Notes under the pieces: generated by a model
Databases searched by the model: none
The model's input: only the letters and a program-made list of their open reading frames with translations
What the model was told of the DNA's origin: nothing
IMG/VR virus record: IMGVR_UViG_3300044641_007713
Span: 1-36,465 of that record
Direction: 5' to 3' (one strand)
DNA from: a virus
Length of the DNA: 36,465 nt
Shown here: positions 1 through 36,465 of the stretch, piece after piece
Layout: each line of letters opens with the position of its first letter
Numbering within the stretch: the stretch's first letter is position 1
Translations under genes and position numbers: made by a program

Positions 1-47
1 GCCGCGGGCGTAAAAAGCTTCGTGGCCAAGGTCGCTAAGATTGCAGC
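1..47 (+). other. Left edge: possible 3' end of an upstream tail gene
   Basis: The first 47 bases precede the first complete gene. One plus frame closes at a TAA at 36-38 after eleven basic residues, nine bases before the next ATG, which would suit the end of a tail-tip gene cut by the window edge. Another frame stays open to about 150 but would overlap the next gene by 100 bases. I cannot tell which, if either, is coding. Confidence 0.25.
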
Positions 48-382
48 ATGGCTATCTCGCCCGGCACCTACAACATCAGCCTGCAGCGCCGGGCGGACTA
101 CAGCATCACGCTGCAGTTCAAAGACAGCACCGACGCAGCAATCAACCTGACGGGCTGGTCCGTCGCCGCCCAAGCCTGGAACCAAGCCCGCACCAGCAAA
201 TACGCCGACTTCATGGTCACCTACACCAACCGCCTGACAGGCACCGTCGCCATCGCCCTGACCGACGACCAAACGGCCACTTTTCCTGACGAGGCGTATT
301 ACGACGTACTGCTCACCAACCCTTCCGGCCTGAAGGAGTATTACCTCGAGGGCATCGTGTACGTGTCCGAGGGCTATACGGC

Positions 383-386
<4 letters not shown>
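48..386 (+). CDS. Small tail protein, BppU-like N-terminal fold
   Basis: A 112-residue protein rich in beta-strand patterns, with the layout of the N-terminal domain found on phage baseplate/tail proteins of the BppU type: an N-terminal segment about an incoming substrate field ([15 protein letters not shown]), a linker with a conserved Trp (TGWSV), and a C-terminal [23 protein letters not shown] strand pair. The family assignment is from the residue pattern, not a search. It ends in an ATGA overlap with the collagen-like gene, so the two are translationally coupled and this protein likely anchors or caps the fibre on the virion. Confidence 0.6.
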
Positions 387-1087
<701 letters not shown>

Positions 1088-1090
1088 GCC

Positions 1091-1486
1091 ATGGCTGCTT
1101 CACCTGCCTTCATCTCCACGCCACGCATCGGCCGCCTGTCGCTGAGCACAGCAAACACCGCCACCGATGGCACCGGCACGATCAACGACCTGATCGTCGG
1201 CGTCTCGGCTGGCACCAGGATCCTGAGCGTGAACGTTCAAGGCACTGCGACCACGGTGGCGGCACTTGTAAACCTGTTTCTGTACGACGGCACGCAGTGG
1301 GACCTGTTTGATCAGGTGACCATTAGCGCCACCACTGGCAGCAACACGGTCAAGGGCTATCGCCTGGTGACGGCCTACACCGATTTGGTGCTGCCGAGCG
1401 CGAGCTGGAAGCTGGGCGCCACGATCACTGTTGCACCGACCACCGGCACGGTGCGGGTTGCAGCCTTCGGGGGTGACTTGACATGA
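1091..1486 (+). CDS. Small structural protein, probably tail-associated
   Basis: This 131-residue protein is Thr/Ala/Gly-rich with alternating hydrophobic strands and no charged clusters, the composition of a beta-sandwich virion protein. It sits three bases after the collagen-like gene and overlaps the YadA-like gene by four bases (ATGA), so it belongs to the same fibre operon. I do not recognise a named family; a fibre-tip or capsid-decoration type beta-sandwich is plausible from the context only. Confidence 0.7.
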   Translation: MAASPAFISTPRIGRLSLSTANTATDGTGTINDLIVGVSAGTRILSVNVQGTATTVAALVNLFLYDGTQWDLFDQVTISATTGSNTVKGYRLVTAYTDLVLPSASWKLGATITVAPTTGTVRVAAFGGDLT

Positions 1487-2634
1487 ATCTGAACCCGGCT
1501 GGGTGGGCGTCACGCACGCTGGCGCCGTTGCTTCGTATTGTCCGCAGTTCCCCCAACGCAACAGTGCCGGTTGTTGCTATATCGGAGCCTGTCAACTCTG
1601 AGACTGTTGGACTTGTTGACAGTGACATCGTTCTAGTCGCCAAGGGTGCTGGCGCAACGCTGGCCCAGGTGCCGGATGCGACATCCGTCGGTGGGAATAA
1701 GAGGGGCCTATGGGCAACAGATTGGCAGAAGACTAGAACTGTTGCTACGCAGGTAGCCTCCGGAAACCGCTCCGTCCTAGGAGGAGGAACTGGTAACACT
1801 GTGTCTGGTCCCCAAAGTGTTCTCGGTGGCGGCGTTTCCAATACTGCGTCAGGTTCTCAGGCGGTTGTTGTAGGAGGTGAAACCAACACCGCCTCCACCA
1901 ACTACAGCTTCATCGGCGGCGGCCAAAACAACCTCGCCCAAACCAACACCCACTCAACGGTGTGCGGGGGGAGTGGCAATACGGGGAATGGGCTATATGG
2001 GTTTATCGGCGGTGGAGCAAGTCACACAATAAGCGGCTCAACTGCAACTGTTTGCGGAGGAAACACAAATATAGCTACCTCTGTGGGTTCGACTGTATGT
2101 GGAGGCCGTCAAAACACTGCCAATGGTGACCATTCTTTTGTTGGGGGAGGAAGACGCGGGACAGCTAGATCAATAGCTGGTTACCAAGTTTTTCCGGCAT
2201 GTGACGTGCCCATTGCAGATGCATTGGGTATAAGCCAATCCGCCCTCCTTCTCCTAGGTCGCCAAACCACCGACGCCACCGCAACAGTCCTCACCAGCAA
2301 CACCAGCGCTGCCGGCACCACCAACCAAGTCATCCTGCCCAACAACAGCGCCTACAGCTTCTCGGGCGAGGTGATAGCTGGCGTGACCGGCGGCGGCAAC
2401 GCAGCCCGCTGGACAATCAACGGTGCCATCAAGCGCGGCGCTAACGCAGCCTCCACCACTATGGTTGGCACGGCCACCGTCACCATGAGCCACTTTGATG
2501 TTGGTGCTGCAGCATGGGTGGTCGCCGTCACTGCTGACACAACCAATGGCGGCATTGCCGTCACAGTAACTGGCGCTGCATCCACCACGATCCGCTGGGT
2601 CTGCAAAATCAACACCACGGAGATGACCTACTAA
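1483..2634 (+). CDS. Tail adhesin with YadA-like head repeats
   Basis: The 383-residue protein has an N-terminal part (1-95), then nine consecutive repeats of about 15 residues from roughly 97 to 229, each of the form S-hydrophobic-hydrophobic-GGG-x-x-NTA-S-G, for example SVLGGGVSNTASGSQ and SFIGGGQNNLAQTN. This is the pattern of YadA/Hep_Hag head repeats, which build a trimeric left-handed beta-roll in bacterial adhesins. The C-terminal 150 residues look like a separate Ala/Thr-rich beta domain. Repeats plus position after the collagen-like gene suggest a trimeric receptor-binding fibre. The start overlaps the previous stop (ATGA). Confidence 0.8.
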   Translation: MNLNPAGWASRTLAPLLRIVRSSPNATVPVVAISEPVNSETVGLVDSDIVLVAKGAGATLAQVPDATSVGGNKRGLWATDWQKTRTVATQVASGNRSVLGGGTGNTVSGPQSVLGGGVSNTASGSQAVVVGGETNTASTNYSFIGGGQNNLAQTNTHSTVCGGSGNTGNGLYGFIGGGASHTISGSTATVCGGNTNIATSVGSTVCGGRQNTANGDHSFVGGGRRGTARSIAGYQVFPACDVPIADALGISQSALLLLGRQTTDATATVLTSNTSAAGTTNQVILPNNSAYSFSGEVIAGVTGGGNAARWTINGAIKRGANAASTTMVGTATVTMSHFDVGAAAWVVAVTADTTNGGIAVTVTGAASTTIRWVCKINTTEMTY

Positions 2635-2909
2635 TGGCCTTCACCACTTCCCTGAGCGAAACCAACATCGGCATCCCGCTTGCCGATACCTACGCCCGCA
2701 TCACCCTGATGCGCTGCGACAAAGAGCAGGCGCTGATGCAGGTTTCGCATTACGCCAACGCCGAGGCACGCCACGCCAACGCCAGCCCGGTCTGGGACCG
2801 CACAATGTTCGCGCCCACCAGCGAACTGCAACCCGGCGACAACCCGCTGGCCATCGGTTACGCCTGGCTTAAGACCCACCCTGAATATGCTGACGCTGTG
2901 GATTGCTAG
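2634..2909 (+). CDS. Small protein of the tail-fibre operon
   Basis: A 91-residue protein whose start shares one base with the preceding stop (TAATG). The residue pattern (TSLSETNIGIPLADTYARI, then a Cys and a segment ending in HPEYADAVDC) resembles small tail-end proteins that follow phage fibre genes, but I cannot name the family. It is the last gene of the fibre operon before a 26-base gap. Possible roles include fibre assembly or capping; this is an inference from position. Confidence 0.65.
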   Translation: MAFTTSLSETNIGIPLADTYARITLMRCDKEQALMQVSHYANAEARHANASPVWDRTMFAPTSELQPGDNPLAIGYAWLKTHPEYADAVDC

Positions 2910-2935
2910 GCTACTACTGAGGCGTAATTATCCCC

Positions 2936-3202
2936 ATGCCACCAGCAGATGATGTCTCGCATGGGGACATTTACCACAAGCTCGGTTCCCTCGAAGGCAA
3001 GCTCGAGACCGTGCTGATCCAGCTGAGCGAAAAGCGAGGCGACATGGCTGCCGTGTTCTCCCGCCTACGCGAGATCGAAACCCGCGTCGCCATCGGCGTC
3101 GGCCTCGCCATCGGCTTGAGCTTCCTGATCCCCTTCGCCATCAACGCCGCTTCACCCAAACTGCACTTTGAACACAGTCAGCCGACGCAGATCCGGCAAT
3201 GA
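2936..3202 (+). CDS. Small membrane protein, holin/XhlA-like
   Basis: The 88-residue protein has an N-terminal amphipathic coiled-coil segment (residues about 8-48, LGSLEGKLETVLIQLSEKR) and one strong membrane span at about 52-72 (VAIGVGLAIGLSFLIPFAI). A coiled coil followed by one C-terminal span is the architecture of XhlA-like haemolysin/holin accessory proteins. It lies just before the endolysin, so a holin or antiholin role is likely, though not proven by a catalytic signature. It overlaps the next gene by four bases (ATGA). Confidence 0.65.
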   Translation: MPPADDVSHGDIYHKLGSLEGKLETVLIQLSEKRGDMAAVFSRLREIETRVAIGVGLAIGLSFLIPFAINAASPKLHFEHSQPTQIRQ

Positions 3203-3384
3203 CAGTCATCCAAAGCACCAATTACCCCAACAACTTCCGCCTGGAACAGCTGGAAAACGAACGCGGCGTAATTTACTACCGAGCTTGTGTAGGCAGTATT
3301 TGCCGTTACGCGGAAGACGAGTACATCGCCCGCATGTACCTAGAAGGTATGGGCTGGGACCCTACGCACACAGCTCTCCCGTAA
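3199..3384 (+). CDS. Small hypothetical protein of the lysis region
   Basis: A 61-residue soluble protein with aromatic and charged residues (NYPNNFRLEQLENERGVIYY) and two cysteines. It begins in an ATGA overlap with the holin-like gene, which supports translation. Its 3' end runs 23 bases into the convergent HNH gene. I do not recognise it; its place suggests an accessory lysis or regulatory role. Confidence 0.55.
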   Translation: MTVIQSTNYPNNFRLEQLENERGVIYYRACVGSICRYAEDEYIARMYLEGMGWDPTHTALP

Positions 3385-3682
3385 TCCAGCGGATAATTGC
3401 ATCTTCCCGGTGCGGCTCCCAAAATTCCTGATCTCTGTACCACTCCAACCAATCGTTAGCGGATTTTGAGATATTGCACGCAAAGCAGCACGCGATGAGA
3501 TTCTGTTGGTGCGTATGCCCACCACGAATTTTTGGGTGTACATGATCCAGCGTGGCAGACCTGCCTAAAGCTGTATCACAGTAAGCACACCGATTACCCC
3601 ACTCTTTAAGAATTGATTGTCTAAACCTTGCCTTTGCTTGTTTTTTGTTTAAGTATTCGCCATCTTCAATGTGATGGTCCAT
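3362..3682 (-). CDS. HNH endonuclease
   Basis: A 106-residue stand-alone HNH nuclease. It contains the zinc ligands CAYC (about 33-36) and a CFACN pair (about 67-70), and the catalytic DHVHPKIRGG segment (His-Val-His with Asp, about 46-55) followed by the Asn of the HNH fold. It nicks or cuts DNA, probably as a homing-type mobile gene: it is on the opposite strand to all neighbours, overlaps the preceding gene convergently, and is visibly more AT-rich than the flanks. It could alternatively serve packaging, but such HNH genes normally sit beside terminase. Confidence 0.85.
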   Translation of the reverse strand: MDHHIEDGEYLNKKQAKARFRQSILKEWGNRCAYCDTALGRSATLDHVHPKIRGGHTHQQNLIACCFACNISKSANDWLEWYRDQEFWEPHREDAIIRWITGELCA

Positions 3683-3693
3683 ACCCAGCAGTG

Positions 3694-3710
3694 GCTACAT
3701 GAAATGTAGC
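3694..3710. other. Short perfect hairpin between HNH and 46-aa gene
   Basis: GCTACAT and ATGTAGC form a 7-bp stem with a 3-base loop in the space upstream of the HNH start and the 46-residue gene. No U-run follows on either strand, so it is not a standard terminator; an operator or transcript-processing site is possible. Confidence 0.4.
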
Positions 3711-3779
3711 TGTAGAAACCCTTACGCGCTGGAGCTTTTAGGCTAGTACAGCTAAGCTTCCGTAAGAATCTTGGTTTTT

Positions 3780-3920
3780 ATGACTGAAGAACAGATCGCA
3801 GTAGTGGCCATCGTCATTGCAGCCGGCTCCGAAATCATCGGCATAAGCAAACTGCGCTCCAACAGCTGGATCCAGCTGGTGCTGCAGGGTCTTCGCCTGA
3901 TGTTCCCCAAGCACCGCTAA
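3780..3920 (+). CDS. 46-aa membrane protein, lysis-region micro gene
   Basis: ATG at 3780 opens a 46-residue protein with an N-terminal membrane span (about residues 5-22, QIAVVAIVIAAGSEIIGISK) and a basic C-terminus with hydrophobic helix ending in FPKHR. Similar tiny proteins with this SEIIG core are, to my knowledge, common in picocyanobacteria and their phages and have no assigned function. It lies 20 bases before the endolysin, so a small holin or pinholin-like role is a reasonable guess. The ribosome-binding region is weak. Confidence 0.6.
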   Translation: MTEEQIAVVAIVIAAGSEIIGISKLRSNSWIQLVLQGLRLMFPKHR

Positions 3921-3940
3921 TTCCCACTGAGGGCCTTGTC

Positions 3941-5068
3941 ATGACACAAAACAGTATCCGCCTTGGCGATCTCTTCAGGTACTACAAGGCCCTGCCCCAC
4001 CAGATGGCCGCCATCACCGAGCTGGAACAGGCCATCAACAAAGCCAACCCCAACATCTTGGGCCGCGATCAGGGCTGGTTCAAGACCTGGAGCGTAGCCG
4101 GCAAACAAAGCAACTTCCCCAACACTTGGGAAGGCGTTCTAGAAGCAGCCCGCGTAGCCGGCGCCAAATTCCCGGAACTCGTCAGCGCCCAATGGGCACT
4201 GGAATCCAACTACGGCAAACTTGTTTCCGGCCGCAACAACTTTTTCGGCCTAAAAGGCAACGGCACCGACACCAAAACACAAGAATTTATCAACAATCAA
4301 TGGATCTCGATTACAGACAGCTTCATTGACTTTCCCGATCTGTTGTCCTGTGTCATCTACCTTGTAGACCACTGGTACAAAGACTTCAAAACCTATAAAG
4401 GCTGCAATAACGCAAACACCCGCGAGGAAGCAGCCAAGTGGCTAGTCAAAGAAGGGTACGCCACTGACCCAAACTACGCCGGCAAACTGATCGCTTTGAT
4501 GGAACAACACACTGGCACTAACCCACCGGTAAAACCCAAAGAAAAAATTCTGAAGGTTGCCTACGAATACCAGCTGGGCCCGGACGATGGAGCAACAGGT
4601 TACCGCCAGTGCTTCAGTTCAAGTTGTGCCATGGTGGCCCGCTACTACGGAAAAATTTCGGGGGACTACGAATACAACAAACTACGCGCCCGCTTTGGCG
4701 ACACCACCGATCCCAAAGCCCAGATCGCTGCCCTCAAAGCACTGGGACTTAAAGCCACCTTTGAAATGGATGGCACTGCCCAAGAGCTGGAAGACGAGAT
4801 CAACGCTGGTCACCCAGTACCTGTTGGCTGGCTCCACCACGGCCCCATTTCCAGTCCCTCTGGCGGCGGCCACTGGAGCGTTGTAGTCGGTTACACCCCA
4901 ACCCACTTGATCTTTAATGATCCTTACGGAGAGGCAAATCTGTCTGCAGGCGGCTATGTAAGTCACAAAGGCGGTGCCGGTGTCGCCTACTCCAAGAAAA
5001 ACTGGCTGCCTAGGTGGCTCATCGAAGGCACCGACACAGGCTGGCTTATGAAAATCCGTCCCAGCTGA
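3941..5068 (+). CDS. Bifunctional endolysin: glucosaminidase plus C39-like peptidase
   Basis: The 375-residue protein has two catalytic domains. Residues about 60-192 match the N-acetylglucosaminidase (FlgJ/LYZ2-like) fold, with SAQWALESNYG carrying the catalytic Glu (about 88) and the FFGLKG motif that follows it. After a Pro/Lys linker (194-202), residues about 205-370 match a papain-like C39 peptidase fold: Cys224 in YRQCFSSSCAM, His311 in GGHWSVVVGY and Asp327 in FNDPYG. It would cleave both the glycan and the peptide part of peptidoglycan. A GAGGG ribosome-binding site stands 7 bases before the ATG. No signal peptide is seen, so release depends on a holin. Confidence 0.88.
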   Translation: MTQNSIRLGDLFRYYKALPHQMAAITELEQAINKANPNILGRDQGWFKTWSVAGKQSNFPNTWEGVLEAARVAGAKFPELVSAQWALESNYGKLVSGRNNFFGLKGNGTDTKTQEFINNQWISITDSFIDFPDLLSCVIYLVDHWYKDFKTYKGCNNANTREEAAKWLVKEGYATDPNYAGKLIALMEQHTGTNPPVKPKEKILKVAYEYQLGPDDGATGYRQCFSSSCAMVARYYGKISGDYEYNKLRARFGDTTDPKAQIAALKALGLKATFEMDGTAQELEDEINAGHPVPVGWLHHGPISSPSGGGHWSVVVGYTPTHLIFNDPYGEANLSAGGYVSHKGGAGVAYSKKNWLPRWLIEGTDTGWLMKIRPS

Positions 5069-5070
5069 CT

Positions 5071-5292
5071 ATGCGCCCCATCGAGCACACCACCGAATCC
5101 AACTTCCACAAGGCTGCAACGGACAAGTGGCTGGTGGAACGATTCAATGAGGGCGATTACCGGGGCTTGCTGGAAGCAGCCCTCCTGCTCAACACACTCC
5201 ACCAGCTGGAACGAACAAAATCCGCCTGGGCCATCCGCGAAGCAGCGGACAACCTGGCGGATAGATTTGGCATGGACCGCGACTCGGTCTAA
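5071..5292 (+). CDS. Small helical protein after endolysin
   Basis: A 73-residue helical protein (MRPIEHTTESNFHKAATDKW, then a Leu-rich helix) starting two bases after the endolysin stop. A longer reading from 5014 would lie inside the endolysin gene and is not favoured. Its stop codon overlaps that of the convergent minus-strand gene (CTAA, 5289-5292), so plus and minus blocks end back to back. No family recognised. Confidence 0.7.
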   Translation: MRPIEHTTESNFHKAATDKWLVERFNEGDYRGLLEAALLLNTLHQLERTKSAWAIREAADNLADRFGMDRDSV

Positions 5293-5474
5293 CCTTCGTT
5301 CTCCATCTTGGCGATGTGATCCGTGTACAGCCCGGTGTACAGGCTGTGCATGGGATGCTCGGGCGAATCCCGACCGTCCAAAACGTAAAGCCGCTCCAAA
5401 TAATCGTGGCGGCCTTGGTCAATGCGCACCTTGGCCCAAGCCTCGGCGGCCCACTGGGGAATTTCAGTTACCAT
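5289..5474 (-). CDS. Small protein, last gene of the leftward block
   Basis: A 61-residue acidic protein (MVTEIPQWAAEAWAKVRIDQ, then DYLERLYVLDGRDSPEHPMH). A start further upstream at 5606 would overlap the preceding gene by over 100 bases, so the ATG at 5474, which overlaps it by 11 bases, is preferred. It is the terminal gene of the leftward operon and meets the endolysin operon at overlapping stop codons. Function unknown. Confidence 0.6.
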   Translation of the reverse strand: MVTEIPQWAAEAWAKVRIDQGRHDYLERLYVLDGRDSPEHPMHSLYTGLYTDHIAKMENEG

Positions 5475-5772
5475 TGCGAGTTTCTGACAGTTTTTTACGC
5501 GCCTTCGCAGCCACGCTGGGGCTGGTGTGCGACCGAGCCAGCTTAGGTTTCCTTGCCGGCGGTACCGGCGTATCCACCCGACAATTCGGGTAACGATTCT
5601 TGGCAAACTCCACAGCCTGCTGGAGCGACTCAGCCCTTACCAAATCCCGCATAGCCCCTTGACCAGGCAGCCAGATCTGCAACTCAAAAAGGGCAGATTT
5701 TTCTGCACTGGTGCGTGAAATCCCTTCACCGAAGCGGACTTCCCGGTTTTCCTCCCAGCTCAAGACGTTCAT
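5464..5772 (-). CDS. Small basic-tailed protein
   Basis: A 102-residue protein starting at the ATG at 5772, which forms an ATGA overlap with the preceding gene's stop; the ATG at 5784 is less likely. The first half (VRFGEGISRTSAEKSALFEL, ending in a helix EFAKNRYPNC) reads as a small alpha/beta domain and the last 30 residues are Lys/Arg/Pro-rich and probably disordered. Small proteins of this kind, with Q-helix-FAKxRYPNC, recur in cyanophages without a known function. Confidence 0.65.
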   Translation of the reverse strand: MNVLSWEENREVRFGEGISRTSAEKSALFELQIWLPGQGAMRDLVRAESLQQAVEFAKNRYPNCRVDTPVPPARKPKLARSHTSPSVAAKARKKLSETRNGN

Positions 5773-5990
5773 TCTGCTTTCCAAGACCGGGGGTAGACGG
5801 GTTCTTCCACGCCATGGACGCTAACAGGGCTATTAGTGCAACGAGCCACAGCCTGTGCAGCCACAACAGCCCGCTCATAAGTCACCCAACTAGACGCATC
5901 ATCTTTTGCAGCCGTAAGGCCAATCCCATTTCCTGGCCCATAGACCGCTGTGACCCAGCGATCCCCTGCCATAACCACGTACCGCGTCAC
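5769..5990 (-). CDS. Small hypothetical protein
   Basis: A 73-residue protein beginning with GTG at 5990; an in-frame ATG at 5972 is an alternative start. Content: MTRYVVMAGDRWVTAVYGPG, then an Ala/Val-rich helix with a conserved-looking Cys. It overlaps the next gene by ATGA, which supports the frame. AAAGGA lies just before the GTG. It follows a 78-base gap holding a 16-base palindrome, so it may have its own promoter. Confidence 0.6.
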   Translation of the reverse strand: MTRYVVMAGDRWVTAVYGPGNGIGLTAAKDDASSWVTYERAVVAAQAVARCTNSPVSVHGVEEPVYPRSWKAE

Positions 5991-6002
5991 TGTCCTTTAG
6001 TG

Positions 6003-6018
6003 AACTACTGTAGTAGTT
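6003..6018. promoter_or_regulatory. Palindrome AACTACT-GT-AGTAGTT
   Basis: A perfect 7-bp inverted repeat with a 2-base centre lies 13-28 bases upstream of the gene starting at 5990. On the minus strand it contains TACAGT, which could be a -10 element. It may be an operator/promoter for the last three leftward genes. Confidence 0.4.
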
Positions 6019-6068
6019 TAACCCGCAACCACCACCAGACTCAGACTGTTACAAACCACAACTGAGTC

Positions 6069-6344
6069 TCATGCGTCAGGTTCTGATCCACCTTCTGGCT
6101 GCTTGGAGCGCAATCTGCCCTGCACTCGCCGCTGGACTGACTCGGCCCAAGCTGCCTTATCCGCAGCCTCCGCAGCCTTGTAGTCCGAAGCCGGAAGCGC
6201 TTTTTCCAACGCCGCATAGACCATCTCCCGCAACAAACCCGTCACTTTCTTACCTTCGGTGGCGGCAAGTTTTTCCGCCAGCTTGTACCTATTGGTATCA
6301 AGAAGCAGTTGGCAATAGATCTTTGAGCCGTGGCGCAGCGGCAT
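6069..6344 (-). CDS. Ribbon-helix-helix-like small DNA-binding protein
   Basis: A 91-residue protein with an N-terminal strand (SKIYCQLLLDTNRYKLAEKL) followed by two helices (EGKKVTGLLREMVYAALEKA), the strand-helix-helix order of Arc/MetJ-type ribbon-helix-helix regulators. The rest is an Ala/Lys/Glu helix with a basic end. The match is by pattern. RHH proteins act as dimers on short direct repeats, and such a pair of repeats lies directly upstream (6365-6391), so autoregulation is an attractive but untested inference. Confidence 0.65.
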   Translation of the reverse strand: MPLRHGSKIYCQLLLDTNRYKLAEKLAATEGKKVTGLLREMVYAALEKALPASDYKAAEAADKAAWAESVQRRVQGRLRSKQPEGGSEPDA

Positions 6345-6364
6345 GGTCCCTGTTCTAGTCTCCT

Positions 6365-6391
6365 ACACAATAGCATACTGCGACACAATAG
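6365..6391 (-). promoter_or_regulatory. Direct repeat upstream of RHH gene, candidate operator/promoter
   Basis: On the minus strand CTATTGTGT occurs twice (6391-6383 and 6373-6365), 18 bases apart, in the 49-base gap before the RHH-like gene. The stretch also holds TATGCT, a possible -10. The arrangement suits an operator bound by RHH dimers. Confidence 0.45.
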
Positions 6392-6393
6392 AC

Positions 6394-6597
6394 TCACCAC
6401 CGCAAATCCTGGTCCACCCCCTTTCGCCACGCATTGGACTGCGCCACCCGCGCACTGGAACGCTGCTTCCCACACCCCTTGCGAATACCCCTCGCCCACT
6501 CCAAGAAAGCCGCCGCCCTATGGAGATCCGCCGTCTTGGCCATGCGCACCTCACGCATCAACCACTCCAACACGATCTCCCTGCCGGTGCGACTCAT
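6394..6597 (-). CDS. Small basic protein
   Basis: A 67-residue, strongly basic protein (MSRTGREIVLEWLMREVRMA, later FLEWARGIRKGCGKQRSSAR). Its ATG overlaps the stop of the 55-residue gene (ATGA), which strongly supports both. It is the third member of a coupled set with DNA polymerase. Function unknown; a nucleic-acid-binding role fits its charge. Confidence 0.65.
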   Translation of the reverse strand: MSRTGREIVLEWLMREVRMAKTADLHRAAAFLEWARGIRKGCGKQRSSARVAQSNAWRKGVDQDLRW

Positions 6598-6761
6598 GTG
6601 TCTAAATCTGAGACTCTCAAGATCGACTGGGGCGTCTGATCAGGACAAAGCTCCAGCGCCTTGAGCCTTGCGGCATAGGCGTCTGGAGCGGTAACAAAAA
6701 TGTCGTGCATCGGACCATGACGCGGCCACATCCTGATCCGATACTCGAACTCCTCAGTCAC
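6594..6761 (-). CDS. 55-aa micro gene coupled to DNA polymerase
   Basis: GTG at 6761 overlaps the polymerase stop (GTGA) and the reading frame closes with a TGA that overlaps the next ATG (ATGA). The 55-residue product starts MTEEFEYRIRMWPRHGPMHD and continues with an Ala/Leu helix. Being bracketed by two 4-base couplings is strong evidence that it is translated despite its size and GTG start. No family recognised; the position suggests a replication accessory. Confidence 0.7.
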   Translation of the reverse strand: MTEEFEYRIRMWPRHGPMHDIFVTAPDAYAARLKALELCPDQTPQSILRVSDLDT

Positions 6762-8581
6762 TTGGCCTGGTCCCAGCTATCCCCGACCTTAGCTTCTGCC
6801 AGCGCTGGAATATCCCCCAACCACTGCGCTTCAGCATCTTCCATGACTGACTGGAGCTGGAGCACCCACGCCTCAGCATGTTCCTCTGCAACTAGCAAAA
6901 TCACTTCGTCATGCACCACGCCAGCCAAACGCACAACATCTTCTCCGTCAGCCTTAAGTAAAGGCCACAACTTTCCAAGCGTCCGCTTTAGTACAGCCGC
7001 GCCAGCTCCCTGAATTGGCGTATTACAACGAGTAGTCAGCTTGTTGTGCTCCCCTGGAAGAATCCGCCGCATACCAGACACCCGAATCCGCACTTCACCT
7101 TTGCCCTTGCTGTTATCCGCAGCGTTAGCAGCCTTCCGTTGCCACTGATTGATCCCCTTATAAGCGAAGTGAAACTCCTGCCTAATTGCACCAGCCTCAT
7201 CCAATTCCATTTGGATCCCCATTGTTGCTGCATAGTTACGCAACCCTTTTGCACCGCTCCCATACAGCAATCCGAAATTTGCCGACTTCGCAGTTTGGCG
7301 TTGTTCTTTTGTAACCTCATCCTCAGCTACCCCATAAATTTGCATCGCGGTAAATGTGTGCAGATCTTTCCCTTCTTGGAACGCCTTAGTCATAAGCGGA
7401 TCCTCAGCCTCAGCTGCTGCAAGCCGCATCTCCATCCCGCTATAGTCCGCCACTACTAACTTCCAACCGGCTGGAGCCTGCACACAAGCCCGAAACCGCA
7501 CATCACGCGGAATCTGCTGGAGGTTGGGACTCATGCACGACATTCTTCCTGTATCTGCACCAAGTTGTAAATAACTGGCCCGTATAAAACCGTCAGCCGC
7601 AACATTCTTTTCAAGCGTCTCAGCCATCTGCCTACGCTTTTCCACCCGCTTCCACCGCAGATAATCCGCAATACACTTGTGCTCTCCTACATATTCCTGA
7701 AGCGCAGATTTGCTGGCACTGTGCTTACCAGTCTTCGGATCGATCGACGCTTTGCCCAACAACGCCGAAAACTTAACAAGCAACTGTGCAGGACTGTTAA
7801 GGTTAAACACCTCAGGATCTGGCTTACCTTTCTTTTCAGATCGTGTCTGGTACTTCAGGTTGCCAAACACGTCCCGGTGTAGTTTGAAACCCTCAGGCAA
7901 AGCGGCATCGAAGTCTTCAATAAACCGATCCCCAACTTCCTTGTGCTCAATATCCAAATCCTCGATGAGTTTAACAAGCGACTCCTTATTAAAGGGAAGC
8001 CCTGTTCGCCACAGTTGCGCCATCGACTGGAGCGCCGCACACTCCAAAAACCACGCTGGTGCAAGCTTCTCCACAGCCATCCGCTGCTGGATCGGCTTCA
8101 TCAACTCAGTCAATACGACAACATCCTTGGCCGCATATTCCATTTGGTCCATGGACAGATCACCGGACCAGTCACTTTTCTGCTGTTCTTTAGAAATGTC
8201 GTAACGCAGGTAACGCTTAACCACGTACTGCAGACCGTGTTTCAGGTTCGGCAGCCCGTTGGTAAGAATGCGACTAGCCAGCATGGTACAAAGCACCTGC
8301 CCTGCAGGATGAATTTCGTACTCCTGCAGCCATCCCAGGTCAAACACCGCGTTGTGCGCAACCCAAGTCCGCTCTTCGTTAAAAAACTCCTCCAGTACAA
8401 TCCAGTCGTTGTCGTCCAACTGCCAGCAATCGATCACCACAGGCGTCTGCCCCAGTGTGCAGAGCTGGAGCAGTCTCAACCCACCAAAGGTCGGCTGGAG
8501 CCCCGTGGTCTCAACGTCAAATGCAACAGTAGTAGCCCTCTCTAAAGTGGAGAGATGCTCGATGCCAAAGAGAATTTCCAT
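6758..8581 (-). CDS. polA: DNA polymerase I (family A) with 3'-5' exonuclease
   Basis: A 607-residue replicative polymerase. The proofreading exonuclease domain (about 1-170) has VAFDVETTG (Asp22, Glu24), VAHNAVFDLGWL and YAAKDVVVL (Asp153). The polymerase domain shows motif A VVADYSGMEMRLAA (Asp379), motif B RQTAKSANFGLLYG and motif C GVVHDEV (Asp558). It lacks a 5'-3' nuclease domain, like other phage PolA. The residue equivalent to E. coli Phe762 is Phe436, i.e. the ancestral state and not the Tyr or Leu variants used to class environmental viruses. It copies the phage genome together with the prim-pol/helicase and ssDNA-binding protein. Upstream gap is 44 bases. Confidence 0.95.
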   Translation of the reverse strand: MEILFGIEHLSTLERATTVAFDVETTGLQPTFGGLRLLQLCTLGQTPVVIDCWQLDDNDWIVLEEFFNEERTWVAHNAVFDLGWLQEYEIHPAGQVLCTMLASRILTNGLPNLKHGLQYVVKRYLRYDISKEQQKSDWSGDLSMDQMEYAAKDVVVLTELMKPIQQRMAVEKLAPAWFLECAALQSMAQLWRTGLPFNKESLVKLIEDLDIEHKEVGDRFIEDFDAALPEGFKLHRDVFGNLKYQTRSEKKGKPDPEVFNLNSPAQLLVKFSALLGKASIDPKTGKHSASKSALQEYVGEHKCIADYLRWKRVEKRRQMAETLEKNVAADGFIRASYLQLGADTGRMSCMSPNLQQIPRDVRFRACVQAPAGWKLVVADYSGMEMRLAAAEAEDPLMTKAFQEGKDLHTFTAMQIYGVAEDEVTKEQRQTAKSANFGLLYGSGAKGLRNYAATMGIQMELDEAGAIRQEFHFAYKGINQWQRKAANAADNSKGKGEVRIRVSGMRRILPGEHNKLTTRCNTPIQGAGAAVLKRTLGKLWPLLKADGEDVVRLAGVVHDEVILLVAEEHAEAWVLQLQSVMEDAEAQWLGDIPALAEAKVGDSWDQAK

Positions 8582-8622
8582 GCCTGGTAGGGCGAAGTGA
8601 GTTACTTAAAAGATTTTAGCCG

Positions 8623-8637
8623 GTGCTACTCTAGCAC
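8623..8637. other. Hairpin GTGCTA-CTC-TAGCAC at a stop codon
   Basis: A perfect 6-bp inverted repeat with a 3-base loop spans the TAG stop of the 93-residue zinc-finger gene, 42-56 bases upstream of the polymerase start. It is followed on the minus strand by ACCGGCTAAAATCTTTT. A weak terminator or attenuator between the zinc-ribbon genes and the polymerase is possible. Confidence 0.35.
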
Positions 8638-8907
8638 ACTATCAAACTCCCGCGCCGAGCAAAGCTCAGCCATCACGGTCCCAGCCTCTGGAATCCCGAG
8701 CGTGCAACGGTGATGCCAATGCACACACTGCTGGCACACACCACCATCCTCCAGCGGCTTGTACTTTTGCCGATGCCACGCCTGGCGCTTTTCCTCCCTT
8801 CCCGCTGGTGAAGTGCTGTAACACTTACAGCAGTACACAGCACTGATGGTCTTGTTGCCGCAGGTAAGGCACAGCCTCTGCGTAAGTCGAAGAACAGGTG
8901 TTTTCAT
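8626..8907 (-). CDS. Cys-rich zinc-finger protein
   Basis: A 93-residue protein with three clusters of zinc ligands: CLTCG, YCCKC, and CQQCVHWHHRCTLG near the C-terminus, plus a final Cys in LCSAREF. At least two metal sites are likely. It overlaps the preceding gene by ATGA and is the gene directly upstream of DNA polymerase. The last cluster, C-x2-C-x4-H-x2-C, resembles zinc sites of small phage DNA/RNA-binding proteins. Exact function unknown. Confidence 0.7.
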   Translation of the reverse strand: MKTPVLRLTQRLCLTCGNKTISAVYCCKCYSTSPAGREEKRQAWHRQKYKPLEDGGVCQQCVHWHHRCTLGIPEAGTVMAELCSAREFDSVLE

Positions 8908-9119
8908 GAAAAGTGAACACGTAAAAATCCAGAAAGGCGCTCCAGTTTGCTGCTTTTAGCACCGCGATGCACAACAGACCCCGCAGGCAATTCCACCTCA
9001 ACAGTGAACACCCGTGTACCGCAAGCAAGGCAAGTGCGCTGACGCAAGATGGACTCTGTTGTATCCCTACAAGTTCGCGTAACACGAACGTCCAACGAAT
9101 CGCAGCTGGAGCATCTCAT
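8904..9119 (-). CDS. NrdR-like zinc-ribbon protein
   Basis: A 71-residue protein whose first 45 residues (MRCSSCDSLDVRVTRTCRDT, RQRTCLACGTRVFTVEV) match the N-terminal zinc ribbon of the NrdR repressor: CxxC, then the R-R-C-x2-C-x-RF-type second knuckle. The ATP-cone domain of NrdR is missing, so this is a ribbon-only form with a short basic tail. It could bind DNA near nucleotide-metabolism genes. ATGA overlaps link it to both neighbours. Confidence 0.7.
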   Translation of the reverse strand: MRCSSCDSLDVRVTRTCRDTTESILRQRTCLACGTRVFTVEVELPAGSVVHRGAKSSKLERLSGFLRVHFS

Positions 9120-9352
9120 TCGTCGTCAGGATCACAGTTGTCAAAGTAAAAACCTTGGAGCCGCTCCACAATGTCGTGGGCTGCCACCAGCTGCGTAAAG
9201 AACTGTTCGCTGAGCACGTAGCTGGTGGTGCGGTGCTTGCAGTCGTAACACTGATTCCGGCGTCGCTTGGCCCTGCCGTTGTAGGTCTTCTCCTGCATCA
9301 CCAAACGCATTACCCCAGCGCACTTGGGGCAACGCTGTTCCCCTAAATTCAT
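9116..9352 (-). CDS. Zinc-ribbon protein
   Basis: A 78-residue protein with CPKCAG at its N-terminus and a second knuckle CYDCKHRT about 25 residues later, separated by a basic stretch NGRAKRRRNQ, then a helical C-terminus ending in acidic residues. This is a second NrdR-type zinc ribbon next to the previous one. It is coupled by ATGA overlaps on both sides. DNA binding is inferred. Confidence 0.7.
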   Translation of the reverse strand: MNLGEQRCPKCAGVMRLVMQEKTYNGRAKRRRNQCYDCKHRTTSYVLSEQFFTQLVAAHDIVERLQGFYFDNCDPDDE

Positions 9353-9591
9353 TGATCCCTGTAAGCCTCCGTAGCAAGCGTGTTAATAAGCCGGTTGAGG
9401 TACCAGTGGGCCTTCTTGGCATCCTCATAAGGATTCTGCTTAAGCCACATCCGACTGAGGTATTTGATGACCTGCCATTGCAGGCCCCCAACCACCGGAT
9501 CAGGTGCATGTCGCACCCAATCCTCAATCACATAAATCACCTCAGTATTTCCAGCCGTGTAATGACTGGGATGGTTAACTGGATCGCTCAT
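9349..9591 (-). CDS. DUF3310 protein
   Basis: An 80-residue protein of the DUF3310 family, seen in many phages near nucleotide metabolism genes (often annotated as nucleotide kinase, without proof). Hallmarks are VNHPSHYTAG at the N-terminus and GLQWQVIKYLSRMWLKQNP with DAKKAHWYLNRLI, the helical pattern of a MazG-like fold. The start at 9591 gives an ATGA overlap with the dCTP deaminase stop; the upstream ATG at 9624 is therefore rejected. Likely substrate is a nucleotide, by association. Confidence 0.85.
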   Translation of the reverse strand: MSDPVNHPSHYTAGNTEVIYVIEDWVRHAPDPVVGGLQWQVIKYLSRMWLKQNPYEDAKKAHWYLNRLINTLATEAYRDQ

Positions 9592-10097
9592 CCTTTTGAC
9601 CTCTGTACTTTGGTGTCGCCGCAATAGCGGCCTGTTAGTGCGTAACTCTTAGCCGGCAACATCGACATCTTGTGCCAGACAATCTGCCCAATCCGCATCC
9701 CATGCCACAAAGCAACCGGATGCAACGACCGAGCATTTTGCAGCTCCAGCGTCAACCTGCCTTCGTACCCCGGATCCACGTACCCAGCCATCAGGTGCTC
9801 GATCCCCTCCCTGGCACGGGAAGACTTAAGCGCCAGCTGCCCGGCTATACAGTCCGGCACCTTGAAAAACTCCACCGTTTCTGCCAGCACAAACTGGTGC
9901 GGCTGTAGCAGGAAGGGCTGCTCTGGAGCAGTGCCGCGAAGCGACACCGACTCCATTTCACTGGTGCCTTCCACCTCAATCAGTAGATTCTCACCGAGTC
10001 TCACATCTAGACTCGCGGGATTCACAAGGGCCTCATCGAAAGGCGAGACAAGACCCCGCTTGCACAGGGTCCAGATCTCCATATCCGGGAGAATCAA
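9588..10097 (-). CDS. dcd: dCTP deaminase (Dcd family)
   Basis: A 169-residue enzyme of the dCTP deaminase/dUTPase fold, which turns dCTP into dUTP for dTTP supply. Family motifs present: PASLDVRLG (27-35), HQFVLAET (67-74), KSSRAREG (91-98), YVDPGYEGRLTLELQN (106-121) with the catalytic Glu118, and IGQIVWHKM. The reading begins with TTG at 10097, which gives a TTGA overlap with the HTH gene stop and an N-terminus (ILPDMEIW) typical of the family; ATG at 10082 is the alternative. Whether it is mono- or bifunctional (dUTPase) cannot be told here. Confidence 0.9.
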   Translation of the reverse strand: MILPDMEIWTLCKRGLVSPFDEALVNPASLDVRLGENLLIEVEGTSEMESVSLRGTAPEQPFLLQPHQFVLAETVEFFKVPDCIAGQLALKSSRAREGIEHLMAGYVDPGYEGRLTLELQNARSLHPVALWHGMRIGQIVWHKMSMLPAKSYALTGRYCGDTKVQRSKG

Positions 10098-10522
10098 GCG
10101 GTGATCTCCACAGAGGAAGGTGTGCCCTGGGACAGCTGGACATGCTTCCAGGTCTTACCCCACTTGATGCAGTTGATCGTGGTGGCGTGCACCCCAAACT
10201 CCGCGGCAATCTTGGCGACCGACTGGGTACGCGCTGCCAGAGCCCGCTTGATCTCCAGCACCTTCGCCTCAGTCAACACAGCCACCCCACGCTTTCCCTT
10301 GCGGCTGGACTTACGAGTCTTAACTTGAGACTTCGCGGTACGGACCTTCGCCGTACGCTTTGACGTACCAGCTGGAACAGCAATGGTTTGCTCGGTGCTG
10401 CTGGCCTCTAGGTCAACGTGCTGAGCGTTGTGCAGGATGGTGGCGATCTCCTGCTGGTTCTCGGTGATCGTCTGGAGGCTGTCGGCGATGATCCGGGCTT
10501 GTGTGTCAGAAAGGATGAGCAT
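10094..10522 (-). CDS. Helix-turn-helix DNA-binding protein
   Basis: A 142-residue protein with an N-terminal helical segment, a very basic central linker (SKRTAKVRTAKSQVKTRKSS) and a C-terminal helix-turn-helix: LTEAKVLEIKRALAARTQSV, then KIAAEFGVHATTINCIKWGK, typical of Hin/NUMOD1-like HTH modules (AxxFGVxxxTINxIxxGKxW). It may be a transcription regulator of the leftward block or the DNA-recognition remnant of a homing endonuclease. Upstream, the previous gene ends 29 bases away and TACATT is a possible -10. Confidence 0.75.
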   Translation of the reverse strand: MLILSDTQARIIADSLQTITENQQEIATILHNAQHVDLEASSTEQTIAVPAGTSKRTAKVRTAKSQVKTRKSSRKGKRGVAVLTEAKVLEIKRALAARTQSVAKIAAEFGVHATTINCIKWGKTWKHVQLSQGTPSSVEITA

Positions 10523-10551
10523 GTTCTTAGGAGTGAACGGTTGTTAATGTA

Positions 10552-10878
10552 CTACGCGAAGAAGCGGGGATCCTGCTTCTTGAGCAGATTGATGCGGGAA
10601 AGCGGCAGCTTGAGGACTTCGCACATTGCCATCTCGGCCAGCTTGCTGGAGCAAATGCTGTCGCTGGTGGCAAAGACGTAGATAAGGTGCCGGTAGAGCT
10701 GGGTCAGAGTCCGAGCTTTGACCCAGTGGGTGTCGCCTGGAATGGGCTCCAGTCCTACCTCCCAATCGTCGTAGTCGTCCGCATTGCGAATCTCACGAGA
10801 CTCAGCACTACCGATAAGGCGACTGGAGCGGTTGCCAGTTGTCGATTCGCTCGGAGAGCATTTTTCGTAGGCCGGCAT
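10552..10878 (-). CDS. Small hypothetical protein
   Basis: A 108-residue protein; the first 30 residues are Ser/Thr-rich and overlap the previous gene by 71 bases, so the true start may lie further in, but no in-frame ATG or GTG is found there. The core (DDYDDWEVGLEPIPGDTHWV, then helices with two Cys) looks folded. It ends with TAG followed by TAC, as do four other genes here. Function unknown. Confidence 0.55.
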   Translation of the reverse strand: MPAYEKCSPSESTTGNRSSRLIGSAESREIRNADDYDDWEVGLEPIPGDTHWVKARTLTQLYRHLIYVFATSDSICSSKLAEMAMCEVLKLPLSRINLLKKQDPRFFA

Positions 10879-11047
10879 CGGTAGCAGGAATCACGTCTTC
10901 ATCAGAAAGGTAGAAGGAGCCTCGGCACACGGCAGGCACCCAGTGGGGCGCGACTGCCACAAGCTCCATCTCCTCCACCAAGGCCTCAACGGTGAGGCAG
11001 TTGTCAACACCAAACGACAGGTCAATAACCTCAAGAATCTGTCTCAC
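10808..11047 (-). CDS. Small acidic protein
   Basis: A 79-residue protein starting with GTG at 11047, giving a GTGA overlap with the preceding stop; the ATG further upstream would lie deep in the previous gene. Sequence: MRQILEVIDLSFGVDNCLTV, then an acidic helix and FYLSDEDVIPAT. Function unknown. It is coupled to its upstream neighbour. Confidence 0.65.
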   Translation of the reverse strand: MRQILEVIDLSFGVDNCLTVEALVEEMELVAVAPHWVPAVCRGSFYLSDEDVIPATDAGLRKMLSERIDNWQPLQSPYR

Positions 11048-11283
11048 TGGTGCACCTCTACAGCAGGGCTGCGGCACTCAAGCTGTTCGAGCCACTGGTC
11101 CCAGCTCATCTTGAGGAACTGGGCAAGGTCGTCTAGCTGAGCAAGTTGTGCAAGGTGGTAGCCGGGATCCTGCCCAGCAGCCTCGGTTTCGACAATCGCC
11201 TGGCGCAGCAGGTGCTGGCTCCAAGTGACGGCGAAATACCACCTGGACAGGTTTTCGTTTGGAACGCTGGTGTGGGTAGCCAT
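11044..11283 (-). CDS. Small helical protein
   Basis: A 79-residue, Gln/Leu-rich helical protein (FAVTWSQHLLRQAIVETEAA, then HLAQLAQLDDLAQFLKMSWD). It is the first gene after a 219-base gap that carries promoter-like and palindromic elements, so it probably heads the segment running down to 5289. No family recognised. The ATG at 11283 lacks a clear ribosome-binding site. Confidence 0.6.
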   Translation of the reverse strand: MATHTSVPNENLSRWYFAVTWSQHLLRQAIVETEAAGQDPGYHLAQLAQLDDLAQFLKMSWDQWLEQLECRSPAVEVHQ

Positions 11284-11502
11284 GGGCGTGTGTAACAGAA
11301 ACAGAGCGAGAGCTGTCTGCCCTCGCCCTGTAGTGTTGCACAGAAACAGCCCCCGTCAACCCCGCTTTGTTGTAATCCGTTACACGGCCTTAGGCGCTAA
11401 GCTTTGGGTCCAATGATTCTCAGGAGTCACTGGGCATTCCGTAGTTGGGAGAGGCTGCGGTGAGGCCGGCACCTCGTGAGGACCGGCCACCTTTCCCCCT
11501 AA
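11284..11502. promoter_or_regulatory. Leader gap in leftward block with repeats and hairpins
   Basis: Between the 79-residue gene and the 29-residue gene lie: ACAGAAACAG twice (11295-11304 and 11340-11349); an inverted repeat TGTAA-TCCG-TTACA (11371-11384); a minus-strand TTGACG (about 11353-11358) that could be a -35; GCGAG/CTCGC hairpin arms just upstream of the start; and a GC-rich hairpin at 11464-11488. I read this as the control region between two leftward transcription units. No additional convincing gene is seen. Confidence 0.45.
11464..11488. terminator. GC-rich nested hairpin, possible terminator of leftward unit
   Basis: GGCCGG (11464-11469) pairs with CCGGCC (11483-11488) and CCTC pairs with GAGG inside it, giving a nested stable hairpin 15 bases after the stop of the 29-residue gene. 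No U-run follows on the minus strand, so termination without a U-tract, or mRNA protection, is the likely role. Confidence 0.4.
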
Positions 11503-11592
11503 TTACGGCAGGATCTTGGACGCCAGCCACAGCGCCAAGCAGCACGCCACGACGTAGCCCACCAGCAGATCGAACATCAGGGGCAGCGTCAT
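11503..11592 (-). CDS. 29-aa membrane micro protein
   Basis: ATG at 11592 overlaps the stop of the preceding gene (ATGA) and opens a 29-residue reading frame that is almost entirely one membrane span: MTLPLMFDLLVGYVVACC, ending LWLASKILP. Overlap coupling, hydrophobicity and a nearby downstream hairpin support it. Single-span micro proteins of phages can act as holins, superinfection-exclusion or envelope-targeted factors; none can be chosen here. Confidence 0.55.
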   Translation of the reverse strand: MTLPLMFDLLVGYVVACCLALWLASKILP

Positions 11593-11849
11593 TGGCCCTC
11601 CAGCTCGGCGGCGATGGCGAGAAGCTGATCGCGCACCTTGCAACGATTGCGAATGGCGGCAAGTGAAAAGGATCCTTTGTCGATGTCATTAGGCTCCGGC
11701 ACCACCTGATCCGCAGCAGCGCGAAGGGCACCGGCAACATCGGACTTGATCTGTCCAATCGACTTAGGACAGGCGTAATACGGCGCGTCATAGCGATTGA
11801 GCGTTACGGCATTTAGAACTGCTTCAGCGGCGGGAGACAGATCAGACAT
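11589..11849 (-). CDS. Small helical protein, picocyanophage type
   Basis: An 86-residue protein starting at ATG 11849 (TGATG with the upstream stop; GTG at 11852 would give GTGA). The pattern LSPAAEAVLNAV, then DVAGALRAAADQVVPEPN and a final helix with RDQLLAIAAELE is a recurring one among picocyanobacterial phage accessory proteins as I recall them. Fully helical, no catalytic motif. Function unknown. Confidence 0.7.
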   Translation of the reverse strand: MSDLSPAAEAVLNAVTLNRYDAPYYACPKSIGQIKSDVAGALRAAADQVVPEPNDIDKGSFSLAAIRNRCKVRDQLLAIAAELEGQ

Positions 11850-12313
11850 CACTCAGCCTCCTGTTGCGGCACAGGCAGCGCCCAATAAGGGAGCCAGTGG
11901 GTGTGAACGGATGGATCAGGCACGCACAGGCAGTAGTGATAGTTCACCGGGTGAAACATCCAGCAGGTCCCTTGGTCATCCAACTCATTCAGTTCCCGCT
12001 TGGGCAGCCGCTCGGCGACGGGCACCGGCTCGATGGCGGGGCGACCCCAGCGGGCGAGGACGGCGCGGGCGTAATCCTTGTCGGTGCTGAAAGGGTCTTC
12101 AAACACAGCAACGGCCAAGGCCATCAGCTCCTCATCCGTCGGCCCCTGCGGCTCGGGTTGGGCCAGGGCGGCGGCAGTACGGTCAAGCATTGAGCAATCG
12201 GGATCACACTTAGGCCATAAACTTTCGTTTGCCGCTATTTCGCCTGCCTGCTCGGCGAACAGCAAAAGCTCAGCGCACAGCGCTCGCCAGTTGGTGGGTG
12301 TGGGGTTAGTCAT
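11849..12313 (-). CDS. DUF551-like accessory protein
   Basis: A 154-residue protein. The N-terminal half is helical (WRALCAELLLFAEQAGEIAA) with two Cys. The C-terminal half resembles the DUF551 pattern: PVAERLPKRELNELDDQGTC, W and FHPVNYHYCLCVPDP, closing with THWLPYWALPVP, where the final THW-P-PYW-P signature is characteristic. Function of DUF551 is not known. It is joined by overlaps to both neighbours. Confidence 0.7.
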   Translation of the reverse strand: MTNPTPTNWRALCAELLLFAEQAGEIAANESLWPKCDPDCSMLDRTAAALAQPEPQGPTDEELMALAVAVFEDPFSTDKDYARAVLARWGRPAIEPVPVAERLPKRELNELDDQGTCWMFHPVNYHYCLCVPDPSVHTHWLPYWALPVPQQEAE

Positions 12314-12642
12314 TCAGGAAGCGCCTCCAATGCGCGGCGGATGGTGTGCTCGTCTTCGAGATCTGGGCCTAACCGATTAAGGCGCAAGAGAGCATCCAAC
12401 GCCTGCTCCTTCAGGCTCGGCGGTTTGGGGCGGCGTGCTGCACGCATAGCACCACTGGAACAGGGCTGATTGTTTTCTATTAGCAACCACTCACAGCAAG
12501 CATCCAACTCCCTGTCAGCCCCCCATTGGGCGGCGCGGGCAGCTATGGACTCAGTAAGAGTGCAGTAGTCCTGATGGCGGCCTTCCATGATCCACTGCTG
12601 CACCAGCTCCGGCGGTGGGGTGATCGGGTGTTGGTCAGTCAT
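12310..12642 (-). CDS. Small protein, paralogue A
   Basis: A 110-residue protein with blocks ITPPPELVQQWIMEG, ARAAQWGADRELDACCEWL, RAARRPKPPSLKEQALDALL and IRRALEALPE. The same four blocks in the same order occur in the adjacent gene, so the two are tandem paralogues. Similar proteins are frequent in picocyanobacterial phages to my knowledge. Function unknown. Confidence 0.75.
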   Translation of the reverse strand: MTDQHPITPPPELVQQWIMEGRHQDYCTLTESIAARAAQWGADRELDACCEWLLIENNQPCSSGAMRAARRPKPPSLKEQALDALLRLNRLGPDLEDEHTIRRALEALPE

Positions 12643-12985
12643 TGGGCAGGGTCTCCAGTGCTTGGCGAATGATCGGGATGTCCTCAGGCTCTAGTTCAAT
12701 TCGGCCATCAAGAGTTGTGCCATTTTCAACCAAGATTCGGAGCGCCTGCTCCTTCAAGCTCGGCGGCTTGGGGCGACGGGCGGCGCGGAGGGACAGCACC
12801 TCGCCAAGGTTTTCCCGCTTTCCGGCGCCCAGCCACTCACAACACGCCTCCAGCTCCTGGTCGGCGCCCCATTGGGCCGCTTTGCTGGCGATCCACTGAT
12901 CTTTCGGTCCCCACGCTTCTGGACAGTCAAAAGAAGTAGTCCATTGGCGCACCAGCTCCGGCGGTGGGGTGATGGGATGGGTCAT
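12635..12985 (-). CDS. Small protein, paralogue B
   Basis: A 116-residue protein, paralogue of the next gene, sharing ITPPPELVRQW, KAAQWGADQELEACCEWLGA, RAARRPKPPSLKEQALRIL and IRQALETLP. The spacing between blocks 2 and 3 and before block 4 differs slightly. An 8-base overlap links it to paralogue A. The conserved ACCEWL and PPSLKEQAL blocks suggest a helical bundle, not an enzyme with an obvious active site. Confidence 0.75.
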   Translation of the reverse strand: MTHPITPPPELVRQWTTSFDCPEAWGPKDQWIASKAAQWGADQELEACCEWLGAGKRENLGEVLSLRAARRPKPPSLKEQALRILVENGTTLDGRIELEPEDIPIIRQALETLPND

Positions 12986-13305
12986 CGGCTGGCCTCCTGC
13001 TCAAGCCAGCGGACGGCGTTGTATCCGCAATCGTTCTCCCCCATCCACGCCGCCACCTCGCGGATTGCGGCGCGGGCTTCGCTACGCCAACCTTCCTGAG
13101 TGTTCGAGGGGCCGTAAACCGCCTTGACCAGCCGCTCCACCAGCGAGCCGGCAGGATCTGAACTATCTGGTTTTTCCGGATGGTTCGCCTCCAACGCCTC
13201 GACCCTGGCGCGGAGTTCTAAAGCAGCGCAAACAAGATCATTGCCGCCAAGTTGACGACGCTCAAGATTGACCCACTGCTCTGGCGTTGCTTTGTAGTCA
13301 GTCAT
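12982..13305 (-). CDS. Small helical protein with coiled coil
   Basis: A 107-residue protein: MTDYKATPEQWVNLERRQLG, then a short coiled coil ELRARVEALEANH, a Pro/Ser/Asp linker, and a C-terminal helical region with AREVAAW-type residues (AAIREVAAWMGENDCGYNAV). The N-terminal YKATPEQW block recurs at the start of many picocyanophage accessory proteins. Joined by ATGA overlaps on both sides. Function unknown. Confidence 0.7.
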   Translation of the reverse strand: MTDYKATPEQWVNLERRQLGGNDLVCAALELRARVEALEANHPEKPDSSDPAGSLVERLVKAVYGPSNTQEGWRSEARAAIREVAAWMGENDCGYNAVRWLEQEASR

Positions 13306-13568
13306 TCGGTGATTTCGTTGATGACGGCGTGTTCGCCAATGATTGCTAGGGCAGCCCGGTTGTAAGCCAGGGCTGCCTCGCGTTCGGTGGCATGGTTACC
13401 GAGGTAGTAGCGCCCACCCCGGTAACCCAGTGCTGCCCGCCACGGCAGCTTGGGGTTGGTACTGCGTGAGACACCTCGATAGACGCTGGCGCGGTTGGCA
13501 GGCCGCGGCCGATTGGCCATCGACAGGTAGTAAGCCTCCTTGGTGCCGCTGCAGTTGAAGTACCCCAC
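13302..13568 (-). CDS. AP2-domain DNA-binding protein
   Basis: An 88-residue protein consisting mainly of one AP2 domain: SVYRGVSRSTNPKLPWRAAL, then YRGGRYYLGNHATEREAALA and AYNRAALAIIGEHAVIN. AP2 domains bind DNA and in phages usually accompany HNH homing nucleases; the nuclease part is absent here. The reading starts with GTG at 13568; an ATG at 13520 with AAGGAGG 14 bases upstream is an alternative and keeps the whole AP2 domain. A GTGTTACACT element lies just upstream. Confidence 0.8.
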   Translation of the reverse strand: MGYFNCSGTKEAYYLSMANRPRPANRASVYRGVSRSTNPKLPWRAALGYRGGRYYLGNHATEREAALAYNRAALAIIGEHAVINEITE

Positions 13569-13589
13569 GAACTCATGTCGAGTGTAACA

Positions 13590-13853
13590 CTAGTCTACAG
13601 GGACACCAAGAATTTCGGGCTGCAGGTCAGTCATGACTGACACGTCTGCCCCATGCCGCAGCGCCTGCCCCACTAGGTAGTGGAACGAGTCCACGGCATC
13701 CTCACAGCACTCGATCTGGTACTCCTCCACCTCGGAGGCCACTCCACGCTTGAACCAGCAGATCCGCACCACAGCCAAGAGATGTCTTGGTGTGGTGGCG
13801 ACGGTGTAGTCCAGTGTCGGCCTGCGGGGTTTCTTCGGACGAGGCTTGGTCAT
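13590..13853 (-). CDS. Small hypothetical protein
   Basis: An 87-residue protein beginning at the ATG at 13853, which has GGAAAG eight bases upstream; longer in-frame readings lack such a site. Basic start (MTKPRPKKPRRPTLDYTVAT), then an alpha/beta-like core with a Cys pair (QIECCEDAVDSFHYLVGQAL). Function unknown. Confidence 0.65.
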   Translation of the reverse strand: MTKPRPKKPRRPTLDYTVATTPRHLLAVVRICWFKRGVASEVEEYQIECCEDAVDSFHYLVGQALRHGADVSVMTDLQPEILGVPVD

Positions 13854-13917
13854 GGGTGGATCTTTCCAAAACACCCACGCGACAACCCGCATGAGCCCTA
13901 GGAAAAAGTTAGGCGCG

Positions 13918-14118
13918 TTAAACACCGGTAACTCTGACGTCTGTGAGTTGGGCGTAGACCTCGGCACGTTCGGCTTCGGGCATGGTTTCCAGCTGGCGCT
14001 GTGTTTCCTGGGCAACCAACACAGCGAGAAGGTTGGAGACCTTTCGTATGGTCCGCTTGGACAACCACTCCAGCTCGTTCGCAGTCACGTCATTGCAAGA
14101 AAAAGTGATGCGGTTCAT
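13918..14118 (-). CDS. Small helical protein
   Basis: A 66-residue protein from the ATG at 14118 (GTG at 14142 is an alternative). It has a short strand (NRITFSCNDVTANELEWLSK) and then a helix-rich part (NLLAVLVAQETQRQLETMPE), reminiscent of a ribbon-helix-helix or Arc-like fold, but the match is weak. It follows the helicase-primase gene by 31 bases; TACAGT upstream (14143-14148, minus) could be a promoter element. Confidence 0.55.
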   Translation of the reverse strand: MNRITFSCNDVTANELEWLSKRTIRKVSNLLAVLVAQETQRQLETMPEAERAEVYAQLTDVRVTGV

Positions 14119-14149
14119 AAAAGGGCATACGAACCGCACCACTGTACAC

Positions 14150-16591
14150 CTAGTCCCACATCCGTGCGGCCTGTTCCATCAGGAAATCCAGCTCCAGTGG
14201 CGTGCGTTCCTCCAGCAAGTCGCAATCCTCTCGCGTGAATAGTGGGGTGTCCTGCTGTCCCAAACTCCGAGACTCACTGCGCTGCAACGCATCTGCCGGA
14301 TTCACCTGTCCCAGTTTGTCCCGTTCTGTCCCAACCTGTCCTTCTGGTGTCCCAGAACCGGGTTTGGGACAACTTGGGACAAAATCGGACAAACTGGGAC
14401 AACCCATTTCCTCAGATCCCGCTCCAGCACTGGATTTTTCCTCTTTGGGACAGCTAACACCTCCTCCCCCCCTGTGCGCGAGGACTGCGTAATACCGCTT
14501 ACTGGAACGATCCCCCTCAACAGCCACCAGTTTTCGATCAACCAACCGTTGGAGCGACTTGGCAATGGCGCTGACGCTCCCACCCAGTAGCGGATCAGCA
14601 TTCAGCTCCGCCTTGGTCATCGGCACCCCCTTGGTCCGCAGGCGCTGGAGCACCCGATCAATGATCGAAGCCGGACCCGCCGTATCCGTGTCATCCGCCG
14701 GCGGCAGATCCTGCAGCGAAAAGGTCAGGTCTTCCTTCTGGCGCAGGATCAGCTGCTTGCCCTCGTTCCCCTCCCGGCTCTTCCCGATCGTGATAAGCCG
14801 CGCAGAGGCCCCTACACGCTCCAGCTCGGCCTTCTCCGGGCGTCGGATGCCCCAAGACTCATCCACGGCATCCTGGAGCGCTGTGGTGCCCCTGAAGTCC
14901 CCACTCTTGGAAGCGTGGTGGATGAAAACGATGGTGGTTGCCGGGAAGCTCTCGCCGTTCTCCGCGCTGTACCAGTAGATCGGCTCGGCGTACTCGGCCT
15001 TGTTCTGGTCAAAGGCACAACCCCGCATACAGGCCGTCACCGAATCCCACACCACGAGCTTGGGGCGATACTCCTCGATCTGCTGGATAAACCACGGATA
15101 CCAAAGCATCGACACCTTGTTCCTCACGATCACCGGATCGTTCGCCGTGAAATCCAGATCCTCAAACTGCTTCCGAATCCGCCGGCTGTTCTGGTCCCCG
15201 TTCAACCAAAGCACCGTGCCTTGCTCGACTGGAACTTCCTGCCCCCTAACCGAAAAAGGCGTCCCCCTGGCAATGTGCTGAGCCAGCGTCAAAACGGCCA
15301 TCGTTTTGCCACAGCCACCACGACCGTGCATCAACACAGTCCCCGGCTTAGGCAACAGCTCTGGAATCAAGTATTCAATCGGCGTTTCCTCAGTAGCAAA
15401 AATCTCTTGCAAAGAGCCTCCATGCGAACCACGGCGAAACTCCTGATCAGCAATTAACAGCCGCACCACAGCCGCTGCATCGCGGTAACCAGCCTCCTGC
15501 GCAATTTCATGCAACTTGTGCTGCACTTCAGACGGGTTAGGCAGTTTCATGGCCGCCTCAGCCCGCTTGACAATTTCCTCGTGCGAAAGACCGACGGTAC
15601 GGAACCGCTGCACCCGGTCCTGCTCAGCCTCGGTAACGATCTTGCGCAGATCCTCCGACAACCACACGCGGCCCGGCATCTGCTGGTCCGCCATCCAGAA
15701 CAGCGTCCCAAGGCTCACCGGCCCCTTCCTAAAGCTCTTCCACACCTCCTCACAGGGGTTGGCACCGGCCCATTCATCGGCGTACTCAGGATCCTCAGCC
15801 GACCACGCCGCCCACAACGTCAACCCCAGGTCAGTGGGCAACTCGCTGTGGATCGCCATACCCACCTTCACCCAATGATCCCGGCTACCAGCCCCCTGCC
15901 CTGGAATCACCCGCAACGCCGACTGCACAATCTCAGCCACCTCAGCCGGGTCTCTATCTGAGAAATCCAGCGCCTTGCGGTTCTTAATGAAGCCACCATC
16001 AGCCACCTCTTTGCCGCAGCGCTCGCGCATCTCCGCCAGCAACCACGCTGGAGCCTCTGGAATGACCTCCAGATCGCCCTCAAAACCGTACTGCCCCTCT
16101 GGCGCCTTCCCATCGTTAGAGCCCGGATAAGCCCCGTACAGAAGCCCCTGGCGGCCCCACAGCACCTCATACCCAGCCCCTGTATCCGACAACCCAAAAC
16201 CCTGCACCTCAGCCCACAGCGCCTCAGGCACCCGGAACAGGTACTTCGCCGCATTGGCCTTGGTGGACGTAACGACTGGAGCACCATCCAGCGTCTCGCC
16301 CCACTTTTTCTTGAGACGGCTGAGATTCCGATCCACATCGAGAATCACGAGTCCCGCGCTGCGAGGCCCGGTAAACACACCGACCGCCCGAAACACATCC
16401 GGCTTCCGCTCGATCTGGAGCACCACGTCCGCCGGCCCCATCACCTGATGGTGACTCCGCTCTAACGGCGCCTTGCCCTTGCTCTCCTTACCGGACTGGA
16501 GCTTGCTGCCAGCCCTGTAAATCGGCGCGTACGCCATGCCCACCGGCAATTGGCGCACAAAATTCAACAGCTGTTGCGTCTCACTGGACAC
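14150..16591 (-). CDS. Bifunctional primase-polymerase / RepA-like helicase
   Basis: An 813-residue replication protein. The prim-pol domain (about 15-190) has the metal site LVILDVDR (Asp85, Asp87). A PriCT-type domain follows (about 210-310: SRDHWVKVGMAIHSE, WAAWSAEDPEY, EEVWKSF). The RecA-like helicase domain (about 400-620) has Walker A GRGGCGKT (423-430), Walker B LVVWDS (512-517) and IHHASKSGDFRGTTA. A winged-helix segment (about 640-710) and a Pro/Gly-rich linker end in a helix. Residues about 731-762 of the linker are encoded by the TGTCCC/GGGACA array. GTG start at 16591 with TAGGAG nine bases upstream. It primes and unwinds for PolA. Confidence 0.9.
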   Translation of the reverse strand: MSSETQQLLNFVRQLPVGMAYAPIYRAGSKLQSGKESKGKAPLERSHHQVMGPADVVLQIERKPDVFRAVGVFTGPRSAGLVILDVDRNLSRLKKKWGETLDGAPVVTSTKANAAKYLFRVPEALWAEVQGFGLSDTGAGYEVLWGRQGLLYGAYPGSNDGKAPEGQYGFEGDLEVIPEAPAWLLAEMRERCGKEVADGGFIKNRKALDFSDRDPAEVAEIVQSALRVIPGQGAGSRDHWVKVGMAIHSELPTDLGLTLWAAWSAEDPEYADEWAGANPCEEVWKSFRKGPVSLGTLFWMADQQMPGRVWLSEDLRKIVTEAEQDRVQRFRTVGLSHEEIVKRAEAAMKLPNPSEVQHKLHEIAQEAGYRDAAAVVRLLIADQEFRRGSHGGSLQEIFATEETPIEYLIPELLPKPGTVLMHGRGGCGKTMAVLTLAQHIARGTPFSVRGQEVPVEQGTVLWLNGDQNSRRIRKQFEDLDFTANDPVIVRNKVSMLWYPWFIQQIEEYRPKLVVWDSVTACMRGCAFDQNKAEYAEPIYWYSAENGESFPATTIVFIHHASKSGDFRGTTALQDAVDESWGIRRPEKAELERVGASARLITIGKSREGNEGKQLILRQKEDLTFSLQDLPPADDTDTAGPASIIDRVLQRLRTKGVPMTKAELNADPLLGGSVSAIAKSLQRLVDRKLVAVEGDRSSKRYYAVLAHRGGGGVSCPKEEKSSAGAGSEEMGCPSLSDFVPSCPKPGSGTPEGQVGTERDKLGQVNPADALQRSESRSLGQQDTPLFTREDCDLLEERTPLELDFLMEQAARMWD
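14248..14452. repeat. Symmetric TGTCCC / GGGACA iteron array, candidate origin
   Basis: On the plus strand TGTCCC-type elements start at 14307, 14317, 14327, 14337 and 14348; inverted GGGACA-type elements (TGGGACA or TCGGACA) start at 14365, 14375, 14385 and 14395. Steps are 10 bases (one 11), one helical turn. Outlying copies at 14256-14262 (TGTCCCA) and 14446-14452 (TGGGACA) are placed symmetrically around the same centre, about 14354; a partial TGTCCT lies at 14248. A 13-bp perfect arm TCCCAGTTTGTCC (14309-14321) pairs with 14387-14399. A 10-base period is not a codon multiple, so the constraint acts on DNA. Candidate replication origin or partition-type site. Confidence 0.75.
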
Positions 16592-16736
16592 AGTGGTAGA
16601 CTCCTACACGAGAATGTTCACTCCGCCTCACCGCCTTCTGGCAGTGGGGCGTTTTTGTAGGGTAGCCCCCTGCGTCAACCCGTGTTACTGTAGTAGACGT
16701 TGCCCCTCAGGCGACCATCAAACACCAGTAACCGCA
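16592..16736. promoter_or_regulatory. Divergent spacer between helicase-primase and ssDNA-binding genes
   Basis: This 145-base gap separates the leftward replication block from the rightward early genes. It must hold promoters for both. Visible elements: a plus-oriented intrinsic terminator (16624-16656), TGTTACTGTAGTAG at 16683-16696 which could supply a rightward -10 (TACTGT or TAGTAG), and TAGGAG as the ribosome-binding site for the leftward GTG. No separate gene is convincing. Confidence 0.5.
16624..16656 (+). terminator. Intrinsic terminator in divergent spacer, plus orientation
   Basis: CGCCTCACCGCC (16624-16635) pairs with GGCAGTGGGGCG (16640-16651), with one mismatch and one wobble and a TTCT loop, followed by TTTTT (16652-16656). 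It would stop rightward transcripts, yet no rightward gene lies just upstream, so it may end a short leader or small RNA or block antisense reading from the leftward block. Confidence 0.75.
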
Positions 16737-17318
16737 ATGGGTTTCCTTTCCAAGCAAGCATCAGCCAACGTCTCCAGCTCCGGTAGCGGCGGCGGCTACC
16801 TGCAAGTCTCCAAACTCCCCGATGGCGGCAGCGTCCGCTTCGCCCTGCTGTCCGACACCCCCCTCGAGTTCTATGAGTGCTGGGGCACCTGCGACGGCGC
16901 CACCAAGCCCTTCCGCTTCGACCACGAACCCACCGAAGGCGACCTCAAGGTGGAGATGGGTGACTTCGAGCCCCGCGAAGGCCGCGGCGGCCCTGGTACC
17001 GCCGACGTGAAGTTCGCCATCGCCGTCCCCGTCTACAACTTCGACACCGGCAACGTCCAAGTCCTCTCCCTAACCCAAAAGTCCATCCTCAAAGAGCTGG
17101 ATTCGATCAGCCAAATGGAGGATTACGACGACCTGCTTGCCTGGGACTTCAGCCTCAGCAAAAAAGGCTCCGGCCTCCTGACTGAGTACACCCTGCGCCC
17201 CGTCCCCCGCAAGAAAGGCGCCCAAGAGCACATCGACGCTGCCTGGATCGAGGCCAAGTCCGCCGGCTTCGACTTGGAACGCCTGCTGACCGGCGGCAAC
17301 CCATTCAAGGCTGCCTAA
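16737..17318 (+). CDS. Single-stranded DNA-binding protein, cyanophage type
   Basis: A 193-residue protein starting at ATG 16737 (the frame is open further upstream but that part contains the terminator). N-terminal Ser/Gly linker, then a beta-rich core (YLQVSKLPDGGSVRFALLSD, FECWGTC-like, FRFDHEP), VPVYNFDTGNVQVLSLTQKS with a following acidic helix, and a KKGSGLLTEYTL strand. The LSLTQKSILKEL and DFSLSKKGSG blocks resemble phage ssDNA-binding proteins that cooperate with PolA; the call is by pattern and by its place next to prim-pol and nuclease genes. An intrinsic terminator follows 28 bases after the stop. Confidence 0.7.
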   Translation: MGFLSKQASANVSSSGSGGGYLQVSKLPDGGSVRFALLSDTPLEFYECWGTCDGATKPFRFDHEPTEGDLKVEMGDFEPREGRGGPGTADVKFAIAVPVYNFDTGNVQVLSLTQKSILKELDSISQMEDYDDLLAWDFSLSKKGSGLLTEYTLRPVPRKKGAQEHIDAAWIEAKSAGFDLERLLTGGNPFKAA

Positions 17319-17346
17319 TTCGCATTCACTAGCTGAATAACCACCG

Positions 17347-17372
17347 CCCCCTCTCATCCAGGGGGCTTTTTA
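17347..17372 (+). terminator. Intrinsic terminator after ssDNA-binding gene
   Basis: GCCCCCT (17347-17353) and AGGGGGC (17361-17367) form a 7-bp stem with a 7-base loop followed by TTTTT. It ends the ssDNA-binding protein transcript. Confidence 0.9.
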
Positions 17373-17386
17373 GTGGTATTATCACT
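17373..17386 (+). promoter_or_regulatory. Candidate promoter/operator AGTG-GTATTAT-CACT
   Basis: Directly after the terminator, AGTG and CACT (17373-17387) flank TATTAT (17378-17383), a good -10 hexamer, 21 bases before the nuclease ATG. No clear -35 is visible because the expected position falls inside the terminator stem. Confidence 0.45.
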
Positions 17387-17404
17387 GTGGGAAAGAATAT
17401 CCAA

Positions 17405-18223
17405 ATGGCCTCCAACACACAAGACACCTTGGCAGCACTAAGGAAAAGGAGGCTGGTACAAGACAACTCAGGCCCCTTCCGGGTCTACCGGGACTCAACA
17501 GGCACCATATACCATAGTGTTACACACATCCTAAAGGAAACCAGCGACACAACCGGACTGGAGCGCTGGGTCGCCCGCCTCGGCGAGGTCGAAGCCACCC
17601 AGCAACGCAACGTGGCTGCTAACCGCGGCAACATGGCCCACAACCAAGCGGAATATTTGTTAAAGACCGCCCAACGCCTGGCACGTTCTACCGCCAACAA
17701 GCGCAACGCCATTCACTGGGACGACAACGGCCTAGCCCGCATCCCCACCCCCATTACCCAGTGGGCCCTCGGCAAAGTCCACCCCAACATCCCCCGCGTT
17801 GGCTGGAGCGCCTCAGGCTTCGCCCGCGGCCTCTCCGGCTGGATCTCCGAGAACGTCACCGAGATTTTTGCAAGCGAGTTTTCTATTCATCACCCTGCAG
17901 GCTTTGCTGGAACAGCTGATGCTTTAGTCGGCGTAAAAGGTCACCCTGGAATTATTGTTGCCGACTGGAAAACCTCAGTAAACCGCAAAAACCTCGATTC
18001 ATCGCATTCATATGTACACCAATGCGGTGCATATTCCCTAGGTTTGCAACATTTAACCGGCCTCCGTCCTTCTGGAGCACTAATTGTGCTGGCACGCCGC
18101 TGTGGTGCCCCTCAAACCCATTCATTAGACGCTGACGACCTCAGAAACGCCGAAGTCGCATACATGGATAGAGTTAAACTCTACTTTGACAGGTTAGCGA
18201 ATCCCATTCAAGTCTCAGAGTGA
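17405..18223 (+). CDS. PD-(D/E)XK exonuclease, RecB/Cas4-like
   Basis: A 272-residue nuclease from the ATG at 17405 (GGGAAAG nine bases upstream; GTG at 17387 is less likely). Motifs: NRGNMAHN (RGxxxH, about 74-80), Glu158 in FASEFSIHHPAGF, Asp172 in GTADALVGV, Asp187-x-Lys189 in IIVADWKTS, and Gln206 with Tyr210 in HQCGAY, the full catalytic core of RecB/Cas4-type PD-(D/E)XK exonucleases. Probably degrades or resects DNA in recombination-dependent replication or host DNA breakdown. Preceded by a promoter-like TATTAT and followed by an inverted repeat at its stop. Confidence 0.85.
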   Translation: MASNTQDTLAALRKRRLVQDNSGPFRVYRDSTGTIYHSVTHILKETSDTTGLERWVARLGEVEATQQRNVAANRGNMAHNQAEYLLKTAQRLARSTANKRNAIHWDDNGLARIPTPITQWALGKVHPNIPRVGWSASGFARGLSGWISENVTEIFASEFSIHHPAGFAGTADALVGVKGHPGIIVADWKTSVNRKNLDSSHSYVHQCGAYSLGLQHLTGLRPSGALIVLARRCGAPQTHSLDADDLRNAEVAYMDRVKLYFDRLANPIQVSE

Positions 18224-18272
18224 GACTCACTGGTACAATGGTTGCCTGAGCGTGGCTGGAACCACCTCAGGC
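18219..18272 (+). promoter_or_regulatory. Promoter-like TACAAT with long leader hairpin
   Basis: An inverted repeat AGTGA-GAC-TCACT (18219-18231) is followed by TACAAT (18234-18239), a strong -10 candidate, and then by an RNA hairpin: GCCTGAG (18244-18250) with CTCAGGC (18266-18272) and, after a bulged C, GTGG (18252-18255) with CCAC (18262-18265) around a CTGGAA loop. The hairpin would form at the 5' end of the HNH-AP2 transcript. It lacks a U-run. Confidence 0.5.
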
Positions 18273-18297
18273 CGGACAACCTCTCTCACAGGCAGTC

Positions 18298-18792
18298 ATG
18301 TCACAGTCTAACGTGCGTCCTCCCGTGGAGGATCTGTGGGAAAAGTATTCCTACAACCCATTCACTGGGACGCTTCATCGCCGCGATAACGACCGCCCAC
18401 TGAAAGGCAATCGCTGCAGTAGAAGCCACCAACTTTCCATTCATGGAACAGCTCGCCATCCTTACGGTGTGGTGGTATTTGCGTGGGTAAACGGTCGTTG
18501 GCCCATTCAAGGGATGGAGATTGATCATATTGACCGCAACCCATTCAACCAGCGCTGGTACAACTTACGCGAAGTAACTAGGCGGCAGAACATGCAGAAC
18601 ACTAGGCGAGCCCGTGGTGGAGCATTTAAAAGCGGCCACCGCTGGTACGCCTATATTCAAGTATCCGGTCAAACGCAAAAGTTAGGTAGTTTCATTACTG
18701 AAAAAGAGGCACGAGCAGCCTATTTAACTGCTTGTGCCTCTAAAGGGCTGGCATATTTGCCCGAGCTGGTACGAGATCTTAGCGGATCGTGA
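18298..18792 (+). CDS. HNH-AP2 homing-type endonuclease
   Basis: A 164-residue protein with an HNH domain of the homing type (HNH_3: EIDHIDRNPFNQRWYNLREV, about 78-97, then TRRQNMQNT) and a C-terminal AP2 DNA-binding domain (GHRWYAYIQVSGQTQKLGSF, then TEKEARAAYLTACASKGLAY). This order is common in phage homing endonucleases, which spread by cutting alleles lacking the gene. It begins at ATG 18298. Its end overlaps the convergent RlpA-like gene by 14 bases. No intron is evident. Confidence 0.88.
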   Translation: MSQSNVRPPVEDLWEKYSYNPFTGTLHRRDNDRPLKGNRCSRSHQLSIHGTARHPYGVVVFAWVNGRWPIQGMEIDHIDRNPFNQRWYNLREVTRRQNMQNTRRARGGAFKSGHRWYAYIQVSGQTQKLGSFITEKEARAAYLTACASKGLAYLPELVRDLSGS

Positions 18793-19090
18793 CGGTCGCC
18801 ACACCATCCAGTGGGACGCCCAACCTATGGGCAGCTCCTGCGGAGAGATCCACCGAAGCGCAGTCACACCGGTCCGTAACTGGGACGGTAAGGGTCCGTC
18901 CCTGGTGCTGAATCCTTAAGCGTGTGCCGCAAGGCAACCAAGGGTGAGCCGCGCTCACCCCCCAGTGCTGGTACGTCTGCCCACAAGCTGTTTGGCGTCC
19001 GTGATACCAGCCGTCGTACACCGTGGCTGTTACTTGCCGCGCGTGTGCCTGGAGTCCTACCACCAGCCAAAGAAGGGCCAGCCGCTTCAT
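18779..19090 (-). CDS. Secreted RlpA-like double-psi beta-barrel protein
   Basis: A 103-residue protein with a signal peptide (MKRLALLWLVVGLQAHA, cleavage near 17) and one RlpA-like double-psi beta-barrel: ATVYDGWYHGRQTACGQTY, a central CGTRLRI turn, and VTDRCDCASVDLSAGAAHRL with the conserved Asp of the DLS motif. RlpA-like domains bind or cleave peptidoglycan glycan strands. Here a periplasmic role in lysis or cell-wall remodelling is likely. It lies in a two-gene minus-strand cassette and overlaps the next gene by ATGA. Confidence 0.82.
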   Translation of the reverse strand: MKRLALLWLVVGLQAHARQVTATVYDGWYHGRQTACGQTYQHWGVSAAHPWLPCGTRLRIQHQGRTLTVPVTDRCDCASVDLSAGAAHRLGVPLDGVATVTIR

Positions 19091-19515
19091 GCTGCCCCCT
19101 TAGCGCTGGAGCCCTTGCGGGAGGGTTTGGCGATGCCGGCGTCAGATCGCACCTTGCGGGGAGATCCTTTGCCGGGTTTCGTCCTAGTGGCTGGGGCAGC
19201 TGGTGCGGGTGACGTGTCGCGCGAAAAAACTCCCGTAGCCTGTGGAAAAAGTGCAGACGGCAAATCAGCCCCGCCATTAAGGGCTTGGCACTGACGCCAG
19301 TACGGCACAAGCTCGCGCCACAGCTGCAGGGGACCTTCCTTGCCTAGTTCGGCCTGGAGTGCCAGAAGGTCTGCCCAGTCGGAGGCCTCGAGCCTGGAAC
19401 GTTCCACAGCCCAGCGCAGATCCCTGTGATGGCGCTTCAGTAGGCGCAAGTGCTCCCGCTCAGCCTCTCGGGCCTCTCTCTGCTGGCCTCGTGTTGTCCA
19501 CTCTCCACCGCTCAT
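19087..19515 (-). CDS. Unknown protein with basic disordered tail
   Basis: A 142-residue protein. The first 95 residues are helical and charged (AREAEREHLRLLKRHHRDLR, then EASDWADLLALQAELGKEGP and LWRELVPYWRQCQ); the last 40 are Pro/Ala/Lys/Arg-rich (TRTKPGKGSPRKVRSD) and likely disordered or nucleic-acid-binding. It is the first gene of the minus-strand cassette with the RlpA-like gene (ATGA overlap). No family recognised. Confidence 0.6.
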   Translation of the reverse strand: MSGGEWTTRGQQREAREAEREHLRLLKRHHRDLRWAVERSRLEASDWADLLALQAELGKEGPLQLWRELVPYWRQCQALNGGADLPSALFPQATGVFSRDTSPAPAAPATRTKPGKGSPRKVRSDAGIAKPSRKGSSAKGAA

Positions 19516-19736
19516 GGCGCCGGCTCCCTTGGTTTAGGTGTGCCGTGTAACAGTACCACCACGGCCGAACCGTCAAGCCGCATTGTTAAGTGATACAACA
19601 ACGGCAGCGAAGCGGCTGGGACGGGAGCGAGGATGGCGCAGTCGACTCCAGCTGGCTCAGGGTCTGCCGGCTTCTTGGCTGGCGTCGCTGATCCGTGCTA
19701 ATGTTTTACACGAGACCCCACCCTCAGGCTCAACTC
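19516..19736. promoter_or_regulatory. Divergent spacer, 221 bases
   Basis: Between the minus-strand RlpA cassette and the rightward 158-residue gene. It holds TACTGTTACACGG on the minus strand (19545-19557), a possible promoter for the cassette, and TTGTTAAGTGATACAAC on the plus strand (about 19584-19600), with -10-like and inverted-repeat features. A 22-codon plus frame from the ATG at about 19633 has a good GAGG but is too short and plain to call. I see no other gene. Confidence 0.4.
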
Positions 19737-20213
19737 ATGACAACCACAACCCGCAACACCGAACACGCTTTTTTCGCAGGCCGTGCCTGTTTGGAGCGTA
19801 TCAACACTCTTTGGGAGCTAGGGACCTTTGCAGAACGTCCCTACCTAGGAGACGTACGGGACCTAACGCCTGCCGCTCGTGAAATGGCGGATGATGAAAA
19901 CTGGGACATCAACGGAGATCGTATCCTGTTGGCCGAGCAGATTCGGGATCATGTGCGAGAAGTGCCCCTGTCTCTGCTGGTACGGTCTGACTGGCACGAA
20001 CCCGGAGGCGAGTCAACCTACGCCCAGTTCGAGCTGCTGCTAAGCACGGGAGGCCCTGCCGTCAGGATCTTGGGAGAACTGGACTCCTACTGGGAGCCCT
20101 ACCGACCGGCCCTGCAGTTCTGTGACTGGGGCCTTGGCTGGACCGACCATCCGGAGTCCAGCATTGATGCTCTCCTGTGGTTCGCTGGTCAGTTCTACTA
20201 CGGGGAGGGTTGA
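19737..20213 (+). CDS. Acidic hypothetical protein
   Basis: A 158-residue, markedly acidic protein. It starts at ATG 19737 (upstream in-frame extension is unlikely). Core pattern: FFAGRACLERINTLWELG, an acidic middle (MADDENWDINGDRILLAEQI), STYAQFELLLSTGGPAVRIL, then ELDSYWEPYRPALQFCDWGL and GWTDHPE. The FELLLSTGGPAxRI-ELD-DWG blocks recur in an uncharacterised family seen in bacteria and phages. Acidity and single-gene transcription (own terminator) would suit a host-interaction protein such as a DNA mimic, but there is no direct evidence. Confidence 0.65.
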   Translation: MTTTTRNTEHAFFAGRACLERINTLWELGTFAERPYLGDVRDLTPAAREMADDENWDINGDRILLAEQIRDHVREVPLSLLVRSDWHEPGGESTYAQFELLLSTGGPAVRILGELDSYWEPYRPALQFCDWGLGWTDHPESSIDALLWFAGQFYYGEG

Positions 20214-20232
20214 GCCTTTACCACTGAATTAC

Positions 20233-20257
20233 GGCCCGGCCTGGTGTCGGGCCTTTT
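20233..20257 (+). terminator. Intrinsic terminator after acidic gene
   Basis: GGCCCG (20233-20238) and CGGGCC (20248-20253) form a 6-bp GC stem with a 9-base loop followed by TTTT. It separates the 158-residue gene from the packaging operon; TAATAT at 20265-20270 just after could be part of the late promoter. Confidence 0.85.
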
Positions 20258-20298
20258 CTGTGGCTTAATATTGAACCAAACAGTCTAGGTTTCTGACA

Positions 20299-20760
20299 AT
20301 GGCCGAACATTCGGACGATATCAACGAGTCTCCGGATGTTGTGCCGGAGAATAAAGAACTTGTGCCTAATCCTTACGGCAAGCGCAACCCTTACGCGTTG
20401 ATCGAACAGAGGCAGCAGAGACTGTACAGGAGGCAGCTGGAAGGTCTCAGCGCTCGGCAGCTGGTTCTAGATCACGCGGAACGTGAGAGCGTGTCTGTAG
20501 CTACGGCTTGGAGGGATTGGGAAGCCGTCAACAAGTGGAACGCGGAAGATTGGAGTAGGGATCGTGAGAACATGCTCGCGAGACTGCAAACAATGCGTGC
20601 CAAACTGTTTAACGCTGCCATCCGCAAGGGGCAGTTACAAACTGCCGCGCAGGTTTTGGATAGTTTGGGTAAGGTCGTTAATGAATCCGGAATAGAACAG
20701 CAGGCCGCAGCTGCTCCCCAGTTGCTTATCACCGTGGAAGACAAGCGGCAAGCGGGCTAG
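20299..20760 (+). CDS. terS: Putative terminase small subunit
   Basis: A 153-residue helical protein with an HTH-like segment (LEGLSARQLVLDHAERESVS, then VATAWRDWEAVNKWN) followed by a long helix pair (RDRENMLARLQTMRAKLFNA) suitable for oligomerisation and a short C-terminal strand (PQLLITVEDKRQ). The N-terminal 30 residues are acidic and disordered. Position at the head of the packaging operon, size and HTH support a small terminase that recognises the packaging site; two tiny genes intervene before the large subunit. Stop is TAG followed by TAC. Confidence 0.65.
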   Translation: MAEHSDDINESPDVVPENKELVPNPYGKRNPYALIEQRQQRLYRRQLEGLSARQLVLDHAERESVSVATAWRDWEAVNKWNAEDWSRDRENMLARLQTMRAKLFNAAIRKGQLQTAAQVLDSLGKVVNESGIEQQAAAAPQLLITVEDKRQAG

Positions 20761-20852
20761 TACGCCTGCACTACGTTACAGTGTGTGACAGCACGGCCCA
20801 CACGCGCGGCTGTGCTGTGCTACAATACGGGAGCACCGAGGGACACCATCCC
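20758..20852 (+). repeat. Twin leader copy 1, hairpin plus TACAAT
   Basis: From the stop of the small terminase to the next ATG is 95 bases. The first 43 are nearly identical to those of copy 2 at 20998: TAGTACG, GCACTACGTTACAG and GTGTGACAG are shared. A 10-bp hairpin follows (CAGCACGGCC 20789-20798 with GGCTGTGCTG 20808-20817), and TACAAT lies at 20821-20826, 30 bases after GTGACA. Candidate promoter with regulatory hairpin. Confidence 0.65.
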
Positions 20853-20999
20853 ATGCCCGACCGTATCCTGACCGCTGCCGCTCTGCTCACCGTTGCCGCG
20901 CTCGTGGCGATGGGCTATGACAACCAGCGCGTGTTGGCCCGTTGCGAGGCCGCCGGCTTCCACCCGGAGCAGTGCCGGCTCGTTGTGCTGGGGCGCTAG
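20853..20999 (+). CDS. 48-aa single-span membrane protein
   Basis: ATG at 20853 begins a 48-residue protein with one membrane span (MPDRILTAAALLTVAALVAM) and a short soluble tail with two Cys (RCEAAGFHPEQCRLVVLG). A longer GTG reading would run through the leader hairpin. Placed between the terminase subunits and preceded by a leader almost identical to that of the next gene, which argues that both are expressed. Function unknown; membrane-targeted accessory likely. Confidence 0.6.
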   Translation: MPDRILTAAALLTVAALVAMGYDNQRVLARCEAAGFHPEQCRLVVLGR

Positions 21000-21092
21000 T
21001 ACGTCCGCACTACGTTACAGAGTGTGACAGTACGGGCCCACCACGGGCCCCCAGTGTGCTACACTGACAGAGTCAACCAGGCAGATCCCGCC
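20998..21092 (+). repeat. Twin leader copy 2, hairpin plus TACACT
   Basis: Second copy of the 95-base stop-to-start leader: TAGTACG, GCACTACGTTACAG, GTGTGACAG as in copy 1, with four substitutions and one indel in the first 43 bases. The hairpin has changed to GGGCCC (21034-21039) with GGGCCC (21045-21050). TACACT at 21060-21065 sits 30 bases after GTGACA, exactly as in copy 1, so the spacing is kept while the stem sequence differs. Confidence 0.65.
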
Positions 21093-21281
21093 ATGACATT
21101 CGCCACAGCCGCCGCGCTCTTCCTAGCGCTGATCCTCCTCCCACTGATCGTGCTGGCTTGGGCCAGCGAGTCGCGTTCGCAGCGTGCCAAGCGCTGGCGT
21201 CGCTCCGGCATGACGCAGCAGGCCATTGCCGACCGCCTCGGCGTCAGCCGCTCAACCGCTCGCCGACTGCTGGCGGGCTAG
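21093..21281 (+). CDS. 62-aa membrane-anchored helix-turn-helix protein
   Basis: A 62-residue protein with a membrane span at about 4-24 (ATAAALFLALILLPLIVLAW), a basic cytosolic linker (SQRAKRWRRSG) and a helix-turn-helix of the resolvase/Hin kind at 39-60 (MTQQAIADRLGVSRSTARRL). ATG at 21093; a GTG reading from 21024 would cover the leader. A span fused directly to a minimal HTH is unusual. It may tether phage DNA to the membrane or regulate late genes from the membrane. Located between the terminase genes. Confidence 0.65.
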   Translation: MTFATAAALFLALILLPLIVLAWASESRSQRAKRWRRSGMTQQAIADRLGVSRSTARRLLAG

Positions 21282-21431
21282 TACAAGTGAACCAGGGGTA
21301 GGGTTCAGCTCTCGCGGGGGCGGGGCTACACCTAGGGAACCTACTGACACATCCTCATTTTCTTCTACTGTCACACAAGGGGCAGGGGTTCGATTCCTGT
21401 AATACCCTAGAAGGTACCCCCCTACTACAAA
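21282..21431 (+). other. 150-base spacer before large terminase, tRNA T-arm-like hairpin
   Basis: No gene. At 21382-21400 GCAGGG-GTTCGAT-TCCTGT forms a stem-loop whose centre GGTTCGATTCC equals a tRNA T-loop, followed by AATACCC, and GGGTA (21296-21300) could pair with TACCC (21403-21407) like an acceptor stem. The intervening 114 bases do not fold as a normal tRNA and no anticodon arm is clear. GTAGG(G)TTC near 21299 can pair with GAACCTAC near 21340. It may be a tRNA remnant, an attachment-like core, a packaging site or a structured leader. Confidence 0.4.
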
Positions 21432-22682
21432 ATGGCCGATTCTGCTGGAGCCCTTACCCTTCGCCACGCCCAAGGTGAGGTATTTACCAGCCGAAAACGC
21501 TTCCGCGTCCTCGTTGCAGGCCGCCGCTTCGGCAAAAGCTATCTCTCCTGTATCGAACTTCTGCGTGGAGCCATCGAAAAACCGGGCGAAACCTTTTTCT
21601 ACTGCGCCCCGACGTACCGAATGGCGAAGGACATCGCCTGGAAAGCCCTCAAAAAGCTCGTCCCTCGCGCCTGGATCAAGTCAAAGAACGAAACCGACCT
21701 CAAGCTGGAACTCGTCAACGGTTCCACCATCGAATTAAAGGGCACGGAAAACGCAATGGCCCTGCGCGGCCGCAGCCTTTCGGGCGTGGTGCTGGATGAA
21801 GCCGCCTTCATGGACCCCGAGGTCTGGTTCGAGGTGATCCGTCCCGCCCTCGCCGACAAACAAGGCTGGGCCCTCTTCATCTCCACCCCTGACGGCACCG
21901 CCAGCTGGTTCTACGACCTCTGGTGTTACGCCGACGAAGGCGACTCCAACTGGAGCCGCTGGCAATTCACCACCATCGACGGCGACAACGTCCCCCCAGA
22001 GGAAATCGAAGCCGCCCGCAGCCAACTTGACCCTCGCACCTTCCGCCAAGAATTCGAGGCCAGCTTTGAAAACCTCAGCGGCCTCGTCGCCATCAGCTTC
22101 TCGGACGACAACATCGACAAAGTCGTCCAAGACCTACCCGTTCTACCCCTCCTGCTGGGGGTGGACTTCAACATCGACCCCATGTCCGGCATCTGCGCGG
22201 TCAAAAAAGGCGATGTCCTCTGGGTCTTCGACGAAATCATCATGACCGGCGGCGCCACCACCTGGGATTTCTGCGAAGAAGTCCAATCCCGCTATGGCGT
22301 GGAGCGCCGCATCATCGCCTGCCCCGACCCCACGGGCGGCGCCCGCAAAACCGCCGGCGTTGGCGCCACCGACCACAACATCCTGCGCAAATCCGGCTTC
22401 ACAGTTTCCAGCCCCCGCTCCCCCTGGAAAATCCGCGACAAAATCACCTGCGTCAACACCGCCCTTCTCGATGCCTCTGGAACCCGCCGCCTCTTCATCC
22501 ACCCCCGCTGCAAAGAACTAATCAAATCCCTCCGCACCCTGACCTACGCCCCCGGAACTGGCCTCCCCAACAAAAACCTCGGCGTAGACCACGCCTTCGA
22601 CGCCCTGGGATACCTCTGCCTACAAACCTTCAACCTCGCCAAACCAGAATCCATGGCCCCTACCAACTATCGTGTGTGGTAA
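21432..22682 (+). CDS. terL: Terminase large subunit
   Basis: A 416-residue DNA-packaging motor ATPase/nuclease. The ATPase domain has Walker A VAGRRFGKS (28-36), Walker B GVVLDEAAF (118-126, Asp122, Glu123) and the coupling motif FISTPDG (149-154). The RNase H-like nuclease domain has GVDFNIDP (Asp245), CPDPTG (Asp299) and VDHAFDALGYL (Asp386/Asp390). It cuts concatemeric DNA and drives it into the prohead with the small subunit and portal. The ATG at 21432 follows CTACTACAAA. Short for the family but complete. Confidence 0.95.
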   Translation: MADSAGALTLRHAQGEVFTSRKRFRVLVAGRRFGKSYLSCIELLRGAIEKPGETFFYCAPTYRMAKDIAWKALKKLVPRAWIKSKNETDLKLELVNGSTIELKGTENAMALRGRSLSGVVLDEAAFMDPEVWFEVIRPALADKQGWALFISTPDGTASWFYDLWCYADEGDSNWSRWQFTTIDGDNVPPEEIEAARSQLDPRTFRQEFEASFENLSGLVAISFSDDNIDKVVQDLPVLPLLLGVDFNIDPMSGICAVKKGDVLWVFDEIIMTGGATTWDFCEEVQSRYGVERRIIACPDPTGGARKTAGVGATDHNILRKSGFTVSSPRSPWKIRDKITCVNTALLDASGTRRLFIHPRCKELIKSLRTLTYAPGTGLPNKNLGVDHAFDALGYLCLQTFNLAKPESMAPTNYRVW

Positions 22683-22696
22683 GTACCACTAAGACC

Positions 22697-22876
22697 ATGG
22701 CCAAAAAACAAACCAAGGCCCAAAAGAAGGTCAGCAAGGTGATGCGCGAGTACGGCAAAGGCGAACTGCACTCAGGCAGCAAAAAAGGCCCCGTAGTCAA
22801 ATCCCGCAAACAAGCAATCGCCATCGCCATGTCCGAGGCTGGCATGACCAAACCCAAGAAAAAAGGTAAGAAGTAA
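22697..22876 (+). CDS. DUF6496-like small basic protein
   Basis: A 59-residue basic protein (MAKKQTKAQKKVSKVMREYG, KGELHSGSKKGPVVKSRKQA, IAIAMSEAGM and a Lys-rich end). The block KVMxEYGKGELHSGSKKGPVVKxRKQAIAIAxSEA is the signature of the DUF6496 family, found widely in bacteria and phages, of unknown function. The ATG at 22697 is preferred to the earlier GTG because the family starts there. It ends in a TAATG overlap with the next gene. Confidence 0.8.
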   Translation: MAKKQTKAQKKVSKVMREYGKGELHSGSKKGPVVKSRKQAIAIAMSEAGMTKPKKKGKK

Positions 22877-23031
22877 TGGCTAAACGCGGTCTTTATAGCA
22901 ATATCGCCGCCAAACGCAAGCGCATCGCTGCCGGCAGCGGCGAAACCATGCGCAAGCCTGGCACCAAAGGCGCGCCCACCGCCGCAGCCTTCAAAGCCGC
23001 GGCCAAAACCGCCAAAAAACCCAAAAAATAA
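22876..23031 (+). CDS. 51-aa basic virion-associated micro protein
   Basis: ATG at 22876 shares one base with the preceding stop (TAATG) and opens a 51-residue, very basic protein (MAKRGLYSNIAAKRKRIAAG, SGETMRKPGTKGAPTAAAFK and a Lys/Ala tail). As I recall, proteins of this kind (RGLYxNIxAKRKRIxAGSGExMRKPGxKGAP) are frequent small neighbours of terminase and capsid genes in marine and freshwater phages; function unknown. A DNA-binding or scaffold-like role fits the charge. Confidence 0.75.
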   Translation: MAKRGLYSNIAAKRKRIAAGSGETMRKPGTKGAPTAAAFKAAAKTAKKPKK

Positions 23032-23058
23032 CTTCTTTTACCCGCTTCGAGGCCCCGC

Positions 23059-24321
23059 GTGCAGCTAATCCACTCCACCTCAATCACCGGTGCCTACCCC
23101 TTCGGCACCTCCACAGGCGGCGCCTCCTCTTCTGCTGGGGCATACGACGCCTTCGGCCGCATCCGCACGTCCAGCCCGCTCACCCTCTTCGACTCCAGCC
23201 ACCGCTACAAAGACAACGGCCTCTGGGCCACCGCCACCGCAACCGGCGGCACCTCAACCTTCGACGCCAACGCCGGCCTCGTCAACCTCTCCGTAACCAC
23301 CAGTTCCGGTTCCTCGGTCATCCGCGAAACCACAAAGTGCTTCTCCTACCAGCCCGGTAAATCCCTGCTGGTGATGTCCACTTTTGTGTTGAGTCCGGCC
23401 AAAACCAACCTCCGCCAGCGCATCGGCTACTACGGCGCCGCCAACGGCATGTACCTAGAGCTGAACAACACCACTCTTTCTTTTGTCGAACGCAGCTCCT
23501 CCACCGGCTCTCTACTCGAAACCCGCATCGCCCAATCCGACTGGAACATCGACCCCCTCAACGGCACCGGCCCCTCCAACCTCACCCTCGACCCAACCAA
23601 AGCCCAAATCCTCTGGATGGACATCGAGTGGCTGGGACTCGGCACAGTCCGCATGGGTTTCGTCATCAACGGCAAATTCATCCACTGCCACTCCTTCCAC
23701 CACGCCAACATCATCACCTCCACCTACATCACCACCGCCTCCCTTCCCCTCCGCTACGAAATAACCAACACCGCCGCCACCGCCAGCGCAAGCACCCTCA
23801 AACAAGTCTGCTCAACCGTACTTTCTGAAGGCGGCTACGAACTCCGCGGCCTCCAACAAGCCATCGGCACCACAATAACTTCTCCTCACGTCCTCACCAC
23901 AGCAGGCACATACTATCCAGTCATTTCTTTACGCCTTAAATCCGCTGCACTAGATGCAATTGTTATTCTTACCGCCCTATCTATATTGGCCGCCACAGCC
24001 AACGCAAACTACAGCTGGCGTGTAGTTGCCTCTGCCACAACCACCGGAGGCACTTGGACAAGCGCCGGAGCAGATTCCAGCGTCGAATACAACCTGACTG
24101 GAACAGCAACAGCCGGCGGCCGCATCCTGGCCCAAGGCTATTTCAGCTCCACCAACCAGAGCACATCCTCAGTAGACATCCTCAAAGAAGCACTATTCAA
24201 ATTCCAGCTGGAACGCAACGGCCTCACAACAACCCCCTACGAATTAAGCCTTGTTGTCGCGGCCAGCTCGTCAACGTCTAACGTACACGCATCCATGGAC
24301 TGGGAGGAAATTAGCCGCTAA
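23059..24321 (+). CDS. Virion structural protein, marine-phage type
   Basis: A 420-residue protein starting with GTG at 23059. It resembles, from memory, a structural protein widespread in marine and cyanophage virions: AYDAFGRIRTSSPLTLFDSS, SYQPGKSLLVMSTFVLSP, RIGYYGAANGMYLELNN, WMDIEWLGLGTVRMGFVING and HCHSFHHANI. The conserved first 250 residues are probably a beta-sandwich (lectin-like) and the last 130, rich in Ala/Thr/Ser, are more variable. Placed between terminase and portal, it is likely a capsid-decorating or head-fibre protein. Not an enzyme by any visible motif. Confidence 0.75.
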   Translation: MQLIHSTSITGAYPFGTSTGGASSSAGAYDAFGRIRTSSPLTLFDSSHRYKDNGLWATATATGGTSTFDANAGLVNLSVTTSSGSSVIRETTKCFSYQPGKSLLVMSTFVLSPAKTNLRQRIGYYGAANGMYLELNNTTLSFVERSSSTGSLLETRIAQSDWNIDPLNGTGPSNLTLDPTKAQILWMDIEWLGLGTVRMGFVINGKFIHCHSFHHANIITSTYITTASLPLRYEITNTAATASASTLKQVCSTVLSEGGYELRGLQQAIGTTITSPHVLTTAGTYYPVISLRLKSAALDAIVILTALSILAATANANYSWRVVASATTTGGTWTSAGADSSVEYNLTGTATAGGRILAQGYFSSTNQSTSSVDILKEALFKFQLERNGLTTTPYELSLVVAASSSTSNVHASMDWEEISR

Positions 24322-24518
24322 TGACAATCCAAACCGTAACTGGCGGCTGCGTCCACATCGACATCGACGCTGAGGACGGCCTCACCCACGCCACCTTCGT
24401 TTTCAAAACCCCATCTTTGCCCGAAACATTAGGCGGCTTTATCACCATGCTCGCCCAAGGCATCGAAGTGCTGGTGCCCATCGCCGACCCCGAAGATGAA
24501 GAGGAAGACGATGATTGA
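24321..24518 (+). CDS. Small acidic protein
   Basis: A 65-residue protein, TAATG-coupled to the structural gene. Strand-rich N-terminus with a Cys (MTIQTVTGGCVHIDIDAEDG) and a poly-acidic C-terminus (ADPEDEEEDDD). It overlaps the next gene by 8 bases. It may assist the basic neighbour during head assembly. No family recognised. Confidence 0.65.
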   Translation: MTIQTVTGGCVHIDIDAEDGLTHATFVFKTPSLPETLGGFITMLAQGIEVLVPIADPEDEEEDDD

Positions 24519-24783
24519 ATACCGCGGCGAAACATTTGAGGGCTACAACAAACCTAAACGCACCCCAAATCACCCCAATAAAAGCCACGCTGTCCTCGCC
24601 AAAGAAGGCAGCACAATAAAACTCATTCGTTTCGGCCAGCAGGGTGTCTCTGGATCGCCCAAACGCGAAGGCGAGTCTGCCGCCGACCGCAAACGCCGCG
24701 AAGCCTTCAAAGCCCGCCACGCCAGCAACATTTCCAAGGGCAAAATGTCTGCCGCCTTCTGGGCCAATCGTGTTAAGTGGTGA
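24511..24783 (+). CDS. Small basic phage protein
   Basis: A 90-residue protein from ATG 24511, preceded by AGGAAG. Conserved-looking blocks: MIEYRGETFEGYNKPKRTPN, KSHAVLAKEGSTIKLIRFGQ, QGVSGSPKREGESAADRKRR and FKARHASNISKGKMSAAFWA, ending NRVKW. Proteins with this FGQQGVxGSP-FKARHxxNIxKGKMSAAxWAxxVKW pattern are common in marine phages beside portal and head genes and have unknown function. Basic; may bind DNA. Confidence 0.75.
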   Translation: MIEYRGETFEGYNKPKRTPNHPNKSHAVLAKEGSTIKLIRFGQQGVSGSPKREGESAADRKRREAFKARHASNISKGKMSAAFWANRVKW

Positions 24784-24820
24784 GCAGGTGCCAAAATAAG
24801 TACAAAGTAGGAGTCAAACC

Positions 24821-26224
24821 GTGGTCTACAGCGCCAACATCCCCCCGACTGGCGCCGTAGTCAGCGAATCCCCCTTCGTCCGCAACCTGGACGTAATCGC
24901 GATGATGCCCGACTGGGGCGTCATGGCTGCCGTCACCCGCGGCACCAACTACATCCGCGACCTATCCGAAACCTACCTGCCACAGGAACCCCGCGAGGAC
25001 GACGACGCCTACGAAACCCGCGTCGCCCGCAGCGTCCTCAGCCCCTACACCAGCCGCCTAATCGAAACCGCTGCTGGCGCCATCCTGCGCAAACCCATCC
25101 ACATCGAAGGCGACCCCTACTGGCTGGAACTCGCCGAAAACATCGACGGCCTTGGCTCCAGCATCAACGAGTACGCCCGCCGCGCACTGGTAAGCAGCCT
25201 GACCTACGGCCACAGCGCCATTTTGGTGGACTATCCCGCCGCCACCGACGCCCTGAACTTGGCCGAAGAGCGTGCCATGGGCCGCCGCCCCTACTTTGTC
25301 CACGTAGACGCCCCCCAGATCTGGGGCTGGCGCAAAGAAACCGGCACCAACCGCCTTTTGCAGGTCCGCATCCACGACTACGACGTACGCCCGCTGAACG
25401 AATTCGGCGAAGAGCAAATCGAGCAAATGCGGGTGATCTACCCCGGCCGCTACGACCTCTACACCCTCGGCCAAGAAGTCGTCGAATTCAGCGAAACCGG
25501 CGACTACAGCCTCCCCGAAATTCCACTGGTTCCGATCTACAGCAACCGCCGCGGCCTGCTGGTATCCCAACCCCCACTCCTCGACATTGCCAACCTGAAC
25601 ATCACCCACTACCAGCGCCAAGCCGACCTCATCCACGCCCTCCACATTGCCGCCATGCCCACCCTCGTCCTCGAGGGCTGGGACGACACCACCGGTAGCG
25701 CCTCTATGGGGGTCAACTACGCCATCGCCATGCAACCGGGCAACAAGGCGTACTACGTCCAAGCCGACGCCACCAGCTTCGACGCCCAAATGAACGAACT
25801 CCAATCCCTGGAGCAACAGATGTCCACGCTGGGCGTCACCAAACTCTTCGGCCAAAAGTTCGTCGCCGAGTCCGCCGAGGCCAAGCGTATCGACCAAGCC
25901 CAATCCAACAGCGTCCTTTCGATCATCAGCCAAGAGCTGGAATCTGCCCTCAACCAAGCCTTCGCCTTCGCCGCCCAATACGTCGGCCTGGAACCACCTG
26001 AAATCACCATCGACCGCGACTTCGACTTCTACCGCCTGATCGGCCAAGACATCGCAGTCCTTACCCAACTCAACCAACTCGGCAAGATCAGCGACTCCCT
26101 GCTGCTGGAGATCCTGCGCCGCGGCGAAATCCTCCCCGACAACATCAACATCGAAGACGAAGCCAGCTCCGTCGAAGAACCGGGTAGCGAAGACTCCATG
26201 GACGAAATGGAAGTTGCCTCCTAG
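24821..26224 (+). CDS. Portal protein (DUF4055-like)
   Basis: A 467-residue protein with GTG start at 24821 and TAGGAG 7 bases upstream. Blocks typical of DUF4055 portals: the N-terminal TRGTNYIRDLSETYLPQEPR, AARSVLSPYTSRLIE-like region, YARRALVSSLTYGHSAILVD, the PLVPIYSNRR segment, ANLNITHYQRQADLIHALHI and the C-terminal SISQELESALNQAF helix with an acidic tail. Twelve copies form the DNA channel at the capsid vertex. Position between terminase and scaffold/capsid supports the call. Stop is TAG followed by TAC. Confidence 0.88.
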   Translation: MVYSANIPPTGAVVSESPFVRNLDVIAMMPDWGVMAAVTRGTNYIRDLSETYLPQEPREDDDAYETRVARSVLSPYTSRLIETAAGAILRKPIHIEGDPYWLELAENIDGLGSSINEYARRALVSSLTYGHSAILVDYPAATDALNLAEERAMGRRPYFVHVDAPQIWGWRKETGTNRLLQVRIHDYDVRPLNEFGEEQIEQMRVIYPGRYDLYTLGQEVVEFSETGDYSLPEIPLVPIYSNRRGLLVSQPPLLDIANLNITHYQRQADLIHALHIAAMPTLVLEGWDDTTGSASMGVNYAIAMQPGNKAYYVQADATSFDAQMNELQSLEQQMSTLGVTKLFGQKFVAESAEAKRIDQAQSNSVLSIISQELESALNQAFAFAAQYVGLEPPEITIDRDFDFYRLIGQDIAVLTQLNQLGKISDSLLLEILRRGEILPDNINIEDEASSVEEPGSEDSMDEMEVAS

Positions 26225-26263
26225 TACCCTTGTAGACTAGAAGCGTCCCTGTAACACATAATC
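26225..26263 (+). promoter_or_regulatory. Short gap with TAGACT and TGTAACA elements
   Basis: Between portal and scaffold lie TAGACT (26233-26238), a possible -10, and CTGTAACACA (26249-26258). A secondary promoter boosting scaffold and capsid expression is possible. No ribosome-binding site is obvious before the GTG. Confidence 0.3.
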
Positions 26264-26971
26264 GTGCCCGAAGATCAACTTGTGCCTCCTACTCCCGTGG
26301 AGTCTGCGGCACCCCAGCCTGTGGCTGACACTTCGGACCTAGCCCAACAACTGGAGGCCCTTCGTGCGAAGAACGCCGAGCTTATCGGCGAGCGCCGCAA
26401 GGACCGCGAAACCCGCGAAACCCTTCAAAAACAACTAGACGCCCTATCTGCCGCCCAACAAGAAGCCAAAACCCAACAACTTGCCCAATCCGGCGAATAC
26501 AAAACTCTCTGGGAAGAGGCCCAACAAACCGTTGCCGAGCTCAAGCAACAACTCGCCGCAAAAGAAGCCGAAACTGAGCAAATCCGCCAAGGCTACACAC
26601 AGGAACAAATCAAATCCGCCACCATCGCTCAACTGTCTAACGCTGGTGCATTAGCACCCGATCAGCTGTATCGTTTACTTCAGGAGAACCTTCGCGCCAA
26701 AGACGGTCAGCCTGTGGCTGTCGCCGGCGGCGTGGAAGTTCAGATCGGCGAGTACATCGCCAATCTCAAAAATCCCGGTAGCGGCTACGAACATCACTTC
26801 GCAGCAACCAACCGGGCGGGAATGGGCGTAGCGGGCAGTGCCCGCACCAGCGCTCTCCCCGGCCAATCCAACCCTTGGCAAAAGGACAGCTGGAACATCA
26901 CCCAACAGATGCTCCTCCTTAGCCAAGACCCCGACAAGGCCCGCCTCCTCAAAGCAGAAGCCGGCGCCTAG
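26264..26971 (+). CDS. Scaffolding protein
   Basis: A 235-residue protein starting with GTG at 26264. A Pro/Ala N-terminus is followed by a long Gln/Glu/Lys coiled coil (about 26-110: LAQQLEALRAKNAELIGERR, TVAELKQQLAAKEAETEQIR), a small helical domain and a C-terminal part ending ITQQMLLLSQDPDKARLLKA that probably binds the capsid protein. Coiled-coil content and position just before the major capsid gene are typical of phage head scaffolds. A small GCCCC-TGT-GGGGC hairpin (26971-26983) follows the stop. Confidence 0.8.
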   Translation: MPEDQLVPPTPVESAAPQPVADTSDLAQQLEALRAKNAELIGERRKDRETRETLQKQLDALSAAQQEAKTQQLAQSGEYKTLWEEAQQTVAELKQQLAAKEAETEQIRQGYTQEQIKSATIAQLSNAGALAPDQLYRLLQENLRAKDGQPVAVAGGVEVQIGEYIANLKNPGSGYEHHFAATNRAGMGVAGSARTSALPGQSNPWQKDSWNITQQMLLLSQDPDKARLLKAEAGA

Positions 26972-27017
26972 CCCCTGTGGGGCACATCCCCAACCATGAC
27001 TCCACTGGAGCTATCCA

Positions 27018-28124
27018 ATGTCTGCTTCTAACAGCAACTTCGGGGGAACTTTTCTCTCGAACCTTGTTACCCGCCCCGAATTCCTTCAGTACACCGCCGA
27101 GGGCATCTTCGAGCAATCGAAGTGGATCCAAAGCGGCATTGTGCAGCGTAACGCTGCCCTGGACGCCCGCGCTGGCGGCACCCGCGTGCGCGTGCCTTTC
27201 TTCGACCCCATCGCCCCAACCGAAACCCAGATCCTCTCCACCTCTACGTGGAACGGCGGCCTGGGCTACCTGACCGCACAGAACGTGACTGCCGACGAGC
27301 AGATCATGACTCTGCTGCACCGCGGCTTCGCCTACGCAGCCGACGACCTCAGCAAACTTGGCTCTGGAGCTGACCCCCTCAGCCACGTCCGCAACCAACT
27401 GTCTGCAGCCATCAACAAGCTGAAGACCGCCACCCTGGCTGCCCAACTGCTGGGTCTGTTCGGCGGCATTAGCGGCGCTGGCGTGCTTGGTCCCAACCAA
27501 AGCAACAAATCGTTTGCTGGTGTCCCCGGTTCAATGACCGAGGCCAACTTCCTGAACGTGGCCAACGTAGTTGGCGCCAAGGCACTGCTGGGCGAGCGCG
27601 GCGACGAACTCGACGCCATCGCCATGCACTCCAACGTGGCCTACTACCTGCAACAGGTGGGGATGCTCGTTTTCAGCACCTCCGCTCTGTCCACCGGTGG
27701 CGCCATCACCTGGGGCGGCGGCGGTGTTGGCGTAACCGCAACTGATGTTGCCACCTTCGCGGGCCTCCGCGTGGTGATCGACGACCAACTGACCGCTCTG
27801 ACCGGCGGCACCTCCACCCACGCCAAGAAGTACCCCGTGTACCTCTTCAAGTCGGGTGTGGTTTCCGAGGGCATCCAACAGGATCTGCGCCTCGGCGCCG
27901 ACCGCAACATCCTGTCCATGCAGGACATCCTGGCTGTGGACTACCACTACGGTTACCACATCACTGGTACCAAGTGGGCCGTCGCCGGCGACAACCCGAC
28001 CAACGCTGCCACCACCGGCAACCTGGCCGACACCGCCAGCTGGAACCTCGTGTACAGCACCACCAAGCAAGTGCCCATCACTCGCCTGCTGGTCAACACC
28101 CCCTTCGACACAACCGCATACTGA
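27018..28124 (+). CDS. Major capsid protein
   Basis: A 368-residue coat protein. Its position (after scaffold, before head-tail connectors), size, high-GC codon choice and strong terminator fit the major capsid gene. Sequence blocks: GGTFLSNLVTRPEFLQYTAE, an N-arm with helix, RVRVPFFDPIAPTETQILST, the QNVTADEQIMTLLHRGFAYA spine helix region and AVDYHYGYHITGTKW at the end of the A-domain. An HK97-like fold is expected; it has no fused protease. GGAGCTATCCA precedes the ATG. Confidence 0.85.
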   Translation: MSASNSNFGGTFLSNLVTRPEFLQYTAEGIFEQSKWIQSGIVQRNAALDARAGGTRVRVPFFDPIAPTETQILSTSTWNGGLGYLTAQNVTADEQIMTLLHRGFAYAADDLSKLGSGADPLSHVRNQLSAAINKLKTATLAAQLLGLFGGISGAGVLGPNQSNKSFAGVPGSMTEANFLNVANVVGAKALLGERGDELDAIAMHSNVAYYLQQVGMLVFSTSALSTGGAITWGGGGVGVTATDVATFAGLRVVIDDQLTALTGGTSTHAKKYPVYLFKSGVVSEGIQQDLRLGADRNILSMQDILAVDYHYGYHITGTKWAVAGDNPTNAATTGNLADTASWNLVYSTTKQVPITRLLVNTPFDTTAY

Positions 28125-28144
28125 TCTCCAGTACGCGCCAAAAC

Positions 28145-28173
28145 AAAGGCCCCCAACTCGGGGGCCTTTTCTT
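28145..28173. terminator. Bidirectional intrinsic terminator after capsid gene
   Basis: AAAGGCCCCC (28145-28154) pairs with GGGGGCCTTT (28160-28169) around AACTC, followed on plus by TTTTCTTTT and on minus by TTTGTTTT. It can end both the capsid transcript and the convergent minus-strand gene. Confidence 0.92.
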
Positions 28174-28185
28174 TTACCTATCTAC

Positions 28186-28461
28186 TCAACCTTCAATCTC
28201 ACCAATCCTGATTTTCTCCTGATACTCAAAAATCACTGGCGCCCTACCCACCAACTTATACGAATGACTTAGCAACTCACGAAACACATGCGGACTAACC
28301 GCCAATTCCTGCTGGATCGTCTCAGCATCTACACCAGTAGCAAACTGCTCCCGGATAGCAGCAGCCACCACTTCCAGCGACCTTACCTCCTTACCGGGCA
28401 ATGCAGAAGGTGCTTTCGCTTCTAGGCTGCCTTCAGTGCTGCCAGTTTTGCGGATAGCCAT
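28186..28461 (-). CDS. Minus-strand insertion gene in head operon
   Basis: A 91-residue protein from ATG 28461 (earlier in-frame starts at 28509 overlap the neighbour more). Sequence: MAIRKTGSTEGSLEAKAPSA, then SLEVVAAAIREQFATGVDAE, TIQQELAVSPHVFRELLSHS with an HTH-like helix pair, and a short C-terminal strand. It is the only minus-strand gene in the 16-kb packaging/head/tail block and shares a bidirectional terminator with the capsid gene, as a moron-type inserted unit would. A small regulator is possible. Confidence 0.6.
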   Translation of the reverse strand: MAIRKTGSTEGSLEAKAPSALPGKEVRSLEVVAAAIREQFATGVDAETIQQELAVSPHVFRELLSHSYKLVGRAPVIFEYQEKIRIGEIEG

Positions 28462-28654
28462 GAGTACAGTGCGTCTCTTCGTACTACAGAATAACCGCCG
28501 TTCCTTCATCGATGTCCCCTACGGCCAGCACCTAGAGACGCAAGCCGAACTCGAAATGACTGGCGCGGACGTGTACCACGCAGCTTTGCTCAGCTCCCCA
28601 CCCAAATCAAGAAAATTCTCCACTGGAGCTAGACTCAAGAAAAGACTGTATTGA
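28460..28654 (+). CDS. Small protein with divergent overlapping start
   Basis: A 64-residue protein from ATG 28460, whose start codon overlaps the start codon of the minus-strand gene (CATG, 28459-28462). Sequence: MSTVRLFVLQNNRRSFIDVP, then helix YGQHLETQAELEMTGADVYH and a basic end. Reads as a small head-operon protein; Function unknown. It is followed three bases later by the DnaT-like connector gene. Confidence 0.6.
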   Translation: MSTVRLFVLQNNRRSFIDVPYGQHLETQAELEMTGADVYHAALLSSPPKSRKFSTGARLKKRLY

Positions 28655-28657
28655 TTC

Positions 28658-29188
28658 GTGGCTGCAGTAATCGACGCCACTATTAGCGGGGCCGCAGCCA
28701 ACAGCTACGTGACGCTTGCTGCTGCCAACGCCTACTTCGAAACAGTCCCCGACTCCAGCACCTGGGTCAGCAAGACCGACGACCAGAAAAACCGCGCCCT
28801 AATCTCCGCAACCCGCTGGGTCGACGCCTTGAGTTTCTACGGCGACCGCTGTACCGAAACCCAAGCCCTCAAGTGGCCCCGCGACAACTACACAGTTGAC
28901 GGCATCGCCCTCGCCTGCACATTGATCCCCGAAGGCATCAAAACCGCCACCTACGAACTCGCCCGCGCCTTCGCCAACGACACCACCGCCATCACCGGCA
29001 CCACTGGCACCACCGGCATCTACGACGAAGTAGAACTCGGCGAACTCAAAGTCAAATACAACAAAACCTCCCAAACCAGCGGCGTCATCAACAACGTCTT
29101 CGACGTTTACCCTTGGCTCCAAACCTACCTTGGCGCCTATTGCATGGGTGGCGCTTCTAACTACGCCGTCCGTCTGTACCGCAACTGA
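28658..29188 (+). CDS. Head-tail connector, DnaT-like
   Basis: A 176-residue protein with GTG start at 28658. Pattern: ATISGAAANSYVTLAAANAY, FETVPDSSTWVSKTDDQKNR, ALISATRWVDALSFYGDRCT, ALKWPRDNYTVDG and IPEGIKTATYELARAFAND. The SYVT-AxAYF-W-KALIxATR-D-FxGxK-QxLxWPR-G-P-x-IKxAxxELA order is the phage family labelled putative DnaT-like ssDNA-binding protein, which sits at head-tail joining positions and is better seen as a connector (adaptor). The stop overlaps the next ATG (TGATG). Confidence 0.8.
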   Translation: MAAVIDATISGAAANSYVTLAAANAYFETVPDSSTWVSKTDDQKNRALISATRWVDALSFYGDRCTETQALKWPRDNYTVDGIALACTLIPEGIKTATYELARAFANDTTAITGTTGTTGIYDEVELGELKVKYNKTSQTSGVINNVFDVYPWLQTYLGAYCMGGASNYAVRLYRN

Positions 29189-29565
29189 TGTCCCGCATAG
29201 ACGACACCTTTGCCGCCGTACCCCCTGCCCTCCTCCGCCAGTGGGGCCAAGACATCACGTACATCAAAACCTCCACACCCCGCAACTACGACCCCACCAC
29301 TGGAGCAGTCAACGGAGCCGACATTTCCGTAACCGTTCGCGCTGTTATCACCCGCGTCAATCCCCGTGAATCTGAGGGCCTGTACCAAACAACTGATCTC
29401 AAAATCATCATTGGCGCTGCAGAGCTTGGCACGTATTACCCCACCGAAGCAGACCGCATCCGCTACCCACAAAACGGCATTACACGGGAAGCCAAAATTA
29501 TCGCCATCACCAGCTATCGCGGCGATAACCCGGTTCTCCACACTCTGATCGCGAGGCCCCAGTAA
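29188..29565 (+). CDS. Head-tail stopper/joining protein
   Basis: A 125-residue beta-rich protein: QWGQDITYIKTSTPRNYDPT, ISVTVRAVITRVNPRESEGL, DLKIIIGAAELGTYYPTEAD and REAKIIAITSYRGDNPVLHT. The size, beta pattern and its location between the connector and the gp10-like gene match stopper (head closure) proteins of siphoviruses. It overlaps both neighbours (TGATG, TAATG). Assigned by order and pattern. Confidence 0.7.
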   Translation: MSRIDDTFAAVPPALLRQWGQDITYIKTSTPRNYDPTTGAVNGADISVTVRAVITRVNPRESEGLYQTTDLKIIIGAAELGTYYPTEADRIRYPQNGITREAKIIAITSYRGDNPVLHTLIARPQ

Positions 29566-30113
29566 TGGCTCGCAGTAGAGGTCTCCTCAACGAACTGGAC
29601 CGTCTTGCCGCAAACATCGACCGCTTTGCGGTTGCTGCGTTTAGTCGCGGCCCCGCCCGCGCCGCCGAAGAAATTGTCGTCGATCTGCAAGAGGCCGGCC
29701 CTGTATGGTCCGGCAGATTTTCCAATTCTTGGCAGATCGAAACCTCTGACGGCCGCCGCACCGCCGGCACCGGCGCCCCTGGCACTCCTCGTCGTATTGC
29801 CGCTCCACTACTAAGTGGTCGTGGCTTCGCCTTCGACGACATCAAATATACGATCTCTAATTTTTCCCCTCACGCAGATGTAGCCCTGGATCTAGTCGAA
29901 AGCGATTACATCGACCCTGGCACACTTCCAATCAAGGAATACGACCGCGGCACACGCATCAGCGGCTATCGCGGCGACCTCATTGGCGACGATGAAGGCC
30001 CCAACCGCAGCACCGCTCCCCTCGACTGGTACCCCACCTATGTACAGGGAGGCGCTATCGACCGTCGAATTAAGCTGCAACTAGACACTGAACTAGGCCG
30101 CATACGACTATGA
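29565..30113 (+). CDS. Neck protein, HK97 gp10-like
   Basis: A 182-residue protein. N-terminal helix (LLNELDRLAANIDRFAVAAF) and strand VVDLQEAGPVWSGRFSNSW, the TGRLRNSW-like motif found in HK97 gp10/head-tail joining proteins, a variable middle (about 55-90) and a region around YDRGTRISGYRGDLIGDDEG. It follows the stopper and precedes the tail terminator, as expected for gp10-type neck proteins. Linked by TAATG and ATGA overlaps. Confidence 0.7.
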   Translation: MARSRGLLNELDRLAANIDRFAVAAFSRGPARAAEEIVVDLQEAGPVWSGRFSNSWQIETSDGRRTAGTGAPGTPRRIAAPLLSGRGFAFDDIKYTISNFSPHADVALDLVESDYIDPGTLPIKEYDRGTRISGYRGDLIGDDEGPNRSTAPLDWYPTYVQGGAIDRRIKLQLDTELGRIRL

Positions 30114-30541
30114 ACTACCAAGCCATCCGCGCCGCCGTCGAAAACCCGCTGCTTTCCGCGTTTGGCGCACTGGTACCGGCCGTCCCGGTCTATTTCGACA
30201 ACATCACAGCCGTCCCACCTAACACCACCACCGAATACATCCGAGTCAACGTAACCTTCGGACTCACCAATGATCCCACGCTTACTTCCAGCGTGGACAA
30301 CGCCCGTGGCGCCATCGTCATTCGCGTCTTCACCGAAAAAGGCCGCGGTCCCGCCCGCAACCAAACTCTTATCACTACAGCAGTAAACGTACTAGAAACG
30401 CTAAACAACTCCAATAAATCAACCACCGGCGTATTTTTTAGAGTTGGCAGTATCAACGGCCCTTCATTTTCCTCAACAGAGGAAGCGCCCCATTTTGTGG
30501 GACGCATTGAGACCTCCTACACGGCAACTGTGTTGTCGTAA
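30110..30541 (+). CDS. Tail terminator protein (DUF4128-like)
   Basis: A 143-residue protein, ATGA-coupled to the neck gene. Pattern: MNYQAIRAAVENPLLSAFGA, PVYFDNITAVPPNTTTEYIR, VNVTFGLTNDPTL, GAIVIRVFTEKGRGPARNQT and TSYTATVLS. The early FDN-P-YIRxxV and GxxxIxVFxxxGxG motifs match DUF4128/tail-terminator proteins that cap the tail tube and set its end. Next gene is the tail tube. Confidence 0.78.
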   Translation: MNYQAIRAAVENPLLSAFGALVPAVPVYFDNITAVPPNTTTEYIRVNVTFGLTNDPTLTSSVDNARGAIVIRVFTEKGRGPARNQTLITTAVNVLETLNNSNKSTTGVFFRVGSINGPSFSSTEEAPHFVGRIETSYTATVLS

Positions 30542-30616
30542 GTAATGCTTTGTACAGGCGCTAACCTGTATTAAGCCGGGCAGTGCCCGCCCTTATCCCA
30601 TTCTTTGGTACGCCCC
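30542..30616 (+). other. Two hairpins in leader of tail tube gene
   Basis: TACAGG-CGCTAA-CCTGTA (30553-30570) and CGGGC-AGT-GCCCG (30577-30589) form two neat stem-loops in the 75-base gap before the tail tube gene. Neither has a U-run. They may stabilise the mRNA of this highly expressed gene or be processing sites; no gene is present. Confidence 0.5.
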
Positions 30617-31387
30617 ATGGCCACCACTGTCCTGTCCGGCACGTCCGGCGCTCTCTACTACAAACCCGCCGGCACCACTGGCACTTTTGGCGAATCTGGC
30701 GTCAATGCCAGCACCGATGTCATCACCGTTGCCCCCTACCTGAACTTCAAGGTTGGCGACCCGGTGAAATTTCGTGTGGTTAACAGCCAAACCGGTGAGG
30801 CTGGTACCGGCACGCTGCCTGCACCAATTAGCGCAGCAACCACGTACTACGTTCTCAGCTACACCGCTGCGACTGGTGCTCTGACCGTCTCCACGTCTGC
30901 CGGTGGCACCATCCTGGCCATCACCGACGACGGCACCGCAGCTGCCCCCAACGAGTTTGAGGTTTACTACGCCGACTTCGCCGTTGTCGGCCAAGTCCGC
31001 GACTGGAGCTTTGAAATCAGCCGCGCTGAAATCGACGTCACCACCATCGGTCAAACCCCTGGTCAGTACGTGCCCTTCCGCACCTACATCAGCGGCTTCG
31101 GCGACGGTACCGGCACCGCAACGGTCTACATGACCGACGAAGACGCCGCCCTGTCCAACCGGATGATTGAGGACGTGCTGCAGCGCCAACAAAATGGCGC
31201 CGCCTTCAAGCTCTACACCGACCGCGTTTTTAGCGGCGGCACCCTGAGCGAAACCCTCAGTCGCTCCATCTCCTTCGATGCAGTGCTGACCTCGGCCAGC
31301 CTGAACATCAACCCCGACGACGCCCAATCGGTGACCGTCAACTTCCGCCCCTCTGGCACTCCTACCTTCGACTTCGCCAAGTCCTGA
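30617..31387 (+). CDS. Major tail tube protein
   Basis: A 256-residue protein from ATG 30617. N-terminal strand GTSGALYYKPAGTTGTFGES, a central Thr/Ala-rich inserted beta domain (about 60-115), then DWSFEISRAEIDVTTIGQTP, GQYVPFRTYISGFGDGTGTA, the helix NRMIEDVLQRQQNGAAFKLY and SISFDAVLTSASLNINPDDA. The EIxRAEIDVTTIGQ and the helix-plus-strand end are typical of siphovirus tail tube proteins. It sits between tail terminator and chaperones, and is followed by a strong terminator. Confidence 0.82.
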   Translation: MATTVLSGTSGALYYKPAGTTGTFGESGVNASTDVITVAPYLNFKVGDPVKFRVVNSQTGEAGTGTLPAPISAATTYYVLSYTAATGALTVSTSAGGTILAITDDGTAAAPNEFEVYYADFAVVGQVRDWSFEISRAEIDVTTIGQTPGQYVPFRTYISGFGDGTGTATVYMTDEDAALSNRMIEDVLQRQQNGAAFKLYTDRVFSGGTLSETLSRSISFDAVLTSASLNINPDDAQSVTVNFRPSGTPTFDFAKS

Positions 31388-31409
31388 TAGGCTATCGCCG
31401 GCCAGATTC

Positions 31410-31440
31410 AGCAAACCGCCCCAGTCACCTGGGGCTTTTT
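31410..31440 (+). terminator. Intrinsic terminator after tail tube gene
   Basis: GCCCCAG (31418-31424) and CTGGGGC (31429-31435) form a 7-bp stem with loop TCAC followed by TTTTT; the stem can be extended by AGCAAA (31410-31415) with TTTGCT downstream. Strong rightward terminator. Confidence 0.92.
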
Positions 31441-31454
31441 GCTGTCTAGTCCGC

Positions 31455-31460
31455 TACAGT
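31455..31460 (+). promoter_or_regulatory. Candidate -10 TACAGT before chaperone gene
   Basis: TACAGT lies 25-30 bases upstream of the chaperone ATG, right after the tail tube terminator, inside CTACAGTAG. No consensus -35 is seen. It is one of several TACxGT/TAGTA elements upstream of genes in this window. Confidence 0.35.
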
Positions 31461-31484
31461 AGAAACCATAAACAAGCACTTCTT

Positions 31485-31826
31485 ATGCCTGTTCCAGTTC
31501 GCGCCATTGACCGCCTGCGTAAGGCCGCCAACCTGGAGCCCGTCAAAAAGACCGTCGAACTGTCTGACGGCACCACCTTTGAAATGTGGGTGGCACCCCT
31601 GACGATGGCCGAGCGCGAACGCGCCCAGAAACAAGCCAAGTCCGACGACGCCAACGCTTTTGCCCTCCAACTGCTGATCGCCAAAGCCCTCGACGACACT
31701 GGCGCCAAGATTTTCAGCGTCGGCGAAATCGACGTACTAAAGAACGAAGTCAAGGACAAGGATCTCCAAGCCTTGATGCTGGCAATCCTGACCGACGACG
31801 CGGAGCCCATCGACCCAAAATCCTGA
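31485..31826 (+). CDS. Tail assembly chaperone, short form (gpG-like)
   Basis: A 113-residue protein in the position of lambda gpG, between the tail tube and tape measure genes. Sequence: IDRLRKAANLEPVKKTVELS, FEMWVAPLTMAERERAQKQA, FALQLLIAKALDDTGAKIFS and KDLQALMLAILTDDAE. Its 3' end carries the slippery heptamer C CCA AAA (31814-31820) in the zero frame three codons before the stop. It coats the tape measure during tail assembly. The long form is listed separately. Confidence 0.85.
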   Translation: MPVPVRAIDRLRKAANLEPVKKTVELSDGTTFEMWVAPLTMAERERAQKQAKSDDANAFALQLLIAKALDDTGAKIFSVGEIDVLKNEVKDKDLQALMLAILTDDAEPIDPKS

Positions 31827-32011
31827 GCGCCGAACTCCGTAAGGACAACTGGCTCATGCTCCAATTCGGAGTCGCCAAAGAGCTAGGCAAAACCCTTACG
31901 GAGATCAGCACCACCATGACCGCCGAAGAACTCCTCGGCTGGAGCGCCTATTTCAGCATCCTCAATGAGGACCAGCAAAAAGAGCTAGAAAAAGCCAAAC
32001 GCCGCCGCTAA
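31485..32011 (+). CDS. Tail assembly chaperone, -1 frameshift product (gpGT-like)
   Basis: A -1 slip at CCCAAAA (31814-31820; zero-frame codons CCA AAA) joins the first 112 codons to a second open frame ending at 32011, giving about 175 residues: the junction reads EPIDPK then ILSAELRKDNWLML. The C-terminal part (FGVAKELGKTLTEISTTMTA, EELLGWSAYFSILNEDQQKE) is too close and in the wrong frame to be a normal downstream gene, and no ribosome-binding site precedes its first ATG (31857). Lambda G/GT and most siphoviruses use the same arrangement. Confidence 0.82.
31814..31820 (+). other. Slippery heptamer CCCAAAA for -1 frameshift
   Basis: The sequence fits X XXY YYZ with X=C, Y=A, Z=A, in the correct phase relative to the short chaperone frame (codons start at multiples of 3: 31815 CCA, 31818 AAA). 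After slipping, the ribosome continues ATC CTG AGC. The zero-frame stop follows at 31824-31826. No clear downstream pseudoknot was identified by eye. Confidence 0.8.
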
Positions 32012-32026
32012 CCCCGGCGGCTTTTT
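32001..32026 (+). terminator. Terminator overlapping the chaperone stop, before tape measure
   Basis: GCCGCCG (32001-32007) and CGGCGGC (32015-32021) form a 7-bp GC stem whose loop includes the TAA stop, followed by TTTTT. Ribosomes reaching the frameshift stop would cover the hairpin, so tape-measure transcription could be linked to frameshifted translation. Confidence 0.88.
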
Positions 32027-32062
32027 GTCGCGTAAACTGAAGTACCAGAGGATAGCGGCACC

Positions 32063-35000
32063 GTGGCCTACAGAGCCGATATTGAAATTGGCGTTAGAGG
32101 CGCACAAAATTTAGAGCAACTTCGCTCTGTCATTAACCAAACAGCTAGAGCTGTTGATAGCCTCAACGAAGTAGTCGGACAACGCGGACGACTGGTACAA
32201 AGCATACAAAATTATACAAATAATTTAGATCGTGCCGCTCAATCTTTAAGAAGAGTAGGTGCCGGTACTGAAGCAGAAAGCAAAGCAATTCGTGAGTATG
32301 TACAAATTCTTGGTCAAACCAATGCAGCACGAGAACGCCAAAACGATCTTATTGAAGAGCAAATCCGTCTTCAACAAACAGCTGCACGCACGGCAAAATT
32401 ATCCGCAGGCGGCATCCGCGAAAATCCCAACCAATATGCCGGTCCAATCGGTCCAGGACCAGCATCTCCTGTTGCGCTTAGCAGCAAACTCTATGGACGT
32501 CTTGAACAGGCAATTGAAGCACAAGTAACGTCGCTTACCGATGCAGCAAAGCAATTAAACCTTAACAACAGTTGGAACACATTTTTTGAAGAAGCAGCAC
32601 AACTAGCTACAGAACTCAAACAAACCACAGCAGCAAAAGAACTAAACCTCAAGAGTAGCTGGAACACATTTTTTGAAGAAGCAGCACAACTAGCTACAGA
32701 AATAAAAGCCGCTGCACAGCGTACTTCTGCAGAAGTTCGAGCCAGTGAAGGTGCTGCAAGTGCTGCTGCACGCGAACGGCTAGCAGCAGCTGCAGTCCAA
32801 GGCCGTGGTGGCGTGGTTATGCGACCCATTGCTGGCGCAGCCTACGCCACACCTGCAGGCCCCGGCGGTTCTGGTGTAACTGGTGCTAGTGCCGTTGCTG
32901 CAAGTGCTGCTATTGAGCGTCAAGTCGCTCAAACCCGCCGTACAGAAGCCCAAGCAGAACTAAAAATTGTCAAAGACCGTGGTATCGCAGAAAACTACAT
33001 TGCTGGCGTAATAAATCGTCGTCTTGCAGCAAAAGCAAAAGAACTGGAACTTGAACGACAGCAAACTGCCGAAGTAGAAAAACGCGCTGCGTCTGAACGT
33101 CGTAAAAGAACAGAAAACGTCATTATCGGCGGCGCCTTCCCGATGCTGTTCGGTGCCGGCCCTGGCGCTGTACTAGGTGGCGCAGCAGGCGGTTTAATTC
33201 CAGGCAACCCCATGTTGTCTGTCGCCACCAGTGCTCTTGGCGCTGTGCTGGATCAGTTTGCGGCACAAGCCACAGAACTCGGCAAATCTCTCCAAGACCC
33301 GATTAAAAACTTTGACGCTCTAAAAGAAGCCAACCTACTCGCCAGTAGCAGCCAAGAACGCTACATTCAAAAACTAATTGAATCTGGCAAAGTAGCCGAA
33401 GCTCAAGCTGCAATTCAAGCCGAACTATTCAAAAAAGTAAGCACTCAAGGCGTAGCTGATCTCCAAAACCTTGGAGCAGCCAGTACCAAACTGTCCAGAG
33501 CTTGGGCCGAGTTCAACCTACAACTACAAACTGCCATTGCCGGCCCCATGGCCGGTCTCCTCAGCTGGCTTGCTGGGATTGTAAACATCAGCAATGAAGT
33601 TAGTAGAAAAAACGCAGCCACAGAAAGTTTTCTAACTGAGTTATCAAAAAATCCAAAACAGTACCAAGCGTATCTACGCGAAAGCTCTGCCATGGCAGCC
33701 GCAAACAGCGGACGTGTAAATGAAGCTGCTGTTCAAGCTTTACGGGAACGCTACATGCCTGGAGGAGTACCCACAGGCACAAACCTATCCGCTGCGTCCC
33801 AAGAAACAATAAAACTAGAAAAAGCAAAAACCTCTGAACTGAAGGCACAGGTAGACTTGGCGGCTAAGCAGCTATCGCTGGCAGGTGTCGATGTAAATAT
33901 CAATCGTGAAGGGTACTCTGTGCGTGCCAAAGACGTAGCACTACAAGAGTACAAAAATAAATTGCTGGAGATCCAAAACCTCGCTGCCCGTGAAGGATAC
34001 AACGCCGAACGTAATACTTTGATGATTCGCGAAGCGAACTTAAACTACGCAGCAAAACTCAATAACATTGACGCACAGGTCCGCGAATCTGCAGCCCGTG
34101 CCGCCAAAGAAGCCGCCGAACAAAGAAAACGTGAATACCTAGAGCAGCTAGATATTGTACTGCAAATAAATACGGCTAGGGGAGAGCTGCGAAAGATACA
34201 AACTGATATGGTTACATACACAAAAGGAGAATCCGAAGGTCTTCGAGTACAAGCGGGTTTTATAAAAGACGATCTAACCGCTAGGCTCGAAGCCTTAAAA
34301 ATTGAAAGAGATAAAGCGTTAGCAAACACAACAAATGTGTACAACAGCGGTTTAATTGTTCAACTTTATAAACAGCAGGTAACTAACGCAAAACAGCTAG
34401 CCTCTTTAGAGAGTAATAAACTAGTTGCACTTGCTAATCAGTTAGATCTTCAAGAAAAATTAACTCGTGTTTCTGAAGAACGTGCCAGAGGGCAGCAGCT
34501 ACGTGGCCTCGAAACACAGGCCCAAAAACTAGGCATTAATGTTGCCAATCCTTTTGGAGGTCCTGCTGCGGAAGAAGCCCTATTGCAACTGGATCAACAG
34601 ATACGAAGAACTGAGTTACTGGGCGAACAGACAAATAAAATAGTAGATTTAACAGAAAAATTAAATGTAGCAAAAGCTAATTACCAAGACAAAGCCGTAG
34701 AAGATTACACAAATCAAATTGCTTTAGAGCAAGCCCATCAGATTCAATTGATGGAACGTCTTGGAATTCTGGATCAGCTGGAGAAAAAGCAGCTGCAACA
34801 AAATCAACTGATGCAACAGTACGGAAGTATTGTTACCAACGAGTTGTCCACGGCAATGTCCGGCGCCGTAACAGCTGTTGTTAATGGTACGGGCACCGTA
34901 CAGGAAGCGTTTGCCACGATGTTCCAAAACATCGGTCAAGCGTTTCTTGACATGGCAACACGCATGATTGCGCAGGCGCTAATAATGAAAGTTCTCGGCA

Positions 35001-35350
35001 TTTTAATGCCTGGCAGTAACACAGCAGCGGTAGCCGATCCACTGGCCAACTTCAACGCTGGTGCGCTTCAGTACAGAGCTGCCGGCGGCCCCGTCACCGG
35101 TGGCTCGCCTTACATCGTCGGTGAACGCGGCCCTGAACTGTTCGTACCTGGCCGTAGCGGCTCCATCGTGGCCAACAACCAACTGGCTGGAGGTGGCGAC
35201 ACCATTGTCAACGGGGGTATCAACATCACCGTCGAAAACACAGGCGAAAGCCTTGGCGCGGAAGCCCAGAAGCAGATCGCCCGTCAAGTCCAAGGTATTG
35301 TGATGGGAACGCTGATGAATGAACGGCGTAGCGGAGGGATGCTGCGATGA
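32063..35350 (+). CDS. Tail tape measure protein
   Basis: A 1095-residue protein with GTG start at 32063 (AGAGGA upstream). Long alternating coiled coils (for example QQTAARTAKLSAGGIRENP-flanking helices and AKAKELELERQQTAEVEKRA), a glycine-rich hydrophobic zone at about 350-390 (IIGGAFPMLFGAGPGAVLGG), a second coiled-coil region, and the C-terminal tape-measure signature GGPVTGGSPYIVGERGPELF with PGRSGSIVANNQL. It sets tail length and helps DNA pass the envelope. A 29-residue tandem duplication lies at about 161-218. The gene is visibly more AT-rich than its neighbours in two zones. It overlaps the next gene by ATGA. Confidence 0.93.
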   Translation: MAYRADIEIGVRGAQNLEQLRSVINQTARAVDSLNEVVGQRGRLVQSIQNYTNNLDRAAQSLRRVGAGTEAESKAIREYVQILGQTNAARERQNDLIEEQIRLQQTAARTAKLSAGGIRENPNQYAGPIGPGPASPVALSSKLYGRLEQAIEAQVTSLTDAAKQLNLNNSWNTFFEEAAQLATELKQTTAAKELNLKSSWNTFFEEAAQLATEIKAAAQRTSAEVRASEGAASAAARERLAAAAVQGRGGVVMRPIAGAAYATPAGPGGSGVTGASAVAASAAIERQVAQTRRTEAQAELKIVKDRGIAENYIAGVINRRLAAKAKELELERQQTAEVEKRAASERRKRTENVIIGGAFPMLFGAGPGAVLGGAAGGLIPGNPMLSVATSALGAVLDQFAAQATELGKSLQDPIKNFDALKEANLLASSSQERYIQKLIESGKVAEAQAAIQAELFKKVSTQGVADLQNLGAASTKLSRAWAEFNLQLQTAIAGPMAGLLSWLAGIVNISNEVSRKNAATESFLTELSKNPKQYQAYLRESSAMAAANSGRVNEAAVQALRERYMPGGVPTGTNLSAASQETIKLEKAKTSELKAQVDLAAKQLSLAGVDVNINREGYSVRAKDVALQEYKNKLLEIQNLAAREGYNAERNTLMIREANLNYAAKLNNIDAQVRESAARAAKEAAEQRKREYLEQLDIVLQINTARGELRKIQTDMVTYTKGESEGLRVQAGFIKDDLTARLEALKIERDKALANTTNVYNSGLIVQLYKQQVTNAKQLASLESNKLVALANQLDLQEKLTRVSEERARGQQLRGLETQAQKLGINVANPFGGPAAEEALLQLDQQIRRTELLGEQTNKIVDLTEKLNVAKANYQDKAVEDYTNQIALEQAHQIQLMERLGILDQLEKKQLQQNQLMQQYGSIVTNELSTAMSGAVTAVVNGTGTVQEAFATMFQNIGQAFLDMATRMIAQALIMKVLGILMPGSNTAAVADPLANFNAGALQYRAAGGPVTGGSPYIVGERGPELFVPGRSGSIVANNQLAGGGDTIVNGGINITVENTGESLGAEAQKQIARQVQGIVMGTLMNERRSGGMLR
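32573..32701 (+). repeat. Tandem duplication inside the tape measure gene
   Basis: A 42-base exact repeat (32573-32614 and 32660-32701) with an 87-base (29-codon) offset; both copies encode SWNTFFEEAAQLATE and flanking residues are also similar (QLNLNN / ELNLKS). This is a recent in-frame duplication that lengthens the tape measure by about 29 residues. Confidence 0.9.
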
Positions 35351-35877
35351 GCGCAATCGGTTTCCTCGACATCGACGACCTGCGCCTGAGCTTTGAGGCA
35401 ACCGTCAGACGCAGCACCCGCAGCCAACGGGTGCAGTTTGGCGACGGCTACAGCCAAATCATCACAGACGGCCTTAACGCCGAAAACGAAGTGTGGCAGT
35501 GCCGCACCCCTCCCATGAACGGCCTAGACACCTGGGGCCTTGAGGCATACCTGCTGCGCAAACGCGGCACCTCCTTTGCCTGGACCGACCCAGAAGCCAC
35601 CAAAGTCTTCTACGGCCAATTTGCTGCTGGCACACTAACTCTCGGCTATACCAATATCAGCACACTGGACTTAGAAGGTTATACCCGTCCTACTAACTAC
35701 ACAGCCAACCTTTCTTCGGGCGTACTGACTGCAGTCACCATTCCAAACTCACGTCCTATCAAGATCACACTGGGTCTTTCCGCCAAACAGTACGTTGTTC
35801 GCGACGGCTGGGAAATCAGCCACATTGGCCCCGACATTTACGGCGTTAGCTTTGAACTGGAGCGTGTTTACACATGA
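35347..35877 (+). CDS. Minor tail protein (lambda gpM-like)
   Basis: A 176-residue protein, ATGA-coupled to the tape measure. Pattern: VRRSTRSQRVQFGDGYSQII, GLNAENEVWQCRTPPM, a helix LEAYLLRKRGTSFAWTDPEA and FELERVYT at the end. The QRVxFGDGYxQ motif and FxWTxP identify the phage minor tail protein family (lambda M), which forms part of the tail tip. Here it is longer than lambda M (109 residues) because of a C-terminal beta region (about 95-175). Confidence 0.88.
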   Translation: MSAIGFLDIDDLRLSFEATVRRSTRSQRVQFGDGYSQIITDGLNAENEVWQCRTPPMNGLDTWGLEAYLLRKRGTSFAWTDPEATKVFYGQFAAGTLTLGYTNISTLDLEGYTRPTNYTANLSSGVLTAVTIPNSRPIKITLGLSAKQYVVRDGWEISHIGPDIYGVSFELERVYT

Positions 35878-36465
35878 CCCAGCAACCGCCTAACGCCCAA
35901 ACTTTCAAAACCCAGCTTTCAGAGGTCGTTGATCTCTTCACGCTGGACATCACGATCCTGCTGCCGCCCGGCAGCACCGATCAGGCGATCTACCGTTTCT
36001 GCAACTGGACGCAGGTTGGTGGCGCCGACGTTGTCTACCAAGGCGACACCTATACCGCCCTACCGCTGCAAGCCAGCGGTTTTGAGCTGAACACCAGCGG
36101 CCAACTGGAGCGCCCCAGCATCACCTTCGCCAACGTCGGCCTCGGCATTACAGCCCTCACCAACACCTACGAAGACCTCGTTGGTGCCAGCGTCAGCCGA
36201 ATCCGCACCCTTACCACCTACCTCGACGGCCAACCCGCCGCAGACCCCGACGCTTTCTGGGGCCCCGACTCTTGGGTCGTCGAGCAGAAGTCCAGCGAAA
36301 CCAAGCTTGCGGTCACCTTCCAGCTCGCGGTTCCCTTTGATCTCGAGGGACGCAGCCTCCCCGGCCGCCGCCTGCTGCGCGAGCAATGCCAGTGGATCTA
36401 CCGCAGCGAGATCGGCTGCCACTACTCCGGTAGCAACTACTGGGATGCCAGCGACAACGTCGTAG
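35874..36465 (+). CDS. Minor tail protein (lambda gpL-like), cut by window end
   Basis: The start overlaps the gpM stop (ATGA) and the frame stays open to the last base, giving at least 197 residues: VDLFTLDITILLPPGSTDQA, RFCNWTQVGGADVVYQGDTY, TALPLQASGFELNTSGQLER, VGASVSRIRTLTTYLDGQPA and LREQCQWIYRSEIGCHYSG. The FCNW and QC-x8-GC cysteines match the C-terminal metal (Fe-S) site of lambda L-type tail-tip proteins. The 3' end lies outside the window. Confidence 0.88.
   Translation, partial: MTQQPPNAQTFKTQLSEVVDLFTLDITILLPPGSTDQAIYRFCNWTQVGGADVVYQGDTYTALPLQASGFELNTSGQLERPSITFANVGLGITALTNTYEDLVGASVSRIRTLTTYLDGQPAADPDAFWGPDSWVVEQKSSETKLAVTFQLAVPFDLEGRSLPGRRLLREQCQWIYRSEIGCHYSGSNYWDASDNVV

Follow-up and report, generated by a model that had tools for sequence, protein, structure and literature searches.

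A candidate iteron-type replication origin within a viral helicase-primase gene

The helicase-primase gene and the repeat array in its linker

The DNA analysed in this study, referred to below as the window, is the whole 36,465-nt stretch (positions 1-36,465) of the IMG/VR virus record IMGVR_UViG_3300044641_007713, a virus that probably infects freshwater cyanobacteria. The minus strand carries at 14150..16591 a helicase-primase gene encoding 813 aa, which was recognised from its open reading frame, Pfam domains, an AlphaFold model and a PDB match. The following domains were found in this order, all encoded on the minus strand: a Prim-Pol domain (residues 24-183, 16043..16522; PF09250, E 2e-5); a PriCT-2 domain (residues 223-301, 15689..15925; PF08707, E 3e-16); an AAA_25 helicase domain of the RSF1010 RepA type (residues 399-565, 14897..15397; PF13481, E 1e-21); a winged helix (residues 643-702, 14486..14665), which is proposed to bind the iterons described below; a disordered linker (residues 706-796, 14204..14476); and a C-terminal helix (residues 798-812, 14156..14200). 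Directly past the gene, a sequence scan revealed a terminator-like hairpin at 14104..14143, also on the minus strand.

The AlphaFold model was built from 44 sequences and its overall confidence was moderate (mean pLDDT 69). The helicase part matched PDB 1g8y, the RSF1010 RepA protein, with a TM-score of 0.70 by target, and both the AAA_25 domain and this fold place the protein among the RSF1010 RepA-type helicases. The winged helix showed the order H-H-H-beta-beta in the full model as well as in a domain-only model (domain mean pLDDT 84.5), and its PDB neighbours, none of them at E <0.001, were mostly winged-helix domains, many from DNA-binding regulators. Its recognition helix (residues 673-685, 14537..14575) was assigned from the model and from the residue-flank comparison given below. 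The linker had a pLDDT below 30 across most of its length, which bore out the first-pass annotation in placing the array in a disordered segment between the winged helix and the terminal helix. The cyanobacterial plasmid Rep protein CyRepA1 could be aligned over just 29% of the initiator, with ~30% identity.

Several other genes of the window were noted. A divergent neighbour gene (16536-17318) has weak similarity to phage single-strand DNA-binding proteins, the terminase large subunit (21432-22682) is ~43% identical to its Vibrio phage and cyanophage S-2L counterparts, and two small genes (13302-13568 and 10094-10522) show an AP2 domain under the Pfam cut-off together with similarity to HNH/homing endonucleases.

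The coding DNA of the linker, near the 3' end of the gene, holds 12 TGTCC/GGACA cores (7 TGTCC and 5 GGACA) within 14248-14452. Read on the plus strand, two outer left elements (14248..14260), TGTCCT at 14248 and TGTCCC at 14256, are followed by a left arm of five TGTCC(C/T) elements (14307..14352) starting at 14307, 14317, 14327, 14337 and 14348, a right arm of four GGACA cores (14367..14401) starting at 14367, 14377, 14387 and 14397, and an outer right GGACA (14448..14452). Variant elements are TGTCCT at 14248 and 14337 and CGGACA at 14386. The core-to-core steps are 10, 10, 10 and 11 bp in the left arm and 10, 10 and 10 bp in the right arm, and five pairs (14256/14448, 14307/14397, 14317/14387, 14327/14377 and 14337/14367) mirror each other about exactly 14354.0, the dyad centre (14354..14354). 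These elements are conserved in relatives, with the same arrangement. The left-arm TGTCCC-type starts, the steps of about 10 bases and the symmetry about a centre near 14354, outlying copies included, had all been given in the first-pass annotation and agreed with the sequence, except that 14337 reads TGTCCT; the right-arm elements were likewise real, at coordinates that had been set too low, by one base for GGGACA and by two for the core.

When synonymous codons were shuffled 2000 times, at most 8 cores per 220 bp and 3 mirrored pairs were obtained, against 12 and 5 observed, and mononucleotide shuffles reached at most 4. Moreover, GGGACA forms the top 6-mer cluster of the window, and the cores occupy all three reading frames. 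The occupation of all frames and the synonymous shuffles ruled out repeats of the protein as the source of the array, as the earlier annotation had argued.

Conservation of the array and its recurrence at helicase genes

A protein search with the helicase-primase recovered 80 related viral loci, and wherever the end of the gene was complete the array was present, even at ~60% protein identity. The elements of window-like relatives are mirrored to the base, and another exact mirror layout was found in a more distant group (~61% identity), exact or near-exact dyads being present in most genomes of both types. In L052, for example, the layout is 165R, 210F, 226R, 236R, then 262F, 272F, 288R and 333F. 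Among window-like genomes, conservation was 0.98 for core bases, 0.83-0.85 for the bases between cores and 0.72 for the gene and protein tail, and the elements thus persist at the DNA level, which had been proposed as a check. Matches to a triple-GGACA pattern, in genomes having one, were confined to the array, and the reversed control pattern was never found. In L423-L439, which are ~78% identical to L083, GGTAAC replaces GGGACA at the same site. Because the cores stand in all frames, are conserved above the surrounding coding sequence and are kept wherever the gene end of a relative is complete, the array is a real feature at the DNA level that lies inside a gene.

The two arms also form an inverted repeat with 35-nt arms that are 86% complementary, and a stem-loop just past a similar initiator gene is needed by the archaeal plasmid pRN1 (PMC4234260). 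The repeats might accordingly be incidental to a functional element that takes the form of a long stem-loop or cruciform, like the one proposed for pRN1. However, outside the cores the complementarity of the arms was 0.604 within a genome and 0.611 between the arms of different genomes, which gives no sign of selection for a cruciform, and the elements have mixed orientations in several relatives. The cruciform suggested in the first-pass annotation was rejected on the lack of arm covariation beyond the core, and a functional stem-loop is considered very unlikely.

Arrays of this kind were also found beyond the family of the window. A search at the DNA level for three TTTGTCC(C) elements yielded 19 viral contigs, and in most of those examined the array was in, just past or within ~0.7 kb of a replication helicase gene, with L084 as an exception. 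The helicases were AAA_25 proteins with Prim-Pol/PriCT-1, Prim-Pol/PriCT-2, Toprim or no recognised primase, and in L099 the array lies by a Prim-Pol/DUF5906 protein; TGTCCC arrays by AAA_25 genes thus occur in unrelated viral contigs with differing primase parts. Furthermore, of 80 viral loci with four spaced TGTCC copies, 20 had an AAA_25 gene no more than 1 kb away (roughly two thirds of them being from the window's own family), compared with 1 of 76 for a TGCCT control. Raw counts of spaced 5-mer matches mean little, since the same-composition control also matched 76 viral contigs. In bacterial genomes, none of 80 matches to the four-copy TGTCC pattern was near an AAA_25 gene and many were simple tandem repeats, so that spaced TGTCC copies are not diagnostic by themselves. 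Apparently dispersed TGTCC repeats with 10-bp steps were seen on many contigs of one alphaproteobacterial genome (L107, L111, L126, L145-L147, L151, L154 and L175), and such repeats were also noted in Hyphomonas (L177).

In the converse test, 19 phage or plasmid loci were chosen by the helicase protein only, and 5 of them had clear arrays, 3 weak ones and 11 none. All five clear arrays are located between 437 bp upstream and 244 bp downstream of the point where the helicase gene ends, and their motifs are GGGACA in a Manatee Spring phage and E. coli phage Bas85, GTATAA in Roseobacter phage CRP-831, GTGACA in Rhizobium phage RHph_X2_25 and AGTGAA (TTCACT) in plasmid pATHE01. In pATHE01 the array is inside the helicase gene, in linker coding directly after a Pfam-recognised winged helix, and is the strongest 6-mer cluster of the plasmid. 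The weak arrays, in two cyanobacterial plasmids and phage sortsyn, lie in the same zone, and in this protein-chosen set no array was found at the helicase gene of the named cyanophages S-CBS4 and Pam2, which have a related helicase. Exact dyad symmetry is not common to the more distant arrays. About 140 phage-collection records hold most of the Bas85 region. In the Sodalis phage SO-1, a Dhillonvirus (GQ502199), repeat regions are annotated at two sites, one of which follows the helicase gene; this one, region B, is described as direct, inverted and palindromic repeats directly after the helicase/primase gene. Similar GGGACA-containing repeats were seen at both sites of SO-1, after the helicase gene (11214-11597) and before the tape-measure gene (40178-40657). 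A search of the literature on TGTCC/GGACA iterons returned nothing relevant.

Some further repeats were observed during these comparisons. In cyanophage S-2L, the densest GGCAC/GTGCC cluster of the genome (23061-23283), with 8 copies within 350 bp, starts 23 bp past the PrimPol gene, the same position as that of other helicase-gene arrays. In a Synechococcus elongatus plasmid, 16 GTTAA/TTAAC copies (4370-4639) lie between CyRepA1 plasmid genes and represent an origin candidate. Several unrelated arrays (L083, L230, L092 and L427) have among their iterons a hairpin with a T/A-rich loop (e.g. CCCCCCCTTTAGGGGGGG), which is possibly a terminator or a priming hairpin.

Joint variation of the recognition helix and the array

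The five bases 5' of the GGACA core (-5 to -1) form a flank that is genome-specific and common to most copies within a genome, and recognition-helix residues S674, A675 and A677 vary jointly with it. Helices of the type [S/N]AI[A/S]K are paired with a TTG flank, [E/D]xIRK with a C-type flank, AAIGK with AAAA, TAIRK with AGGTG, AGIRK with CAGTG or CAGCT, and xxIKK with GGGG. With iteron classes assigned by hand, no mismatched combination was found in 58 distinct sequences, and on a tree built from the part of the protein that precedes the winged helix, helix type and iteron type each need at least 12 changes. All independent pairs conform to the match, their number being too small for a significant sign test. 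Among the columns outside the linker, S674 showed the strongest association with iteron type when all sequences were compared.

Helix and array also change together among near-identical genomes. Identity between L078 and L079, for example, is 93-100% along most of the sequence upstream, drops to 45-70% in the segment spanning winged helix and array, and recovers to 87-100% beyond it. For genome pairs with an upstream identity of 85% or more, iteron distance correlated with helix-domain distance (rho 0.72) far more than with the distance of the protein tail (0.32) or of the upstream protein (0.27). Since only ~100-400 bp separate the winged helix from the array, recombination alone could move the two together; phage genomes are mosaic, and other identity drops were also present in the comparison of near-identical genomes. 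A match that arose solely because neighbours recombine together, with no link between array and helix, is nevertheless very improbable, given the complete lack of mismatches over so many changes, the much looser association of the protein tail just beyond the array with iteron type, and the position of the strongest non-linker column in the recognition helix itself.

Another host or phage protein, such as a partition, packaging or nucleoid protein, might also be the one that binds the array, as dyad arrays can be centromeres and centromere-binding proteins are among the PDB neighbours of the winged-helix fold. The recurrence of arrays at the 3' end of AAA_25 helicase genes, and a flank that tracks residues of the helicase's own recognition helix, make such a binder improbable. 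On the concordance of helix and iteron, their joint exchange and the recurrence of arrays beside AAA_25 helicase genes, the array is most likely recognised by the winged helix of the encoded protein.

The array as a candidate origin and its known counterparts

To our knowledge, the origins of most phages are unknown. In this study, we favour the reading, with a probability of roughly two in three, that the array is an iteron-type replication origin within the gene of its own initiator. In the proposed mechanism, copies of the helicase-primase would use their C-terminal winged helices to bind the GGACA cores together with the genome-specific flanks 5' of them, and the mirror layout and one-turn spacing would put the bound molecules on one face of the DNA as two opposed sets. 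From these, two RepA-type hexamers might be assembled head to head, which would open the duplex for priming by the Prim-Pol domain. Binding, the loading of two hexamers, strand opening and the start of replication at this site are steps that we infer, and origin activity is suggested by position, architecture and precedent. The proposal of an intragenic origin bound by the encoded protein, made in the first-pass annotation, is retained here as most likely in its recognition part and as the favoured reading in its origin part.

The short repeats about one helical turn apart, in a cluster unique in the genome, are as in iteron-type origins, in which an AT-rich stretch serves unwinding; no consistent AT-rich stretch was found beside the array. 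The extremum of cumulative GC skew that had been put forward as a check was likewise absent, the skew being nearly monotonic in the window and in four relatives, although this test is weak in phages because skew follows the coding strand. Iterons often have second roles such as autoregulation, copy control or exclusion, and the concordance of helix and iteron shows at most recognition, so that the winged helix might bind the array as a site of one of these kinds and not as an origin. However, the array lies ~2.1-2.3 kb from the gene start, no sigma-70 promoter-like site was found at it, and the terminator-like hairpin follows directly past the gene. Moreover, an origin must exist in pATHE01, and the strongest array of this plasmid is the one within the helicase gene. 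A purely regulatory site is thus unlikely.

The origin reading may be extended. It is quite conceivable, if still short of probable, that the winged helix and the iteron array act together as exchangeable specificity cassettes and that this design, with other motifs, is a widespread type of phage and plasmid origin. The same tentative reading holds that near-identical phages would fall into different origin-recognition groups, like plasmid incompatibility groups, by segment swapping, and that a common GGACA core would be combined with a readable helix-to-flank code, in which, for instance, an acidic residue 674 goes with C before the core and a lysine at 677 with GGGG. That helix and array are exchanged together suggests that selection acts on origin specificity as such, perhaps directed against cross-replication or satellites. 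If these proposals are true, inspecting the 3' end of the helicase gene would directly locate the origin in many phages and some plasmids, and a few residues of the helix would encode initiator specificity. Tests in laboratory strains are feasible, since a comparable array is present in Dhillonvirus phages of E. coli from the BASEL collection (Bas85).

Several known systems share parts of this arrangement. The lambda origin lies inside gene O, with iterons in the coding sequence of their own binder; unlike the window protein, lambda O is not known to be a helicase or primase, and no comparable mirror arrangement is known in lambda. P4 alpha has an SF3-type helicase and the P4 origin lies outside the gene, whereas the window protein has a RecA-fold AAA_25 helicase and the array inside its gene. 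Both proteins join a primase, a helicase and a C-terminal winged helix in one chain, the primase being of the Toprim type in P4 alpha and Prim-Pol with PriCT-2 in the window protein. In P4 alpha this winged helix binds the origin repeats (PMC4234260); for the window protein, the observations that bear on such binding are indirect, namely helix-iteron concordance and joint exchange, obtained by sequence comparison. ORF904 of pRN1 is likewise composed of Prim-Pol, helicase and C-terminal winged helix, and a required origin element lies directly downstream of its gene (PMC4234260). It differs in its SF3 helicase and in a 100-bp stem-loop without iterons, and the conservation by pairing expected of such a stem-loop was not seen in the arms of the array. 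In RSF1010, iterons are bound by RepC, and helicase and iteron-binding proteins are separate (PMC4234260). RSF1010 RepA is the closest solved single-domain helicase fold, and the functions divided there among RepA, RepC and RepB' are fused in the window protein.

A repeat region after a helicase gene is already annotated in Dhillonvirus SO-1, and its region B resembles the array in holding GGGACA repeats adjoining the helicase/primase gene, but it is intergenic, not exactly mirrored and accompanied by a second copy (region A) elsewhere in the genome. These two regions recall P4, which has a two-part origin. The Caldicellulosiruptor bescii plasmid pATHE01 shares the order of Prim-Pol, AAA_25 and winged helix followed by an intragenic inverted array in the linker, and differs in its TTCACT motif, 9-bp steps and lack of an exact dyad. 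Taken together, the window combines features of P4, pRN1, RSF1010 and lambda, in that an initiator gene bears a mirror-symmetric array which its own product most likely binds.
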